Source: Rheinheimera sp.
GTDB lineage: Bacteria > Pseudomonadota > Gammaproteobacteria > Enterobacterales > Alteromonadaceae
Direction: 5' to 3'
NCBI RefSeq assembly: GCF_030690345.1
Contig: NZ_JAUYGV010000007.1
Coordinates: 372,001-436,000, forward strand
Length of the DNA stretch: 64,000 bases
The position numbers and the translations under genes are program-made. Of this stretch, positions 1 through 64,000 are shown piece by piece. The stretch's first letter is position 1. Every line of letters starts with the position of its first letter. The notes under the pieces were generated by a model, which was not told the origin of the DNA, ran no database searches, and saw only the letters and a program-made list of their open reading frames with translations.

Positions 1-1131
1 CGTAACCGCCTGGTCAGCTTATCCACCACAGCGCAAAATGAAGAAATGAGTAAAGCCATTTCTAATCTGGATGTGGTTACTGCCGATATCCAGGGCGCGG
101 TGATGAAAACGCGGATGCAACCGATTAAAAAAGTATTTGGTCGTTTCCCGCGGGTAGTACGCGACTTAGCGCGTTCGCTGCATAAAGATATTGAGCTGGT
201 ATTAGAAGGCGAAGAAACCGATCTGGATAAAAACCTGGTAGAAGCGCTGGCTGATCCTTTAGTGCATTTGGTGCGCAACTCGGTAGACCATGGTATTGAA
301 ATGCCGGATGTTCGGCAAAAAGCCGGTAAAAACCGTACCGGTACAGTTAAATTGGCTGCAGCTCAGGCCGGTGACCATATTTTGCTGACTATCCATGATG
401 ATGGTGCCGGTATGGATCCGGAAAAACTCAAAGGTATCGCCATTAAGCGCGGCATCCTTGATACCGACGCGGCAGCCAGAATGTCGGATACAGAAGCCTT
501 TAACCTGATTTTCGCGCCCGGGTTTTCTACTAAGGAGCAAATTTCTGACATCTCCGGCCGCGGTGTCGGCATGGATGTGGTAAAAACCAAGATCACCCAA
601 TTAAACGGTACTGTGCATATTCACTCCAAGATGGGTGAGGGCACCTTACTGGAAATTAAAGTACCGCTGACTTTGGCTATATTGCCAACCCTGATGGTTA
701 TTGTCGGCAAGCAAACCTTTGCTTTACCGCTGGCAGGTGTTAGCGAAATATTCCATCTGGACTTAAACAAAACCAATGTCGTTGATGGTCAGTTAACTGT
801 GGTGGTGCGTAATAAAGCCATACCGCTGTTCTTCCTCGAGCACTGGCTGGTGAAAGGGTCAGACAAAAAACGCCGCCGCGAACAAGGCCATGTGGTCATA
901 GTGCAAATTGGCACCCAGCAAGTTGGTTTTGTGGTTGACTCGTTGATTGGCCAGGAAGAAGTTGTAATTAAACCGCTGGATGCCTTATTGCAGGGCACGC
1001 CGGGGATGGCCGGCGCAACGATAACGTCTGACGGTGGTATAGCGCTGATCCTTGATGTGCCTAACCTGCTGAAACATTATGCGAAGAAATCAAAGATCAA
1101 ATTTGATCGCTTCAATAAAATTAATGCCTAA
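1..1131 (+). CDS. cheA: Chemotaxis histidine kinase CheA, 5'-truncated by window edge
   Basis: C-terminal part of CheA, the kinase that phosphorylates CheY and CheB in response to chemoreceptors. The frame is open from base 1, so the P1 phosphotransfer domain, P2 and part of P3 lie outside the window. What remains is the end of the P3 dimerisation helices, the P4 ATPase with an N box (LVRNSVDHGIE), G1 box (DDGAGMD) and G2 box (GRGVGMDVV), then a P5 CheW-like receptor-coupling domain over the last ~140 residues. cheB follows after 12 bases, so both belong to one operon. The family assignment is secure; the N-terminal domains cannot be judged. Confidence 0.97.
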   Translation, partial: RNRLVSLSTTAQNEEMSKAISNLDVVTADIQGAVMKTRMQPIKKVFGRFPRVVRDLARSLHKDIELVLEGEETDLDKNLVEALADPLVHLVRNSVDHGIEMPDVRQKAGKNRTGTVKLAAAQAGDHILLTIHDDGAGMDPEKLKGIAIKRGILDTDAAARMSDTEAFNLIFAPGFSTKEQISDISGRGVGMDVVKTKITQLNGTVHIHSKMGEGTLLEIKVPLTLAILPTLMVIVGKQTFALPLAGVSEIFHLDLNKTNVVDGQLTVVVRNKAIPLFFLEHWLVKGSDKKRRREQGHVVIVQIGTQQVGFVVDSLIGQEEVVIKPLDALLQGTPGMAGATITSDGGIALILDVPNLLKHYAKKSKIKFDRFNKINA

Positions 1132-1143
1132 AGAGAGATAATT

Positions 1144-2289
1144 ATGGCGATTAAGGTGTTAGTGGTCGACGATTCAAGCTTTTTTCGTCGCCGCCTGACA
1201 GAAATCCTGGCAAAGGATGGCGATATTGAAGTTATCGACACAGCCAATAATGGCAGGGAAGCTGTAGATAAAGCCTTAGCGCTGAAGCCTGATGTTATTA
1301 CCATGGATGTGGAAATGCCGGTATTAGACGGCATTTCGGCTGTGCGCGAAATTATGCAACAGCAGCGTATTCCTATTCTGATGTTCTCTTCATTAACACA
1401 TGAAGGAGCAAAAGCCACCTTTGATGCACTTGAAGCCGGCGCGGTAGATTTTTTACCGAAAAAGTTTGAAGACATTGCCCGTGACAAAGATGAAGCCGGG
1501 CAATTACTACGCGACAGGGTTAAAGCCGTAGCGCGTAAACGCCAGCCGGGCAGAACCACCTTTAGCAGCAGCTCTGCTGCGCGTACTGAAACCCCTGCAC
1601 CGCGTTTAAGCGAGCGTCCGGCGTTAACCCGTACGGCATTTGAACGGCCAAAGTTAAGCGACAGAGTCGCCGCGCCGACGCGTAGCGCTAATTTCCAGGC
1701 CAGCGGTAAGAGTTATAAGCTGGTGGCAATAGGCACCTCAACCGGCGGACCGGTAGCATTACAGCGCATTATTACCGCACTACCGGCGAACTTCCCGTTG
1801 CCAATTGTATTAATTCAGCATATGCCGGCTGCTTTTACCGGTGCTTTCGCTCAGCGCTTAAACTCGTTGGCCAAAATTGAAGTGCGCGAAGCCGCTGACA
1901 ATGATGTGCTGCGACCAGGCGTAGCCTATCTGGCACCCGGTGGTAAACAAATGCTGATCGAGGGTAATGAGCGCGAGGCGCGGTTACGTATAAAAGAAGA
2001 TGACTCACCGCGGATAACTTTTAAACCCAGCGTCGATATTACCTTTGCCACCGCCGCCAAAGTGTACAGCGATAAAGTACTGGCAATAGTATTAACCGGC
2101 ATGGGCGCCGACGGCCGTGAAGGTGCGCGGCTGTTAAAGCAAGCCGGGGCACGGATTTGGGCTCAGGATGAAGCCAGTTGTGTAGTGTACGGCATGCCAC
2201 AGGCAATAGCTGCTGCCGGCTTAATGGACCTGGAAGTTAGCCTGAACGAAGTGGCAACACGCCTTATCACGGAAGTGACCCATGGATAA
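1144..2289 (+). CDS. cheB: Chemotaxis response regulator / protein-glutamate methylesterase CheB
   Basis: Removes methyl groups from (and deamidates) chemoreceptors for adaptation. The 381-residue protein has an N-terminal receiver domain (acidic pocket VVDDSS, phospho-acceptor Asp in [11 protein letters not shown]), a variable Ser/Arg/Pro-rich linker around residues 135-190, and a C-terminal methylesterase domain with nucleophile Ser in GTSTGGP, His in QHMPAAFT and Asp in [10 protein letters not shown]. Length and architecture are normal for CheB. Its stop codon overlaps the motC start by 8 bases, suggesting translational coupling. Confidence 0.97.
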
Positions 2290-3025
2290 ACTGGCAATCA
2301 GCGGCTTTTTACTGGCAGTATTGGCGGTAGCAGGTGGCTTTGTCATGGAAGGTGGTGCTTTGTCCACCTTGTTGCACTTTCCGGCATTTTTAATTGTAGT
2401 TGGCGGCACAGTAGGTGCAGTTATGCTGCAAACCCCGTTTAATCAATTCCGGCTGGGACTGAGTATGTTGCCCTGGGTGATCCGCCCGGCGCAATTGCCT
2501 TTGGAACACACGGCAGAGCGTATTGTACAGTGGGGCACAGCGGCCCGTGGCAGTGGCTTTCTTGCGCTGGAAAACGACGCCCTGGCAGAGCATGATGCTT
2601 TCTTACACCGTGGCCTGAATTTGTTAGTTGACGGCGTGGAACCTGCGGTATTGCAAGACACCCTTGATGCGGAATTGACGCTGGAGCGTGAGCGTCTGCT
2701 ACGCGGTGCGCGTATTTTTGATGCCATGGGCGGTTATAGCCCGACTATTGGTATTGTCGGCGCAGTATTGGGTCTTATTCAGGCGATGTCGAATATTTCT
2801 GAACCGGAATTACTCGGTCTGGGTATTGCTACGGCTTTTGTTGCCACCATTTATGGTGTTGGTTTTGCTAACCTGGTGTTTATTCCGGTAGGCAATAAAC
2901 TCAAAAGTTTAGTGCAGCAACGCACACTGTACCATGAGCTGATTGTCGAAGGTCTGGTATCGATTGCTCATGGTGAGAACCCACGTAATATCGAGCGTAA
3001 GCTGGCCGCTTACCACCCCGGTTAA
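2282..3025 (+). CDS. motC: Flagellar stator subunit MotC (MotA/PomA family)
   Basis: Inner-membrane stator subunit that, with MotD, turns ion flow into flagellar torque. The 247-residue protein has the MotA/PomA layout: two N-terminal membrane helices (about residues 3-22 and 30-50), a cytoplasmic loop of about 100 residues, and two C-terminal helices. The third helix region carries the conserved proline ([16 protein letters not shown]). Its place inside the che operon, next to motD and before parC, matches the auxiliary MotCD stator of pseudomonads and relatives rather than the main motAB/pomAB locus. The coupling ion cannot be read reliably from the sequence. Confidence 0.92.
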
Positions 3026-3030
3026 ACAGC

Positions 3031-4011
3031 ATGTACCGGCATAAACAGAAGCATCAGCACGTAGAGCAGGAACAGCTTGACCGTTGGCTGGTATCCTATG
3101 CTGACTATATGACACTGATGTTTGCGCTGTTTGTGGTGTTGTATGCCATGTCGATTGTTAAAGAAGAACAATACAATGTGCTGGCCGACTCTATCACCCG
3201 AATGTTTGAAAAGCCGGAGCAATCCGGCAGCGGTGTGCCCGGCAGCTCGGTGCTAACCGAGCCGGCACCGCAAAGTGAATTGGAGTTATACGGCACTTCA
3301 CTGGAAGACGCCAAAGGGCCATCGCTGGTTGCTGATGCGAAACAGTTATCAGAGGTGTCGGCCAAACAGTTAGGCAGCCCGTTGCAGTCTGTTGAGCAGC
3401 AGCTAACCCGGGCTCTGGCAAACTTGCTGGAGCAGGGATTGGCAAAAATACAGCAAGATGAAAACTGGCTGAGCATTGAACTGAGTAGTGGTTTGCTGTT
3501 TGCCAGTGGCAGTGCTACTGCAACGTCATCAGCGCAAACCTTGCTGGGTGAAATAACCAAAGTAATTAATCCAATTGATAATTTTATCCGTGTGCGCGGT
3601 TACACTGATAACCAGCCGATTAACAATGAGCTGTTCGCGTCTAACTGGGAGTTGTCAGTCAGCCGGGCTACCTCAGTGCTGCGGATGCTGGAGCGGCTGG
3701 GTACAGCACCGCAGCGTATGGCCATTGAAGGGTTCGGCCAGTATTATCCGTTTAGTGCTAATGACAGCGCTCAGGGGCGTGCCGCTAACCGCAAAGTGGT
3801 TATTGCGATTTCGCGCTATGGTTATGCAGCACAGAGCGAAAAAACAGACAACAGTGAGAACGCTGAAAACGATGCGCTACAGCGCCAGTTGGAACAAATT
3901 TCGCAAGAAGACGGCAGTATCAGAGTGATAGCCTTACCGGGCGGTGGTATTCGTATCACCACGCGGCAGGACAATCCGGATGCGCAGCCGCCGGAACAAC
4001 AGGAACCCTGA
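3031..4011 (+). CDS. motD: Flagellar stator subunit MotD (MotB family)
   Basis: Peptidoglycan-anchoring partner of MotC. A short cytoplasmic N terminus precedes a single membrane helix containing the essential aspartate (SYADYMTLMFALFVVLYA). A periplasmic linker follows, then an OmpA-like peptidoglycan-binding domain at about residues 165-270 (GYTDNQP ... SRATSVLRMLERLG ... GFGQ). The ~55-residue tail is acidic and Gln/Glu-rich and looks disordered. It starts five bases after the motC stop. Length (326) is within the MotB/MotD range. Confidence 0.92.
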   Translation: MYRHKQKHQHVEQEQLDRWLVSYADYMTLMFALFVVLYAMSIVKEEQYNVLADSITRMFEKPEQSGSGVPGSSVLTEPAPQSELELYGTSLEDAKGPSLVADAKQLSEVSAKQLGSPLQSVEQQLTRALANLLEQGLAKIQQDENWLSIELSSGLLFASGSATATSSAQTLLGEITKVINPIDNFIRVRGYTDNQPINNELFASNWELSVSRATSVLRMLERLGTAPQRMAIEGFGQYYPFSANDSAQGRAANRKVVIAISRYGYAAQSEKTDNSENAENDALQRQLEQISQEDGSIRVIALPGGGIRITTRQDNPDAQPPEQQEP

Positions 4012-4012
4012 A

Positions 4013-4789
4013 GTGGTAATTTGGACGGTAGCAAATCAAAAGGGCGGTGTAGGTAAAACCACCACTACGGTAACCCTCGGCGGCTTGTTAGCGCAACGCG
4101 GTTACAAAGTGCTGTTGGTTGATACGGATCCGCATGCGTCCCTGACATACTACTTCGGCATTGACGCCGAAGAGTTGGAAGTCAGCGTGTATGATATGTT
4201 TATCCGTGGCAAAGACATTACCAGTGAAGAAATCATGCAGTCACTGTGCCCCAGTGGTGTCGCGAATCTGGATATTCTGCCATCATCCATGGCGCTGGCA
4301 ACCTTAGACCGCTCCATGGGTAACAAAGGCGGCATGGGCCTGATGCTGAAAAAAGCCCTGCAAAAAGTCAAAACAGAATACGATTATGTGCTGATAGACT
4401 GCCCGCCGGTAATGGGCGTGTTGATGGTGAACGCTATTGCCGCCTGCGACCGTATTCTAATCCCGGTGCAAACTGAGTTTTTGGCGTTAAAAGGCCTGGA
4501 ACGGATGATTGCCACCATGGCGTTAATGCGCACGTCGCAGAAAAAAGATTACGCCTACACTATTATTCCTACCATGTACGATAAGCGCACTAAAGCCTCA
4601 CTGGAGGCTTACAAAGAGCTTAAAACCAAGTATCAGGACCGCGTCTGGTCAGCGGTTATTCCGGTAGACACTAAATTCCGTGATGCCAGCCTGGCACAAA
4701 CACCACCGAGCGAGTATGCATCGGCGTCACGCGGCGTATTTGCTTACAACACCTTGCTGACCTATTTACTGCAACTGGCGCCGGAGTAA
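4013..4789 (+). CDS. parC: ParA-family ATPase ParC-like, chemotaxis array positioning
   Basis: ParA/MinD-type ATPase. I place the start at GTG 4013, one base after the motD stop, because the protein then begins MVIWTVANQKGGVGKTTT, with the deviant Walker A (KGGVGKTTT) close to the N terminus as in this family; an upstream in-frame start would lie inside motD. Walker A' follows at VLLVDTDPHAS and the DCPP motif at VLIDCPPVMGV. Between motD and a ParP-like gene in a che operon, it is best read as the ParC orthologue that in vibrios tethers chemotaxis arrays to the cell pole, not a chromosome-partition ParA. Confidence 0.87.
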   Translation: MVIWTVANQKGGVGKTTTTVTLGGLLAQRGYKVLLVDTDPHASLTYYFGIDAEELEVSVYDMFIRGKDITSEEIMQSLCPSGVANLDILPSSMALATLDRSMGNKGGMGLMLKKALQKVKTEYDYVLIDCPPVMGVLMVNAIAACDRILIPVQTEFLALKGLERMIATMALMRTSQKKDYAYTIIPTMYDKRTKASLEAYKELKTKYQDRVWSAVIPVDTKFRDASLAQTPPSEYASASRGVFAYNTLLTYLLQLAPE

Positions 4790-4792
4790 GGT

Positions 4793-5581
4793 ATGAGTAA
4801 TTTAATTGCCAGTCAAAAAGTGATGCAACATTATTTGTCAGCCTTGCTGACAGAAGACGACACTGAAACCCTGGCGCTGGCGGAAGAAAAAAAACAGCAA
4901 CTTAATGCCTTATTATCGCAAGCTGTGGTTGCTGCGCCTGTAGCAAAAGCGGTAGTTAAAACAGATACGGCCGTCACAGCAGATACTGCGGCGCTGGCAA
5001 CATTAAAAGCCAAATTTGCTGCCGCCGAACAAGCACAGAGCCTGGCGCAGCGTGATATTCCGGTAGCCGAGCGCATTGCCCCTGTGGTGAAAGCTGCAGT
5101 GCCTGCAGCAGCACCGGTTGTCGTGAAGGATTACCGCCAGGGCCGTTTTCAGGCGTTGTTTTTTGATGTTGCCGGGTTAAAAGTGGCGGTGCCGTTAAAA
5201 GAGCTGGGCGGCATTCATCAGCTGGGTAATGTCAGCAGCCTGATCGGCAAACCCAACTGGTTTAAAGGTGTTATGCTGTACCGCGAGCAAAAAATAAATA
5301 TTGTTGATACTGCGCGTTGGGTAATGCCGGAAAAATATGATCAAACTTTGCAGCAAAAGCTAAACTATCAATATGTTATTATGCTGGGCAACAGTAACTG
5401 GGGCCTTTGCTGCGAAACCCTGATCAACACCTACGTGCTGGAGCAGGACGATGTAAAATGGCGTGAGGCAGAAGGCAAGCGCCCGTGGATGGCGGGTTTG
5501 ATCAAACAGCATATGTGCGTATTGATTGATGTTGACGCTATGATTGATTTATTAAACCGGGGTCTGGATATCAGTGCTTAA
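4793..5581 (+). CDS. parP: ParP-like CheW-domain protein
   Basis: The 262-residue protein has an Ala/Gln-rich N-terminal half that looks disordered (about residues 1-115) and a C-terminal CheW-like domain (from about residue 120). In Vibrio, ParP links ParC to CheA/MCP arrays through such a C-terminal domain and is encoded between parC and cheW, as here. It starts three bases after parC stops, and the Shine-Dalgarno overlaps the parC stop. It could also be annotated simply as a second CheW; the long N-terminal extension and the gene order favour ParP. Confidence 0.82.
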   Translation: MSNLIASQKVMQHYLSALLTEDDTETLALAEEKKQQLNALLSQAVVAAPVAKAVVKTDTAVTADTAALATLKAKFAAAEQAQSLAQRDIPVAERIAPVVKAAVPAAAPVVVKDYRQGRFQALFFDVAGLKVAVPLKELGGIHQLGNVSSLIGKPNWFKGVMLYREQKINIVDTARWVMPEKYDQTLQQKLNYQYVIMLGNSNWGLCCETLINTYVLEQDDVKWREAEGKRPWMAGLIKQHMCVLIDVDAMIDLLNRGLDISA

Positions 5582-5611
5582 CCGGAAAAGCTATTTATAC
5601 AGGAGCTGTGC

Positions 5612-6106
5612 ATGAGCAATTTAACCAAGCAGTCTGCCAACAAAAACGTAGCAGCCGACATCGTGTTGCAGTGGGTAACGTTTAAGCTGCAGGAAGAGAC
5701 TTACGGCATTAATGTTATGCAGGTGCAGGAAGTGCTGCGCTATACCGAAATTGCCCCCGTGCCGGGTTCACCCGACTATGTGCTGGGCATTATTAACCTG
5801 CGTGGCAACGTGGTAACGGTAATAGATACCCGTTCACGCTTTGGCCTGGCTCCGGCTGATGTCACCGATAACAGCCGTATCGTGATCATTGAAGCGGAAA
5901 AGCAAGTGCTCGGCATTATGGTCGACAGTGTGGCTGAAGTGGTGTACTTAAAATCGTCAGAAATTGATACTGCACCGAATGTCGGCACCGATGAAAGTGC
6001 GCGCTTTATCCAGGGCGTATCGAACCGCGAAGGCGAATTATTGATCCTCGTTGATCTGAATAAGTTGCTTAGCGAAGAAGAATGGGAAGAAGTGAACTCG
6101 ATCTAG
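5612..6106 (+). CDS. cheW: Chemotaxis coupling protein CheW
   Basis: 164-residue CheW adaptor that bridges CheA P5 and the chemoreceptor tip. Nearly the whole protein is a single CheW domain (from WVTFKLQEETYGINVMQVQEV through NLRGNVVTVIDTRSRFGL to LLILVDLNKLL). An AGGAG Shine-Dalgarno lies about 7 bases before the ATG. It is the last recognisable signalling gene of the operon and is followed eight bases later by the DUF2802 gene. Confidence 0.96.
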   Translation: MSNLTKQSANKNVAADIVLQWVTFKLQEETYGINVMQVQEVLRYTEIAPVPGSPDYVLGIINLRGNVVTVIDTRSRFGLAPADVTDNSRIVIIEAEKQVLGIMVDSVAEVVYLKSSEIDTAPNVGTDESARFIQGVSNREGELLILVDLNKLLSEEEWEEVNSI

Positions 6107-6114
6107 GAACCCTT

Positions 6115-6558
6115 ATGTGGCTTGGTGTAGCAATTCAAACCGGCCTGTTAGTGCTGTTTGCCGTCGGTATTTACCTGTGGGTTAGCCGGCAGCAGCGGCA
6201 TATGCAGCTGCAGCAAACCACGCTGGAAAAACAGCTGGAATATGCCGCAAAGCAATGGGCCGGCAGCCAGCATGAAGTAGAAGAGTTGCGTGCCGGCGTT
6301 ATTGGTGTAGGCCAGCGGGTGCTGCAACTCGATACCGGATTAAACCAGCTGAGCGAGCAGTTAACGGCGCAGTTGCAATTACTGGCGGACAAACAACAGG
6401 CACTGGAGTTGACCGACCCGGAATCGAAGATTTACAGCCGCGCCATGAAGATGGTGCAACTGGGGGCCGATCTCGATGAAATTATCCGTGAATGTGAATT
6501 ACCGCGCGCAGAAGCAGAGCTGCTGTTTAATTTGCATCAGCAAAAAAAGCAAGGCTAA
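6115..6558 (+). CDS. DUF2802-family single-pass membrane protein
   Basis: Small protein of unknown function often found at the 3' end of flagellar/chemotaxis operons. I chose ATG 6115, preceded by AGGAAC at 6105-6110, over an upstream in-frame ATG that would overlap cheW. The start gives a clean N-terminal membrane helix (MWLGVAIQTGLLVLFAVGIY), then a Gln-rich coiled coil (about residues 25-100) and a C-terminal motif MVQLGADLDEIIRECELPRAE typical of DUF2802. The last four bases overlap the convergent FlhB-like gene. No molecular role is assigned. Confidence 0.75.
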   Translation: MWLGVAIQTGLLVLFAVGIYLWVSRQQRHMQLQQTTLEKQLEYAAKQWAGSQHEVEELRAGVIGVGQRVLQLDTGLNQLSEQLTAQLQLLADKQQALELTDPESKIYSRAMKMVQLGADLDEIIRECELPRAEAELLFNLHQQKKQG

Positions 6559-6872
6559 CTTTTAATATCAATCCGCTGGTGGATATTATGCCAGTTCTCC
6601 GGAAATTTGCCCTGCAGTACATACGAAAAGGCGATAAGCTCTGCAATAACGATATACAGTTGTGCAGGGATCTGTTCGCCCAATTGCAGTTGGTTCAATA
6701 ACTTACTTAATTCATCATCCTGATGCACCAGCACACCATGCTCGCGTGCCAACGCAATCATATCTTCTGCCAGCTGGCCATGACCTTTTGCCGTAACGGT
6801 GGGCGCTTTTTTACCTTCATACTGCAAGGCGGTGGCGGTTTTTTCTTTCTTGTTGTGTTCACTGTCGCTCAT
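6555..6872 (-). CDS. Stand-alone FlhB C-terminal domain-like protein
   Basis: A 105-residue protein matching only the cytoplasmic C-terminal domain of the flagellar export switch protein FlhB (YscU family). It has a basic Lys-rich start, the stretch ALQYEGKKAPTVTAKGHGQL and the helical region AREHGVLVHQDDELSKLL. The NPTH autocleavage motif and the membrane part are absent, so it resembles the FhlB/YlqH-type paralogues that can replace the cleaved FlhB tail. It lies eight bases downstream of the FliK-like gene on the same strand, which fits a joint role in export substrate switching or hook-length control. Function is inferred. Confidence 0.75.
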   Translation of the reverse strand: MSDSEHNKKEKTATALQYEGKKAPTVTAKGHGQLAEDMIALAREHGVLVHQDDELSKLLNQLQLGEQIPAQLYIVIAELIAFSYVLQGKFPENWHNIHQRIDIKS

Positions 6873-6880
6873 ATCTGTCC

Positions 6881-8698
6881 TTATACCTTAACGGCAAGTA
6901 AGCTGTTGGCGCGCGGTAATAAGCTGTCGGGTATTTTCCCTAACACACACTCAGCTTGTTTCACCTGGAGCCCCTGTGCTTCGCAGCGGTCTTTGAGCAG
7001 CGGTAAAAACTGCTCGGCCAACTGTTTGGCACGCTGCTGCTCAGTGTAAAACTGCAGCTGCAATTGCTGTTGTTGCAGTTTGGCGACCACCAATAGCTGG
7101 CCTAACTGCTGCAAATCAAACTTCATTGTCAGCTGCCATTGCGTTTGTTTTTCACCGCCTTTTTTGCCATCGGCTTCACGTTGCTCTAACTGCAGCTGGC
7201 TGAACACCGACTGGCCGGCCAGTTGCAGCGGCAGTTGCAGCAGCAGTTGTTGCTGGGCGTTATTATTGCTGTCTAAGGTGGCAAGCTGGCTTTGTTGCAA
7301 GGTGCTGCTATGGCCGGCCAATTGCCGTAACAGGTTACTGGCTTGGGCCGGCTCTAATTGATTAACCAGCTGCGCCAGACGTTGGTTGGCCGGCAAATTT
7401 GCCAGCGCCGGTGGCCGCTGCAGCAGGTTGCCCAACAACAGTTGGATAGCTGCTGCCAAAGCACCGCCACTGTTTTGCACCGTTGCCGCCGGTTGCAGCG
7501 GTTGAAACTGCAATAGCGCGGCCAGTTGCTGCGTAAGCTGCAGCGGCGTTTGCATCCTGGCACCATCCGGTTGGCTTTGGCGTAATAATTGTAATATCTG
7601 TTGTACCGGTTGCGGCAATTCTGCCAGGCTGGCCAGGGGATCTGCAGTGGCCGGCAGTAACGGTAACAGATGCCGCCATGCTTGCTGCACGGCTTGTTGC
7701 GCCGTCTGTTGTGCTGTTTGCAAGGCTGCAGAGGTCTGCGGGGCAGTTAACGGTGTTTTTTCGCCACTGCTTTGGTTTGGGCCGGCGATAAACTGCAGCG
7801 GCCGGCTGATATCGTCCTGCTGTACACTGACTTTACTGCTGAGTTGCGCTGTGCTCAGCTGCAGTTGCCATTGTCCGGCATGTTGTTGCAGTTGCAGCTT
7901 ATACTGTGCCGGCATGGCGGCAGGCGCTGCGGACAACGCAGACTGCAATACGGATTGCAGCACAGGGTTTAGTTTAGTGGTGTCGGCCGCGCCGGCTTGC
8001 TGATTGAACAGTCTTACCAATTGCTGCACTATCGCGGTTTGTTCTGTTTTTTGTAATACCACGCTGTTGCTCTGCGTATTGCTACTACCTTGGGTGGGGT
8101 GTGTTACCGTCGCGATTAAGCGCAATTGCAAGTCTTTCGCGTTAGTGTCCAGTCTTAACAATAACTGTGTCGTTGCAGCGGACAACGCCGGCAGCATAGC
8201 GCTCAGCGCTTGCTGTGTTTGTGTTGATAGTGGTACCGGGCTAAAGCCGGGCAGCGCCAGAGTAACGGCAGCGGAGGATGGTAGCAGGTTGGCGGCTATT
8301 GTTGCCGGTGCGGCCGTGTTGCCTGATACCGGTATTGCCAATAGCTGCTGCACTTGAGTCAGTGACAACGGAATGCTCAGGCTGTTGGCAGCACTTTGCA
8401 GTGTCAGTTGCAGCTGGCCGTTGGCCAGTGGTTGAAATTGTAATTGCAGCTGTTGCAAAGCACCCTGCAAGCTTGCTGGCGCGGCCGGTAACATGGCTTG
8501 TATTGCGGCGCTGGCCGATGCCGGTAAGCTAATGTGTACTGCGCCTTGCGGCGAGGGCAACTGTAAGCGAAAGCGGCCGTCGGTTAACTGCTGTACCTGG
8601 CTTTGATACACTTCTGCCAGCATCAGCTTAATAGCCGGGCTATCAAGCTTGGTGCCTGCGCTTAGTTGCAGCAGTTTATCCGGATTGATCTGGTTCAT
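6881..8698 (-). CDS. FliK-like flagellar hook-length control family protein
   Basis: A 605-residue protein of extremely skewed composition (Gln, Leu, Ala, Pro). Most of it is low-complexity and probably elongated or disordered; only the last ~130 residues look folded and resemble the Flg_hook domain (from LPLQLAGQSVFSQLQLEQRE to the C terminus). FliK acts as a secreted molecular ruler that triggers the FlhB switch. The adjacency to an FlhB C-terminal paralogue supports this. It may be a second, non-canonical FliK rather than the one in the main hook cluster. The coding strand is rich in CAG/CAA, giving many spurious frames on the other strand. Confidence 0.7.
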   Translation of the reverse strand: MNQINPDKLLQLSAGTKLDSPAIKLMLAEVYQSQVQQLTDGRFRLQLPSPQGAVHISLPASASAAIQAMLPAAPASLQGALQQLQLQFQPLANGQLQLTLQSAANSLSIPLSLTQVQQLLAIPVSGNTAAPATIAANLLPSSAAVTLALPGFSPVPLSTQTQQALSAMLPALSAATTQLLLRLDTNAKDLQLRLIATVTHPTQGSSNTQSNSVVLQKTEQTAIVQQLVRLFNQQAGAADTTKLNPVLQSVLQSALSAAPAAMPAQYKLQLQQHAGQWQLQLSTAQLSSKVSVQQDDISRPLQFIAGPNQSSGEKTPLTAPQTSAALQTAQQTAQQAVQQAWRHLLPLLPATADPLASLAELPQPVQQILQLLRQSQPDGARMQTPLQLTQQLAALLQFQPLQPAATVQNSGGALAAAIQLLLGNLLQRPPALANLPANQRLAQLVNQLEPAQASNLLRQLAGHSSTLQQSQLATLDSNNNAQQQLLLQLPLQLAGQSVFSQLQLEQREADGKKGGEKQTQWQLTMKFDLQQLGQLLVVAKLQQQQLQLQFYTEQQRAKQLAEQFLPLLKDRCEAQGLQVKQAECVLGKIPDSLLPRANSLLAVKV

Positions 8699-8764
8699 GT
8701 TTTTACCTGTTTTGCGTTGGTCCGCCTTGCTGCTGCATTCGTATTATGACGCCAATATGGTAAT

Positions 8765-9463
8765 ATGCGCCCAATTTTAACCGTCGTCGATAGTCAGAGG
8801 TTAGACATTAAACCACAGCCTTTTCCCGTATTAACCGGTCAGCCTCTGCTTGAAGGCCGTGCTCTGTGCTGTATCCGTCAGGACCGTGTGTTGTTTGAAC
8901 AACAAAGCCTTACAGTGCATGCCGGTGAGCTGTTACAGGTGGCCGGTAAAAATGGCGCCGGCAAAAGCTCGCTGTTACGTATTTTGGCAGGTCTTGCCCA
9001 GCCGGACGACGGCGCTGTGTATTACCGACAGCAAACCTTATCACAGGCAGCAACCGGTTATGCGGCAGATTTATGTTATATCGGCCATCAAAGCGGAATT
9101 CATGAGCAGCTTACTGCGTTGGAAAATATCAGTTTTTGGCGCACCGCATCCGGCGTGGCCGCTGCTGATGATTTTGCGCTGTTGGCGCAGTTAGGTCTGG
9201 CCGGGTTGGAAGATATCCCTTGCCGGATGTTGTCGGCCGGGCAACAGCGTCGGGTGGCACTGGCCAGATTATGGTTTGTAAAGCGGCAACTGTGGATTTT
9301 AGATGAGCCTTTTACTGCGCTGGACCAAAGCGCCATCAGCATGTTGCAGCAGCACTTTTTGCAGCATTTACAGTTGGGTGGCGCCATAGTGCTAACGACG
9401 CATCAAGCGCTGCAGATGACACATCAGGCTTTAACAACGCTGGAGCTGGCTTACCGATGGTAA
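8765..9463 (+). CDS. ccmA: Haem exporter ATPase CcmA
   Basis: ATP-binding subunit of the CcmABCD complex that releases holo-CcmE during cytochrome c maturation. It has Walker A (GKNGAGKSS), signature (LSAGQQRRVALARL) and Walker B followed by the D-loop region (LWILDEPFTALD). At 232 residues it is about 25 longer than usual at the N terminus, ahead of the conserved LLEGRALCCIRQDRVLF. A later, non-ATG start is therefore possible, but ATG 8765 is the best visible one. It heads the ccm operon and is divergent from the FliK-like gene. The 66-base gap must hold both promoters. Confidence 0.93.
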   Translation: MRPILTVVDSQRLDIKPQPFPVLTGQPLLEGRALCCIRQDRVLFEQQSLTVHAGELLQVAGKNGAGKSSLLRILAGLAQPDDGAVYYRQQTLSQAATGYAADLCYIGHQSGIHEQLTALENISFWRTASGVAAADDFALLAQLGLAGLEDIPCRMLSAGQQRRVALARLWFVKRQLWILDEPFTALDQSAISMLQQHFLQHLQLGGAIVLTTHQALQMTHQALTTLELAYRW

Positions 9464-10122
9464 CCTTATACCGTTTTACTCAGCGTGAGCTTTGCTTACT
9501 GGCGCGGCAAAAAGCCGACTGGCTTAATCCGCTGCTGTTTTTTGTTATCGTGCTTAGCCTGTTTCCGCTGGGCGTAGGGCCGGAGCCGAATTTACTGCGC
9601 ATTATGGCGCCAGGTATAGTTTGGATAGCTGCCTTGCTTAGCGTGTTGCTGGCGGCAGAGCGCTTATTTAAAGATGATTACCGCAACGGCGTAATAGAGC
9701 AGTTAGTGGCAGCGAAACAACCGTTGCTGAGTTTTGTGTTGGCAAAGTTGATTACTAACTGGCTGAGTACCGGCTTACCGTTGGTGCTGTTGTCGCCGTT
9801 GGTAGCGCTGCTGCTTAATATTGATCAAGCCAGCCTGGTGGCCATGGTATTCACCTTGCTGCTTGGTACACCACTGCTGAGCCTGCTCAGTGTAATGGGC
9901 GCAGCGCTTACGGTATCGGCCGATAAAGGCGGTATTTTACTGGCGCTGCTGATACTGCCGCTGTATATTCCGCTGTTAATTTTTGCCAGTGCAGCAATGG
10001 AAGCCGCAGCGATGGCATTACCTTACTATGGCCAGTTGGCAATAATGCTGGCAATGTTGTTGTTTGCAATGGCGTTGATCCCGTTAGCGGTGATCAGTGC
10101 ATTAAAACTGAATGTGAGCTGA
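9457..10122 (+). CDS. ccmB: Haem exporter membrane subunit CcmB
   Basis: Inner-membrane permease of the CcmABCD complex. The 221 residues form about six hydrophobic helices, and the N terminus has the typical form TLYRFTQRELCLLARQKADW followed by a first helix. The start overlaps ccmA by seven bases, and ccmC begins one base after its stop. Length and position are standard. Confidence 0.95.
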   Translation: MVTLYRFTQRELCLLARQKADWLNPLLFFVIVLSLFPLGVGPEPNLLRIMAPGIVWIAALLSVLLAAERLFKDDYRNGVIEQLVAAKQPLLSFVLAKLITNWLSTGLPLVLLSPLVALLLNIDQASLVAMVFTLLLGTPLLSLLSVMGAALTVSADKGGILLALLILPLYIPLLIFASAAMEAAAMALPYYGQLAIMLAMLLFAMALIPLAVISALKLNVS

Positions 10123-10123
10123 T

Positions 10124-10861
10124 ATGTTTAACTGGTTGCATCCTTTTGCCAAGCCTGAGACCGTTTATCATTTATGCGGCCGGCTGTATCCATGGTTAAT
10201 GGCGTTAGCCGTGTTGTTGTTACTGTTGGGTAATATCTGGGGCCTGGCTTTTACGCCGCCGGATTATCAGCAGGGCGACAGCTACCGCATTATTCATATT
10301 CATGTGCCTTCGGCCATTATGTCGATGGGTACCTACTCGGCGATGGCGATTGCCGCTTTTATTGCTCTGGTGTGGCAGGTGAAGATAGCGCAGTGGTCAG
10401 TACTGGCCTTAGCCCCGGTGGGCGCAGTCTATACCGCTATAGCATTAATTACCGGTATGGCCTGGGGTAAGCCGATGTGGGGCACCTGGTGGGTGTGGGA
10501 TGCCAGGTTAACCTCAGAGCTTATTTTATTATTTCTGTATTTAGGTGTTATTGCGCTCAGCGGTGCCTTTTCAGACCGGCAGACCGGTGCTAAAGCCGCC
10601 TCTTTGCTGGCGGTGATCGGCGTGATTAATTTGCCGGTGATCCATTTTTCTGTCGAATGGTGGAACACTTTGCATCAGGGCGCGTCTATAACCAAGTTTG
10701 CCAAACCGTCAATTGACCCCAGCATGCTATGGCCGTTATTAATCAGCATCCTGGCATTTAAAGTATTAATGTTGGCTTTGCTGTGTCTGCGACTACGCAA
10801 TGCCATTTTGCTGAATGAGCAGCACCGGCCCTGGGTAAAAACACTGGCGGGAGGACACTAA
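10124..10861 (+). CDS. ccmC: Haem handling membrane protein CcmC
   Basis: Transfers haem to the CcmE chaperone. The 245-residue, six-helix protein carries the haem-handling tryptophan-rich motif WGTWWVWDARLTSELILLF between helices. Two conserved periplasmic histidines flank it, one in HIHVPSAIMSMGTY and one in NLPVIHFSVEWWNTLHQG. It is coupled on both sides: one base after ccmB and abutting ccmD. Confidence 0.96.
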   Translation: MFNWLHPFAKPETVYHLCGRLYPWLMALAVLLLLLGNIWGLAFTPPDYQQGDSYRIIHIHVPSAIMSMGTYSAMAIAAFIALVWQVKIAQWSVLALAPVGAVYTAIALITGMAWGKPMWGTWWVWDARLTSELILLFLYLGVIALSGAFSDRQTGAKAASLLAVIGVINLPVIHFSVEWWNTLHQGASITKFAKPSIDPSMLWPLLISILAFKVLMLALLCLRLRNAILLNEQHRPWVKTLAGGH

Positions 10862-11062
10862 ATGCATTTTCAGTCGTGGGCAGAATTTTGGGCCATGGGC
10901 GGTTACGGCCTGTTTGTCTGGCTGTCGTTTGGCATAACATATTTACTGTTGGCCGGGTTGGTGGCGTACAGCCATTACCAGCATAAGCAGTTTAAGTATC
11001 AGCTGGCTGCCAGGCTGGCACGTGAGCAGCGGGTTAAGCAGTATCAGGAGCAAACAGACTAA
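10862..11062 (+). CDS. ccmD: Haem exporter small subunit CcmD
   Basis: 66-residue membrane protein with one transmembrane helix (about residues 18-38, [20 protein letters not shown]) and a charged cytoplasmic tail, typical of CcmD. It stabilises the CcmABC complex and helps release holo-CcmE. The ATG directly follows the ccmC stop, and the last base is shared with ccmE's start codon. Confidence 0.92.
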
Positions 11063-11580
11063 TGCAACCAAGACGTCAGAAACGCTTATTCGCCGTATTA
11101 CTGGTAATAGGGCTGTTAACCGGCGCCGTCGCTGCCATGTTGTACGCATTGCAGCAAAATATTGATTTGTTTTACACACCATCACAGTTGGTTGACGGCT
11201 TGGGTAAAGATAAAGTTAAACCACAGCCGGGCCAGCGTCTGCGTATTGGCGGTATGGTGGTAAAAGGTTCAGTAAAGCGCGACCCCGACTCACTGAAAGT
11301 GAGCTTCGATTTAGTCGACACCGGCCCGCTGGTTACCGTGATTTATGAAGGTATCTTGCCGGATTTATTTCGCGAAGGTCAGGGTATAGTCGCCCAGGGC
11401 GTAATGCTCGATGCCACCACCATAGCGGCGACTGAAGTGCTGGCCAAACACGATGAAGAATATATGCCGCCTGAAGTGGCCGAAGCATTAAAAGGTATTC
11501 GCCATGTGCCGCCGTCACAACAGCAATCGTCAGCGCAGCAAAGCGGTACAGAGGCTAAGCCAGCAGAAGGACGTTATTAA
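11062..11580 (+). CDS. ccmE: Haem chaperone CcmE
   Basis: Membrane-anchored periplasmic haem chaperone. A single N-terminal helix (about residues 9-30) is followed by an OB-fold domain. The covalent haem-binding histidine lies in [14 protein letters not shown], with the downstream conserved tyrosine. The Gln/Ser-rich C-terminal tail is variable in the family. It overlaps ccmD by one base and abuts ccmF. Confidence 0.96.
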
Positions 11581-13548
11581 ATGGTAGTTGAAGCCGGTCA
11601 GTTGGCGCTTACGTTTGCTTTTGCGTTATCGGTGTTGTTGGCAATAGTACCGTTATACGGCAGCTTTGTGGCTAACCAGCGCATGTTATTGTTGGCTAAA
11701 CCGCTGGCATTGGGCCAGTTTGTGTTTTGTTTGCTTGCAATGCTGGCACTTATCTACGCCTTTCGCACCAGCGATTTTACTGTAATTAACGTAGCGCAAA
11801 ACTCCAGCTCTACCTTGCCCTGGTATTATCAAATCACCGCCAGCTTTGGCTCGCATGAAGGCTCTATGCTGTTGTGGGTGCTGATGTTGGCCGGCTGGAC
11901 CGCACTGGTGGCACAGTTCTCTAAAGCACTGCCGTTGCTGTTGCAAGGCCGTATTCTGGCCATTCTCGGCATTATTTGTGTTGGCTTTATCGCTTTTTCG
12001 CTGTTTATGTCTAACCCGTTTGCGCGCAGCCTGCCGTTTTACCCGGTGGAAGGGCGCGACCTTAACCCGTTGCTGCAAGACTTCGGCATGATTTTACATC
12101 CGCCCACCCTGTATATGGGCTATGTCGGTTTTGCCGTGGCGTTTGCTTTTGCTATTGCGGCGTTAATGAGTGGTCGTTTTGACAGTGTTTGGGCACGTTG
12201 GGTAAGGCCCTGGGCATTAGCCGCCTGGTTGTTTTTAACCCTCGGTATTATGCTGGGCAGTTGGTGGGCTTACAACGAACTGGGTTGGGGCGGTTGGTGG
12301 TTCTGGGATCCGGTAGAAAATGCCTCCTTTATGCCCTGGTTGGCCGGTACGGCGTTAATTCACAGCCTGGCTGTTACCGAAAAGCGCGGTACCTTTAAAA
12401 GCTGGACTGTGTTGTTAGCACTGGCTGCCTTTGCGCTCAGTTTAGTCGGTGCCTTTTTAGTCCGCTCCGGTGTATTGGTATCGGTGCACTCCTTTGCCAC
12501 TGATCCCGGCCGCGGTATGTATTTGTTGGTGTTTTTGCTGCTGGTGGTGGGCGGTTCTTTATTGCTGTATGCCCGGCGGATGAACTCTGTACGCAGCCAG
12601 GCTCGTTATCAGTTGTTCTCCCGCGAAATGCTGCTGTGGGGCAATAATATTTTCCTGCTTACCGCTTGTTTAATTGTGTTTCTCGGTACCTTATTCCCGT
12701 TATTTCACAAAGAACTGGGTTTAGGGTCAATCTCTATCGGCGAGCCGTTTTTTAACCAGATGTTTTATTATCTGACTATTCCTTTTGCTTTAATGCTGGG
12801 TTTAGGCCCCTGGGTGCGCTGGAAGCAGCAGCAGGTTGCGCCATTAATTAAGCCGTTTAGTTTATTGGTACTGGCGGCGTTAACGCTGGCGCTGGGTGTA
12901 ATGGCAACCATGCAAAGTGTGCAAGCTAATCTGGCGCTGATAGGCCTGTTGCTGGGGGCTTGGGTGGGCATTTCTGCGCTGGCAGAAGTGGCACTGCGTA
13001 TCCGCCAATTTGGCTCTGTCAGTAAGGGCATTACTAAATTAAACGCCAGCCACTATGGTATGACATTGGCGCATATCGGCTTTGCCGTGCTGGTAGTTGG
13101 CGTGGCGATGACCAAAACCTACACCACAGAGCGCGATGTACGGATGCAGGAAGGCGATACTGCCAACGTGGCCGGTTATGACTTTACCCTGACCGACGTG
13201 TATGAGTTAGACGGCGCCAACTTTGGCGGCCAGGCTGCCGAGCTTGATGTGCGCAAAGATGGACAGTATGTCACGCATTTGCATGCCGAAAAGCGCTTTT
13301 ACCGTATTCAGCGCACCATTATGACCGAGTCTGCGGTACATGCCCGTTTAAGCCGCGATTTATATGTGTCGCTGGGCGAAGAATTACCGGGCGATGCCTG
13401 GGCGATGCGTATTCAGGTGAAGCCTTTCGTACGCTGGATTTGGCTTGGCGGCCTGTTAATGTCGTTTGGCGCCTTATTGGCATTAGCGGATAAACGCTAC
13501 CGGCGTAAAGTAATGCCCACGCTGCAAACAGGAGAAGCTGATGCGTAA
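11581..13548 (+). CDS. ccmF: Cytochrome c haem lyase subunit CcmF
   Basis: Large polytopic haem lyase that, with CcmH, attaches haem to apocytochrome c. The 655 residues form about fifteen hydrophobic helices, with the tryptophan-rich motif WGGWWFWDPVENASFMPWL. Conserved histidines occur, for example in LHPPTLYMGYVG and LFHKELG. A large soluble periplasmic loop precedes the last helix. Length is normal. It overlaps ccmG by eight bases. Confidence 0.97.
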   Translation: MVVEAGQLALTFAFALSVLLAIVPLYGSFVANQRMLLLAKPLALGQFVFCLLAMLALIYAFRTSDFTVINVAQNSSSTLPWYYQITASFGSHEGSMLLWVLMLAGWTALVAQFSKALPLLLQGRILAILGIICVGFIAFSLFMSNPFARSLPFYPVEGRDLNPLLQDFGMILHPPTLYMGYVGFAVAFAFAIAALMSGRFDSVWARWVRPWALAAWLFLTLGIMLGSWWAYNELGWGGWWFWDPVENASFMPWLAGTALIHSLAVTEKRGTFKSWTVLLALAAFALSLVGAFLVRSGVLVSVHSFATDPGRGMYLLVFLLLVVGGSLLLYARRMNSVRSQARYQLFSREMLLWGNNIFLLTACLIVFLGTLFPLFHKELGLGSISIGEPFFNQMFYYLTIPFALMLGLGPWVRWKQQQVAPLIKPFSLLVLAALTLALGVMATMQSVQANLALIGLLLGAWVGISALAEVALRIRQFGSVSKGITKLNASHYGMTLAHIGFAVLVVGVAMTKTYTTERDVRMQEGDTANVAGYDFTLTDVYELDGANFGGQAAELDVRKDGQYVTHLHAEKRFYRIQRTIMTESAVHARLSRDLYVSLGEELPGDAWAMRIQVKPFVRWIWLGGLLMSFGALLALADKRYRRKVMPTLQTGEADA

Positions 13549-14113
13549 AGTGCTGTTTTATGCACCGCTGGCATTGTTTTTAGTGTTGGCGCTGTTTTTA
13601 CTCAGTGGCCTGTTTTCTGATCCGCGTGAGCGCGAGTCGGCCAGCTTAAATAAAGCCTTACCGGATTTTGCGCTGGCCGACTTAATGCAACCACAGCATA
13701 TCTGGACAGCAGAGCAGCTCAAAGGGCAAACCTTTTTACTGAATGTCTGGGGTACCTGGTGCCCAACCTGTAATGCTGAGTTGGGCTATCTGAGTGAGCT
13801 GCGTGCTATGGGCGTTAAAATTGTTGGCCTGTACTACGAACTGCCACGCGACCCGGCGTTTGACGCGCCGTTTGACTTAGCTGTACTGCAACAGGACGTG
13901 ACGCAAAAGTTGGCGCAGCATGGCGACCCGTACCAGTTTAATATTCTCGATCTTGAGCGCAGTTTAGCCCTGGATTTAGGCGTAAGCGGTGCACCGGAAA
14001 CCTTTATTGTCGATGCCGACGGCATAGTGCGGGCGCACCATATCGGCGATATTAACCCGCAAGTGTGGCGCACTAAGCTGGCGCCGCTGTATCAGCAATG
14101 GAGCCAACCATGA
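13541..14113 (+). CDS. ccmG: Thiol:disulfide interchange protein CcmG/DsbE
   Basis: Periplasmic thioredoxin-like protein that keeps apocytochrome haem-binding cysteines reduced. It has an N-terminal membrane anchor (about residues 6-26), a thioredoxin fold with active site WGTWCPTCNAE, and a cis-proline region GAPETFIVD. 190 residues is usual. The stop overlaps the ccmH start as ATGA. Confidence 0.96.
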   Translation: MRKVLFYAPLALFLVLALFLLSGLFSDPRERESASLNKALPDFALADLMQPQHIWTAEQLKGQTFLLNVWGTWCPTCNAELGYLSELRAMGVKIVGLYYELPRDPAFDAPFDLAVLQQDVTQKLAQHGDPYQFNILDLERSLALDLGVSGAPETFIVDADGIVRAHHIGDINPQVWRTKLAPLYQQWSQP

Positions 14114-14583
14114 AGCAGCTGATAACAAGCATACTGAGCTTGCTGCTGTTGTTTGGCGCGACGCTGTTACAGGCAGATGAAATCCTCAGTTTTGATAATG
14201 AAGCCGAACGTCAGCTGTATCAACAGTTAACGGCCGAGCTGCGTTGTCCGCAGTGTCAGAATCAGAATATTGCAGACTCCAACGCTATTGTCGCGGTAGA
14301 TATGCGGCAAAAAACCTATCAATTGGTACGCGAAGGCCATGACAGGGCGCAGGTGCTGGATTATATGAAAAACCGCTATGGCGATTTTGTCCATTATCAA
14401 CCGCCATTCAACCGTTATACCCTGTGGCTATGGTTAGCGCCGCTGTTGTTATTAACCGGCCTGGCTGGCGTTGGTTTGTACCGGCGCAAGCAGCAGTTGC
14501 CGCTGGCAAATGATACACAGCAGCAGGGGCTGGATACCGAACTGGATCAGCTGATTGAGCGTTACCGGAGTAAAAAACCATGA
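14110..14583 (+). CDS. ccmH: Cytochrome c maturation protein CcmH (CcmL-type)
   Basis: Periplasmic redox partner of CcmF with the LRCPQCQNQNIADS motif that contacts apocytochrome thiols. I chose ATG 14110, not the upstream ATG 14098, because it is preceded by GGAG at 14100-14103, forms an ATGA overlap with ccmG, and gives a clean signal sequence (MKQLITSILSLLLLFGATLL). A C-terminal membrane helix is at about residues 103-122. The short form (157 residues) fits the presence of a separate ccmI. Confidence 0.94.
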   Translation: MKQLITSILSLLLLFGATLLQADEILSFDNEAERQLYQQLTAELRCPQCQNQNIADSNAIVAVDMRQKTYQLVREGHDRAQVLDYMKNRYGDFVHYQPPFNRYTLWLWLAPLLLLTGLAGVGLYRRKQQLPLANDTQQQGLDTELDQLIERYRSKKP

Positions 14584-15776
14584 TGTGGCCGTTATTTATT
14601 GCTGCTTTAACCATGCTGCTGTTAACGGCACTGTGTTTGTTTTGGCCGCGGCGCAGTGCACAGTTGCCGCTGCAAACCCCGGCACAGTTGTTTGAAGAAC
14701 GGCTGCAATTGTTGGCGTTAGCCCGCGATGCCGGCGAGTTGGCAGAGCAGGATTTTGACAGCGCGGCACAAGAGCTGAAAAGCCAGTTTTTACTGCAGCA
14801 GCACAACCTTGTGCAGCAAGATAACCGCGCGCGTTGGCCATTGCCGGCGCTGTTGCTTGCGCTGGTAGCTATAGTCGTCAGCGGCGTGTACGCACTGAAC
14901 GGCCATTACCGGCAGTTGCAGGATTGGCAACAGGCGCAGCAAAATTTACAGCAGTATGGTGAACGGGCCTTGTTAAATCAGGGCGAGCCGTTATCAGAGC
15001 AGGAAGTAGAATTATTTGCGCTGGCGCTGCGCACCCGGTTGGCGAATGAAGGTGATGACGCTGTCGCCTGGATGTTGTTAGGGCGGATCCGCATGTCGCA
15101 AGGCGCGGTAGAGCAGGCTATTGATGCCTTTGAACGCGCTTTGCAACTGACGCCGGAGCGCTCACCCTTGCTACTGAGTTATGCCCAGGCGCTGATCCTG
15201 CTGGGTGATGACAACAGCCTGGCGCGGGCCGGTCGCGCCGTGGCCAGGGTGCTGAGCCGTGAAGCGCAAAACAGCGATGCCTTGTCATTAATGGCGCTGA
15301 TAGCTTACGAAAAAGGCGATATGGCCGAGGCTATTACGGCCTGGCAAATGCTGTTAAAGCAATTGCCGGCAGAGGATCCGCGTTATGCTGCGGTACAGCA
15401 GCGCCTGGCTGAACTGGGGGCGGCAGAGCCCGTGGCCGGGCGGCAGATCAAGGTGAATTTGTATGTGGCGCCACAGCTGCAGCAAGCTAACCCGGATGCC
15501 AGTTTGTTCCTGTTTGCCCGTGCTGTTGGCGGCGCGGCCCTGCCATTAGCGGTACAACGTATTCCGCTGCCGCAGGGGGAAGTGCAATTGGTACTCACCG
15601 AACAAATGGCGATGCAAAGCGGTTGGAGCCTCGCCAATGCTGACCAGGTAGAAGTAGTTGCGCGTATGTCGTTATCCGGTACGGTAGAGCAACGGCCGGG
15701 TGATATTCAGACTGTGTCTGACGTATTAAGCTTCGGCGGCGATGCTCTGTCAATAACATTAAAACTGGAACCTTAG
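14580..15776 (+). CDS. ccmI: Cytochrome c maturation TPR protein CcmI
   Basis: Apocytochrome chaperone that delivers substrates to CcmFH. The 398 residues comprise two N-terminal membrane helices (about 1-20 and 85-105) separated by a cytoplasmic coiled region, a tetratricopeptide region (about 150-280, e.g. MLLGRIRMSQGAVEQAIDAF) and a C-terminal periplasmic beta-rich domain. It overlaps ccmH as ATGA. A second ATG three bases in could also serve as the start. Confidence 0.93.
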   Translation: MMWPLFIAALTMLLLTALCLFWPRRSAQLPLQTPAQLFEERLQLLALARDAGELAEQDFDSAAQELKSQFLLQQHNLVQQDNRARWPLPALLLALVAIVVSGVYALNGHYRQLQDWQQAQQNLQQYGERALLNQGEPLSEQEVELFALALRTRLANEGDDAVAWMLLGRIRMSQGAVEQAIDAFERALQLTPERSPLLLSYAQALILLGDDNSLARAGRAVARVLSREAQNSDALSLMALIAYEKGDMAEAITAWQMLLKQLPAEDPRYAAVQQRLAELGAAEPVAGRQIKVNLYVAPQLQQANPDASLFLFARAVGGAALPLAVQRIPLPQGEVQLVLTEQMAMQSGWSLANADQVEVVARMSLSGTVEQRPGDIQTVSDVLSFGGDALSITLKLEP

Positions 15777-15777
15777 T

Positions 15778-16569
15778 ATGCGATCTTTTTCTGTGCGGTA
15801 TCTTGTATTGACTGCGGCGCTGATAGTGTTATCCGGCTGTGCTGCTAAACCCGTAGCACCGGAGCAGGCCGCAGCCCAAAGCAGCGCGCCCGCCGGTTAT
15901 ACCGACCCGCGCGACCCGCTGGAAACCATCAACCGGCCATTGTGGGATTTTAACTACGACATTCTCGATGCGTACCTGTTACGCCCTGCCACCGTCGGTT
16001 ATATGACAGTAGTGCCCAAACCGGCGCGCAAAGGCCTGGTTAATGCCGCAAATAACCTCAGTGAGCCGGCCAGCTTTTTAAATGGCATGTTACAAGCCAA
16101 GCCATCCCGCTCTGCGGTGAGTGCCGGGCGCTTTCTGGTGAACAGTACTTTGGGCTTATTTGGCTTATTCGACGTGGCCACTAAAATTGGCCTGGTTGAA
16201 CAGCAGGAAGATTTCAGCCAAACATTGGCGGTGTGGGGCGTGGGTGATGGCCCTTATCTGATGCTACCGGCGCTGGGGCCAACCACAGTGCGCGGCACCG
16301 GCGGTGGTCTGGTGGATAATTTGTATTTTCCGCTGGGCCTGCTTAATACGCCGCTAACGCTGACCCGGGCCTTAATTGGGGCACTGGACAGCCGTGAGCA
16401 GCTAATGTCGATGGAAAGTTTGCTGGAAGAGTCACTTGACCCTTACGCCTTTATCAAAGAGTCTTATTATCAGCGTCAGCAGTTTAAAATTTACGATGGC
16501 AACCCGCCACAGCAGGAAGAGCCGGAAGTAGATGAAGATATTTTCGACGATCTGCTGGATGATCTGTAA
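15778..16569 (+). CDS. mlaA: Outer-membrane lipid asymmetry lipoprotein MlaA (VacJ)
   Basis: Outer-membrane component of the Mla system, which removes misplaced phospholipids from the outer leaflet. It has a lipoprotein signal peptide with lipobox LSGC near residue 21, then the family hallmark DPLETINRPLWDFNYDILD and conserved downstream blocks. The C terminus is acidic. It starts one base after the ccmI stop and is probably co-transcribed with ccm, although no functional link is known. The mlaBCDEF genes are not in the window. Confidence 0.94.
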   Translation: MRSFSVRYLVLTAALIVLSGCAAKPVAPEQAAAQSSAPAGYTDPRDPLETINRPLWDFNYDILDAYLLRPATVGYMTVVPKPARKGLVNAANNLSEPASFLNGMLQAKPSRSAVSAGRFLVNSTLGLFGLFDVATKIGLVEQQEDFSQTLAVWGVGDGPYLMLPALGPTTVRGTGGGLVDNLYFPLGLLNTPLTLTRALIGALDSREQLMSMESLLEESLDPYAFIKESYYQRQQFKIYDGNPPQQEEPEVDEDIFDDLLDDL

Positions 16570-16576
16570 CAATCAT

Positions 16577-16600
16577 GGCACTAAACGCAGGTTTAGTGCC
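16577..16600. terminator. Bidirectional hairpin between mlaA and the chemoreceptor gene
   Basis: Perfect 10-base-pair stem (GGCACTAAAC / GTTTAGTGCC) with a GCAG loop, located between two convergent genes and overlapping the last codons of the minus-strand gene. No clear T-run follows on either strand, so it may act as a weak or bidirectional terminator or as an RNA 3'-end stabiliser. Confidence 0.55.
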
Positions 16601-18155
16601 GCTTAAAGCCAATTCGAAAACCACCCCAGTGCCGGCCGTTAACATAAACCGGCACTGACAAGTCGTGTAAAATCTCGCCGGTGTCACGCTTATAGGTTTG
16701 CAGCAACATCGTTTCGGTGTGGCTGCCGCAGCGGCTGCCGGTGCGGTCGCTGAAAATACGCTTGGTGCGGTTTTGCAGTAAATCTTTGTCATAATTGCCG
16801 GTTAATGGCTGGCAGAACTTTTTATTATGTGTCGGAAAATAGCCTTTTCTGTCTACCGCACCGGCATACAATACATTGCTATGGCGTGCTAAAACCGGCT
16901 CCTGAATCGCCGGAAACTGCTGATCGGTAAAGTTGTCGTATCCGGTATGGTATTTCGGCGGATTACTGCCACTGATCTGCTGGTATTTTTCAGCAAAAAC
17001 GGCGTCTGCTGTCAGCTTGCCATCGGCAATCGCCTGGCTGAACAGCTGGCCAATCTGTGCCGCAGCCTGCTGCGCTTCCTGTAAAATATCGCTGTAAAAA
17101 CTGTGGCTGCTAAGGCTGCTCAGTTCGCGGTAAATGCTTTCAGTCTCTTCGGATAAGCTGATGGCCTGGCCGGCAACAGACTGGCCCTTATCAGTGATAC
17201 TTTGCAAGGTACTACTGATATTGTCGACCGATTGCGCCAGCGCCACACTGGTGCGGTTCAGCTCGCTGCTGGCTTGTTCAATTTGGCCGAAGGTGTCGGA
17301 TGATTGCGCAATTTGCCGGTTAATGTCGGCAAAGCCGGCCGCCACCCCGGTTAATTCCTGCTGTACCACAGTGCCACTTTGCTGCAGGTTTTGCATCTGG
17401 CTGGCGGTATGCTGGCTTTGCTGGCGGATATCGGCCAGCATAGCGGCAATATCCTGAGTGGCGGCGGCAGTTTTGCCGGCCAGCGCCCGCACTTCTTCTG
17501 CTACTACGGCAAAACCACGGCCTTGTTCTCCGGCCCGTGCTGCTTCTATGGCCGCGTTTAATGCCAGTAAATTCGTTTGCCCGGCGACAGTATTAATCAC
17601 TTCGGTAATGTGTTGAATATTGTCGCTGCTGCTGCGCAGTTGCTCTAAATCTTGTGCCGCCTGGCTTACGGCCTGCACCAGATTGTTGATATTTTTCACC
17701 GAGTTGCTCAGCAAAGTATCTGCCTGCGCCGAGGCATTGGCGGTATGTTGTAAGGTGGCGCCGATAGATTGTAACGAGTGCGTCAGCTCTGTGCTGGTGC
17801 TGGCCAGCATATTACTGACATCGGCAATTTTGCCGCTGTCTTCACTGCTGTGCTGTATATCTTTAATCAGGCCATCAATATAAAACGACACTTCTGCTGA
17901 GCCAATCGCCATCCTGGAGGTGGCGGCAGTAATTTTATCTGCCGTGTCAGCCAGCGCCGTTTTACTGTCGGACAGAGAAGCATCTGCGCCGGTTGCGGCT
18001 GCGCTGCCGGCTACCGGCCAATACAGGTACAGCAGTAACAGCACCGCACCCAGCAGCAGGGGCCATACGGCAGAGCTACTCAGTGCAAATGCTGCTGTTT
18101 GCAGCAGAGCAAATGCCAATACCAACAGCACAGGTTTAAGTTTGATGTTTTGCAT
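16593..18155 (-). CDS. Methyl-accepting chemotaxis protein with C-terminal sensor region
   Basis: Chemoreceptor of 520 residues without a periplasmic ligand domain. Two adjacent N-terminal hydrophobic helices (about residues 8-28 and 31-50) are followed directly by the cytoplasmic signalling coiled coil. The hairpin tip contains [20 protein letters not shown]. Beyond the coiled coil, about 130 C-terminal residues form an extra domain with blocks such as [32 protein letters not shown] and [19 protein letters not shown], ending in [11 protein letters not shown] infer that this is a cytoplasmic Cache/PAS-like sensor. The ligand is unknown. Confidence 0.88.
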
Positions 18156-18203
18156 AAGCGTCTCTTATCGCAACAAAAACAACTACAGATGCTGCAGTGT
18201 TGG

Positions 18204-18240
18204 GAAAAAGCCGGCAGCTGTCAATTCAGCCGCTGCCGGA
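18204..18240 (-). terminator. Rho-independent terminator of the MacAB-like operon
   Basis: Read on the minus strand, an 8-base-pair stem (CCGGCAGC / GCTGCCGG, at 18211-18218 and 18232-18239) is followed by a T-run (CTTTTTCCC). It lies about 35 bases past the stop of the minus-strand permease gene, in the usual position for an intrinsic terminator. Confidence 0.7.
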
Positions 18241-18273
18241 TGAGACTAAAGTCTGATAAGCGTTTGCGCTGTG

Positions 18274-19503
18274 TTATTCGTAACGCAGTGCATCTATCGG
18301 CTGCAATCCGGCGGCTTTGGTGGCCGGATAGTAGCCGAAAAAAATGCCAATCAGGCAGGAGAAGCCAACACTCATCAGTACCACATAGAGTTCAATAATA
18401 GCGGTAAAACCGGCAAAGTACTGCAATGACAGGCTAACTGCTACCGCCAGCGCCAAACCTATGGCACCGCCGAGGCCGCATAACAGCACTGCTTCGATTA
18501 AAAATTGTTTCATGATCACTTTGGGCTCGGCGCCCACCGCCATGCGCAGGCCAATTTCGCGCGTCCGCTCGGTTACCGACACCAGCATAATGTTCATAAT
18601 GCCAATGCCGCCCACCAGCAAAGATACCGACGCCACCGCGGCCAGCAAACCATTGAAGATTTGCATGGTTTCTGAGCGGGTGGCAATCATTTCTGACAAA
18701 TTGCGGATCCGAAACGGCGGTTCGCTGTCACTGCTGCGCAAGCGCTGGCGTAACAGGCTGTCCATTTGCTGCTCTACGTCTGCCATATCACGCTCATCTT
18801 CTACCTGCACAATAATAGCGCGAATGGCTTTAGGGCTGGATAAGGTCATGCCGGCAATGCGTTTGCGCACGGTGTCCAGCGGCATAAAAATCAGATCATC
18901 CTGGTCGTTGCCCTGAGTATTTTGGCCTTTACTGTTCAGCACACCAATGATGGTTACCGGCATTTTGTTTACCCGCACCGTTTGGCCCAGGGCGTCGCCG
19001 GCACCAAACAGCTCGCGTTTTACCGTCTGGCCTATTACTGCCACTCTGGCCGCAGTATTTAGCTCGGTGTCGCTAAAGGTTCTGCCCTCAACAACTTGCC
19101 AGCTTTGCGCAGCATAGATGCGGTTATCCACACCATGAATTTCCGGCGCCCAGTTCAGGTTGCCGTAAATCAACTGGCCACTGGCGCGCAATGTGGGCGC
19201 TGCCACATTCACCTGCGGAATTTGCTGTTCAATCGCCAGTGCATCCATTTCGGTTAAGCCCTGGCTGCTGCCACTGGCTTCACGGGCGCCGCCCATAAAA
19301 CGGCCGCGGGCAAACACCACAAACACATTGCCACCGAGGCTTTTAATTTGTTGGTCTACGTCATAGCGCGCGCCGGCGCCCAATGCCAGCATAATAATGA
19401 CCGCCGCCACGCCGATAATGATGCCCAGCATGGTTAAAATGCTGCGCAACAAATTCACCCGCAGCGCTACGGCCGCCACGTTAAGCAGGGTTAAGCTATT
19501 CAT
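18274..19503 (-). CDS. MacB-like ABC transporter permease (FtsX family)
   Basis: Permease subunit of a tripartite-type efflux system. One N-terminal helix containing MLGIIIGVAAVIIMLALGAG precedes a periplasmic MacB core domain (about residues 45-260). Three C-terminal helices form the FtsX domain, with GGIGIMNIMLVSVTERTREI typical of MacB-type permeases. The ATPase is a separate gene overlapping by four bases, unlike E. coli MacB, where the two are fused. Substrate cannot be inferred. Confidence 0.9.
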   Translation of the reverse strand: MNSLTLLNVAAVALRVNLLRSILTMLGIIIGVAAVIIMLALGAGARYDVDQQIKSLGGNVFVVFARGRFMGGAREASGSSQGLTEMDALAIEQQIPQVNVAAPTLRASGQLIYGNLNWAPEIHGVDNRIYAAQSWQVVEGRTFSDTELNTAARVAVIGQTVKRELFGAGDALGQTVRVNKMPVTIIGVLNSKGQNTQGNDQDDLIFMPLDTVRKRIAGMTLSSPKAIRAIIVQVEDERDMADVEQQMDSLLRQRLRSSDSEPPFRIRNLSEMIATRSETMQIFNGLLAAVASVSLLVGGIGIMNIMLVSVTERTREIGLRMAVGAEPKVIMKQFLIEAVLLCGLGGAIGLALAVAVSLSLQYFAGFTAIIELYVVLMSVGFSCLIGIFFGYYPATKAAGLQPIDALRYE

Positions 19504-20252
19504 GTTGCCGTCTCCGCCAGCCGTTGTTGACGAAAGTGTTGCAATGCCGCTGCTGCGCTTTGTGGTTGTGAGCCTTTGTCGCCGATCAGCTCACCATCGC
19601 GAAACATCAGCTGACGGCTGGCAAAGGCGGCAATATCCGGCTCGTGCGTTACCAGCACTATGGTTTTACCCTGCTGATGCAACTGCTGAAACAGCTGCAT
19701 TATTTCCAGCCCGGTTTCAGTGTCCAGTGCGCCGGTGGGTTCATCGGCCAACAGCAACGCCGGTTGGTTTACCAGCGCCCGCGCTATAGCAACCCGCTGT
19801 TGCTGGCCGCCGGACAGCTGCGACGGATGGTGATCCATACGCTGTGCCAGGCCAACTAATTGCAGGCATTCAGTGGCACGACTTATCGCCTGGTGTTTTG
19901 GCGTCGTGCTGTACAGCAGTGGCAGCATTACGTTGTCTAATGCAGTGGTGCGCGGCAGTAAATTAAACTGCTGAAACACAAAACCGATATATTTGTTGCG
20001 CACCCGCGCCAGCTGCGCTGCGCTTAAAGTGGTGACATCTTCGCCCTGTAACAAAATTTGCCCAAGGCTGGGCGAATCCAGACAGCCCAGCAGGTTCATA
20101 AAGGTGGATTTGCCCGAGCCGGAAGGGCCCATTACCGCAACAAATTCCCCGGCGGCGATACTGACATCAATACCTTTGAGCGCGCGTAAATGCTGGCCGC
20201 CCATTTGGTAATGTTTTTCCAGCGCCCGGGTGGCAATAACAGCTGTAGCCAT
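19500..20252 (-). CDS. MacB-like ABC transporter ATPase
   Basis: LolD/MacB-type ATPase of 250 residues with Walker A (GPSGSGKST), Q-loop ([11 protein letters not shown]), signature ([15 protein letters not shown]), Walker B ([12 protein letters not shown]) and H-loop (VLVTHEPD). The ~25-residue C-terminal tail is Gln-rich. It is the middle gene of a three-gene operon: the adaptor lies two bases upstream and the permease overlaps as ATGA. Confidence 0.93.
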
Positions 20253-20254
20253 GC

Positions 20255-21697
20255 TTAGTCCACCCTTACTGCACGTACTATCAACGCATCACCGTCTTTG
20301 ACAGCACCGCTGAGCACCTCGCTGTACTCATCATTGCTAAGGCCAACACGGATATTCACCGGTTGCGGCTGACCGTTGCTATCCAGCCGCCAAACCTGAG
20401 CGGCAGTACCGGTGTTGGCCTGGCGGCGCTCTTCGCGGCGGGTATTGCTCAGCTGTTGGTATTGTTGATACTCCTGCTCCGATAACAGCAGTTGCAATTC
20501 GTTTTGCAGTTTTTGCCGCTCACGGGCGAACAGCGCTCGCGCGTCAGCCATCGGGTTGTCAGCACCTTGCGCCCGCGCTTGCTGCAGCTTATCTCTGAGC
20601 GTGTCATACAGCTGGCGTACCTTAGCGGCTTTATCGCCGTTTAACTGCAGTTGTTTAATCAGCTCCTCAGCCTGATCCGGCTGTTCGCCGGCGGCTGGGT
20701 TATTACTGCTGCCGGCCGGTTTAAAGCGCAGCGCAGCATTGGGCACCCGCAATACCTGTGTTTGTTGGCCGCGCACGATATTTAAATTAGCAGTCATGCC
20801 GGGCAGCAACAGTTGCTGCTGATTCGGCGCATTTATAATCACCTTGTAGGTCACCACGTTATTAGTATTGGTCGCCGCTTTGCGCACCTGGGCCACGTCG
20901 CCGCGAAACTGTCGTTCAGGGTAGGCATCCACCTGAAACCGCACCTGCTGGCCCTGTTGCACTTTACCAATGTCAGCTTCATCGACATCGGCTTCAATCT
21001 GCATCTGTGACAAGTCCTGCGCTATGGTAAATAAGGTTGGCGCCGATAAGCTGGCCGCTACGGTTTGGCCAATATCTACCTGGCGGTCAATCACGGTACC
21101 GTTTACCGGTGAGCGGATAGTGGTGCGGTCTAAATCCAGTTGCGCTTGTTCTAACTGAGCATTGCGTTGCAACAGCTGAGCCTGCGCACTTTGAATTTGT
21201 GCATTGGCCAGCAAAATTTGCGCCTGTGCAGTTTCAAATACCGCTTGCGCTTCATCCAGTTCACTTTGATTAGTCAGTTTTTGCTGCACCAGCTGTTGCT
21301 GGCGGGTAAAAGCGCGTTCAGCCCGTGCTAATTCGGTGTTTGATTTACTCAGCGTTGCCTGCTGCTGCGCCAGGTTGGCTTGTGCCATTACCACATCGGC
21401 CTGAGCCTGTTGTAAGCGGGCCACGTAGCTGCGGTCATCCAGTTTGGCAATGGCTTGGCCCTGGCTTACGTCGTCATTAAAATCGACGTACAGCTCGGTG
21501 ATCAGGCCTGACACTTCAGTGCCTACCTCTACGGTTACCACTGCACGGGTGGTGCCGGCGGTATTTACCACACTTTCAATATCGCCCCTGGCCAAAACCT
21601 GAGTTTGATATTGCACCTGTTGCGGCTCTGCTCCGGCAAACAGCCACAGACCGGCAGCAACAACAATTACAACAACGGCTGACATCAGATAACGCAC
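20255..21697 (-). CDS. MacA-like periplasmic adaptor with helical insert
   Basis: HlyD/MacA-family membrane fusion protein. It has an N-terminal membrane anchor (about residues 4-20), a lipoyl half (about 55-95), a long alpha-hairpin coiled coil (95-190), the second lipoyl half (RTTIRSPVNGTVIDRQVDIG) and a beta-barrel (225-310). Before the membrane-proximal domain there is an extra ~100-residue stretch (about 327-430) rich in Gln, Glu, Lys and Arg that looks helical. At 480 residues it is longer than typical MacA (~370). GTG 21697 is preferred as start because GGAG lies eight bases upstream. Confidence 0.88.
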   Translation of the reverse strand: MRYLMSAVVVIVVAAGLWLFAGAEPQQVQYQTQVLARGDIESVVNTAGTTRAVVTVEVGTEVSGLITELYVDFNDDVSQGQAIAKLDDRSYVARLQQAQADVVMAQANLAQQQATLSKSNTELARAERAFTRQQQLVQQKLTNQSELDEAQAVFETAQAQILLANAQIQSAQAQLLQRNAQLEQAQLDLDRTTIRSPVNGTVIDRQVDIGQTVAASLSAPTLFTIAQDLSQMQIEADVDEADIGKVQQGQQVRFQVDAYPERQFRGDVAQVRKAATNTNNVVTYKVIINAPNQQQLLLPGMTANLNIVRGQQTQVLRVPNAALRFKPAGSSNNPAAGEQPDQAEELIKQLQLNGDKAAKVRQLYDTLRDKLQQARAQGADNPMADARALFARERQKLQNELQLLLSEQEYQQYQQLSNTRREERRQANTGTAAQVWRLDSNGQPQPVNIRVGLSNDEYSEVLSGAVKDGDALIVRAVRVD

Positions 21698-21779
21698 TAC
21701 TTTTACTCCATAAAGTTGTTACTGCTTACTATAACCAGCCGCGCCGGCCGGACAAAGTCAACGGGGGTAAAGGTTTTGT

Positions 21780-21815
21780 AAAGGTGCGGCTAAAGGTACG
21801 GCTAAAGGTACGGCG
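21780..21815. repeat. Three tandem 12-base repeats upstream of tonB
   Basis: Three consecutive 12-base units, AAAGGTGCGGCT, AAAGGTACGGCT and AAAGGTACGGCG, lie in the 196-base gap between the divergent MacA-like and tonB genes, 78 bases before the tonB start. They could be operator sites for a regulator of either operon, or a chance slippage product. Confidence 0.6.
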
Positions 21816-21893
21816 GAAAAAAATTGCGCAGGTTTAACCCCTTAGTTGTTTCTCAAACGTCTTATCAGTAATTAACAACAATAAGGAATGGCT

Positions 21894-22547
21894 ATGCTGC
21901 TGACTCACTCTGATTTTGTTTCATCTAATCCGGTTGCCAAACTGGCTGCCAGTGGCGGAGCTGCCTTACTGATCACCGCGCTGTTGTTTAGCCTGATGCA
22001 GCAGTTGGTTAAGCCCGCAACCGGGCCGCGGCTGGTACCGCCGCCGGCAATTCCGGTAGAGCTGTCGGTGGCGGCGCAAGACAGCGATATTATTGTCCGG
22101 CCGCAGCCACCGGTTAAGCCCGAGCCGGTGATACGTAATATTGAACCGGTGCAACCGCCAATAGACGTGCCGGACAGGATCAGTATTGGCCCGGTGGACA
22201 TTGTCGCGCCGGTGTTGCCGCGTAGCAAAGGTTTGCCGGGCGGTGGCCAGCAAGGTAACCGCGGTGCTACACCTCTGGTCAGGGTTGAGCCGCGTTTCCC
22301 AGTGGATGCAGCGCGGCAGGGTATTTCCGGCTGGGTAAAACTGAGCTTTAGTATTGATGAGGCCGGCGCGGTGACAGATGTCACTGTATTGGCTGCCGAG
22401 CCTGGTAATATCTTTAACCGTGAAGCGATACGGGCATTGCGGCGCTGGAAGTATCAGCCGCAAGTAGTTGACGGCAAAGCAATAAAGCAAACTAATTTGC
22501 AGGTGCAGCTTGATTTTAGCTTACACAGCGACCAGGCTGAAAATTAA
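21894..22547 (+). CDS. tonB: TonB-family energy transducer
   Basis: Inner-membrane-anchored periplasmic protein that passes proton-motive energy to outer-membrane receptors. It has an N-terminal helix (about residues 14-35, GGAALLITALLFSLMQQLV), a Pro-rich spacer (about 45-110) and a C-terminal TonB domain with PRFPVDAARQGISGWVKLSF and FNREAIRALRRWKYQPQ. I chose ATG 21894 because AAGG at 21883-21886 is well spaced for it and too close for ATG 21888. ExbB/ExbD are not adjacent. It is followed by an ECF sigma gene, probably in the same operon. Confidence 0.88.
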   Translation: MLLTHSDFVSSNPVAKLAASGGAALLITALLFSLMQQLVKPATGPRLVPPPAIPVELSVAAQDSDIIVRPQPPVKPEPVIRNIEPVQPPIDVPDRISIGPVDIVAPVLPRSKGLPGGGQQGNRGATPLVRVEPRFPVDAARQGISGWVKLSFSIDEAGAVTDVTVLAAEPGNIFNREAIRALRRWKYQPQVVDGKAIKQTNLQVQLDFSLHSDQAEN

Positions 22548-22570
22548 GCTTAAGCACAAGGAGTGGTTGT

Positions 22571-23149
22571 ATGGCATTGAGCTTTTTCCTACCCCGCAGC
22601 AGTGCGCCGGAATACAGTGCTGAGCAGTTGTTCAGCCTGTATCGTGACAGTGCTAATCCGTGTTATCTGGAGCAACTAATCGCGTTGCACGGTAACGATT
22701 TGTACTACTTCTTATTGCAGCAGTCGGATGCCGCTTTGGCCGGCGATATCAGCCAGCAATGCTGGTTAACCCTGGTGGAGCAACGTGGCAATTTTCTTGG
22801 CCTGAGCAGCTTTAAAACCTGGTTGTTCAGTATCGGCCGTAACCGGTTATTAGACGAGCTGCGCCGGTTACAACGCTGGCAGTACCAACAGTCTGAAGAG
22901 GAACCGCTGGCAGAGCTGCTGTGTCCGGCGCAGCAGTTGGAGCAGCAGCAACAACAATTGCAATTTAACCAACAGTTGCTGTTATTGCCGTTTTTACAAC
23001 GCGAAGCACTGATGTTGCAGTTGGAAGGCTTTTCGCTGGCTGAAATCAGCCAAATTACGCAGCAACCGGCGCAAACCATTAAAAGCAGGCTGCGCTACGC
23101 TAAGCAAGCGTTGCAGCAGTTATCCGGAGTTAATAATGACAACACCTGA
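22571..23149 (+). CDS. ECF-family RNA polymerase sigma factor
   Basis: 192-residue group 4 sigma factor with region 2 (about residues 28-95, including SFKTWLFSIGRNRLLDELRR) and region 4 (about 130-185, REALMLQLEGFSLAEISQIT, then PAQTIKSRLRYAKQAL helix-turn-helix). The linker is Gln-rich. AAGGAG lies eight bases upstream of the ATG. The gene overlaps the next one by 14 bases, the usual arrangement for an ECF sigma with its anti-sigma factor. Confidence 0.88.
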   Translation: MALSFFLPRSSAPEYSAEQLFSLYRDSANPCYLEQLIALHGNDLYYFLLQQSDAALAGDISQQCWLTLVEQRGNFLGLSSFKTWLFSIGRNRLLDELRRLQRWQYQQSEEEPLAELLCPAQQLEQQQQQLQFNQQLLLLPFLQREALMLQLEGFSLAEISQITQQPAQTIKSRLRYAKQALQQLSGVNNDNT

Positions 23150-23771
23150 GCGCTTTGAACAGCAATTACAGCAGCAATACCAGCATAACAAAGCTAAGCA
23201 TCCGCTGCCGGGCGCTGTGCTTAATGCTATCGCTGTGCGCGCTAAGCAGCGCACTAAACCTGCTCTGCCGGGCCTATGGCGTAATATGCAACTGGCAATG
23301 AGTGTTTGTGGAGTGCTGTTGCTTGGTGTGATGTTGCAGCGCGAGCCAACAGCGCAAGCCGGATATTACCATATAGTGCAGATACAACAGCAGGAGCAAC
23401 AGTATCAGGAGCCGCAGTATAAAGAGATGCAGCGCCACAGTTTATCAGCACAAGCAGAGCAGGGCGTTGTCAGCTCTGCCGACCGCGTCGATGGTTATGG
23501 CATGGCTGATTATTTTACCGCCAGGGCGCAGAGCGATAATTTCCACTATCAAACCGGGTTGTTGCGCCGGCAGCAGCAAGACTGGGAGATCAGTGTCTGT
23601 GATGATTTACTGCTGAGTATTGACCATAACCTGCTGGCAAAAATTGCCATAATCAACCTTGACTCCACAGCAGTTAACGATGGTCAATGGGTAGAGTTTG
23701 TCAGTAACAACAAGGGCCAGCTGGTGGCGATTAGTCCGGCGAAACAGCCTTTGCAATGCCGGCAAGGTTGA
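23136..23771 (+). CDS. Single-pass membrane protein, putative anti-sigma factor
   Basis: I do not recognise a family with certainty. The 211 residues show a basic, Gln-rich cytoplasmic N terminus (about 1-45), one hydrophobic helix (about 48-66, NMQLAMSVCGVLLLGVMLQR) and a periplasmic C-terminal part of about 140 residues. Translational overlap with the ECF sigma gene and this topology suggest an anti-sigma factor, but no zinc-binding HxxxCxxC motif is visible. The C-terminal part ends in a pair of half-conserved cysteines (about residues 152 and 207). Confidence 0.6.
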   Translation: MTTPERFEQQLQQQYQHNKAKHPLPGAVLNAIAVRAKQRTKPALPGLWRNMQLAMSVCGVLLLGVMLQREPTAQAGYYHIVQIQQQEQQYQEPQYKEMQRHSLSAQAEQGVVSSADRVDGYGMADYFTARAQSDNFHYQTGLLRRQQQDWEISVCDDLLLSIDHNLLAKIAIINLDSTAVNDGQWVEFVSNNKGQLVAISPAKQPLQCRQG

Positions 23772-23882
23772 GGCAACAGATTAATCTGCCAACAGACTTT
23801 GTACAAACAGTTGCTCTTTTTCACGGATAATGCCGTACTATAGCAAGAGCCACGTGCTGCTTAGCGCAATAAGGGGAATGCT

Positions 23883-26555
23883 ATGGTCAGGTCTGTTGTC
23901 AGTAAATTATCAGCTGTTTTGCTGTTATCTGCCGGAGCTTGTCAGCTGCACGCTGCTGAGCAACGCCTTATTCTTACCTTTGAGCCACAGGTTGCTGCCA
24001 GCCGTGCTGATTTGCAACAGGTGCAGGCTACCTCTGCGCGCGGTGCTGCACAGACAAAGTTGCATTATTTTAGCCATTTCCCGCAACTGGCGGTGGTTGC
24101 GTTATCAGCCGATACCGATATTGATGCCGCTATAGCGCAATATAGTGTATTGCCCGGCATCACAGCGGTAGAGCGCGATCATCGGGTGTATAAAACTGCT
24201 GAACCGAATGACCCCGACTTTGCAGAACAATGGCATTTAAAAGCCGGCAGCGGTATTAATGCTGTAGATGCATGGGATCTGACGACCGGGGATAATCAGT
24301 TAGTGGTGGCGGTAATTGATACCGGCGTTGATTACACTCATGCTGATCTGGTTGACAATATTTGGCAAAACCCCGGTGAAACAGCAGCTGATGGTATCGA
24401 TAATGACGGCAACGGTTATATTGATGATATCCGTGGGATAAATCCGGCTGATAACAGCGTTGACCCTATGGACGAAGATGGTCACGGTACTATAGTTGCC
24501 GGCATTATTGCAGCATCAGGTAATAACGATTTAGGTATTGCCGGCGTTAACTGGCAGCTGAAACTGCTGCCTTGCCGCTTTATGGACATTAATGGTTCGG
24601 GCTTTGTCAGCGATGCCATAAAATGTCTGGACTACGTGCTGGATTTAAAACTAAACCATGGCATAAATATTATTGCTACCAATAACTCCTGGGGCAGTAG
24701 TTCTGAGTCTCAGGCTTTGTATAACGCTATTGCTGAGCACAACGCCGCCGGTATTTTATTTGTTGCCAGTGCCGGTAATGATAATTCACAAGCGAAGTTT
24801 TACCCGGCTGCCTTCGATTTACCCAACGTTATCAGCGTAGCGGCGCATGATGAGCAGGGCGTAAAAGCCGATTTTTCTAACTATGGCCGCGATTGGGTGG
24901 ATATTTCAGCGCCCGGGGTGGAAATTTTATCTACCACTTTAGCTGATGAATTTGCCCTGGCTTCCGGCACGTCTATGGCATCACCTATGGTGACAGCTGT
25001 GGCCGCCTTATTAAAAGCAGCAGAGCCTGCGCTGAATATGCAACAACTACGCGGGCGTATTTTAGCCTCCGGGGTGCCGGCGACAGATGCCTTGCTGGCA
25101 GCACAAACGGCCAGCGGCAGTCTGCTGTTAGCCAGTGGCCCTGGCCAAAGCGGCGCATTAAACTGCGTTAATCAGCAACTGCAGCGGCGTATGTTGCCGG
25201 CAGCGGATGCGCTGTATGTTGCTGCCAACAGCAGTATTCGCATTGAGGTGCTAAGTATTGATTGTGACGGTAACAGCATAGCTGCCGCGCTGACCTCCGG
25301 TGTTGCAGCAACACCTGTAAGCATTACAGACAATGGTATAACCCCTGATATCCATGCCGCAGACGGTACTTACAGCGGTAACTGGACTTTTGACGGCACG
25401 GCCACCACGCTGAATTTCCCCGATGGCGTAGTGCAGGTTTTCCCCCGCAATAATAGTTACTGTACTGACAATAATGTCAGTGAAATTCCGCTGGCTGAAT
25501 GCAATGCGCTGGTGCAGCTGTATTACGATACTCAGGGTCAAAATTGGCAGCGTCGGGACAACTGGTTAACAACAAACCTACCCTGCGCCTGGTATGGTAT
25601 TACGTGTAATGGTGGCAGTGTTACCGGTATTGATTTACGCGAAAACCGCTTATTTGGTAATATTGCTGCCGGTTTTAGCCAGTTAAGCGAGCTGGAAAGC
25701 CTTAACCTGAGATTTAACAGTTTAACCGGCACCTTCCCGCAAGCCATACTGCAACTGAGCAAACTGCAAACTTTAGATCTGTGGAGTAATGCGCTGGAGG
25801 GGACTATTCCTGCAGCACTGGGTAACCTGTCAGCCCTGGTTAATCTGGATTTATCATTTAACCGTTTTAGTGGTGAACTGCCGCCGGCGCTCGCCAATCT
25901 GAGTGCTTTGCAACAACTATTTGTTGAAGATAACCAGTTGTCCGGTGCCATACCATCCGGGTTAGGCCAGCTGTCGCAGCTGCGTATATTGTGGCTGGCA
26001 AATAATAATTTTTCCGGCACCTTGCCACAAACTCTTACCGGGTTATCACAGCTGTTGGCATTTAGCTTTGCCGGTACAGAGCTTTGTGCGCCGGTAAATC
26101 AACAGTTTGGCGATTGGCTGGCAGGGTTAGAAGAGCTGGAGGTTAACACTGATTGTACTAACACGGCACCGCTAGTGTCTGCCGGGGCGGCGCAGCAGGT
26201 GGTCAGTGGTGCCAGCGTGCAGTTGCAAGCCACGGCAACCGATACGGACTTTAACCCGCTGACTTATCAATGGCAGCAAACCGACGGGCCTGCTGTTACG
26301 CTTAGCAGTACTGACACCCTTAGCAGCGGCTTTACCGCACCAACCGTCAGTAGTGTCACTATTTTACGTTTCAGCTTTACTGCCGATGACGGCATTACCA
26401 GCAGCACCGGTACCGTTACGGTAACGGTAAATCCGCTTAACAGTGGTGGCAATAATGGTGGTGATGGCGGCAGCAGCGGTGGCGGTAGCAACAGTGCCTT
26501 GTGGTTAATGGCACTTGGCTTACTAAGCTGGCGCCGGCTTGGCAAGCAGGGCTAA
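23883..26555 (+). CDS. Secreted subtilisin-like protease with LRRs and GlyGly-CTERM
   Basis: 890-residue exported S8 peptidase. A signal peptide (cleavage near AAE, residue 25) and an I9-like propeptide (about 28-105) precede the catalytic domain with Asp146 (VVAVIDTGVDY), His201 (DEDGHGTIVAG), oxyanion Asn (SAGNDN) and Ser364 (SGTSMASPMV). Then come a beta-rich linker, plant-type leucine-rich repeats (about 585-715, repeating NLxxLxxLxLxxNxxSGxxP), a PKD/Ig-like domain and a C-terminal Gly/Ser linker plus helix and basic tail (SALWLMALGLLSWRRLG). That tail fits the GlyGly-CTERM sorting signal processed by rhombosortase after type II secretion. No rhombosortase gene is present in the window. 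Confidence 0.92.
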   Translation: MVRSVVSKLSAVLLLSAGACQLHAAEQRLILTFEPQVAASRADLQQVQATSARGAAQTKLHYFSHFPQLAVVALSADTDIDAAIAQYSVLPGITAVERDHRVYKTAEPNDPDFAEQWHLKAGSGINAVDAWDLTTGDNQLVVAVIDTGVDYTHADLVDNIWQNPGETAADGIDNDGNGYIDDIRGINPADNSVDPMDEDGHGTIVAGIIAASGNNDLGIAGVNWQLKLLPCRFMDINGSGFVSDAIKCLDYVLDLKLNHGINIIATNNSWGSSSESQALYNAIAEHNAAGILFVASAGNDNSQAKFYPAAFDLPNVISVAAHDEQGVKADFSNYGRDWVDISAPGVEILSTTLADEFALASGTSMASPMVTAVAALLKAAEPALNMQQLRGRILASGVPATDALLAAQTASGSLLLASGPGQSGALNCVNQQLQRRMLPAADALYVAANSSIRIEVLSIDCDGNSIAAALTSGVAATPVSITDNGITPDIHAADGTYSGNWTFDGTATTLNFPDGVVQVFPRNNSYCTDNNVSEIPLAECNALVQLYYDTQGQNWQRRDNWLTTNLPCAWYGITCNGGSVTGIDLRENRLFGNIAAGFSQLSELESLNLRFNSLTGTFPQAILQLSKLQTLDLWSNALEGTIPAALGNLSALVNLDLSFNRFSGELPPALANLSALQQLFVEDNQLSGAIPSGLGQLSQLRILWLANNNFSGTLPQTLTGLSQLLAFSFAGTELCAPVNQQFGDWLAGLEELEVNTDCTNTAPLVSAGAAQQVVSGASVQLQATATDTDFNPLTYQWQQTDGPAVTLSSTDTLSSGFTAPTVSSVTILRFSFTADDGITSSTGTVTVTVNPLNSGGNNGGDGGSSGGGSNSALWLMALGLLSWRRLGKQG

Positions 26556-26619
26556 AGCCCCTACAATGCCTGGCCCGGTTGCTACAGGTGTAACCTATAA
26601 CAATGGATAATAATACAGG

Positions 26620-27810
26620 GTGAAACAGTTTTTTCTTGCCATTTTATGCTGCTGTTGCAGCCTTGCGGCGGCTGCCGATAACGCAGTAAGCAATGCTTAT
26701 ATGGCACCGTTAATTGCTGATTTTGATCAGCACTTTGCCAGCCAGTTAACGCAGCATGATATTCCTGGCGGCGTGTACGCCATAGTGCAGGGCAATAAAA
26801 TCATTGCCACTGCCGGGTTTGGTGTGCGCCAGCAAGGCAGCGCCGAACCGGTAGACCCTTATACTGTATTTCGTATTGCCTCAGTGTCTAAAACCTTTGC
26901 CGGCGGCCTGGCCGGTATTCTGGCAGCAGAAGGGCATTTCAGTTGGGACGACAAGCTGGTGGATTATCTGCCGGGTTTTTCGTTTAAAACCAAGCGCTAC
27001 AACAAGCAATTAAAGCTGGGGCATTTATTGTCGCAAAGCACCGGCGTTATGCCCAATGCCTACGATAACCTGATAGAAGCTAACCTGCCGCTGGAGCGTA
27101 TACTGCCGCAGTTCAGTAAAATTGACCCCCTGTGTCCGCCCGGCCAATGTTATGGCTACCAAAATGTACTGTTCAGCTTAATTGAACCGGTTATCGAGCA
27201 ATCCACCGGTAAAAGCTATGCGCAATTAATGCAGGAACGCATATTTACACCACTGCAGTTGCCCACGGCGTCAGTTGGGCTGGATGGTTTTTTCAGTACG
27301 GAAAACCGTGCTATGCCGCATGTCAGAGCACGCGGTAAATGGCATGAAGTTGAAGTGGCTGAAAGCTATTATCGCTTTGGCCCGGCAGCCGGTATCAATG
27401 CCAGTGCAATAGATTTAGGCTACTGGTTAATTGCGCAACTGGGCCATAACCCTGCGGTATTCCCGGATGAATTACTGCAACAACTGACCGGCAAACGGGT
27501 TAAAACCCGCCGCGACCTGCGCCGCAAAGAGTGGCGCCGCTACTTAACCGACGCGCACTATGCGCTGGGCTGGCGGGTATATCAATTTGGCCAGGATGAG
27601 CTGGTTTATCATGGTGGTTGGGTAAAGGGTTATCGCGCCGAAATAGCCTATTCGCGCGAGCACCAACTGGGGTTGGTAATGTTGATGAATGCTGAATCCA
27701 ATATGATTAACGAGCTTGGCACCTACTTTTGGTCCGGTATGCTCACCGCCATTCGTCAGCAACAAACGGCTGATACCAACGATACCGACCTCTCCACAGT
27801 GCAGGATTAA
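26620..27810 (+). CDS. Serine beta-lactamase-like hydrolase (class C/AmpC family)
   Basis: 396-residue secreted serine hydrolase of the penicillin-binding-protein fold. The signal peptide has an unusual run of four cysteines (CCCC at residues 10-13) and cleaves near AAAAD. Motifs are SVSK (Ser88, Lys91), Tyr180-Gln-Asn (GYQN) and the KTG-equivalent HGG in YHGGWVKGY. These fit class C beta-lactamases and related esterases or D-aminopeptidases; real activity on beta-lactams cannot be told. The GTG start at 26620 has a weak Shine-Dalgarno. It follows the protease gene by about 65 bases. Confidence 0.85.
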   Translation: MKQFFLAILCCCCSLAAAADNAVSNAYMAPLIADFDQHFASQLTQHDIPGGVYAIVQGNKIIATAGFGVRQQGSAEPVDPYTVFRIASVSKTFAGGLAGILAAEGHFSWDDKLVDYLPGFSFKTKRYNKQLKLGHLLSQSTGVMPNAYDNLIEANLPLERILPQFSKIDPLCPPGQCYGYQNVLFSLIEPVIEQSTGKSYAQLMQERIFTPLQLPTASVGLDGFFSTENRAMPHVRARGKWHEVEVAESYYRFGPAAGINASAIDLGYWLIAQLGHNPAVFPDELLQQLTGKRVKTRRDLRRKEWRRYLTDAHYALGWRVYQFGQDELVYHGGWVKGYRAEIAYSREHQLGLVMLMNAESNMINELGTYFWSGMLTAIRQQQTADTNDTDLSTVQD

Positions 27811-27979
27811 GCCTGCACTTTATTCTGTATATCTTCGCCCGGGCACTTAGCTGACCAGTTTGGCTGAATACGTATTCAGCTTGAGACATTGTGCTGCAAC
27901 GTCTATTGATGTTAATCGATACAGAGCGATAACACGACTGATGTTGAAATGACTGATGTTTAAACAACAGGGGAGCGGT

Positions 27980-29407
27980 ATGCAACACCAACTCACTTTA
28001 TTGCAGCGCTGGCGCCGGCTGGTGTTGCTTGCCACGGCGGTTACGTTGCTTTGCGCTTGCAGCAATGCGCAAAAACTAACAGGCAACACTTATCAGCCAC
28101 AAGCTTATGTGCAGGTAGCACACCCGCAGTGGAGCAAAAATGCGGTTATTTATCAGATAAACACCCGTCAGTTTACACCTGAGGGCAGCTTTGCTGCCGC
28201 GCAGCTGCAACTGCCACGCCTAAAGGCGCTGGGGGTGGATATTCTCTGGCTGATGCCGGTGCAGCCAATAGGCGCGGTTAACCGTAAAGGCAGCCTTGGC
28301 AGCCCATACTCGGTTAAAGATTACTATGGTGTAAACGCGGAGTTTGGCAGCATGGCGGATTTAAAAGCCTTTATTAACGCCGCTCATGCCCTGGACATTT
28401 ACGTGATTCTGGATTGGGTAGCTAACCATAGCGCCTGGGACAATAACCTGGTGACAGAGCACCCGGACTGGTATATCCGTGACTGGAAAGGTGATTTTCG
28501 CCCCACGCCCTGGTGGGACTGGAGCGACATTATCGAGCTGGACTACAACCAACCCGGGCTGCGCAAGTATATGACAGACGCCATGAAGTATTGGGTAGAG
28601 GAAGTTGGCTTTGACGGCTTTCGGGCCGATGTTGCCGGCTTTGTACCGTTGGATTTTTGGAACACAGTGCGCAAAGAACTGGATAGCATAAAGCCGGTAT
28701 TTATGCTGGCCGAGTTTGAAGGCCGCGACTTTCACGCCAGGGCGTTCGATATGACTTACGGCTGGACCTGGCATCAGGCCGTGCACGCTATAGCGCAGGG
28801 CCATGCCGACGTAAATAAACTCTATGTGTATTACTCATGGAACGAAAAATATTACCCGCAGAACATTATGCGCATGCTGGGGGTAAGTAATCATGATCAA
28901 AATGCCTGGGAAGGTACGGAATTTGAGATGTTCGGCGATGCCTTGCCGGCCGTAATGGCCTTGTCGGTAGTGGGTGAGGGTATGCCGATGATCTACAACG
29001 GCCAGGAAGTGGGCAACAGCCGGCGGTTGGCGTTCTTCGAGCGTGATCCTATTGTTTGGCACGATGAAAACGGCGACTTTATCCGGCACGACAACGGCGT
29101 GTTATACCAAAAGCTGTTTGCGCTGAAAAAGGCCAACACTGCGCTGTGGAATGCCAATTGGGGCGCGCGGATGATCCCGGTACATAACAGCAAAGCAGCG
29201 CAGGTATTAAGCTTTGTGCGGCAAAATGATAACGATAAAGTGTTTGCCGTATTTAACTTTACCGCTCAGCAGCAAAGCGTCAGCTTTAAGCAGTCGCTGC
29301 ATCATGGTGTTTATACTGAGTACCTCAGCGCTGAGGCAGCAGAATTTGCCGATGATACGCAGCTGACACTGCCGCCCTGGGGCTATCGTATTTATGTGGC
29401 AAACTAA
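27980..29407 (+). CDS. GH13 alpha-amylase-family lipoprotein
   Basis: Glycoside hydrolase family 13 enzyme, predicted to act on alpha-glucans. Start ATG 27980 follows GGGGAG and gives a lipoprotein signal (lipobox LLCAC). The (beta/alpha)8 barrel has the catalytic nucleophile Asp217 (FDGFRADVAGF), acid/base Glu245 (FMLAEFEGRD) and Asp306 (VSNHDQNAW), with the region I motif VILDWVANHSAWDN. The C-terminal ~90 residues form the usual beta-sandwich. At 475 residues it is a short amylase, likely exposed on an envelope membrane and acting on maltooligosaccharides. The exact substrate is unknown. Confidence 0.9.
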   Translation: MQHQLTLLQRWRRLVLLATAVTLLCACSNAQKLTGNTYQPQAYVQVAHPQWSKNAVIYQINTRQFTPEGSFAAAQLQLPRLKALGVDILWLMPVQPIGAVNRKGSLGSPYSVKDYYGVNAEFGSMADLKAFINAAHALDIYVILDWVANHSAWDNNLVTEHPDWYIRDWKGDFRPTPWWDWSDIIELDYNQPGLRKYMTDAMKYWVEEVGFDGFRADVAGFVPLDFWNTVRKELDSIKPVFMLAEFEGRDFHARAFDMTYGWTWHQAVHAIAQGHADVNKLYVYYSWNEKYYPQNIMRMLGVSNHDQNAWEGTEFEMFGDALPAVMALSVVGEGMPMIYNGQEVGNSRRLAFFERDPIVWHDENGDFIRHDNGVLYQKLFALKKANTALWNANWGARMIPVHNSKAAQVLSFVRQNDNDKVFAVFNFTAQQQSVSFKQSLHHGVYTEYLSAEAAEFADDTQLTLPPWGYRIYVAN

Positions 29408-29414
29408 GGTTGAG

Positions 29415-29444
29415 GCGCTAACGGGCATCTCAGCCCGTTAGCGC
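29415..29444. terminator. Hairpin between convergent GH13 and RidA genes
   Basis: Perfect 12-base-pair stem (GCGCTAACGGGC / GCCCGTTAGCGC) with a six-base loop, eight bases after the GH13 stop. It lies between two convergent genes and probably ends transcription from one or both sides, although no long T-run follows. Confidence 0.6.
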
Positions 29445-29478
29445 TTAAATAAGTTTGCAAACAATTGGCGCAGCCGGT

Positions 29479-29973
29479 TTAGGGCCTTACCGCTATCACT
29501 TCAATTTCCACTAACATACCCTCAGCCACTAAGCCGGCTATTTGAAAAGCAGAGCGGGCCGGCAAATTGGGCTGCTGTTTGGTGCCGAAAAATTGCGTAT
29601 AGCCGCGCATAAAACCGGCAAAATCCATCTTACCGTCCAGCGCCGGGTCACCCACCAGAAATACTGTCATTTTCACCACATCCGCCATGCTCAGCTGTTT
29701 GCTTTTCAGGCTGGCTTCAATTTGTGCCAGTACATTAACGGTTTGTTGTTCGGTATTGCCCCAATAAGCGGCAGAGTTTTTTTCTGCTTTGCTGTCCAGC
29801 GGCGCCGGTACCTTGCCGCTCTCGTAAATCACCGCTTTGCCGGCTGGCACCTCTACTGCCGCAGCTATCGGAAAACTGCTGTTGTTCGGCAAAGGATAGC
29901 GGGTAATGTCGGCGGCCTGGCTGCAGCTGCTGACGGCCAATAGCGCAGCGGCGGTATAAAAACTCAGTTTCAT
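29479..29973 (-). CDS. Exported RidA/YjgF-family protein
   Basis: RidA proteins hydrolyse reactive enamines/imines to ketones and ammonia. This one has an N-terminal signal sequence of about 21 residues (MKLSFYTAAALLAVSSCSQA), which could be Sec-type or a lipoprotein signal (VSSC). It is therefore placed outside the cytoplasm, unlike classical RidA. The family core includes VPAGKAVIYESGKVP near the start and PARSAFQIAG, which retains the catalytic arginine position. It lies 10 bases downstream of a cytochrome c gene and after an amine oxidase gene, suggesting it deals with the oxidase's imine product. Confidence 0.88.
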   Translation of the reverse strand: MKLSFYTAAALLAVSSCSQAADITRYPLPNNSSFPIAAAVEVPAGKAVIYESGKVPAPLDSKAEKNSAAYWGNTEQQTVNVLAQIEASLKSKQLSMADVVKMTVFLVGDPALDGKMDFAGFMRGYTQFFGTKQQPNLPARSAFQIAGLVAEGMLVEIEVIAVRP

Positions 29974-29983
29974 TTGCGTGTCC

Positions 29984-30631
29984 TTATTGTTTTGCGGGAG
30001 AAGCTAAGCTGTCAATATAGGCTACAACATCGTCGATAGCCTGGTCGTCCGCCAGGCTTTGCGCAAAGCGGCGCATAGTCTGGCCATAGTCGTCATTCGT
30101 TTGGTTACCGCGCCAACCATTTTTAAAAGCACTAAGCTGCTGCGCCAGATACCAGCGCTGCTGCCCGGCCAGCGGCGGCGCTTTAAGTTGGGCATTACCC
30201 TCACCACGGCTGCCATGGCAGGCCTGACATGTTTGATACAACTGCCGGCCATGTTGTAAGTCGGCTGTTATGCCCTCTGTTTGTGGTTGTGCTGCCGGTT
30301 TCAGGCTACGGATAAAGGCAATGGCCTGTTGTATTTCTGCATCACTCATGTTGCCGGCAACGGCCTGCATTTCTTTGCCGTGGATATCTTCGGCGGCATT
30401 GCCGCGCCAGTTATTACGAAACGCAGTAAATTGCTGCTGCAGATACCAGCCCGGCAGCATACTCAGGTTTGGCGCCTTGATTGCTGCATTGCCCTGAGCC
30501 GCCGAGCCGTGGCATACCAGGCAATACTGCGCGTTGGGCTGCTGCGATTGTGCTGCCACGCTATGGCTAAGCAACAGCAGCAAGCCTGGCAATGCGGTCC
30601 GCCATAACATAAGTAGCCTGGCTTTGTTCAT
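29984..30631 (-). CDS. Di-haem cytochrome c (c4-like)
   Basis: 215-residue periplasmic electron carrier with a signal peptide (about 1-27) and two similar cytochrome c domains. Haem-binding motifs are CLVCH and CQACH, each followed by a G-rich turn, with likely distal methionines in GNMSDAEI and QTMRRFA. Each half repeats the same pattern (APNLSMLPGWYLQQQFTAF versus APPLAGQQRWYLAQQLSAF), showing internal duplication. It overlaps the amine oxidase gene as ATGA and so is translationally coupled to it. It is the likely electron acceptor of that enzyme. Confidence 0.9.
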   Translation of the reverse strand: MNKARLLMLWRTALPGLLLLLSHSVAAQSQQPNAQYCLVCHGSAAQGNAAIKAPNLSMLPGWYLQQQFTAFRNNWRGNAAEDIHGKEMQAVAGNMSDAEIQQAIAFIRSLKPAAQPQTEGITADLQHGRQLYQTCQACHGSRGEGNAQLKAPPLAGQQRWYLAQQLSAFKNGWRGNQTNDDYGQTMRRFAQSLADDQAIDDVVAYIDSLASPAKQ

Positions 30632-32232
30632 GCCATTACTCCTGTGCTGTATTTTTTGCTGCGAGTCGCTTCACGCCGTTCAATATCTGCCAGCGCGTGC
30701 CAGGCCGAGCGTACAGCTCCTTCCTGCCAGCCCGGATGCATGCTGAGCTGATCACCAATTAAATAATGGTTACCGGCCGGCGCCTGCAATAAAGCAAAGC
30801 CGGTTTTGTGCAGTGCCTCTGACCATACGGCGCCGCAACCAAGCATATGGTTCATCCGCTGCCAGCAAACACTGACGCCGCTTTCAATATGCTGTGCATA
30901 ATCGGTATGCACTTTAGTGCCCTGAGCAATGGCCGTTGCCAGCCGCTGCGGGTGTGTCATGGCGGCAAAGCGGTCAGATATTTCCGGTACCCAGCTGTAG
31001 GCGCCAAGCAAAATGCCTTTGGCCTTAAACGCATCATGCTGCGGGTACCAAATTTGCGTAATGTCCTGATTGGTCCAGCTGATACCGCTGTAGATATCTT
31101 CCTGCTCCCAAAAACGCTGCTTTGCCTGCAAGCCTATTTTGGTCAGTTTGCCCCGGCCCAGTTGCCGCATTATGGCGAGGTAATTGGCCGGTAAATTGCT
31201 TTCTATACCGCTAACCAATTGTGCCGGGATACAGTTCAGGCAATAGTCTGCCTGCTCGGTGTAGCGCTCGCCTTGCTGCAGATAAGTTACCGCCACACCT
31301 TGTGGCAGCAACTGAATATTACTGACCTGACAGTTAAGCTGAATATCGCTTGTCAGTTGGCGCAAAAATGCCCGCACTATGCTGTCCATGCCGCCGGTGG
31401 GGGTCATCAGTGCTGGTGCCTGGTCGGCAATTTCGGCAAAATGCATAGCTCCGGCGGCAAAATCGCTGCGCAGTAAATCGGCCAGCGGCCTGGGTGTTTT
31501 CAACACGCCGGGCGCAGTAATACCGCCGCTGGCATAGCCGGCCCGCTCTGAACCGCGGTAGCGCAGGTCATCCGTTAAATCGCCGTAGGCTTTGGCAAAG
31601 CTGACCAATTTTTCCAGGTCTTCAGCATTAAAAGGTAACTCTGCTTTAGCATCAGCGCCGGCAGATTTCGCCAGTAATTCGCCGATAAAACCGCGTACAT
31701 CGGCTTCGTACTCGCGAATGCGCAGCGGCTTGCCGCCAAATATCGCATCATCCTGGGTATAACAGTTTTTATTGTGGTTGCAAAACAACTGCAGCTCGAC
31801 ACCGAGCAAGCGGCAATAGTGCAAAATACCGCTGTGGTGCGCCGGAATACGTGCGGCACCGGCGTTAAAATACAGGTTGGGGGCATCGTCAAACGGGCAA
31901 ATTTGCGGCGCGCCCAGCTCGTCAATAAAATCGCCGTGGCGCAATGTCATTACTCTGCCGCCGATCCGGTGTGAGGCTTCAATAATACGGCAGCTGTAGC
32001 CTGCCCGTTCCAACTCATAAGCCGCGGTAAGGCCGCTGATACCGGCGCCCAAAATTAATACCGTGCGCTTTTTACCCATTAAGGGTTTAAGCGATACCGG
32101 GCTGGCCGCAGCCGGTGTTGCTGTCAGGCCAAACAGGCCGGCGGCGTGCAATACGGCTGAACTACCGCCGGCTTTTGCCAGCAGGTTCAGGCACTGGCGT
32201 CTGGTAATGGGTGTTTTAAGGTAGTTGCTCAT
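30628..32232 (-). CDS. Flavin amine oxidase, probably Tat-exported
   Basis: FAD-dependent amine oxidase family member. The dinucleotide-binding motif is VLILGAGISGLTAAYELERA followed by the acidic/GGR motif IIEASHRIGGRVMTL. The C terminus shows a flavin-contacting region (HPGWQEGAVRSAWHAL). I chose ATG 32232 rather than GTG 32262 because the latter lies inside a transcription terminator hairpin and because the ATG start gives a twin-arginine-like leader (TPITRRQCLNLLAKAGG). Substrate may be an amino acid or polyamine. Export, a coupled cytochrome c and an exported RidA suggest a periplasmic oxidation chain. Confidence 0.85.
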   Translation of the reverse strand: MSNYLKTPITRRQCLNLLAKAGGSSAVLHAAGLFGLTATPAAASPVSLKPLMGKKRTVLILGAGISGLTAAYELERAGYSCRIIEASHRIGGRVMTLRHGDFIDELGAPQICPFDDAPNLYFNAGAARIPAHHSGILHYCRLLGVELQLFCNHNKNCYTQDDAIFGGKPLRIREYEADVRGFIGELLAKSAGADAKAELPFNAEDLEKLVSFAKAYGDLTDDLRYRGSERAGYASGGITAPGVLKTPRPLADLLRSDFAAGAMHFAEIADQAPALMTPTGGMDSIVRAFLRQLTSDIQLNCQVSNIQLLPQGVAVTYLQQGERYTEQADYCLNCIPAQLVSGIESNLPANYLAIMRQLGRGKLTKIGLQAKQRFWEQEDIYSGISWTNQDITQIWYPQHDAFKAKGILLGAYSWVPEISDRFAAMTHPQRLATAIAQGTKVHTDYAQHIESGVSVCWQRMNHMLGCGAVWSEALHKTGFALLQAPAGNHYLIGDQLSMHPGWQEGAVRSAWHALADIERREATRSKKYSTGVMA

Positions 32233-32249
32233 ACAGGGCAAATTCCGCA

Positions 32250-32284
32250 GTAAAAACGGCACTAAGCTGCTGTCAGCTTAGTGC
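32250..32284 (-). terminator. Rho-independent terminator of the TonB-dependent receptor gene
   Basis: On the minus strand, an 11-base-pair stem (GCACTAAGCTG / CAGCTTAGTGC, at 32274-32284 and 32259-32269) with a four-base loop is followed by CGTTTTTACTG. The hairpin with T-run lies past the receptor stop and before the amine oxidase start, so the two genes are probably separate units with some read-through possible. Confidence 0.75.
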
Positions 32285-32347
32285 GCGAACGGTATTTCTG
32301 CCGCACCCGGGCAGGCTTACGCTGCCTGCAAAGATGCGGCGGCTGCG

Positions 32348-34915
32348 TCAGAACTGGTAAACAGCGCGCACGTAGTACATACCGCCGTTAAAACCGTAAG
32401 GTGTGGTAGTAGGGTATTTAGCCCCGGCTACGCCACCATAGGGGTTTTCATCCGGGTATTTGTTAAAGGCGTTTTGCGCGCCTAATACCAACTCAAGTTC
32501 CGCTGTTACCTTATAGCCCAGTTCCAGATCAACGGTAACGGCTGAGCCCTCATCAATGCCCAGGCTGCCGTCATCCAGATGCGCTTCCCAGAATGAACCG
32601 AAGTAATTAAGCCGCGCCAGTGCGCGCCAACGGTCTTCTTCGTGGGTAAACGACAGGCTGCCGCGGGTGTTGGGTAAGTTGTCTTCTAACTGGCGCACTT
32701 TGGTTTCGCCGACATTGGTGGTTAGCGGGTCCAGGGTTACTTCGGTATCGTTCCAGTTAAACACCAGGTTCAGCTTGCTGCGGCCACGGCCTAAATCCAG
32801 ATCCTGGCTTACCACTAAGTCAACACCCTGGGTGCGGGTGTCAAAGTCGTTGGTAAAGAACAAAATGCTGGAGTAGCTGCTGGCGTCAGTTACGCCCATT
32901 GCCAGTAGCTCTGCGATATCGTCTTCGGTTAACGTTAGCGGCGAAGTTTGGCTTAAGCGGTCGGTTACTTTAATGTTGTAATAATCCAGCGACACATGCG
33001 TAGTACCGAGGTTTAATACAGCACCAAACGAGAAGTTTTCCGATTCTTCCGGCTTTAACGGCTTGCCGCCTTTTTGAATCGAAATCGGGTTGTCCGGCGG
33101 CAAGGTGGCCTGATCTTCCAGACCGTTCGGGCCAAAGGCAGTAGTAACGTTGATTACCTTACTTTGGCCTATAGTAGGTGCCCGAAAACCGGTACCGGCT
33201 GCTGCACGCAGTGACAGGCTGTCAGTCAGGTTATACAACGCTGATACTTTCCAGTTGGTGGTATCACCAAAGTCGGTAAAGTCTTCATAGCGCAGGGCAG
33301 CGTTCAACATTAAATCGTCAGTAACCCAAGCCGAGGCATCGGTATAAAACGACAGGTTACGCCGTGTAAACACCCCGGCAGCTTCCGGTTTAAAGCCCGG
33401 AAAACCGTTAGAGCCTATGCCAAAGCCTTGGCTGGCCAGCGGGCCAACGGTAAAAGAGGGCACATCACCGGCTTTTACCTCGAAGATATCCTCACGCCAT
33501 TCCACACCACCGGCCAGGATTAACGGCTCAGCAAATCCGGCGTCAAATTCGCGGAACATATCCAGGTTCAGACCAATCTCGGTTTGCACATAAGTACCCG
33601 GGTCAAATGATGTCGGCGTTTCCGGCCCCATCGACGGGTTAATGGTGTTCTTGATACTAAAATCTGCCTGGCTGCGGCCATAAGACGCGCTCAGGTCAAA
33701 CATAATATCGTTCATCCATTCGCCTTTAACGCCGCCGGCAATAGAGGCATCATACACAGTGCCGCCAAAGCGCGGCGTAAAGCCGCCCGGCAGCATTTCG
33801 GTGAAGGCCCAACAGTTTTCATCCGCTGTTATTGCGGCCAGATCGGCAGCTATAGGAATACCGTTTTCATCCAGGCGCAGAGCCGGACAACTGACACCAT
33901 CATCCGGGGTCAAATCTCCCACCAATACTGTGTCGTATTCCACATTATCTACTGTAACCGGCGTGCCTTCATATACGCCGCTGCGGTTGGTTGGGTTGCG
34001 GTAGTAAAAACCGCCTTCCACTTCGCGCTTGGCATAGTTACCAAAGGCGTAGGCTTCTTTGTCGTTACCTAAATCCAGCTCAATATTGGCAAACAGTTTT
34101 AAGTCATCTTTAATTTGTGGCGAGCCCCAAATTTGCGCCGGATTGGCTACTTCGGTATTACCGGCAGCAATTAGCCCGGCGGCATCATCCCGTTGCACAC
34201 TGCGGCTGGTGGCATCGGCAGTGCGATACTCAAAACTGAAGTTGGCCGAGCCGTTATCAGTAAACGGCAGGCCAATATTACCGGCAAATTGATCGCTGGC
34301 ACCGCCATCGTAATATTCACCCCATTTTGCTTCTAACATGCCGCCTTCATTGGCGTTTTTCAGTTGAAAGTTTAACACCCCGGCAATAGCATCCGAGCCG
34401 TACTGGGCGGCGGCGCCGTCGCGCAGTACTTCAACCTGGCGAATCGCAATCGCCGGGATCACAGAAATATCCGGGCCCTGGGCGCCGTCAGACAGGCCGC
34501 CACCTAAAAAGGCGATAACGGCAGCACGGTGGCGACGTTTACCATTTACCAGCACCAGGGTTTGATCCGGCCCCAAACCGCGCAGGTTAGCAGGGCGGAT
34601 CAATGTTGCTGCATCGCTTATCGGCTGGGCATTAATATTAAAACTGGGCACCATAGTGCTCAGTAAGTTCAGCATGTCGGAGTTGCCCTGGTTGGTAAAC
34701 TCTTCCCCGCCGATAATGTCGATAGGTACCGGAGATTCGCCCACCGACCGTGGTGCGGATCTGGAGCCGACTACTGCTATTTTTTCTACCTGTTCAGCGC
34801 CGTCAGGCGCTGCCTCTTCTGCCCACGCTTGCGGTTGAGAAAGCATCGCCATTGCGACTGTGCCAAAAAGCGCAACTTTGATGCAGTGTGCTACTGAGTT
34901 TTTATTATATTTCAT
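32348..34915 (-). CDS. TonB-dependent outer-membrane receptor
   Basis: 855-residue receptor for energised uptake. It has a signal peptide ending near QAWA, a TonB-box-like segment (EKIAVVGSR), a plug domain (IRQVEVLRDGAAAQYGSDAI, the classic plug motif) and a beta-barrel closing with C-terminal Phe (VRAVYQF). I chose ATG 34915 because GGGAA lies about six bases upstream, rather than ATG 34927. Its size and Asp/Asn-rich loops resemble receptors for carbohydrates, peptides or other organic substrates. The ligand is unknown. The amine oxidase operon lies directly downstream. Confidence 0.93.
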   Translation of the reverse strand: MKYNKNSVAHCIKVALFGTVAMAMLSQPQAWAEEAAPDGAEQVEKIAVVGSRSAPRSVGESPVPIDIIGGEEFTNQGNSDMLNLLSTMVPSFNINAQPISDAATLIRPANLRGLGPDQTLVLVNGKRRHRAAVIAFLGGGLSDGAQGPDISVIPAIAIRQVEVLRDGAAAQYGSDAIAGVLNFQLKNANEGGMLEAKWGEYYDGGASDQFAGNIGLPFTDNGSANFSFEYRTADATSRSVQRDDAAGLIAAGNTEVANPAQIWGSPQIKDDLKLFANIELDLGNDKEAYAFGNYAKREVEGGFYYRNPTNRSGVYEGTPVTVDNVEYDTVLVGDLTPDDGVSCPALRLDENGIPIAADLAAITADENCWAFTEMLPGGFTPRFGGTVYDASIAGGVKGEWMNDIMFDLSASYGRSQADFSIKNTINPSMGPETPTSFDPGTYVQTEIGLNLDMFREFDAGFAEPLILAGGVEWREDIFEVKAGDVPSFTVGPLASQGFGIGSNGFPGFKPEAAGVFTRRNLSFYTDASAWVTDDLMLNAALRYEDFTDFGDTTNWKVSALYNLTDSLSLRAAAGTGFRAPTIGQSKVINVTTAFGPNGLEDQATLPPDNPISIQKGGKPLKPEESENFSFGAVLNLGTTHVSLDYYNIKVTDRLSQTSPLTLTEDDIAELLAMGVTDASSYSSILFFTNDFDTRTQGVDLVVSQDLDLGRGRSKLNLVFNWNDTEVTLDPLTTNVGETKVRQLEDNLPNTRGSLSFTHEEDRWRALARLNYFGSFWEAHLDDGSLGIDEGSAVTVDLELGYKVTAELELVLGAQNAFNKYPDENPYGGVAGAKYPTTTPYGFNGGMYYVRAVYQF

Positions 34916-35297
34916 CTGTGTTCCCATATTCGTTAATCTTTAATTAAAACTGATTAATATCAAATTGTTGAAAGATGAAAACGCCACAATTTTTTGCGCT
35001 TCAGTAGCATTAATGCAAAGACTGTGCGCAAAGTTTGCGCGAATTGACTAAGGGCAGCCGGTAGGACCAAACGCCGGTTAACGTTTGTATAGATAATTAA
35101 TTAACAATGTCGGGTGTAGCGCTTACATCCAAAGGGGACAGAGACAGGTGCAGCTGTTAATAACGCCGCCGGAAATGGCCGGAATTTTTTTTCGGCCAGC
35201 CGTTATATAAGTAAAATAGATGATAAATCAAGCTGGGTAATCACCCCATAACGGGGCAAAATGCGCAGTGTTGGTGCGCAAAAAATGTGCAGTATTA
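34916..35297. other. Intergenic region upstream of the TonB-dependent receptor
   Basis: 382 bases without a convincing gene. It must hold the promoter of the minus-strand receptor gene. It is AT-rich near the receptor start, contains a 15-base palindrome at 35026-35040, and further on a pair of TGCGCA words separated by seven bases near 35260-35280. No tRNA or known riboswitch was recognised. Confidence 0.6.
35026..35040. promoter_or_regulatory. 15-base palindrome, candidate operator
   Basis: GCGCAAA G TTTGCGC is a perfect inverted repeat with 7-base arms and one central base, 111 bases upstream of the receptor start codon. Such a short dyad is typical of a dimeric regulator site (for instance LacI/GntR class), but no adjacent regulator gene is present and the binder is unknown. 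Confidence 0.45.
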
Positions 35298-36107
35298 TTA
35301 CCCGGTTTTTAGCGGCGCATGCTGATACACATCGAGCAGGAAATCGACGTCGATTTGCGGTAATGTCGCGGCAAACTGCTGTTTTTGCTCTGCACTGAAT
35401 TTCCACGCCAGCGGCACCATCTGTACCAGTGCCAACACGTCGGCCGGCTGGTTAAAATTCAGTTGAAATTGCAGCCGCTGCCTGCTCCGGTGGCTAAAGC
35501 CGGCTATAGCCTCTACATCGTCGCTGTGTAGCCGCACATTGTCGTACACCGCTTGTTTTATTTGTAACAGGTGCTGCGGGCCCGGGGTTACGGTAAGTAA
35601 ATAGCCGCCCGGTTTAAGTAAGCGTTGCAGCTCCTGCGGTTTAGATGGTGCGTAAATGCGCACTATGATGTCAAAACAATGCTCAGCAAACGGCAGCTGG
35701 TACGCACTGGCAACACTAAACTGAATGTTGCTGTTGGCTTTAGCGGCAAATTTAACCGCTGCTTTGGAAATATCCACACCATATACTGCCGCCGTTGGCA
35801 GTGCCTGCTTAAACTGTGCCGTGTAGTAACCTTCACCACAGCCTAAATCCAGCACGTTTTCGGGTGCCAGCGTACTTAAGGTATTGCATACAGCTTGTGC
35901 CAGCGGCGCGTACCAGCCGGCGTGCAAAAAAGCGCGCCTGGCTAACATCATATCTTTGTTATCGCCCGGATCTTTCGAGTTTTTTTGCTGCACCGGTAAC
36001 AGGTTCACATAGCCTTCGCGGGCAATATCAAAGCTGTGGCGGTTGACACACTGGTATTGTTTCTCAGCAAGCGTCAGCGGGTTTTGGCACAGCGGACACA
36101 GGTACAT
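35298..36107 (-). CDS. rlmA: 23S rRNA (guanine-N1)-methyltransferase RlmA
   Basis: Methylates a guanine in helix 35 of 23S rRNA (G745 in E. coli). Start ATG 36107 begins MYLCPLCQNPL, the zinc-finger region (CPLC ... CVNRHSFD) typical of RlmA, and has GGAA about seven bases upstream; an earlier in-frame start adds only unconserved residues. The SAM-binding motif is VLDLGCGEGYYTAQF and the post-I region includes VYGVDISKAAVKFAAKA. About 269 residues is the normal size. It is a stand-alone housekeeping gene. Confidence 0.92.
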   Translation of the reverse strand: MYLCPLCQNPLTLAEKQYQCVNRHSFDIAREGYVNLLPVQQKNSKDPGDNKDMMLARRAFLHAGWYAPLAQAVCNTLSTLAPENVLDLGCGEGYYTAQFKQALPTAAVYGVDISKAAVKFAAKANSNIQFSVASAYQLPFAEHCFDIIVRIYAPSKPQELQRLLKPGGYLLTVTPGPQHLLQIKQAVYDNVRLHSDDVEAIAGFSHRSRQRLQFQLNFNQPADVLALVQMVPLAWKFSAEQKQQFAATLPQIDVDFLLDVYQHAPLKTG

Positions 36108-36371
36108 AGCAAATTCCGGCCGGAAAAAAGGCCGACAGTGTAGCAGCACAGCAGTGTTTTCGGCAAAGGCTTGCTATACTGGCGGCATTGTTAATTTAGC
36201 ATCGTGTTGGGTTGTGAAAGCTCGCACGATTAAGCTGGCCGGTTAGAACCTGCAGCGCACAGCCAAAGAGTGTCTGAGTGAGCGCGCAAGCGTGAGCGAG
36301 TTGCTTTGGCGAGCACAGCAGTGTTGTAACGCAAGGCCGGCGATTACACTGATGTTGATACCGGAGCATTA

Positions 36372-36692
36372 ATGCAAGATTTAGAATTGTGGACGCTGGA
36401 CGAGTTATGTGACCACGCGTTTGATATTTTTGAAGAACTGGCGTCAGAAAACCTGAGTGCAGAAGACTACACCCTGTACCAGCAACACTATGAAGCGCGT
36501 GGCTATGTCGACTTAGCTATCCCGGGCGAAGACTGGGTAGAAATGATGATGCAGGACCTGGAACCGGAGCTGCACTACGAAGCACAAATTGGCTTAACCG
36601 GGGAAAATGGCGCCGCCGATATGGTGTTAGCGCGCATTCTGTTAAGCCGCGAAAAGCATGAAGCCTTATGTCATGCGCAGTGGCGTGGCTAA
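36372..36692 (+). CDS. yciU: YciU/HI1450 family putative dsDNA-mimic protein
   Basis: 106-residue, strongly acidic protein. The pattern DIFEELASENLSAEDYTLY, then EDWVEMMMQDLEPELHYEA and the C-terminal ARILLSREKHEALCHAQWRG matches the HI1450/YciU (DUF440) family, whose structure presents acidic side chains like a DNA backbone. Its physiological target is not established. In HI1450 an interaction with HU-like protein has been proposed. It is a single gene followed by a strong terminator. Confidence 0.85.
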   Translation: MQDLELWTLDELCDHAFDIFEELASENLSAEDYTLYQQHYEARGYVDLAIPGEDWVEMMMQDLEPELHYEAQIGLTGENGAADMVLARILLSREKHEALCHAQWRG

Positions 36693-36740
36693 TAGAAGCA
36701 GGCGGCGTGGCCAGTAAATTATCTTTACATCACCTCAAAT

Positions 36741-36769
36741 AAAAAGGGTCGGCAGTGCCGACCCTTTTT
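36741..36769. terminator. Bidirectional Rho-independent terminator
   Basis: GC stem GGGTCGGC / GCCGACCC flanked by A5 on the left and T5 on the right, so it reads as a stem plus T-run on both strands. It sits between the convergent yciU and peptide-transporter genes and can end both. Confidence 0.9.
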
Positions 36770-36772
36770 GCG

Positions 36773-38329
36773 TTAATGCACGCCGTGCATGCGCTTTCTC
36801 AACCAGGGGCTGAGGAACAACATAAAGACACCAAAACCTACACCGACATAACACAGGAAGCTGAATAACTCAGTGTATCCTGCCAGCGCAGTGCTTACTT
36901 CAACCACTTCACCGGCCGGTACATCTATAGCTGCCAGTTTCGCCAGTTGAGTGGCTAGCAGTTCTGAATATGCCGTCGCCAGGAACCAGGCTCCCATCAT
37001 TACGCCAACCACTTTAGGTACCGCCAACTTGGTTACCGCGGATAAACCCACCGGTGATAAACACAGCTCGCCCATGGTATGCAGTGCATAGGCCAGAATC
37101 ATCCACCAGGCGGCGACATAGCCGGCCTCATTCGGAAACTGCGCACCCAACACTAAAGCACCAAAGCCCAAACCGGCCTGAATAATACCCAGGGCAAATT
37201 TTACCGGTGTACCGGGTTCTAAATTGCGCTTTGCCAGGAAAATCCACAACCAGGCAAACAGCGGTGCCAGGGTAATAATAAAGAAGGCGTTTAATGAGCC
37301 AAACTGGCCGGCGGTGGCGTCATAGCCCAGCACATTGCGGTCCATTACACGATCGGCGTACAACGTCATTGATGATGCTGATTGCTCAAACAGCGCCCAA
37401 AACACCACGGTCGACATAGTCAGTACAATCAGCACTATCATGCGGTCGCGCTCTTCCCTGGTGCACTGGGTGGTAATAAACCAAATAATGCCAACCAACA
37501 CAATAAAAGACATAGCCAACAAAGTGCTGTGCACCACAGCGTTGTACTGCACCAGTTGCCACACTACTGCCAGTGCCGGCAGTGTTGCCAGATAAATCAG
37601 CCATTCGCGGTTAATGCCGGCAAACACTTTTTCTTTTAACAGCGCCGGGTTAGACGGTTCTGCATAGCCGTACAGGTATTTTTGTCCGGCTAAAAAGATA
37701 ATTAAACCCACTACCATACCTATGCCGGCTAAACCAAAGCCGTAGCCCCAGCCGTAGGTTTCACCCAGGTAGGTCACACTTAAGGTAGCGATAAAAGAGC
37801 CCAGGTTAATGCCCATATAAAAGATGGTGAAACCGGAGTCGCGCCGGGCATCTTCTTTGCCATACAGCTGGCCCACTATGGTAGAAATGTTCGGCTTTAA
37901 AAAGCCCACGCCCATAATGATTAACGCCAGCGAGAAGTAAAATACCTGAATAGCGCCGCTATCCTGTACTACCACGCCGTCTTGTACGTAAGCCTGAAAG
38001 CCTTCATAGGCAAGGCCTAAATGGCCCAGACAAAGTAAAATAGCACCAAAGGTTACGGCCTTGCGCATACCTAAGTAGCGGTCGGCCAGCATGCCACCGA
38101 TAACCGGCATCGCATACACTAAACCGGCATAGCTGCCCAGTACGTCAAGGCCGCCGGCATCGCTGAATAAGTGATATTTTGTTAAATATAACAACAGCAG
38201 ATACTTCATGCCGTAGAACGAAAAGCGTTCCCACATCTCTGTGAGAAAGCACACGTAAAGCCCGACCGGATGGCCGAGAAATTGCGGCTGATTAGCGTTC
38301 GCCACCGCAATAGTGTCAGTTGTAGTCAT
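36773..38329 (-). CDS. POT-family proton-dependent peptide transporter
   Basis: 518-residue inner-membrane H+/di- and tripeptide symporter (POT/PTR2 family). It has 12-14 predicted helices, the helix 1 ExxER-type motif (FLTEMWERFSFYGMKYLLLL), the family signature GxFxxxSVGxxGx-like segment GIGFLKPN (as GVGFLKPNISTIVGQLY), and FYMGINLGSFIATL on helix 5. A conserved GELxxSPxGL-type motif appears as MGELCLSPVGLSAVTKLA. Monocistronic, ended by the shared terminator. Confidence 0.93.
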   Translation of the reverse strand: MTTTDTIAVANANQPQFLGHPVGLYVCFLTEMWERFSFYGMKYLLLLYLTKYHLFSDAGGLDVLGSYAGLVYAMPVIGGMLADRYLGMRKAVTFGAILLCLGHLGLAYEGFQAYVQDGVVVQDSGAIQVFYFSLALIIMGVGFLKPNISTIVGQLYGKEDARRDSGFTIFYMGINLGSFIATLSVTYLGETYGWGYGFGLAGIGMVVGLIIFLAGQKYLYGYAEPSNPALLKEKVFAGINREWLIYLATLPALAVVWQLVQYNAVVHSTLLAMSFIVLVGIIWFITTQCTREERDRMIVLIVLTMSTVVFWALFEQSASSMTLYADRVMDRNVLGYDATAGQFGSLNAFFIITLAPLFAWLWIFLAKRNLEPGTPVKFALGIIQAGLGFGALVLGAQFPNEAGYVAAWWMILAYALHTMGELCLSPVGLSAVTKLAVPKVVGVMMGAWFLATAYSELLATQLAKLAAIDVPAGEVVEVSTALAGYTELFSFLCYVGVGFGVFMLFLSPWLRKRMHGVH

Positions 38330-38479
38330 GGGATCCCCGGAATTATTAGAATTATCTGCTTCGTTTGTTATTGCTGAAGCTCAGCGGATTATGCAGATGT
38401 TGGCGGGTCTTGTCATCTCCCGGCGCAGTACTAACGGATAAAACGCATAAAAATGCGGTTTTGTTGCTCTGAGCCGCCG

Positions 38480-38779
38480 TCAGGACGGAAACAGCTGCCG
38501 GCGCACGGCAGCAAAGTTTTTGCGGCACAGGGCAAAGGTTAGCGGTCGGGTTATGGCAGGGTAGGCTACCAACAGCAACACAATATAGCCGGCAATGGCC
38601 CAGCCATCGGCACGGGCAATCAGTAAAAACAGCGGCACCAGCACCAGTAACTTGATAATATTCAGTGTAATTTTGGTCGGAACCGGCAGGTTGTCGGCGG
38701 CTTTGCGGATCACCTCCATACGCTGGGAAAAACTTAACCCGGCAAGTTCGGGTATTTTTTGACTGTTCAGGTATAACAT
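38480..38779 (-). CDS. Small two-helix membrane protein, function unknown
   Basis: 99 residues. An N-terminal soluble part (LYLNSQKIPELAGLSFSQRM) precedes two hydrophobic helices (about 42-60 and 63-80) and a basic C terminus. AAGGA lies upstream of the ATG with good spacing, supporting a real gene. It may belong to one of the small uncharacterised membrane-protein families of Alteromonadales, but I do not recognise it firmly. It is divergent from wecB, whose start is about 100 bases away. Confidence 0.65.
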   Translation of the reverse strand: MLYLNSQKIPELAGLSFSQRMEVIRKAADNLPVPTKITLNIIKLLVLVPLFLLIARADGWAIAGYIVLLLVAYPAITRPLTFALCRKNFAAVRRQLFPS

Positions 38780-38882
38780 CTTCAGATCCTTATTATTGCC
38801 GTCGCTAGTTTAGCGGTTGTTACTATCGCTTTAAAAGCGCTTTTGGTAAGCTTTACGCCAATAGCACAATCAGGGATCTTTG

Positions 38883-40016
38883 ATGATAAAAGTACTCAGC
38901 GTATTTGGCACCCGGCCGGAAGCCATTAAAATGGCGCCATTGGTTAATCTGCTGAAACAACAAAGCGGTATCGACAGCCGGGTTTGTGTAACAGGCCAAC
39001 ACCGTGAAATGCTGGATCAGGTGCTGCAATTATTTGATATTAAACCAGAATATGACCTGGCTATTATGAAGGCCGGCCAGGATTTATACGACGTTACCAC
39101 CAGCATACTGCTGAACATCAAACCGGTACTGCGCGAATTTAAACCGGATGTCGTCTTAGTACATGGCGATACCAGCACCACCTTTGCAGCGGCACTGGCG
39201 TGCTACTACGAAAAAATCGCTGTCGGCCATGTAGAGGCCGGTTTACGTACCGGCAATATATACAGCCCCTGGCCGGAAGAAGCCAACCGCAAACTTACCG
39301 GCGCCATTACACGGTTTCATTTTGCGCCTACCGATACTTCAAAACAGAACTTGCTGAATGAACAGGTTAACCCGGCGCATATCGTGGTAACCGGTAATAC
39401 GGTTATTGATGCGCTGCTGCAGGTAGTGAAAAAAATCGACAGCGACAGCGCTTTAAGTGCCGGTTTTGCTAAGCAGTTTCCGTACGGCCAACATGGTCGC
39501 CGGCTGGTGCTGGTTACCGGGCATCGGCGTGAAAGCTTTGGTGCCGGTTTTGACAATATTTGCGCCGCACTGAAGCAAATCGCAGTGCAATTCCCGGATT
39601 GCGATATCGTCTATCCGGTGCATTTAAACCCCAATGTGCGCGAGCCGGTATTTCGTTTATTGTCTGATGCGCCAAACGTGCATTTAATAGAACCGCAAGA
39701 TTACCTGCCGTTTGTTTACCTGATGAGCCGCAGCACCCTGGTGTTAACAGACTCCGGCGGTATTCAGGAAGAAGCACCGTCGCTGGGTAAACCGGTGCTG
39801 GTAATGCGTGATACCACAGAGCGGCCCGAGGCCGTGGCTGCCGGTACGGTTAAACTGGTTGGCACCAACCAGGCGCGTATTGTAGAGGAAGTCAGCAAGT
39901 TGCTGAACGACAAGTCATACTATGACAGCATGAGCTTTGCGCATAACCCTTATGGTGATGGCAACGGCTGTCAACGTATTATTGATGCCATTAAATCACA
40001 GGTCAGCCCGGCGTAA
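38883..40016 (+). CDS. wecB: UDP-N-acetylglucosamine 2-epimerase (non-hydrolysing) WecB
   Basis: Interconverts UDP-GlcNAc and UDP-ManNAc. It starts at ATG 38883 with AGGGA six bases upstream, giving [19 protein letters not shown]. Conserved blocks are [38 protein letters not shown] and [15 protein letters not shown], all typical of the non-hydrolysing epimerase. 377 residues is normal. It is the first gene of the polysaccharide locus and lies 23 bases before the next gene. Confidence 0.95.
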
Positions 40017-40039
40017 ACCGGTGCAAAAAAGAGACATTA

Positions 40040-41035
40040 ATGCAAACATTACTTACAACGCCGCATAAATGGCTGGTAACAGGTTGTGCCGGCTTTATCG
40101 GCTCTAACTTGCTGGAAACCTTGCTAAAAGCCGGCCAGCACGTAGTGGGGCTGGATAACTTTGCCACCGGCCATCAGCGTAATTTGGATGAAGTAAAAAA
40201 CCTGGTTACAGAAGCGCAATGGGCTAATTTTCAGTTTATTAACGGCGATATCCGTAATCTCAGCAGCTGCCAACAGGCCTGTGCCGGTGTCGACTATGTG
40301 CTGCATCAGGCAGCTTTGGGTTCGGTGCCACGCTCTATTAACGACCCCATTACCACTAACGAGACTAATATCAGCGGCTTTTTAAATATGCTGGTCGCAG
40401 CAAGAGATGCCGGGGTAAAGCGTTTTGTTTATGCGGCGTCCAGCTCTACTTATGGCGACCATCCGGCACTGCCCAAGGTAGAAGACGTTATTGGTAAGCC
40501 GTTATCGCCTTATGCCATTACCAAGTACGTTAATGAGCTGTACGCTGATGTGTTTTCCCGCAGCTATGGCTTTCACAGCATAGGCTTGCGCTATTTTAAT
40601 GTGTTTGGCCCACGCCAGGACCCCAACGGTGCCTATGCCGCCGTGATCCCGAAATGGACCGCCGCAATGATAGCCGGGCAAGATGTGGTGATTAACGGCG
40701 ATGGTGAAACCAGCCGCGATTTTTGCTTTGTTGCCAATGCCGTACAAGCCAATATTAAAGCGGCGCTGGCTGACATCACGCAAAGCGAAGTATTTAATGT
40801 AGCAGTGGGCGATCGCACCAGCCTGAATACCTTATTTAATGCTATAGCCGCGGCATTGGCAGAAAATGGTCTGCAATACAGCAAAACACCGGTGTATGCT
40901 GCGTTTCGCGCCGGTGATGTGCGCCACTCGCAGGCCGATATCAGCAAAGCCAATACTATGCTGGGATATCAGCCGCAATACCGTATTCTGGATGGCTTAA
41001 AGCTGGCTATGCCCTGGTATATGCAACAAACATAA
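40040..41035 (+). CDS. UDP-N-acetylhexosamine 4-epimerase (WbpP/TviC-like)
   Basis: Short-chain dehydrogenase/reductase epimerase, 331 residues. NAD-binding motif [13 protein letters not shown], a D-N-F-A-T-G segment ([17 protein letters not shown]), the Ser-rich catalytic strand [10 protein letters not shown] and [11 protein letters not shown]. These match WbpP/TviC-type epimerases acting on UDP-GlcNAc/GalNAc or the corresponding uronic acids. With the following TviB-like dehydrogenase it probably makes UDP-GalNAc(A) or a similar precursor. The exact substrate is inferred. Confidence 0.88.
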
Positions 41036-41085
41036 TTTTTTTGTTTCATTAATTTAAAATAGATAGACTTACACAGGATTTTAGT

Positions 41086-42363
41086 ATGAAAGATATCGCA
41101 CACAGTCAAATAGCTATTATCGGTTTGGGCTATGTTGGCCTGCCGCTGGCGGTTGAATTTGGTAAACATTACCCAACTCTGGGTTTTGATATTAATAAAG
41201 CCCGCGTTGCAGAGCTGCAACAAGGCGTGGACCATACGCTGGAAGTCAGCAGCGCAGAGTTAGCTGAAGCCGGCAAGCTCAGCTACAGCTGCGAGCTGGA
41301 AGAGCTGCGCCGTGCCAATGTGTTTATTGTTACTGTACCCACACCGATAGACGAGCATCGCCAGCCGGATTTAACGCCACTGATTAAAGCCTCAGAAACC
41401 TTAGGCAAAGTAATCAAAGCCGGTGATGTGGTTATTTATGAATCTACCGTATATCCTGGCGCGACCGAAGAAGACTGTATTCCGGTTATCGAACGTGTAT
41501 CCGGCTTAAAGTACAATGTTGATTTCTTCGCCGGCTATAGCCCGGAGCGGATAAACCCCGGCGATAAAGAGCACCGCGTTACCACCATTAAAAAAGTGAC
41601 TTCCGGCTCTACGCCAGAGATAGCGGAATTTGTCGACAGCCTGTATCGCAGCATTATTACCGCCGGTACCTATAAAGCCAGCTCCATTCGGGTAGCCGAA
41701 GCGGCCAAAGTGATTGAAAACACTCAGCGCGATTTAAATATCGCACTGATAAACGAGCTGGCGGTGATATTTAATAAGCTGGGCATTGATACTGAAGAAG
41801 TATTATTAGCCGCCGGCACCAAATGGAACTTCTTACCATTCCGGCCGGGCTTAGTCGGCGGCCACTGTATTGGTGTAGACCCGTATTATTTAACCCATAA
41901 AGCTCAGGCAATCGGTTATCACCCTGAGGTTATCCTCGCCGGAAGACGCATTAACGACAGCATGGGTCGCTATGTGGTCAGCGAGCTGGTTAAAGCCATG
42001 GTAAAACGCCGCATTCATGTTGCCGGCGCCAAAGTGCTGGTACTGGGCTTAACCTTTAAAGAAAACTGCCCCGATATCCGTAACACTAAGGTAGTGGATA
42101 TTCTGGCCGAGTTAAAAGAATACGGCGTAGAAGCCGATGTGTTCGACCCCTGGGTCGATGCGGCAGAAGCGCAGCATGAGTATGGCCTGCAGCTGATTAA
42201 ACAGCCGCAGCAAGGTACTTACGATGCCGTTATTCTGGCAGTGGGCCACAACGAGTTTCGCCAGTTGGGCGCTGCCGGTATTAAAGCCTTAACCAATGCC
42301 AGTGGTATTGTATACGACTTAAAATATGTACTCAGTGCTGCCGACAGCGACTTACGCCTGTAA
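41086..42363 (+). CDS. UDP-N-acetyl-sugar 6-dehydrogenase (TviB/WbpO-like)
   Basis: Oxidises C6 of a UDP-N-acetylhexosamine to a uronic acid with NAD. The 425-residue protein has N-terminal [20 protein letters not shown], a central helix [20 protein letters not shown] and the catalytic cysteine in [18 protein letters not shown]. The C-terminal domain has [20 protein letters not shown]. The pattern fits the WbpO/TviB subgroup (UDP-GlcNAc/GalNAc) rather than UDP-ManNAc dehydrogenase, but the two are hard to separate by eye. WecB is in the same cluster. Confidence 0.9.
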
Positions 42364-42439
42364 GTCGCCGCTGCGCTACTGTGATCATGGTGCGTCGCTG
42401 CGCTATAGTCTGTGCTTATTTAGTTAACATTCGTAGCTG

Positions 42440-42973
42440 ATGAATATAACCCCAACCAAATTAGCCGGCGGTTTGCTGTTTGAACTGCCGCGCTTTAGCG
42501 ATCAGCGCGGCTTTTTCCAGGAAAACTTTCGTGCTTCTGCTTATCAGGCTGCGGGTATTACAGAGCCGCTGCTGCAGGATAACTGGTCGCGCTCGGTAAA
42601 AGGCGTGCTGCGCGGTATGCATTTTCAGCGCACACAGCCGCAAGGCAAGTTAATCAGCGTACTGCGCGGTGAAATTTTTGACGTCGCGGTAGATATCCGC
42701 CGCACCTCGCCTGCTTTTGGTCAGTGGCAGGGCATAGTGCTGTCAGAGCACAAAGCGCAGCAGCTATGGCTACCGCCCGGCTTTGCCCATGGCTTCCTGG
42801 TGTTATCCGACATTGCCGATGTGCTGTATAAAACCAGTAGCTACTACAACAGTGCCGATGAGGGCAGTTTTTGCTGGAACGACAGCGACCTGGCCATAGC
42901 CTGGCCGCAGCAACCAACACAGCTGTCAGCTAAAGATGCCGCTGCGCCATCTTTTGCACAGGCACTGGCATGA
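42440..42973 (+). CDS. rfbC: dTDP-4-dehydrorhamnose 3,5-epimerase RfbC/RmlC
   Basis: Third enzyme of dTDP-L-rhamnose synthesis. Cupin fold of 177 residues with FSDQRGFFQENFRASAYQAA, the catalytic histidine in VLRGMHFQRTQPQGKLISVL and the following RGEIFDVAVDIRRTSPAFGQ and LPPGFAHGFLVLSD. The stop overlaps the rfbD start as ATGA. Confidence 0.95.
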   Translation: MNITPTKLAGGLLFELPRFSDQRGFFQENFRASAYQAAGITEPLLQDNWSRSVKGVLRGMHFQRTQPQGKLISVLRGEIFDVAVDIRRTSPAFGQWQGIVLSEHKAQQLWLPPGFAHGFLVLSDIADVLYKTSSYYNSADEGSFCWNDSDLAIAWPQQPTQLSAKDAAAPSFAQALA

Positions 42974-43866
42974 AACTGCTATTACTGGGTAGCAATGGCC
43001 AGTTAGGCCAGGCCCTACTGCAACAGCTACACCAGCCGCAACAATCGCAACAAGAGCGGCCACAATTTCAAAGCCTGGCGTTAAGCCACACACAGCTGGA
43101 TATTACCGATAGCGCAGCCCTTGCTGCGCAAATGGCTGCTTACCGGCCGGATATTGTGCTTAACTGTGCTGCCTGGACCAACGTGGATAAAGCTGAACAG
43201 CAAAGCGACAGCTGTTTTGCCGTTAATGCCATGGCAGCAGGCCAACTGGCCACGTTGTGTCAGCAGCACAACAGCCTGTTGGTGCAGTTTTCTACCGACT
43301 ATGTGTTTGACGGTACAAACAACATGCCTTATACCGAGCGACACAGCACCACACCGCTGAATGTTTATGGCCGCAGCAAGCTGGCAGCAGAGCAGCTGAT
43401 ACAGGCCAATTGCAGCAAATACCTGATTTTGCGCAGCAGTTGGTTGTTTAGTGAATATGGCCATAACTTCTACCGCACTATGTTAAGGCTGGCACAGCAG
43501 CAGCTTAAGCTGGCAGAGCCGTTATCAGTGGTGAATGATCAATTTGGTTGCCCTACCTATGCCGGCGATTTGGCGGCCATAGTGCTGCAACTGCTGCAGC
43601 GTTACCAACAGCAGGGTAGCGTAGCCTATGGTCTATATCACCTGGCCGGGCAACCGGCGGTAAGCTGGTATCAGTTTGCGCAAGCTATTTTCGCAGTGCA
43701 GCAAGTACCGGTTAGCGTTATGCCGCTTAGCAGTGCGCAATATGCCGGTGCAGCAACCCGGCCGGCTAACTCAGCGCTTGACTGCAGTAAATTTTGCGAT
43801 ACCTTTGGTATTGTTTTGCCACAGTGGCAAGCGGCATTAAATCAGTTAAAACAGGTAATTATATGA
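42970..43866 (+). CDS. rfbD: dTDP-4-dehydrorhamnose reductase RfbD/RmlD
   Basis: Last step of dTDP-rhamnose synthesis. 298 residues with N-terminal [23 protein letters not shown], the [10 protein letters not shown] catalytic Tyr/Lys and [12 protein letters not shown] Gln-rich insertion near residues 20-30 is local. It overlaps genes on both sides by four bases (ATGA), showing a coupled rfbC-rfbD-rfbB unit. Confidence 0.94.
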
Positions 43867-44888
43867 CAATTTTGATCACCGGAGGCTGCGGCTTTATCGG
43901 CTCTGCGTTAATTCGTTACCTGCTGCAACACACTGAACATCAGATTATTAACCTCGACAAACTAACTTATGCCGCTAACCCTGCAGCTTTGGCAGCGGTT
44001 GCCGCTAACCCCCGTTACCATTTTAAGCAACTGGATATCTGCGATGCCGCTGCGCTGCAGCAAATATTTACACAGTACCAGCCGCAGGCTGTTATGCACC
44101 TGGCGGCAGAGAGCCATGTTGACCGTTCAATCGCCGGTGCTGCCGGTTTTATCGAGACTAATATTAACGGTACTTTTCAGCTGTTAGAAGTAAGCCGTCA
44201 CTACCAGCAACAGCTGCCGGAACTGCAAAGACAACAGTTTCGCTTTTTGCATATTTCTACCGACGAAGTGTACGGCGATCTGGCCACAGCGGACGCGCCG
44301 GCATTTACCGAGCAAACCCATTATGCGCCCAGCAGCCCTTACGCTGCCAGTAAAGCGGCCAGCGATCATCTGGTACGCGCTTGGCACCGCACCTATGGTT
44401 TACCGGTCATTATTACTAATTGCTCAAACAATTACGGCCCCTGGCAGCATGCGGAAAAGCTGATCCCCAATACCATCAGCAAGGCGCTAAGCGGGCAGCC
44501 AATACCGGTATATGGCAATGGCAAACAAATCCGCGATTGGCTGTATGTAGAAGATCATGTACGGGCGTTATGGCAGGTACTAAACCGGGGAGAAGTTGGC
44601 CAAAGTTATAATATCGGCGGCAATAGCGAACAACAAAATATAGAAGTGGTTAAGACCATCTGCGAACTACTGGATGAACTAGCCCCGATGCATAAACGCG
44701 GTTACCCACTAAACACCAAACACTCATCACTCATCACTTACGTAACGGATCGCCCCGGCCACGATCTGCGCTATGCGATAAACAGCAGTAAAATTCAAAC
44801 TGCGCTACAGTGGCAGCCACAACATAACTTTGCAGTTGGGCTGCGTAATACTGTGCTGTGGTACTTACAACATGCGGGTTCGTTGTGA
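43863..44888 (+). CDS. rfbB: dTDP-glucose 4,6-dehydratase RfbB/RmlB
   Basis: Converts dTDP-glucose to dTDP-4-keto-6-deoxyglucose. Start ATG 43863 overlaps the rfbD stop as ATGA and gives [20 protein letters not shown]. Motifs [12 protein letters not shown], the active-site [10 protein letters not shown] and [17 protein letters not shown], and [17 protein letters not shown] are diagnostic. rfbA, which makes dTDP-glucose, is not present in the window. Confidence 0.95.
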
Positions 44889-45409
44889 ATTCAGCCGACA
44901 ACCAATGGTACTTGCTGTACTGCAAACCCCGGCAGGAGCTACGGGCACAACAGCAGTTGGCCAATCAGGGCTACAACTCATTTTTACCGCAAATATCACT
45001 GCAAAAACTGCGTGGCAATAAATGGCAGCAGGTTACTGAGCCCCTGTTTCCGCGTTATCTGTTTTTATATCTGCCGCCAGGGCAGGAGCTGAATATCAGC
45101 GTCATTCGTTCAACCCGTGGCATTAGCGACTTTGTCCGCTTTGGCGCGCAGTTGGCCCGGGTGCCTTCTGAGCTGATCCAATTGCTGACAGAACAACAAA
45201 TAGCACTAAAGCAACATCCAAAAGACAACCGGCTGAAAAAAGGCGATGAAGTAAGCATAATTAATGGCCCGTTCAGTGGGCTACAGGCATTGTTCGATAC
45301 CGCTGAGGGCAACAAGCGCAGCATTGTTCTGATCAGTATGCTGGGGCAGTGGGTAGAAGCTGTGGTAGACAACAAGCAAATTATGGCGAAAAAAAATGCA
45401 AACACTTAG
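44885..45409 (+). CDS. rfaH: Transcription antiterminator RfaH (NusG paralogue)
   Basis: 174-residue NusG-family factor that loads at ops pause sites and makes RNA polymerase resist termination in long surface-polysaccharide operons. I chose GTG 44885, overlapping the rfbB stop as GTGA, because the protein then begins near [20 protein letters not shown], the NGN domain start; longer forms add residues translated from rfbB. The NGN domain continues through [11 protein letters not shown] and [12 protein letters not shown]. The C-terminal KOW region has [16 protein letters not shown]. The presence of an ops element just downstream supports RfaH over a generic NusG-like protein. Confidence 0.9.
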
Positions 45410-45544
45410 CCCGCTGTGACAAAAGCGCAATAGTATTCGATTAATCAGTGAAAAAACGGTAACATTCTGCAGTTTTTTCGTGTAAGTGTCGCATTAAAGT
45501 GGCTATAGCAGCCGCAACAAATAACAAGGTTTCACACAATCAGG

Positions 45545-45580
45545 CATTAGGGTGCTGTAACCTAATGGCGGTAGCGTGCT
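45545..45580 (+). promoter_or_regulatory. ops element with upstream hairpin (JUMPStart-like)
   Basis: GGCGGTAGCGTG at 45567-45578 is identical to the core of the E. coli ops sequence recognised by RfaH. Directly before it is a perfect inverted repeat CATTAGG / CCTAATG (45545-45551 and 45561-45567) with a nine-base loop, so the layout resembles the JUMPStart sequence of enterobacterial capsule and O-antigen operons. It lies in the leader of the Wza-like gene, on the coding strand, about 160 bases after the rfaH stop. It should recruit RfaH to the long downstream operon. Confidence 0.88.
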
Positions 45581-45654
45581 TAAACGGCCATTTCAACGTC
45601 GATATAAACGAATAATAAAGCTGTTTGGATCACTAACAACACTGGAGTTTGCGG

Positions 45655-48306
45655 GTGCTTAAATTTGTAAAACGTCTCTTACTAACGCTAACGGTCAGCA
45701 TGGCTGCCCTGGCACCTTTAGCGGCAGTTGCTCAGGCCATATCGCCGGCAATGCTGGAGCAATTCAAATCATTACCGCGCGCAGAGCAAGAGCGTTTGGC
45801 AAAACAGTACGGCTACACTTTGCCACGCTCCTCCGGTAGCGGTAGCAGCAGTGCGGATGCCGGAGCAACAGAGGCAGAACAGGACAAACTGGAACCGCTG
45901 GTGCCACCTGAACAAACCGATGAAGTTAGGTTTAATGCAGAAGAGCCAACCAAACCAAACCGCTTTGGTTTAGCTATGTTTAGCAGCAACAGCAGTAATT
46001 TCTCTCAGCTTAGCAATACCCCTGTACCGGCCGATTATAAACTGGGCGCGGCCGACAGCTTATTATTACAACTATACGGCAAAGAAAGCACAGACTATGA
46101 GCTGGTTATTGCTAACGATGGCAGCCTGGCAATACCGGATATCGGCCCTTTGCAACTGGCCGGCCTTACGTTCGACAAAGCGGCTAACCTAATCCGTGAG
46201 CGGGTAAAAGCCGCTAAAATTGGTGTTGATGCAGCAGTTAGTATGGGCAAGCTGCGCACTATAAACGTCATTATTGCCGGTGAGGCGAAACGGCCCGGCA
46301 TTTATACCGTATCAGCCTTAACCACAGTAACCCAGGCATTATTTATCGCCGGCGGTGTATCTGATATCGGCAGTTTGCGTGACATCAGCGTTAATCGCGC
46401 CGGTAAAAACGCGGCACGCTTCGATTTGTATCAGTTATTACTCAAAGGGGATGCCAGTGGCGATATTAATCTGCGTCACGGCGATGTGGTGTTTGTTGCA
46501 CCTGTTACAGCTATGGCAGAAGTAAAAGGTGAAGTGCAACGCCCGGCTATTTATGAATTGGCAACAGGTGAAACCTTGTTGTCACTGTTACAAATGGCCG
46601 GTGGCGCCAAAGCCGGCGCTTATCCTAAATCTGCTGTGCTGGAGCGGTTTAACCAGCAGAATCTGCGTGATTTACAAAATCTTGACCTGACACAACCGAC
46701 AGCGCAGCAACTTGAGGTACGTAATGGCGATGTGCTGACTGTGGCGGCAACATCCCCGCGCATCGAAAATGTTATCACTGTGGCGGGTGTTGTTGTGCGT
46801 CCGGGCCAATATGCCTGGCATGCGGGTATCAAAGTGTCGGACATCTTGCCATCAATATGGTCGGCTTTGCATTTAGCAGCAGATTTGGAATACGCCATTA
46901 TTGTGCGAGAAACCAGTAACAGCGGTAATATTGAGGTTATTCAGTTTAATTTGGCAGACGCCATCACATCCCCGGACAGCGCAGCTAATCACCGGCTGGC
47001 ACCGCGCGATATGCTGATTGTTTTTCCGCACGGTGATAACAGCTATCAGCGCGAGCTGTTATATACCGAGCTGAAAAAGAAGACCGAAATCAGTGTATTT
47101 GATGAACAAGCCACAGCGCTTAAAGAGACAATATTTGGCTTTGTTACGCCGGAGCAGGAAAAGCAAATTGGCTATCATCTGCAGCAGACAGTAGATAATG
47201 CTTATATCAATAAAGAGCTGTTACCATTAACAGTGCATTTTAGCCGTGAAGAGTTGCTAAAACCGATAATTCAGCAGTTAGAGCAACAAGCCCGCTATAA
47301 CAAGCAACCGCAAGTAGCTACTGTCAGTGGTAATGTTAAAGTGCCTGGCATTTATCCACTGGCGGCAAATGCCACCGTATCCTCATTAATCAATGCAGCT
47401 GGGGGCTTGGCGCAATCGGCGTTTGCCAGCCATGCCGAATTAACCCGTGCCGAACCGGACAGCAGTGGCAACGTACAAACCCGGCATTTGGCTATTAATC
47501 TGAACGAAGTGTTCAGCAATAATAACGATATGCTGTTGCAAAGCCGCGATAACCTTAATGTATTTGAAACGCCGGATTGGAATGTTGAGCGCACTATTAC
47601 CTTGAAAGGCGAAGTGCGCTTTCCTGGGGTGTATAGCATTCAGCAAAATGAATCGCTGAACGACATTATAACGCGCGCCGGTGGTTTAACCGAGCAGGCT
47701 TTTGTTAAAGGTGTAGTTTATACGCGGTTGGGTGTGCAGGAACAAGAAGCCGAGCAGCAGAAAAAACTGATTGAGCAGTTAAGAGCAGACATCGCCGGCC
47801 GCGCGCTGTCTGCACAGGGCTCACCAACAGCACCGGCAGACGTTATAACGATGATCAAAGAACTGGAAAAACAAAAGCCGGTTGGCCGCTTAGTTATCGA
47901 TCTTGAGGCTATTATCAGTGGTAATCCGCTGCACCATATCCAGGTACAAAATGGCGATGAACTGCTTATCCCCAGGCGCAATAATACCATCTCTATTTTG
48001 GGCGAAGTGCAGCATGCCAGCAGCCACCGCTTCGATGCTAAATTGTCATTGGACGATTACTTAAAACTGGCCGGCGGCATGCGTAAACGTGCCGACGATG
48101 AGCGGGTCTATGTTATCCGTGCCGACGGCTCGGTAATGGTGCCTGAAAGCAAGTGGTTTGCCGTATCAAAATCCAGCCTGCAGCCTGGTGATACCATCAT
48201 AGTGCCGCTGGATACTGAATATAAAGACAACATTACCTTGTGGGCGCAAATTACGCAGATTTTCTACCAGTCTGCTGTGACCATAGCCGCGCTTAATGCA
48301 ATTTAA
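45655..48306 (+). CDS. Wza-like polysaccharide export protein with multiple SLBB domains
   Basis: Outer-membrane/periplasmic polysaccharide export protein. Start GTG 45655 has GGAG seven bases upstream; a TTG six bases earlier is too close to it. Signal peptide ends near VAQA. The Poly_export domain (PADYKLGAADSLLLQLYG) is followed by several SLBB beta-grasp repeats (e.g. EAKRPGIYTVSALTTVTQAL, GNVKVPGIYPLAANATVSSL and GEVRFPGVYSIQQNESLNDI). A C-terminal hydrophobic helix (VTIAALNAI region) ends the protein. At 883 residues it is far longer than E. coli Wza (~380), as in the multi-SLBB exporters of marine gammaproteobacteria. No wzb/wzc is nearby. Confidence 0.9.
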   Translation: MLKFVKRLLLTLTVSMAALAPLAAVAQAISPAMLEQFKSLPRAEQERLAKQYGYTLPRSSGSGSSSADAGATEAEQDKLEPLVPPEQTDEVRFNAEEPTKPNRFGLAMFSSNSSNFSQLSNTPVPADYKLGAADSLLLQLYGKESTDYELVIANDGSLAIPDIGPLQLAGLTFDKAANLIRERVKAAKIGVDAAVSMGKLRTINVIIAGEAKRPGIYTVSALTTVTQALFIAGGVSDIGSLRDISVNRAGKNAARFDLYQLLLKGDASGDINLRHGDVVFVAPVTAMAEVKGEVQRPAIYELATGETLLSLLQMAGGAKAGAYPKSAVLERFNQQNLRDLQNLDLTQPTAQQLEVRNGDVLTVAATSPRIENVITVAGVVVRPGQYAWHAGIKVSDILPSIWSALHLAADLEYAIIVRETSNSGNIEVIQFNLADAITSPDSAANHRLAPRDMLIVFPHGDNSYQRELLYTELKKKTEISVFDEQATALKETIFGFVTPEQEKQIGYHLQQTVDNAYINKELLPLTVHFSREELLKPIIQQLEQQARYNKQPQVATVSGNVKVPGIYPLAANATVSSLINAAGGLAQSAFASHAELTRAEPDSSGNVQTRHLAINLNEVFSNNNDMLLQSRDNLNVFETPDWNVERTITLKGEVRFPGVYSIQQNESLNDIITRAGGLTEQAFVKGVVYTRLGVQEQEAEQQKKLIEQLRADIAGRALSAQGSPTAPADVITMIKELEKQKPVGRLVIDLEAIISGNPLHHIQVQNGDELLIPRRNNTISILGEVQHASSHRFDAKLSLDDYLKLAGGMRKRADDERVYVIRADGSVMVPESKWFAVSKSSLQPGDTIIVPLDTEYKDNITLWAQITQIFYQSAVTIAALNAI

Positions 48307-48315
48307 TCAGAAGCG

Positions 48316-48472
48316 GTGACGAGCTGCTCAAGCAGCAGTAACGAGTTACTCGTCACCAGTTACCGCTTCCACAGGAAGCTAGTGACTGCCGTTAAAAAGT
48401 TACCGTTGCCGCAGGCAACTAGTGACCGCCGGTTATACCGGCTGGTTACCGCTCGCAAAGCGAGCTAGTCAC
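48316..48472. repeat. Array of covarying palindromic hairpins between wza-like and wzz genes
   Basis: Three 28-base units (48359-48386, 48399-48426, 48445-48472) share the plan GTTACC + arm + 3-base loop + complementary arm + TAGTSAC. The six-base arms differ, GCTTCC/GGAAGC, GTTGCC/GGCAAC and GCTCGC/GCGAGC, but always pair. A fourth, 27-base unit at 48316-48342 is the same plan in inverted orientation, with a 5-bp inner arm pair CTGCT/AGCAG. A further hairpin, GCCGGT/ACCGGC, lies at 48428-48442. Almost the whole 180-base gap is thus structured. It resembles REP/BIME-type palindromic elements, but I do not recognise the family. Confidence 0.8.
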
Positions 48473-48486
48473 CTCAAAGGATGTAT

Positions 48487-49440
48487 ATGTCTCAACAACA
48501 TGTTGCCCAACCCCGGCAGCCAGCCGATGACGAAATAGACTTACGAGATCTGTTCGCTGTTATCTGGCAGGGGAAATGGATTATTATCGCTACAACTTTT
48601 GTATTTGCTGTAGCGTCAGTGTTTTATGCCTTAAGCCTGCCAAATATTTATAAAAGCGAAGCGTTGCTGGCACCCGCAGCTGAGCAAAAAAGTGGAGGTT
48701 TATCTGGCCAGTTAGGTGGTTTAGCTGCCTTGGCTGGCGTAAGCTTAGGCGGTGGGGCCAGCGTGGATAAAACTGCATTGGCTCTTGAAGTGATAAAGTC
48801 GCGCGATTTTTTAGGCCGTTTTATCGAAACGCGTATTCAACTTCATGATCTAATGGCAGCAGAAAACTGGGATCTGAACAGCAACAGAATTCACTACAAC
48901 GAAGAAATTTACGATCCGCAGACGCAGCAATGGCAGCGCGATGCTAAGCCTCCAAAGCAGGCCAAGCCTTCAATTCAGGAAGCGTATAAGGTCTTATCTG
49001 AAAAGCTGAATGTGAGCAAAGATGCAACAACAGGAATGGTTAAGATAAGTTTCGAGCATGTATCGCCATTTGTTGCAAGAAGTTGGGTACAAATGCTTAT
49101 AGCTGACCTAAACGTGGAAATGAAAAACCGTGACATTGAAGAAGCTGAAAAAAGTATTTCTTACCTACAAAAGCAAATAAGTCAGACCAATATTGCCGAT
49201 TTGCGAACAGCACTTTTCTCGCTAATAGAAGAACAAACGAAAACGCTGATGCTTGCTAATGTTCGTGATGAATATGCATTTAAGACTATTGATCGTGCTA
49301 TTGTTCCTGAAGAGAAATCATCTCCCCAAAGGGCTCTTATAGTCCTACTAATTACTTTCGTCGGAGGTTTTATGGCAACTATTTTTGTCTTGGTATCAAA
49401 TATCTTTAAAAGAAATTCAGGGGCAACTAAGAATGTCTGA
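48487..49440 (+). CDS. wzz: Wzz-family polysaccharide chain-length determinant
   Basis: Polysaccharide co-polymerase that sets O-antigen/capsule chain length. ATG 48487 has AAAGG six bases upstream and is preferred to ATG 48481. It has two membrane helices, one N-terminal (GKWIIIATTFVFAVASVFYA) and one C-terminal (ALIVLLITFVGGFMATIFVL), and a periplasmic coiled domain between. The Pro-containing region before the second helix (PEEKSSPQRALI) is typical. No tyrosine-kinase domain is fused. Its 3' half is visibly more AT-rich than its 5' half. Confidence 0.9.
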   Translation: MSQQHVAQPRQPADDEIDLRDLFAVIWQGKWIIIATTFVFAVASVFYALSLPNIYKSEALLAPAAEQKSGGLSGQLGGLAALAGVSLGGGASVDKTALALEVIKSRDFLGRFIETRIQLHDLMAAENWDLNSNRIHYNEEIYDPQTQQWQRDAKPPKQAKPSIQEAYKVLSEKLNVSKDATTGMVKISFEHVSPFVARSWVQMLIADLNVEMKNRDIEEAEKSISYLQKQISQTNIADLRTALFSLIEEQTKTLMLANVRDEYAFKTIDRAIVPEEKSSPQRALIVLLITFVGGFMATIFVLVSNIFKRNSGATKNV

Positions 49441-50623
49441 CATATTACCGCTGATCGGTAGAGAATTGGCACTGTTCAGTAATGATATGAGTGTATATGA
49501 AACGAGATTGCTAACAATAGTTGCTGAGTCTAGATTTCTTGTCCTTGGTGGAGCTGGATCTATAGGTCAGGCGGTGACTAAAGAGATATTCAAGCGCAAC
49601 CCGAAAAAGCTCCATGTTGTCGATATCAGCGAAAACAACATGGTTGAGCTGGTGCGTGATATTCGCAGTTCCTTCGGCTATATCAATGGTGATTTTCAAA
49701 CCTTTGCACTGGACATTGGTTCTGTTGAGTATGATGCCTTTATTGCAGCTGATGGCGAGTTTGACTACGTCCTGAACCTGTCTGCATTAAAGCATGTTCG
49801 TAGCGAAAAAGATGCTTTTACGTTGATGCGGATGATCGATGTTAATGTGTTTAATACCGACAAAACCATTGCCCAATCTGTTGCTAAAGGGGCGAAGAAG
49901 TACTTTTGCGTGTCTACCGATAAAGCAGCTAACCCGGTCAATATGATGGGCGCTTCGAAGCGTATTATGGAAATGTTCCTGATGCGCCGCAGTAAAGACA
50001 TTGCTATTTCCACTGCGCGTTTTGCCAACGTCGCTTTTTCCGATGGGTCTTTATTGCACGGTTTTAACCAGCGTATTCAGAAACGTCAGCCAATAGTTGC
50101 GCCTAATGACATCAAACGCTATTTTGTCACGCCGCAAGAGTCCGGAGAGCTTTGCCTGATGTCATGCATTTTTGGTGAGAACCGTGATATTTTCTTTCCG
50201 AAACTCAGCGAAGCGCTGCATTTAATTACCTTTGCCGATATTGCCGTAAAGTATTTACAGCAATTAGGCTACGAACCTCATCTGTGTAGCAGCGAAGATG
50301 AAGCCCGTGAGTTGGTAAAAACTTTGCCGGAGCAGGGCAAATGGCCATGCTTGTTTACCTCAAGTGATACTACCGGCGAAAAAGACTTTGAAGAATTTTT
50401 TACCGACAATGAAGTGCTGGATATGGCCAGGTTTGAAAACCTCGGCGTCATTAAAAACGAAGCGCTGTACCAGCAGGAATTACTTAGCTTGTTTGAGCAG
50501 GAAATCAGCCAAATGAAGCAATTAAGAGCCTGGACCAAACCTCAACTGGTCGAGCTGTTCCACAAGATGATCCCTGACTTTGGCCACAAAGAAACAGGCA
50601 AATACTTAGACAGTAAGATGTAG
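49433..50623 (+). CDS. Nucleotide-sugar 4,6-dehydratase, LegB-like
   Basis: Soluble dehydratase of the FlaA1/WbpM family type, 396 residues. ATG 49433 overlaps wzz by eight bases. Rossmann motif LVLGGAGSIGQAVTKEIF. The active-site motif STDKAANPVNMMGASKR has Met in place of the usual catalytic Tyr, as in inverting dehydratases such as FlaA1/PglF. LegC, LegG, LegI and PtmE-like genes follow, so it is most likely LegB, which converts GDP-GlcNAc (or the UDP form) to a 4-keto-6-deoxy sugar. Substrate nucleotide is inferred from the presence of the PtmE-like gene. Confidence 0.85.
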   Translation: MSDILPLIGRELALFSNDMSVYETRLLTIVAESRFLVLGGAGSIGQAVTKEIFKRNPKKLHVVDISENNMVELVRDIRSSFGYINGDFQTFALDIGSVEYDAFIAADGEFDYVLNLSALKHVRSEKDAFTLMRMIDVNVFNTDKTIAQSVAKGAKKYFCVSTDKAANPVNMMGASKRIMEMFLMRRSKDIAISTARFANVAFSDGSLLHGFNQRIQKRQPIVAPNDIKRYFVTPQESGELCLMSCIFGENRDIFFPKLSEALHLITFADIAVKYLQQLGYEPHLCSSEDEARELVKTLPEQGKWPCLFTSSDTTGEKDFEEFFTDNEVLDMARFENLGVIKNEALYQQELLSLFEQEISQMKQLRAWTKPQLVELFHKMIPDFGHKETGKYLDSKM

Positions 50624-50631
50624 GCCAGATT

Positions 50632-51780
50632 ATGAGTGCAACCCTTGTTAGTTTTATCCGTGAGCTATACCAAAGTAATGAATTTATTCCCTTGCATGCG
50701 CCAACATTTGCCGGCAATGAACTTAAGTACGTCAGCGAAACCATCGAAAGCACCTTCGTCTCCAGCGTAGGCAAGTTTGTCGATGAGTTTGAGCGCAAGA
50801 TGGAAGGCTTTACCGGTGCAGCAAAAGCGGTTGCCACGGTAAATGGCACCGCAGCGCTGCATACGGCGCTGTATATGGCGGGGGTGAAACACGGCGATTA
50901 TGTGATTACTCAGGCGTTGACGTTTGTGGCAACGTGTAATGCGTTACATCATATGGGCGCAGAGCCGATATTCGTTGATGTGTCTAAAGTCAGCTTGTCG
51001 TTGTGCCCGGTGGCGTTAGAGCGTTATTTAACTGACAATGCTTATAGTAATGAAACAGGCTGTTTTTATAAAACCAATAATCGGCGGATCAGTGCGGTAG
51101 TGCCGATGCATACCTTTGGCCATCCTGCAGAGCTGGATGAGTTGGTTGCGGTGTGCCAAAAATGGCAGGTTAGCTTGGTGGAAGATGCCGCAGAAAGTTT
51201 AGGTTCTTATTATAAAGGTAAACATACCGGCACTATAGGCGAGCTGGGTGCGCTGAGCTTTAACGGCAATAAAATTATCACCACCGGTGGCGGTGGTATG
51301 GTGTTATGCCATAATCCGGCGCTGGGTGCCCGCACCAAGCACGTTACAACAACGGCCAAGGTACCTCATCCTTATGAGTTTTTTCATGACGAACCGGGCT
51401 TCAACTACCGCTTACCCAATCTGAATGCAGCACTGGGTTGTGCGCAAATGGAAGTGTTGCCAACGTTTCTACAGCAAAAACGCAGAATTGCTGAGCAATA
51501 TCAGCAGTTCTTTGCCAATTCAGAATTTAATTTTGTCACAGAGCCAGAGTATGCGCAGTCAAACTACTGGTTAAATGCGGTGATTTGTCCGGATTTACCA
51601 AGCCGCGACCAACTGCTGAAAGTAACTAATGAGAGCGGAGTAATGACGCGGCCAATCTGGAAATTGATGCACCGCCTGCCGATGTTTCAACATGCTTTAA
51701 GAGATAGCCTGGTGGTATCAGAATGGTTGGAAGGCCATCTGGTTAATTTACCCAGTTCGCCGGTAGCGCAGCATGACTAA
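50632..51780 (+). CDS. legC: LegC-family PLP aminotransferase
   Basis: DegT/DnrJ/EryC1 aminotransferase of 382 residues that adds an amino group at C4 of the keto sugar made by LegB. Characteristic blocks are FIPLHAPTFAGNELKYVSE, the pyridoxal lysine in ALSFNGNKIITTGGGGMV and PHTFGHPAEL-type segment (PMHTFGHPAELDELVAVC). The extended N terminus is typical of LegC. It overlaps legG by eight bases. Confidence 0.9.
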   Translation: MSATLVSFIRELYQSNEFIPLHAPTFAGNELKYVSETIESTFVSSVGKFVDEFERKMEGFTGAAKAVATVNGTAALHTALYMAGVKHGDYVITQALTFVATCNALHHMGAEPIFVDVSKVSLSLCPVALERYLTDNAYSNETGCFYKTNNRRISAVVPMHTFGHPAELDELVAVCQKWQVSLVEDAAESLGSYYKGKHTGTIGELGALSFNGNKIITTGGGGMVLCHNPALGARTKHVTTTAKVPHPYEFFHDEPGFNYRLPNLNAALGCAQMEVLPTFLQQKRRIAEQYQQFFANSEFNFVTEPEYAQSNYWLNAVICPDLPSRDQLLKVTNESGVMTRPIWKLMHRLPMFQHALRDSLVVSEWLEGHLVNLPSSPVAQHD

Positions 51781-52924
51781 AAAAATTGCAGTATTTACCG
51801 GTACCCGGGCTGAATACGGCTTGTTGTACTGGTTGCTGAAAGATATTCAGGCGGATGCAGACTTATCCTTACAGCTGTTGGTATCCGGCATGCATTTGTC
51901 GCCGGAGTTTGGCCTGACTTACCAACAGATAGAGCAGGATGGTTTCTGTATTGATGAGAAAATAGAAATCTTACTGTCGTCAGACTCTGCTGTTGGCACT
52001 GCCAAAAGCATCGGGTTGGGAGTGTTGGGTTTTGCTGATGCCCTGGCACGGTTAAAGCCGGATGTATTGGTTATTCTCGGCGATCGTTTTGAAGCGCTGG
52101 CTGCGGCACAAACCGCAATGATTTTACGTATTCCGGTATTGCATTTACATGGTGGTGAGATTACCGAAGGAGCTTATGATGACGCGATTCGTCATGCTAT
52201 TACTAAACTCAGTTATTTGCATTGTACTTCTACTGAAGCGTACCGGCTGCGAGTGATTCAGCTTGGTGAATCGCCTGAAAGAGTTAAGAATGTAGGTGCG
52301 ATTGGGCTTGATCATCTTAAGCGGGCTCAGTTTATGGATCTGCATATGCTGTCTGTGTCTCTTCAGTTTGAGTTGCATCAACCCTACTTCTTAGTAACTT
52401 ACCATCCCGTCACTTTGGGTGAAGAAGAACCTGAAGCCGGTTTTCAAGCTATATTAGACGCCTTAGACGATTATCCTGATCACCAGGTGATACTTACGTA
52501 TCCAAATGCCGATGATGGGGGGCGTCGCATCATACCGTTATTGGAAGCTTATGCGGCGCAAAATCCATCTAGAGTGATAGCTATACCTTCTTTGGGACAA
52601 GTGCGTTACTTGAGTGCAGTTAAGTATGCGAATGCAGTCATTGGTAACTCCTCTAGTGGAATTATTGAAGTACCTGCATTTGATGTTCCGACAGTCAATG
52701 TTGGTTTACGCCAGCAAGGTCGTTTATCTGCGAGAAGCGTACTGCATTGTAAAGCGATTAAAGCTGAAATAGTATCAGCTATGAATGCCGCAGTGACAAG
52801 GAGCTATAAAGCAGATGGCGAGGTAATTAAAAACCCTTATGGCCAAGGGAATGCTAGTCGTCAGGTAATTGATATGCTTAAAAAAATGGAATTTCATCCC
52901 TGTAAAAAATTTTATGATTTGTAA
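51773..52924 (+). CDS. legG: Hydrolysing UDP/GDP-sugar 2-epimerase LegG/NeuC
   Basis: Removes the nucleotide and epimerises C2 to give a free 2,4-diacylamino-trideoxymannose for the synthase. Motifs FTGTRAEYGLLYWLLK, VSGMHLSPEFG, VILGDRFEALAAAQTA and HLHGGEITEGAYDDAIRHA, plus IGNSSSGIIEVPAFDVPTVN, are typical of hydrolysing (NeuC-type) epimerases and differ from WecB. 383 residues. Codon use changes from GC-richer to AT-rich part-way through the gene (around 52.2 kb). Confidence 0.9.
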   Translation: MTKKIAVFTGTRAEYGLLYWLLKDIQADADLSLQLLVSGMHLSPEFGLTYQQIEQDGFCIDEKIEILLSSDSAVGTAKSIGLGVLGFADALARLKPDVLVILGDRFEALAAAQTAMILRIPVLHLHGGEITEGAYDDAIRHAITKLSYLHCTSTEAYRLRVIQLGESPERVKNVGAIGLDHLKRAQFMDLHMLSVSLQFELHQPYFLVTYHPVTLGEEEPEAGFQAILDALDDYPDHQVILTYPNADDGGRRIIPLLEAYAAQNPSRVIAIPSLGQVRYLSAVKYANAVIGNSSSGIIEVPAFDVPTVNVGLRQQGRLSARSVLHCKAIKAEIVSAMNAAVTRSYKADGEVIKNPYGQGNASRQVIDMLKKMEFHPCKKFYDL

Positions 52925-52933
52925 GTAGGTATT

Positions 52934-53998
52934 ATGACTTTAATTATTGCCGAGGCCGGTGTAAACCACAATGGAAGTAAAGAGCTTGCGTACAAACTTG
53001 TTGATGCGGCTAAAAATGCTGGTGCAGACATCGTTAAGTTTCAAACCTTTAAAGCAAAAAATTTAGCATCAAAGGAAGCTCATCAGGCTGAGTACCAAGT
53101 AGAAAACACTCAAAGGAAAGAATCGCAATTAGCGATGCTAAAACGTTTGGAGTTACCTTACGAATTTCATCATGAGCTCATCAAATATTGTAATGATGTG
53201 GGAATTGAGTTTCTTTCGACTGCGTTTGATTCTGAAAGCCTCGCTTTTTTAGTCAATGATTTAGGTCTTAAGAAACTGAAGATACCTTCTGGGGAAATAA
53301 CCAATGCCCCTTTAGTGTTAGAACATGCGCAAACAGGGTGCAATTTGATCCTTTCAACTGGGATGGCAACTTTAGCAGAGATTGAAGATGTTTTGGGCGT
53401 GATTGCATTTGGCTATTTAGGTTTAACAAACCCAAGCTTCGATGCTTTCAGAGAAGCCTATGCTTCCGCCAAAGGGCAGGAATTACTTAAGAAAAAGGTT
53501 ACGATCCTGCATTGCACGACTGAGTATCCAGCTCCGATGGATGAAATAAATTTGAAAGCAATGGATACTTTAGCTCATGCTTTTAAGTTACCCGTTGGCT
53601 ACTCTGATCATAGTGAAGGTATTACCGTGCCTATCGCAGCTGTGGCTCGAGGCGCCATTGTAATCGAGAAACACTTTACTCTAGATAAAAACATGGATGG
53701 TCCTGATCATAAAGCCTCATTAGAACCTGGTGAGCTTAAGACAATGGTTTCTGCCATTAGAAACGTTGAGTTAGCATTAGGCCTTGGTGTAAAAGCACCA
53801 ACCGCTTCGGAAATAAAAAATAAAGTTGTAGCTCGTAAGAGTTTGGTTGCTGCAACAGATATTAATAAAGGCGAGGCTTTTTCACGGCATAACTTAGCAA
53901 TTAAAAGGCCTGGTGCAGGAATTAGTCCATTTTATTACTGGGATACTCTTGGCAAAATATCAACTGAGTCTTATAAAGAAGATGAGATTATAAAATGA
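52934..53998 (+). CDS. legI: N-acetylneuraminate/legionaminate synthase LegI/NeuB
   Basis: Condenses the free amino sugar with phosphoenolpyruvate to form a nine-carbon nonulosonic acid. It has an N-terminal TIM barrel (IIAEAGVNHNGSKELAYKLV, GADIVKFQTFKAKNLAS, TEYPAPMDEINL, GYSDHSEGITVPIAAVA, EKHFTLDKNMDGPDHKASLE) and a C-terminal antifreeze-like SAF domain (ARKSLVAATDINKGEAFS). 354 residues is normal. It overlaps the next gene as ATGA. AT-rich relative to legB. Confidence 0.93.
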   Translation: MTLIIAEAGVNHNGSKELAYKLVDAAKNAGADIVKFQTFKAKNLASKEAHQAEYQVENTQRKESQLAMLKRLELPYEFHHELIKYCNDVGIEFLSTAFDSESLAFLVNDLGLKKLKIPSGEITNAPLVLEHAQTGCNLILSTGMATLAEIEDVLGVIAFGYLGLTNPSFDAFREAYASAKGQELLKKKVTILHCTTEYPAPMDEINLKAMDTLAHAFKLPVGYSDHSEGITVPIAAVARGAIVIEKHFTLDKNMDGPDHKASLEPGELKTMVSAIRNVELALGLGVKAPTASEIKNKVVARKSLVAATDINKGEAFSRHNLAIKRPGAGISPFYYWDTLGKISTESYKEDEIIK

Positions 53999-54933
53999 GA
54001 ATTGGGTATTTTGCTGATGGTCCTTGGTCTCATCGTGCCTTAGAGCTTATTTCTAAAACCAATGGTTTAAATGTTGTATTCATTGTTCCGCGATATGACA
54101 CTCAAGATCCTGAGCTTAAGAAAATGGCAGAGGAGATGGCTATTCCTTTCATACCTGTTGAAAATGTCAATACTGAACGGTTTTTGAACTTAATGGATGA
54201 GTATAAGCCAGACTTGTTAGTTTCAATGTCATTCAATCAAATACTGAGAAGAAGTATTATCGATTACGCGCCACTCGGGTTCATAAATTGTCATGCTGGT
54301 GCTTTACCATTTTATCGTGGCAGAAATCCTTTAAATTGGGTGTTGATAAATGGTGAGTCAAACTTCGGCATTACAGTACATTATGTTGAAGAGGGGATTG
54401 ATACGGGAGATATTGTAGAACAACGGCTTTACCCGATATCACTAGATGACAATTATGGCTCACTTCTGCATCGGGCAATTAAAGAGTGCGCGAATGTGCT
54501 TCATTCAGCAATATTAAAAATTGCAAAAGGGGAAGTTGAGATAATAAAGCAGACAGATTTACACCCTGTTGGCACTTATTTCGGCATCAGAACCATTGGT
54601 GATGAATGGGTCGATTTTAACTGGCCTGCGGAGCGAGTGCATAACTTCGTTCGAGCTATCAGTAAGCCTGGCCCATGTGCGAGATTTATCTTCAACGCTG
54701 TAGAGTATGCCATTGAAAGGACTGAGCTGATTGAGAACGCTCCTAATTATATCGCCACTGTCGGCGAGGTAGTCGGTAAAAGCGATAAAGGCATAATTGT
54801 TAAAGTTGGTGACAGCACTTTACTGCTTACTTTAGTTGGAAGAGTTCTCGATGGCGCCATCGTCGACAGTAAAACGCCAAATTTTAGAATAGGGTCAAGA
54901 TTTAATAATCAATGCGCAAAAGCGAGCGTATGA
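53995..54933 (+). CDS. Sugar N-formyltransferase (methionyl-tRNA formyltransferase-like fold)
   Basis: 312-residue N10-formyl-THF-dependent transferase. The catalytic triad is visible: Asn98 and His100 in INCHAGALPFYRGRNP, and Asp136 in EEGIDTGDIV. The C-terminal ~100 residues form a second domain (WPAERVHNFVRAISKPGPC). Placed between the nonulosonate synthase and the PtmE-like gene and coupled to the former by ATGA, it probably formylates an amino group of the sugar acid or its precursor, as FdtF/VioF/WlaRD-type enzymes do on other amino sugars. A housekeeping Fmt role is unlikely in this context. Confidence 0.85.
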   Translation: MRIGYFADGPWSHRALELISKTNGLNVVFIVPRYDTQDPELKKMAEEMAIPFIPVENVNTERFLNLMDEYKPDLLVSMSFNQILRRSIIDYAPLGFINCHAGALPFYRGRNPLNWVLINGESNFGITVHYVEEGIDTGDIVEQRLYPISLDDNYGSLLHRAIKECANVLHSAILKIAKGEVEIIKQTDLHPVGTYFGIRTIGDEWVDFNWPAERVHNFVRAISKPGPCARFIFNAVEYAIERTELIENAPNYIATVGEVVGKSDKGIIVKVGDSTLLLTLVGRVLDGAIVDSKTPNFRIGSRFNNQCAKASV

Positions 54934-55039
54934 GTATCGACTGGTGCTCAATCACAGGGGTGGAGCTGCGGTAACCAAGATACCAACGGATACAAAACGC
55001 TGTATGCCGCAAAGCGTTTTAACGTTAAGGGATTTTTTG

Positions 55040-56089
55040 ATGAGTTACAACTGGAAAAATACAGTATTAACACCTTCCGATTCAATTAAAGATGCGCTGA
55101 AAATTATTGATGCTGAAGCGCTGCGTATAGCTTTGGTTGTTGACGACGATATGAGTTTGCTTGGCGTTGTGACTGACGGCGATATAAGACGAGGATTGCT
55201 TAGAAATGCGTCTTTGGATAGTTCCGTTTCGAGTGTAATGAATAAAACGCCTATAACCGCTGAGGTGGGCACATTAAGAAAAGACCTTGTCAAATTGATG
55301 ACAGACAAAAGTCTATTAGCTATTCCCTTAGTTAATAAAGGGCTCATTGTAGGTCTTGAAACACTACAGAAATTTGGTGGGCGCCGGTACGAGAATCCTG
55401 TATTTATTATGGCAGGAGGCTTTGGTACCCGACTGAGGCCGCTTACAGATAACTGCCCAAAACCAATGTTAAAAGTGGGGGATAAGCCCATATTGGAAAC
55501 GGTGGTTTCAAGTTTTATAAAAGCAGGTTTTGTTAACTTTTATATTTCCACGCATTACATGCCTGAGGTTATTCGGGAATATTTTGGTGATGGTAGTAAA
55601 TGGAATGTTTCTATTCACTATGTGCACGAAGCACAGCCGCTTGGTACTGGAGGAGCCTTAGGATTATTGCCTGATGACTTACCTGATTTGCCTTTGATTT
55701 TGATGAATGGGGATGTACTTACCAACGTAGATTTCGAGCGAGTTCTGGAATTCCATCATAAAAATAAAGCAACTGCCACAATGTGTGTACGAGATTATGA
55801 ATTTCAAATACCTTTTGGCGTGATTAATGGAGAAGGTAACCGCATTGTTTCTATGGTGGAGAAACCAGTCCAACGTTATTTTGTCAACGCCGGTATTTAT
55901 GTTATCAGTCCTGCTTTACGAAAATCAGTACAGAAAAACCAGCGGTTGGATATGCCGACCTTGTTAGAACAAGCTATTGCAAATAATAACGATGTATTAA
56001 TGTTTCCGATACATGAATACTGGTTAGATATTGGACGTATTGCGGATTACCAACGAGCACAAATAGATATTAGAAATTTAGAATTTTGA
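55040..56089 (+). CDS. CBS-domain sugar-1-phosphate nucleotidyltransferase, PtmE-like
   Basis: Start ATG 55040, with AAGGGA eight bases upstream, begins at the first CBS motif region; the upstream in-frame ATG 54944 adds an unlikely extension. Two CBS domains (about residues 1-110) precede a nucleotidyltransferase with MAGGFGTRLRPLTDNCPKPM and LMNGDVLTNV. This is the architecture of Campylobacter PtmE, a glucosamine-1-phosphate guanylyltransferase supplying GDP-GlcN for legionaminic acid. Family membership is clear; the GDP specificity is inferred from homologue context. Confidence 0.88.
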   Translation: MSYNWKNTVLTPSDSIKDALKIIDAEALRIALVVDDDMSLLGVVTDGDIRRGLLRNASLDSSVSSVMNKTPITAEVGTLRKDLVKLMTDKSLLAIPLVNKGLIVGLETLQKFGGRRYENPVFIMAGGFGTRLRPLTDNCPKPMLKVGDKPILETVVSSFIKAGFVNFYISTHYMPEVIREYFGDGSKWNVSIHYVHEAQPLGTGGALGLLPDDLPDLPLILMNGDVLTNVDFERVLEFHHKNKATATMCVRDYEFQIPFGVINGEGNRIVSMVEKPVQRYFVNAGIYVISPALRKSVQKNQRLDMPTLLEQAIANNNDVLMFPIHEYWLDIGRIADYQRAQIDIRNLEF

Positions 56090-56110
56090 AAATAACAACG
56101 GAACTCCTCT

Positions 56111-56800
56111 ATGTTCGAAGGAAAAAGAATTCTGGCTTTAATTCCAGCCAGAGGGGGTAGCAAAAGATTACCCCGAAAAAACGTACTTTCTTTTAGTGGA
56201 AAACCATTAATTGCACATACTATTGATGCATGTAAAAAGAGTAAATATGTAGATAGAGTAATTGTTACAACAGATGATGCAGAGGTTTTTGAAATTGCAA
56301 ATAGGTTTGGTGCTGAAGTTCCATTTATAAGACCTACTCATTTATCCACGGATTCAGCAACCACAAATGATGTAGTTATGCATGCGCTTAATATGTTATC
56401 TGAAAAGCCAGACATCTTGCTAGTGCTTCAACCTACATCTCCGCTAAGAGACGAATATGATATAGACAGCAGTATAGAAATGCTTTTTGAAAAAAAAGCT
56501 GATGGTATTGTTTCTGTGTGTAAATGTGAGCATAGTCCGCTGTGGACAAATGTTCTTCCTGCCGATCATAGTTTGCGAGATTTTATTAAGCCAGCTTCCC
56601 AATTAGAAGCTCAAAAACTAAAAGAATACTACAGATTGAATGGTGCTATATACTGCTTTAATGTCAGCTTTTTAAGTGAAAATTTTGGTATTAGTTACAA
56701 CGGTCTTGTATATGCTTATATTATGGGACGTAATAAATCTGTTGATATAGATACTATAGATGACTTAGAGTATGCTGAATTTCTTTTGAAAAACTGCTGA
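56111..56800 (+). CDS. neuA: CMP-nonulosonic acid cytidylyltransferase (LegF/NeuA)
   Basis: Activates the nonulosonic acid with CTP for transfer. 229-residue single-domain enzyme with N-terminal ILALIPARGGSKRLPRKNVL, TTDDAEVFEIANRFGAEVPF, ADGIVSV and QPTSPLRDEYDIDSSI. The metal-binding Asp is expected in VDIDTIDDLEYAEF. This fits LegF (CMP-legionaminate) or NeuA (CMP-sialate); the neighbours favour legionaminate or a derivative. Confidence 0.93.
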   Translation: MFEGKRILALIPARGGSKRLPRKNVLSFSGKPLIAHTIDACKKSKYVDRVIVTTDDAEVFEIANRFGAEVPFIRPTHLSTDSATTNDVVMHALNMLSEKPDILLVLQPTSPLRDEYDIDSSIEMLFEKKADGIVSVCKCEHSPLWTNVLPADHSLRDFIKPASQLEAQKLKEYYRLNGAIYCFNVSFLSENFGISYNGLVYAYIMGRNKSVDIDTIDDLEYAEFLLKNC

Positions 56801-57300
56801 TGATAATGAAAAAAATTATAAAATATTTAATTAGAAAATTTTACACGTCTAAAGCTAAACGCATCGTAGCACAATATGGCGAGAGCTTACGAGTGAATAG
56901 AAATTCAATATTTACATTTAACACCATTATAGGAAATAACTGCCATTTTAACGGTATGAATGTTCTAGGTGGGGGGAAAGTCCTATTTGGTGACAATTTT
57001 CATTCAGGCCCTGGTTGTATGATAATAACCTCTTATCATAATTATCACGGAGATTCAATTCCTTATGATGCAACGTTTATCAATAAAGATGTGTTGATTG
57101 GTGATAATGTATGGATTGGTGCTCGAGTAATAATTCTCGGTGGAGTTACTATCGGGGAAGGTGCAATTGTTCAAGCTGGAAGCGTCGTAGTTAACGATAT
57201 TCCCGCACTAAGCATAGCAGGAGGGCACCCAGCGAAGGTTTTTTCACATAGAGATCCTGAGCATTATTCAGAGAAAAAATCATTGAAAAAGTTTCATTAA
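56800..57300 (+). CDS. Left-handed beta-helix acetyltransferase (hexapeptide family)
   Basis: 166-residue trimeric hexapeptide acyltransferase of the maltose/colanic-acid acetyltransferase (WcaF/WbbJ) type. The N terminus is basic; hexapeptide repeats appear as IIGNNCHFNGMNVLGGGKVL, IGDNVWIGARVIILGGVTIG and GAIVQAGSVVVNDIPAL, ending AGGHPAKVF. Probably O- or N-acetylates a sugar of the polysaccharide. It is shorter than the NeuD-like LegH N-acetyltransferase and lacks its N-terminal domain, so it is not an obvious LegH. ATG 56800 or 56806 could be the start. Confidence 0.85.
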   Translation: MIMKKIIKYLIRKFYTSKAKRIVAQYGESLRVNRNSIFTFNTIIGNNCHFNGMNVLGGGKVLFGDNFHSGPGCMIITSYHNYHGDSIPYDATFINKDVLIGDNVWIGARVIILGGVTIGEGAIVQAGSVVVNDIPALSIAGGHPAKVFSHRDPEHYSEKKSLKKFH

Positions 57301-57310
57301 GGATCATAAT

Positions 57311-58288
57311 GTGACAGCTATTTATTATGTTTCTTCGCCGTTTCAGTTAATGTCTGCGTTGGGAATTGCAAAAAGTCGGAATGCAACTGAGGATAATATA
57401 TTTGTAGTTTTACAAGGAAGTAAAAAGCGGGAAAAAAATAACAAACATTTTGAAGTTTTGATTGAAGAATCTTCACTCTATGCTTCTCTGCATGTAATAA
57501 GCTTCAACAACATTATTGAATTGGAGTTCAAGCTCATTTTCATGTTTTTTAAAATTAAGTTTTCTTTTTCAGAAGTGAATGAAATATTGGTTGGTGATTT
57601 TAGAGATTTATATTCTCAGTTGTTACTTCGACGCATAAAATCTAAGAAGCGTGTTATTATGGATGATGGAGCAGCAACTATAAATATATTATCTAATTAC
57701 ATCAGTAAAGGCATTACATATCCTCAAGTTAAAGGTGTTTATAATGGTCTGCGTTTTGGGGTCTATAGATTGCTGGGAATGCGTTTCGATAACGATATAG
57801 AGTTAGTGACTGAATCCATCTTTAATGGAGAGAAAATAAGAAAAAGTAATTTAGAAAGTAAAATAGAGGACTTTTATTTTATTGGTTCAAAATACTCTGA
57901 GGCTGGTATTATCCCATTGGCTTTGGAAGTAAGCTTAATTACTCATATTTCTACTTTGTATGAAGTTGATATGAAATACATTCCTCATAGAGATGACAAC
58001 GAAGTTAAGCTTAGTATGCTTAAAAATGCTGGTATAAATGTATATCATTTATCAACTCCCGTAGAGCACTTCATGGAAACAGTAAGTAATAAACAGTCGA
58101 TAGCTTTAGGTGGCTTTTGGACAACTGCGCTCTATTCGCTCGGGAGGGAGTTTTGTTTTGCCAAGGTGACTTCTTATGATATTTGCGACTTTCTTAAATC
58201 AGAAAGTCGCCGGCAAGATGCTGGGAATGTGTACTCATACTTTAAAGATGCTGGCATCTTTGTGGTAGATTTGAAGGCAGAAATATGA
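57311..58288 (+). CDS. Putative sialyltransferase-like glycosyltransferase (GT52/polysialyltransferase-like)
   Basis: 325 residues; start GTG 57311 with AAGGA about seven bases upstream. The N terminus (AIYYVSSPFQLMSALGIAKS) resembles bacterial sialyl-/polysialyltransferases of the GT52/GT38/GT97 superfamily, and the residues DDG (118-120, in VIMDDGAATINI) and the later YIPHRDD (His226) match their D/E-D/E-G and HP-like catalytic motifs. Given a CMP-nonulosonate pathway next door, it is a candidate transferase for that sugar. Identification is by motif only. Confidence 0.65.
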   Translation: MTAIYYVSSPFQLMSALGIAKSRNATEDNIFVVLQGSKKREKNNKHFEVLIEESSLYASLHVISFNNIIELEFKLIFMFFKIKFSFSEVNEILVGDFRDLYSQLLLRRIKSKKRVIMDDGAATINILSNYISKGITYPQVKGVYNGLRFGVYRLLGMRFDNDIELVTESIFNGEKIRKSNLESKIEDFYFIGSKYSEAGIIPLALEVSLITHISTLYEVDMKYIPHRDDNEVKLSMLKNAGINVYHLSTPVEHFMETVSNKQSIALGGFWTTALYSLGREFCFAKVTSYDICDFLKSESRRQDAGNVYSYFKDAGIFVVDLKAEI

Positions 58289-59349
58289 AGTTATTTTATC
58301 TTGTTGGATTTGATGTGCATAAGTCAGGCGGAAAATCTAGGGCAACTAGACAAAAGATGAATGTTCTTTCTTCAATGGGTGGAGATGTTGAAGTTCTTAA
58401 TTTCTTTCCCTATAAAAATATTCCTATTTTTTTATCTCTACCATTATTAGAGATCTATGTTTTCCTTCTTATATTTATAAAGCGGCCTTCCGGAATTATA
58501 TCAAGAGGATGTGTTGGATTTCTTCCACTTTTAGCATGTAGATTGCTGGGTATCTCCTATTTTAGAGAAGTTCATGCAGATATTAAGGATGAGGTTTCTC
58601 TAATAAGAAAAGGAAAGTTTCTTTTGGGTATATACAAAGTTGTTGCAGAGTTTACGCATTTTCTCGACGTTAATTCTGAATCGATTTTGTTTAATCACCC
58701 GTTACTTCTTGAGAAATATTGCAAAAAGTACAGTTACTCTGGAAATTCTTTTTATTCTTACAATGGCTATGATACGAATTTCAGTGTGGTGGAAGACTTA
58801 AATAATTTAAGAAATAAATACAATATTCCAGAAGGCAGAGTAATTTTGTCTTTTACTGGGTCTGTATCCGAATGGCATGGTATTGACTACATTTATGAAA
58901 TCAGTAAATTTTTACAAAATATAGCTCCAGAGATATTGATTTTGGTTGCTGGTGGAAAATTGCCAGATAATCTTAGGCGGGAGAATATTCTTAATATTTC
59001 TCCATTAGACTCTACTGGCTGTGATGAAATAATCCAGATTTCTCATGCTTGTTTGCTTCCGGTAAAGAACAATAGAGTAAGTCCAGGAAGCCCACTTAAA
59101 CTATATGACTATATCAAGTATAAAGCATTCGTTTTTGCACAAGAACATACCCTTGGTTATTCTGACGAGGTTTTGTTATATGGAAATGGAATACTTTTAG
59201 ATTTCTCTGACACAGAATCTGCTGCTAGAGTAATAGCTGCTCGCTGTAAATCTGCATTTCTGAAAAAAGATATAGATATAATTAGATTTTCTTGGCAAGC
59301 AAGAATGTTGGCATGGATTAAATTTATAGAGCAAAGCAATGAATGCTAG
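58285..59349 (+). CDS. GT4-like glycosyltransferase
   Basis: 354-residue two-Rossmann glycosyltransferase. A weak first domain contains HKSGGKSRATRQKMNVLSS. The second domain has VILSFTGSVSEWHGIDYIYE, ILVAGGKLPDN and a C-terminal nucleotide-binding segment SPGSPLKLYDYIKYKAFV, where the glycosyltransferase family 4 E-x7-E motif is only partly visible. Donor and acceptor are unknown. ATGA overlap with the previous gene, and it overlaps wzx by 11 bases, so translation is coupled. Very AT-rich. Confidence 0.75.
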   Translation: MKLFYLVGFDVHKSGGKSRATRQKMNVLSSMGGDVEVLNFFPYKNIPIFLSLPLLEIYVFLLIFIKRPSGIISRGCVGFLPLLACRLLGISYFREVHADIKDEVSLIRKGKFLLGIYKVVAEFTHFLDVNSESILFNHPLLLEKYCKKYSYSGNSFYSYNGYDTNFSVVEDLNNLRNKYNIPEGRVILSFTGSVSEWHGIDYIYEISKFLQNIAPEILILVAGGKLPDNLRRENILNISPLDSTGCDEIIQISHACLLPVKNNRVSPGSPLKLYDYIKYKAFVFAQEHTLGYSDEVLLYGNGILLDFSDTESAARVIAARCKSAFLKKDIDIIRFSWQARMLAWIKFIEQSNEC

Positions 59350-60580
59350 TAGTAAATTTTATTCGAATGTTTTTATCTACTTAGCGTCTAACATTGTCTA
59401 CTTTTCTATTCCATTTTTTTTGTTGCCTCTTCTCACGCGGATATTAACTATAGAAGAATACGGTACTTTAGGTCTCTTTCAGACTTTGTCAGTTTTGTTT
59501 GTGCATTTTGTCAGTTTAGGAACGCAGTCATATATAATACGCGCTTATTTCGATGACATAGAAAGTAGAGCTGTCATAGTTAAGTCGAATTACCTTATTT
59601 ATATTTCGATGCTAGCTGTAGTTGGTGCAATCGTATTAATTCTTTATAATTTTGATATCTGGATATTTCCTATTGAGCTTAAATATGTCTTGTTGGCTAT
59701 TTTATGTTCGTTTTTTACTTGTGTGCTCAATATTAGACTGTTCATATTTCAAGCTGAGCAAAGTGCTTTTTCTTATGGTAAGGTGCAAGTTGCCGGCAGC
59801 GCACTCAACGTTGTGATGACGTTGTTTTTTGTATTTTCGATATTTCCAAGCTTGGACGGGCGAGTGTATGCTGTAACGCTATCTCTTTTTCTAATATCAG
59901 TTTATTGCACATTCACGTTGAAGAAGCAACTTATTCTAGCTGGCGAGTCTGCTGATATACAAATTGGTATTAAAAGGTCTTTGGTATTTGGTTTGCCTTT
60001 GATGCCGCATTTGCTAGGTGCGTTTCTTATCAGTTACTTTGACCGTTTCTTTATAGAGGATAAATTTTCTTTAGCGGATGTCGGGATCTATGTTTTTTCA
60101 GTTCAAGTAGCGTCTATAGCAGGCTTCTTATTTGATTCTATTCAAAAAGCATATATTCCTTTTCTTTTCTCATTTCTTAAAAATAATGGTGTAGCAACAG
60201 TTCTTGTTAGAAAGTTCTATTTTTATTTAGCGCTTGTCTTTTCTTTTCCGTTTTTGTTCTTTTTTTTTGGAGAGGGCTTCGTTAGGGTTTATGCAGGTGA
60301 GAAGTATTTAGCCGCTGTCGATATAATTTTTATTTTACTATTGGGTCAATCGTTACGAGGTTTGTATTTAGTGTTTAGTGGTTTCTTATCATATTATAAA
60401 AAGAATTTTTTACAATCTTGTATTACGATTAGTTGTGGTGTTTTAAGTGTTATATTGATAATTGTGCTGTCTCGATACTTCGGGTTGTATGGCGTGGCTT
60501 TGTCGAACTTTTTCGCTATGTTGTCATTTTTTCTGATGACCGGTTTATTTTCAATTTTAACTATCAGGCGGAGAGGTTAA
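59339..60580 (+). CDS. wzx: Polysaccharide repeat-unit flippase Wzx
   Basis: 413-residue integral membrane protein of the MATE-like PST/Wzx family with about 12 predicted helices. The N terminus IYLASNIVYFSIPFFLLPLL followed by LTRILTIEEYGTLGLFQTLS is characteristic, as is the GLPLMPHLLGAFLISYFDRF segment. It moves undecaprenyl-linked repeat units to the periplasm. Very AT-rich compared with the flanks. It overlaps the preceding transferase gene by 11 bases. Confidence 0.9.
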   Translation: MNASSKFYSNVFIYLASNIVYFSIPFFLLPLLTRILTIEEYGTLGLFQTLSVLFVHFVSLGTQSYIIRAYFDDIESRAVIVKSNYLIYISMLAVVGAIVLILYNFDIWIFPIELKYVLLAILCSFFTCVLNIRLFIFQAEQSAFSYGKVQVAGSALNVVMTLFFVFSIFPSLDGRVYAVTLSLFLISVYCTFTLKKQLILAGESADIQIGIKRSLVFGLPLMPHLLGAFLISYFDRFFIEDKFSLADVGIYVFSVQVASIAGFLFDSIQKAYIPFLFSFLKNNGVATVLVRKFYFYLALVFSFPFLFFFFGEGFVRVYAGEKYLAAVDIIFILLLGQSLRGLYLVFSGFLSYYKKNFLQSCITISCGVLSVILIIVLSRYFGLYGVALSNFFAMLSFFLMTGLFSILTIRRRG

Positions 60581-60587
60581 ATGTTGT

Positions 60588-61841
60588 ATGGTTAATTTTT
60601 TTCTTTTTTTTTCTTTTTCACTGCTTTTTTATATCGTATTTTTACGAAGACGCTTCTTCGACTTTTTTACTATCTTTGTGCTTTTCTTTTTATATAATTA
60701 TTGTGTGGTCACTTTTGACGTTGTCGATTTTGGTGGATTCTCTTATACCTCTTTAGCAATTGCGGTGCCATTTTGGCTAAAGCTCTATATTTTGATTTTC
60801 AGTTTGTCCTTGAGCATTTTGATATTGGTTTATGACTTTTTAGTCTGTAAACGGTTTGGAAGAGATCGTCTCAACGAAGAATCTAGTAGTAACGGAAAAG
60901 AGAAAGTAGCCGTAAAGTTCTTTTTGATTCCCCTTGTGCTTCTCTTGATTTATCTGGTTTTATTTAATGGTGGCGATCTGCTTGGTTCTAAGATGGATGT
61001 AAAGTTTCAACAAGGTGGAGTTATTGCATTAATAGCCGGTTTTTCTCAAGTTGTTTTTTTTCTATCTCTGAGGCGTAATTTTATTCCAGGACTATTAGTT
61101 TCATTTTTTGTTGTGGTTATTTTTTTGATTATTGGCAGTCGAGCGAATATACTTTTTTTTATATTGATATTCGTTCTTCATAGTTTTAATGGTAAGATGG
61201 TTAGAGTTCTTTCTTTAAAGCATTCCGCGACGATCTTTACAACAGGAGTAGTATTGTCATTATTGTTGAGTGTAAAGCTGTTCTATAAAAATATAAAGTC
61301 TGGTGAAATTGGCACAGTGCTAACGGTTCTTCAAAGTGTTGACTTTAGCCTGTTATTTGATTTGCTTTTGGTCGAGCCCAAAGCAGTAGTTATGAATTTT
61401 ATAACTTTAGTTGAAAATGTTGATTATGGTGGCAACGTGGGTTATCTGTTTTTCGCTCCCATTCCATTTTTAAGTGATTTGTATCGTAGAGCATTTTCCG
61501 TAGATGTTATTAATACGTCGACTTATTTGAAAGATAATTTTTACTTGGTAGATTTCGGTTTGGCGTCTTCTATTTTCGGCGAGGTTTATGCTTTTTTTGG
61601 GGCTGGAGGTTTATTTTTTTTTACTGTTTTTGTTTTTGTTTTACTTGCGGTTTCTTCTTGGATGTGGATTGGCTGTAGGAATTTGTACTTCTTAATTCAT
61701 GTCCCTACCTTAATAATTTTATTTTCCTATATGCATAGGACCGCTTTGTTTAATTTTTTGTCTAGCTTTAAAGTTCCTTTATTGCTCTGTTCTTTATTAG
61801 CTTTTTGGATTCTTTTAGCTAGAACGACGTCACAGAAGTAA
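60588..61841 (+). CDS. wzy: O-antigen/capsule polymerase Wzy
   Basis: 417-residue protein with about 10-12 hydrophobic helices and a sizeable periplasmic loop (about residues 230-330). No strong sequence motif, as usual for Wzy; the assignment rests on topology, on position directly after wzx, and on the presence of wzz. Segments such as LIIGSRANILFFILIFVLHS recall O-antigen polymerases. Extremely T-rich. It starts seven bases after the wzx stop. Confidence 0.82.
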   Translation: MVNFFLFFSFSLLFYIVFLRRRFFDFFTIFVLFFLYNYCVVTFDVVDFGGFSYTSLAIAVPFWLKLYILIFSLSLSILILVYDFLVCKRFGRDRLNEESSSNGKEKVAVKFFLIPLVLLLIYLVLFNGGDLLGSKMDVKFQQGGVIALIAGFSQVVFFLSLRRNFIPGLLVSFFVVVIFLIIGSRANILFFILIFVLHSFNGKMVRVLSLKHSATIFTTGVVLSLLLSVKLFYKNIKSGEIGTVLTVLQSVDFSLLFDLLLVEPKAVVMNFITLVENVDYGGNVGYLFFAPIPFLSDLYRRAFSVDVINTSTYLKDNFYLVDFGLASSIFGEVYAFFGAGGLFFFTVFVFVLLAVSSWMWIGCRNLYFLIHVPTLIILFSYMHRTALFNFLSSFKVPLLLCSLLAFWILLARTTSQK

Positions 61842-62037
61842 TTTTATAGCGCTGAACCCAATTTCGTCTTGCACGTGCCAATAAGATTTTTAAGCAGGGA
61901 TTGATGCTGAGCCAGTACCTTATGTTGTATCGTTTTTTTGTTATATTAGTATTGTGATGATTTTTCGCGGTAGCAATTCAGCACGATCATTATAGTAGTA
62001 CGATACAGCATTATAGCTAGAAGAGAGCTAATATAGC
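61842..62037. other. Intergenic gap between wzy and glycosyltransferase
   Basis: A 196-base AT-rich stretch with no clear gene. It contains CGCGGTAGCAAT at 61967-61978, which shares the inner GCGGTAGC of the ops element but differs in its first base and in its last three. A promoter for the next gene is possible but not convincing. Confidence 0.4.
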
Positions 62038-63174
62038 ATGAAAAAAAAGTTACTTTTTGTCGTTAATGTTGACTGGTTTTTTCTTTCGCACCGTTTACCC
62101 ATTGCATTAGCTGCACAAGCCGCAGGTTACGAGGTGAATATTGCTTGTCAGTTAACTGCAAAAGGTGAAGCCATAAAAGGCTATGGTTTTATTTTGCATA
62201 ACTTGCCGTTAGAACGCAGCGGCACTTCGGTTTTTAAAGAGTTTAAAACGCTTGTAGCAATTAAGCGTGTAATTAAGCTAAGCAGGCCGGATATTATTCA
62301 TGCTGTCACCATTAAACCCGTACTTTACACCGGACTTGCGACTCTTTTTTCTAAGATCCCTAAAGTTTCATCTATTTCGGGTCTTGGTTTCGTATTTATT
62401 TCTGAGGGTTTAAAAGCTAGGCTGGTGCGTGTGTTCATAAGTTTTTTATACAGGTTAGCGCTACGTCATCGCAAATCCAGAGTGATTTTTCAAAACCCGA
62501 CCGACAGAGATTTATTTATCTCTGCAGGTATCATTTCAGCTAATCAGGCAATTATGATAAGAGGCTCGGGGGTTAACTTTGCAGAGTATCCGTTTAGTGA
62601 AGAGCCTCAAGGTAAACCAGTAGCTATGCTGTTAGCTCGCTTATTGACAGATAAAGGCGTTTTGGAGTTTGTTGAAGCTGCAAAGTTACTTAGAGCAAGT
62701 AATATATCATGCCGTTTAGTTTTGGTTGGCGATGTTGATGAAAATCCAAAATCTGTTAGTCAGGCTCAGCTCAATTCTTGGGTGGGACAACAACTGATAG
62801 AATATTGGGGATTCAGTAGTGATGTGGCTGCAAGCTATCGGCAAGCAAATATAGTTGTATTGCCCAGTTATCGCGAAGGGTTACCAAAGTCACTTATTGA
62901 GGCTGCGGCTTGTGGCCGTGCCGTTATTACAACTGATGTGCCTGGCTGTCGTGATGCCATCACGCCGGATGTAACAGGTTTATTAGTGCCGGTTAAAGAT
63001 TCAGCGGCGTTAGCGGGTGCTATTGAGAAGCTGGTCAATGATAGTGATTTACGGTTAAGTTTTGGCGTTGCGGGGCGTAGACTAGCTGAACGTGAGTTCG
63101 ATATAAATTCTGTGGTGAACAAACATTTTGCTATTTATGAAGAGTTGCTAAAGGGTAATGTTGTTGAACAATAA
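62038..63174 (+). CDS. GT4-family glycosyltransferase
   Basis: 378-residue GT-B enzyme. The N terminus KLLFVVNVDWFFLSHRLPIA with the DWFFLSHR-type motif is shared with PglA-like and other GT4 sugar transferases. SISGLGFVF, then GSGVNFAEYPF, MLLARLLTDKGVLEFVEAAK and the C-terminal E-x7-E motif PSYREGLPKSLIEAAACGRA complete the fold. Probably adds a sugar during repeat-unit assembly. Composition returns towards the flanking genome level. It overlaps the next gene by 17 bases. Confidence 0.88.
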   Translation: MKKKLLFVVNVDWFFLSHRLPIALAAQAAGYEVNIACQLTAKGEAIKGYGFILHNLPLERSGTSVFKEFKTLVAIKRVIKLSRPDIIHAVTIKPVLYTGLATLFSKIPKVSSISGLGFVFISEGLKARLVRVFISFLYRLALRHRKSRVIFQNPTDRDLFISAGIISANQAIMIRGSGVNFAEYPFSEEPQGKPVAMLLARLLTDKGVLEFVEAAKLLRASNISCRLVLVGDVDENPKSVSQAQLNSWVGQQLIEYWGFSSDVAASYRQANIVVLPSYREGLPKSLIEAAACGRAVITTDVPGCRDAITPDVTGLLVPVKDSAALAGAIEKLVNDSDLRLSFGVAGRRLAEREFDINSVVNKHFAIYEELLKGNVVEQ

Positions 63175-64000
63175 AATTTTAATTACAGGCTTTAGTGGTT
63201 TCGTTGGTTCCAGGTTGTTATCAGTGCTTAGCACCAGAGTTTTAGTGCTATTGGGTAGAAAAAAGCCAGAAAATGTATCGTTGCCGTTCTATCAGTCGGA
63301 GTTTAATGCTGATAGTGACTACTCCTCAGCTTTAGCGGGTGTTGATGTGGTTATACACAGTGCAGCCAGAGTGCATATGATGAATGAGCAGACAACAGAT
63401 CCTTTAGCAGCATTTCGTGACGTGAACACTTTTGGCACTGTTAATTTGGCCCGGCAGGCTGCCGCAGCCGGCGTTAAGCGCTTTATTTTTATCAGTAGCA
63501 TTAAAGTAAATGGTGAATCAACACGTAACGACAAGCCGTTCAGGCATGACGATAAGCCGCTGCCTGATGATGCCTATGGCATATCTAAGGCTGAAGCTGA
63601 AATCGGGTTGAAACAGATAGCAGTACAGACCGGCATGGAGGTGGTAATTATTCGTCCGCCGCTGGTTTACGGCCTTGGAGTTAAAGCTAACTTTGCCGCT
63701 ATGATGAAGCTGGCCAGAAAAAACTTGCCGTTACCCTTAGGGGCTATCCATAACAAACGCAGCCTGGTGGCACTGGATAACCTGGTCGATTTAATTGTTA
63801 CTTGCATTGAACATCCAAAGGCGGCGAACCAAACCTTTTTGGTGAGTGATGAGCACGATGTTTCCACTACTGAACTGTTGCAAATGATGACACGTGCTGC
63901 CGGGAAAAAGCCAAGGTTGTTACCGGTGCCGATGAGTTGGCTGAAACTGGCCGGTAAGCTGACGGGGAAATCTGCGGTAATAGACCGGCTTTGCGGTAAT
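63158..64000 (+). CDS. WbpV-like NAD-dependent epimerase/reductase, 3'-truncated by window
   Basis: SDR-family protein open to the right edge (281 codons visible). The likely start is ATG 63158 within the previous gene's end, though nearby TTG codons (63161, 63164) are also possible. It begins KILITGFSGFVGSRLLSVL, has HSAARVHMMNEQ, the Ser strand FIFISSIKVNGES and the YGISKAEAEIGL catalytic Tyr/Lys. These are the hallmarks of WbpV-type UDP-2-acetamido-2,6-dideoxy-4-ketohexose reductase (UDP-QuiNAc/FucNAc synthesis). WbpL and WbpM homologues would be expected further right, outside the window. Confidence 0.85.
   Translation, partial: MLLNNKILITGFSGFVGSRLLSVLSTRVLVLLGRKKPENVSLPFYQSEFNADSDYSSALAGVDVVIHSAARVHMMNEQTTDPLAAFRDVNTFGTVNLARQAAAAGVKRFIFISSIKVNGESTRNDKPFRHDDKPLPDDAYGISKAEAEIGLKQIAVQTGMEVVIIRPPLVYGLGVKANFAAMMKLARKNLPLPLGAIHNKRSLVALDNLVDLIVTCIEHPKAANQTFLVSDEHDVSTTELLQMMTRAAGKKPRLLPVPMSWLKLAGKLTGKSAVIDRLCGN

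Follow-up and report, generated by a model that had tools for sequence, protein, structure and literature searches.

The gap between a wza-like and a wzz-like gene of a Rheinheimera sp. is filled by an array of short palindromic boxes and hairpins that is probably a solo repeat arm, without a gene, of an IVP-type intercistronic element; the heptamer flanks of such elements would here take a form that bears hairpins. An IVP-type element, as we propose it, would consist of a small four-helix-bundle gene (PF05635, also called S23p or IVP) lying beside or between arrays of 7-nt repeats, which are often inverted. The evidence comes from the build of the array, from related arrays that flank PF05635 genes in other genomes, and from 7-nt repeats found beside IVP genes at large.

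Anatomy and operon setting of the array

The window, a stretch of 64,000 nucleotides of the Rheinheimera genome G000, carries the array on the + strand at 48316-48472. It comprises ten GTNAC boxes and five hairpin units, begins 9 nt past the wza stop, reaches into the wzz ribosome-binding region and so fills the gap of 48307-48480. From left to right there are an inverted unit (48316-48342, minus strand, reading GTTAC-T-GCTGCT-TG-AGCAGC-TC-GTCAC); four bare GTNAC boxes at 7-nt spacing, without hairpins (48338-48363; GTAACGA GTTACTC GTCACCA GTTAC); a + unit with arms GCTTCC/GGAAGC (48359-48386); a 12-nt spacer, TGCCGTTAAAAA, which is found in genome G045 too (48387-48398); and three more + units, with arms GTTGCC/GGCAAC (48399-48426), GCCGGT/ACCGGC (48422-48449) and GCTCGC/GCGAGC (48445-48472), the last of which forms the right end of the array (CTAGTCAC). 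The four + units and the one inverted unit follow a single plan: GTNAC, C or T, a six-base arm, a three-base loop (two bases in the inverted unit), the complementary arm, T plus one base, and GTNAC. The junction of 1 nt on one side and 2 nt on the other is kept. Boxes are shared between neighbouring units; their distance is 23 nt where a hairpin intervenes and 7 nt where none does. The spacings of the ten boxes are 22, 7, 7, 7, 23, 17, 23, 23 and 23, the 22-nt span being the inverted unit and the 17-nt step the one further exception. As the GCCGGT/ACCGGC unit shares boxes with both of its neighbours, the unit step is 23 nt. The first-pass annotation had given the place and the sequences of the array correctly; its four units become five, since what it set apart as another perfect hairpin is the full unit at 48422-48449. 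It had missed that the regular element is the GTNAC box, that boxes recur at a 7-nt period, and that there is a link with IVP genes.

Five exact units were found in the window compared with none in ten Markov-1 resamples of the 64 kb, and these exact matches are the array itself. A loose form of the pattern (up to three mismatches) gave no excess over the whole window, with 20 matches against 17.6 expected. No Rfam family matched the window at gathering score, and 48307-48480 holds no open reading frame of at least 100 amino acids, i.e., no IVP gene lies inside this copy. Unit and spacing statistics were collected for 31 arrays with 141 units, including L153, which is half of a duplicated pair and was dropped from all counts based on 30 arrays. 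Across array-bearing loci, GTNAC spacings peak at 23 nt (113/199), with 7 nt next (22/199).

The genes around the array all lie on the + strand. They are rfaH (44858-45409; NCBIfam TIGR01955, over cut-off), a wza-like gene for a polysaccharide export protein (45649-48306, with its stop at 48306; SLBB and Poly_export) and a wzz-like gene for a chain length determinant (48481-49440, starting at 48481 or 48487; PF02706). Between rfaH and wza, an exact copy of the ops motif, GGCGGTAGCGT, lies at 45567-45577 on the same strand; the search gave this one exact match, and allowing up to one mismatch gave 10 matches versus 5.2 expected. The motif is quoted as GGCGGTAG in the part of PMC3438125 consulted. 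The position of this exact site supports a putative RfaH-controlled operon, as the first-pass annotation had supposed. With an RfaH protein and an exact ops site at hand, the array is likely to be cotranscribed with wza and wzz, and some effect of the array on the mRNA is therefore likely too.

Pairing of the arms and conservation of the boxes

A set of 14 typed units from three genomes, picked by eye, gave a covariation score of 0.41 compared with 0.16 in shuffles, while neither both-side pair changes (34 of 500 shuffles as high) nor pair types (339 of 500) went beyond shuffles. Because this set had been chosen by eye, we repeated the test on GTNAC box pairs that lie 23 nt apart in array-bearing loci, with pairing not required. 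All six arm pairs were present in 107 of 129 such box pairs, and in 0-5 when the partner arm was slid. Four hairpins of the same gap are orthologous between G000 and G045; 2 of their 24 stem pairs differ, both in a compensatory manner, as do 6 of 12 loop bases. The earlier claim that pairing persists while the arms vary is thus upheld by both comparisons and, to judge from the sequences, arm conservation is one of pairing rather than of sequence. Standard pairs occur at the box centre in 8 of the 14 units of the small typed set; among 115 units the centre is mostly unpaired, C/C and T/C being the commonest combinations. With no pairing maintained at their centre, the boxes appear to be conserved as sequence, and only the arms as pairing.

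The array folds strongly both as RNA (z -5.9) and as DNA (z -4.9), with 0 of 200 shuffles as stable in either case. By eye, a hairpin of G045 has its counterpart in bare 7-nt boxes of G000, which indicates that the two forms interchange. Avoidance of equal arms within one array was not significant (P 0.08 without L155, 0.44 with it).

Distribution of the arrays and their link to IVP genes and heptads

A covariance model gave matches in 11 of 31 Rheinheimera genomes and no second array in the genome of the window, in searches that scored 150 of some thousands of candidates per genome and may miss weak arrays. The suggestion in the first-pass annotation that such a search could reveal further copies thus held for relatives and failed for the array's own genome. 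In nine of the 11 genomes the matches are confined to a single stretch no longer than 27 kb, which in seven (G000, G002, G004, G019, G022, G041 and G045) lies within about 41 kb of wzz; in G018 and G020 the matches are scattered over several places of the chromosome. Among 25 Rheinheimera wza-wzz gaps (23 with genome handles, plus L040 and L042), five contain an array of two or more units and eight are just 8-15 nt long. By eye, the gap of G024 bears an apparent scar of a right array end, and those of G009 and G014 hold degenerate array remains. Over 394 genomes of the order, the covariance model (strict filters, 19 scored candidates in each genome) picked out G000 and G045 alone. A fixed pattern run over 365 genomes, 3 of them Rheinheimera, matched 12, and its reversed control matched many genomes too; arms were paired only in G000 and G045, the ten others having one or two matches each with arms unpaired by eye. 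Plasmids and phages gave no match to the array.

Inverted units come first and direct units after in 20 of 31 arrays, one array has the reverse junction, and 10 have a single orientation. The outermost box, read outward, is GTCAC at the left end of 22, at the right end of 20 and at both ends of 15 of 30 arrays. Arrays lie in 24 codirectional, 6 convergent and 0 divergent gaps (n=30), compared with 109 codirectional, 6 convergent and 16 divergent for the other neighbouring gene pairs of the same loci. The median distance to the nearest stop codon is 27 nt; for 11 of 30 arrays the codon is no more than 15 nt away.

The link to IVP genes emerged from Shewanella. In many members of this genus the wza-wzz gap is 240 to 2605 nt long, and hairpin arrays with boxes of CTAG plus 3 nt or ACGGAACG surround a small gene with an NIAEG motif (14 of 17 printed gaps, by eye), which looks interrupted in two of the 14 (by eye). 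A scan of 80 wzz loci found an intact IVP-motif gene just upstream of wzz in 14, all Shewanella, and one placed elsewhere in L071; all five of the Shewanella IVP-motif genes that were tested belong to PF05635. From these gaps we predicted that the small genes between the arrays of G004 and G041 would be of the same family. Indeed, in both genomes GTNAC arrays directly flank a PF05635 gene on both sides (E 4e-38 and 9e-39; four helix bundle protein, TIGR02436). In the wza-wzz gap of a Shewanella MAG (L045), a repeat-flanked nucleotidyltransferase-like gene and a second small gene, possibly an MNT/HEPN pair, are seen by eye in the place of the IVP gene.

PF05635 matches occur in 10 of the 31 Rheinheimera genomes (that of G019 is a fragment): in 7 of 11 with arrays and 3 of 20 others, a difference (Fisher P 0.013) that serves only as a guide among related genomes. 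Two of these three others, G009 and G024, are ones with array remains. Against the reading as an IVP-type element, GTNAC arrays flank only 2 of the 10 Rheinheimera IVP loci, and no PF05635 match was obtained in four of the array genomes (G010, G018, G022 and G046). A further point against it is the IVP gene of the window genome itself. This gene (L198; G000:C8:436888-437208) is intact and lies 0.9 kb past the end of the window and about 15 kb downstream of wzz, with sugar transferase and beta-CASP nuclease genes as neighbours; it shares 25-27% identity with the array-type IVPs, and its heptads are different ones, inverted on the two sides (GTNNTGA-like on the left, CTCAACA-like on the right). 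Similar heptad flanks were seen by eye in G002, G024, G045, G017 and G020. The sugar transferase/beta-CASP gap is occupied in G041 as well as in G000 by IVP genes that are only 25% alike and have different repeats, which suggests, from the two sequences, a turnover of elements at one site. Furthermore, no array was seen to have moved. Identical arrays at two places were found only once, in a 4-kb segment of G020 that is present twice with 99.4% identity (L153, at the start of C1; L158, C1:2462543-2466547); this may be a real duplication or an assembly overlap, and transposition of the two arrays is ruled out, both being inside the duplicated segment. Nor do we know of a nuclease or integrase in IVP-type elements, which likewise counts against the reading.

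IVP genes are found in other surroundings too: between cysD- and cysN-like genes (PF01507 and an EF-Tu-type GTPase at L225; others by eye), between cas6 and cas4, between cas10 and cmr3, and, on the opposite strand, between ribonucleotide reductase genes. Polysaccharide operons are therefore one IVP setting among several.

IVP genes elsewhere are bordered by different repeats, whose period is again often 7 nt. From each search the 30 IVP loci with the best scores were tested; many are related, some in each set coming from one genus, so that the counts that follow are not independent. For 40 distinct IVP genes (best 90-nt stretch of 200-nt flanks; repeated proteins and loci with less than 150 nt of flank dropped), mean lag-7 identity was 0.44 upstream and 0.45 downstream, compared with 0.28-0.32 at lags 4-6 and 8-12 and 0.33 for control genes. 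It reached at least 0.5 in a flank of 16 of the 40 and of 2 of 63 control genes at the same loci. At further loci from other families of the phylum (28 usable of 30, with one short flank and one motif not found; 90-nt stretches of 200-nt flanks; 6 control genes), lag 7 was the best of lags 4-12 in 22 of 28 and identity was at least 0.5 in 8 of 28. At plasmid loci, mostly of Cyanobacteriota (14 hand-picked of 27 records; 60-nt stretches of 120-nt flanks; gene ends of L291 and L292 estimated), it was the best of nine lags in 11 of 14. The loci where lag 7 was not best are L241, L246, L247, L260, L262, L263, L281, L287 and L291, four of which show lag 8. Upstream and downstream flanks exceed the cross-locus 95th percentile as inverted copies of each other in 34 of 56 loci and as direct copies in 20; the inverted-flank score is 17.2 within a locus and 9.5 between loci; L236, with GGCAGTA...TACTGCC around its IVP gene, is an example. 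The flanks of GTNAC arrays have a weaker lag-7 excess (0.33 versus 0.26-0.27), mainly in G018 and G020. The arrays L149-L158 of these two genomes pass straight into 7-nt repeats (e.g., GTGGTGA GTGTTTA and CTCAACA) that are apparently in phase with the boxes.

The part of PMC4990558 consulted describes heptameric repeats, two or three in tandem, ahead of the S23p gene of the Coxiella 23S intervening sequence (IVS), and states that PF05635/S23p proteins have no known function. According to the passages seen of PMC4692102, heptameric repeats are over-represented in bacteria, have received little literature and have been ascribed to polymerase slippage as the sole idea offered. A general link between PF05635 and heptameric repeats was not found in the literature searched, where the Coxiella passage concerns one gene and which mostly leaves out subscription journals, so that absence is unproven. 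With IVP genes and heptads side by side in Pseudomonadota and in cyanobacterial plasmids, both questions become testable by one binding experiment. The covarying hairpin arrays offer a second handle, as they show which positions are fixed (boxes and junction) and which need only pairing.

Proposed origin, alternatives and relation to known systems

We propose that the Rheinheimera heptad would be the palindromic box GTNAC plus 2 nt, with a hairpin of variable stem inserted after most boxes to give the 23-nt unit. The window copy would derive from an IVP-type element, as a non-autonomous copy or remnant, and would persist mainly as a selfish or near-neutral sequence with local effects on mRNA. 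For arrays placed downstream of stop codons in operons or between convergent genes, transcription and tolerance would be expected. As to mechanism, the model that we think most likely is that each subunit of an IVP ring would take up one heptad while the hairpins loop out, which would leave the boxes nearly in register; once its 15-base hairpin is taken away, a unit has box starts 8 nt apart, nearly the 7 nt of bare boxes. The solved IVP relatives 2gsc and 2rld have five chains each. TRAP, which reads spaced triplets, provides an analogy for a ring that reads heptads. In the passage seen of PMC4990558, a Xanthomonas IVP relative is described as a toroidal homopentamer. A broader claim, which we advance tentatively and consider less likely than not, is that IVP/S23p rings and heptameric repeats could be one widespread system. 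The pentamer would read 7-nt repeats, in either RNA or single-stranded DNA, with each subunit taking one heptad, and the arrays of Rheinheimera and Shewanella would be the variant with looped-out hairpins. If true, this would explain the function of PF05635 and many bacterial heptamer repeats.

Alternatively, the array could be a cis-acting RNA device that caps the wza mRNA, slows or insulates wzz translation, or attenuates the RfaH-controlled operon. The strong fold, the pairing kept between orthologues and the presence of RfaH and ops all agree with such a role, as does an unrelated hairpin in the same gap of several array-free relatives (e.g., L009, L019, L020 and L021, by eye); the part of PMC3438125 consulted reports a predicted stem-loop attenuator between wzc and wbaP of a Klebsiella cps cluster. 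We nevertheless consider this unlikely, given that so few Rheinheimera wza-wzz gaps have arrays of at least two units and eight gaps have barely any length, that G018 and G020 carry arrays at several chromosome places and that units occur in both orientations. Moreover, a terminator scan of 48200-48600 returned one site, on the antisense strand only; the sense strand gave no intrinsic terminator, in which a T run would follow a G+C-rich stem. Mutation alone, with slippage producing tandem units and template switching at quasi-palindromes producing perfect stems, would need neither selection nor a partner protein, and would suit the tandem triplication of a three-hairpin block at L155 and the near-identical blocks in neighbouring gaps of G010 (L146). 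It would not account for boxes and the 1-nt/2-nt junction that stay fixed while arms and loops vary, for the absence of arrays from most Rheinheimera genomes or for the association with IVP, and is in our judgement very unlikely.

The first-pass annotation had also raised a REP/BIME-type element with a transposase partner. Mobilization of such a family by a RAYT (a Y1 transposase) appears highly improbable, although several traits of the arrays are REP/BIME-like: short extragenic palindromes in inverted pairs and clusters, ends able to supply stop codons, and no divergent gap among 30 arrays. Y1 genes are common (matches in 27 of 31 Rheinheimera genomes), and three RAYT-type genes lie 1.4 kb (L160), 1.6 kb (L155) and 2.2 kb (L150) from arrays, a proximity that also counts against the IVP-type reading. 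Yet at none of the 43 loci read, of 58 Y1 hits, was a RAYT gene bracketed by GTNAC units or a unit present within about 1.5 kb, so that neither the element with its own RAYT nor the suggested transposase partner was borne out. The RAYT-like genes of L155 (560-1350) and L160 (2100-2960) have flanking repeats of their own, GGATCTGACCCC-like and GGGGTCAGAGTGA-like (short repeats GGATCTGACCCC and GGGGTCAGAGTGATTT, respectively); G045 has arrays and no Y1 match; and the stems vary with the boxes alone fixed. A GTAG or CGTC tag at the hairpin foot was absent from 115 units, where the feet are GTNAC-Y (G in 3/115) and mostly T-N-GTNAC. An integron attC site was rejected as well: attC core boxes are GTTRRRY / RYYYAAC, and the base after GTNAC is C or T in 112 of 115 units.

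The array, read as an IVP-type element, can be compared with known systems. The arrays are like REP/BIME sequences with their RAYT (PMC3733652, in the part consulted) in being extragenic palindromes, inverted or clustered, downstream of genes and with stop-codon ends; they differ in stem sequences that are not conserved and in boxes shared at 23 and 7 nt, and the likeness in position and layout thus comes without two defining features, the bracketed RAYT and the foot tag. The cps stem-loop attenuators, as described in the section seen of PMC3438125, are alike in that a stem-loop lies between genes of an ops/RfaH polysaccharide operon, but they are single hairpins rather than arrays, and the sense strand here has no terminator-like site. 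The heptameric repeats of Xanthomonas, Nostoc and Beggiatoaceae are likewise 7-nt and intergenic, with a cause described as not established; in contrast to the arrays, they have no hairpin inserts in the passages seen of PMC4692102 and PMC4679880, whose main texts have 0 occurrences of "four helix" and "23S rRNA". The 23S rRNA IVS with its S23p/IVP gene is similar in that inverted repeats enclose a PF05635 gene at a transcribed site and that, in the Coxiella passage of PMC4990558, heptamers precede the S23p gene; the Rheinheimera array differs in lying between protein genes, in its many short hairpins and shared GTNAC boxes and, in the window copy, in being without the gene. Since the family's repeats are common to IVP elements but the gene is absent from this copy, we assign it to the class of IVP elements as a solo array, with moderate confidence.
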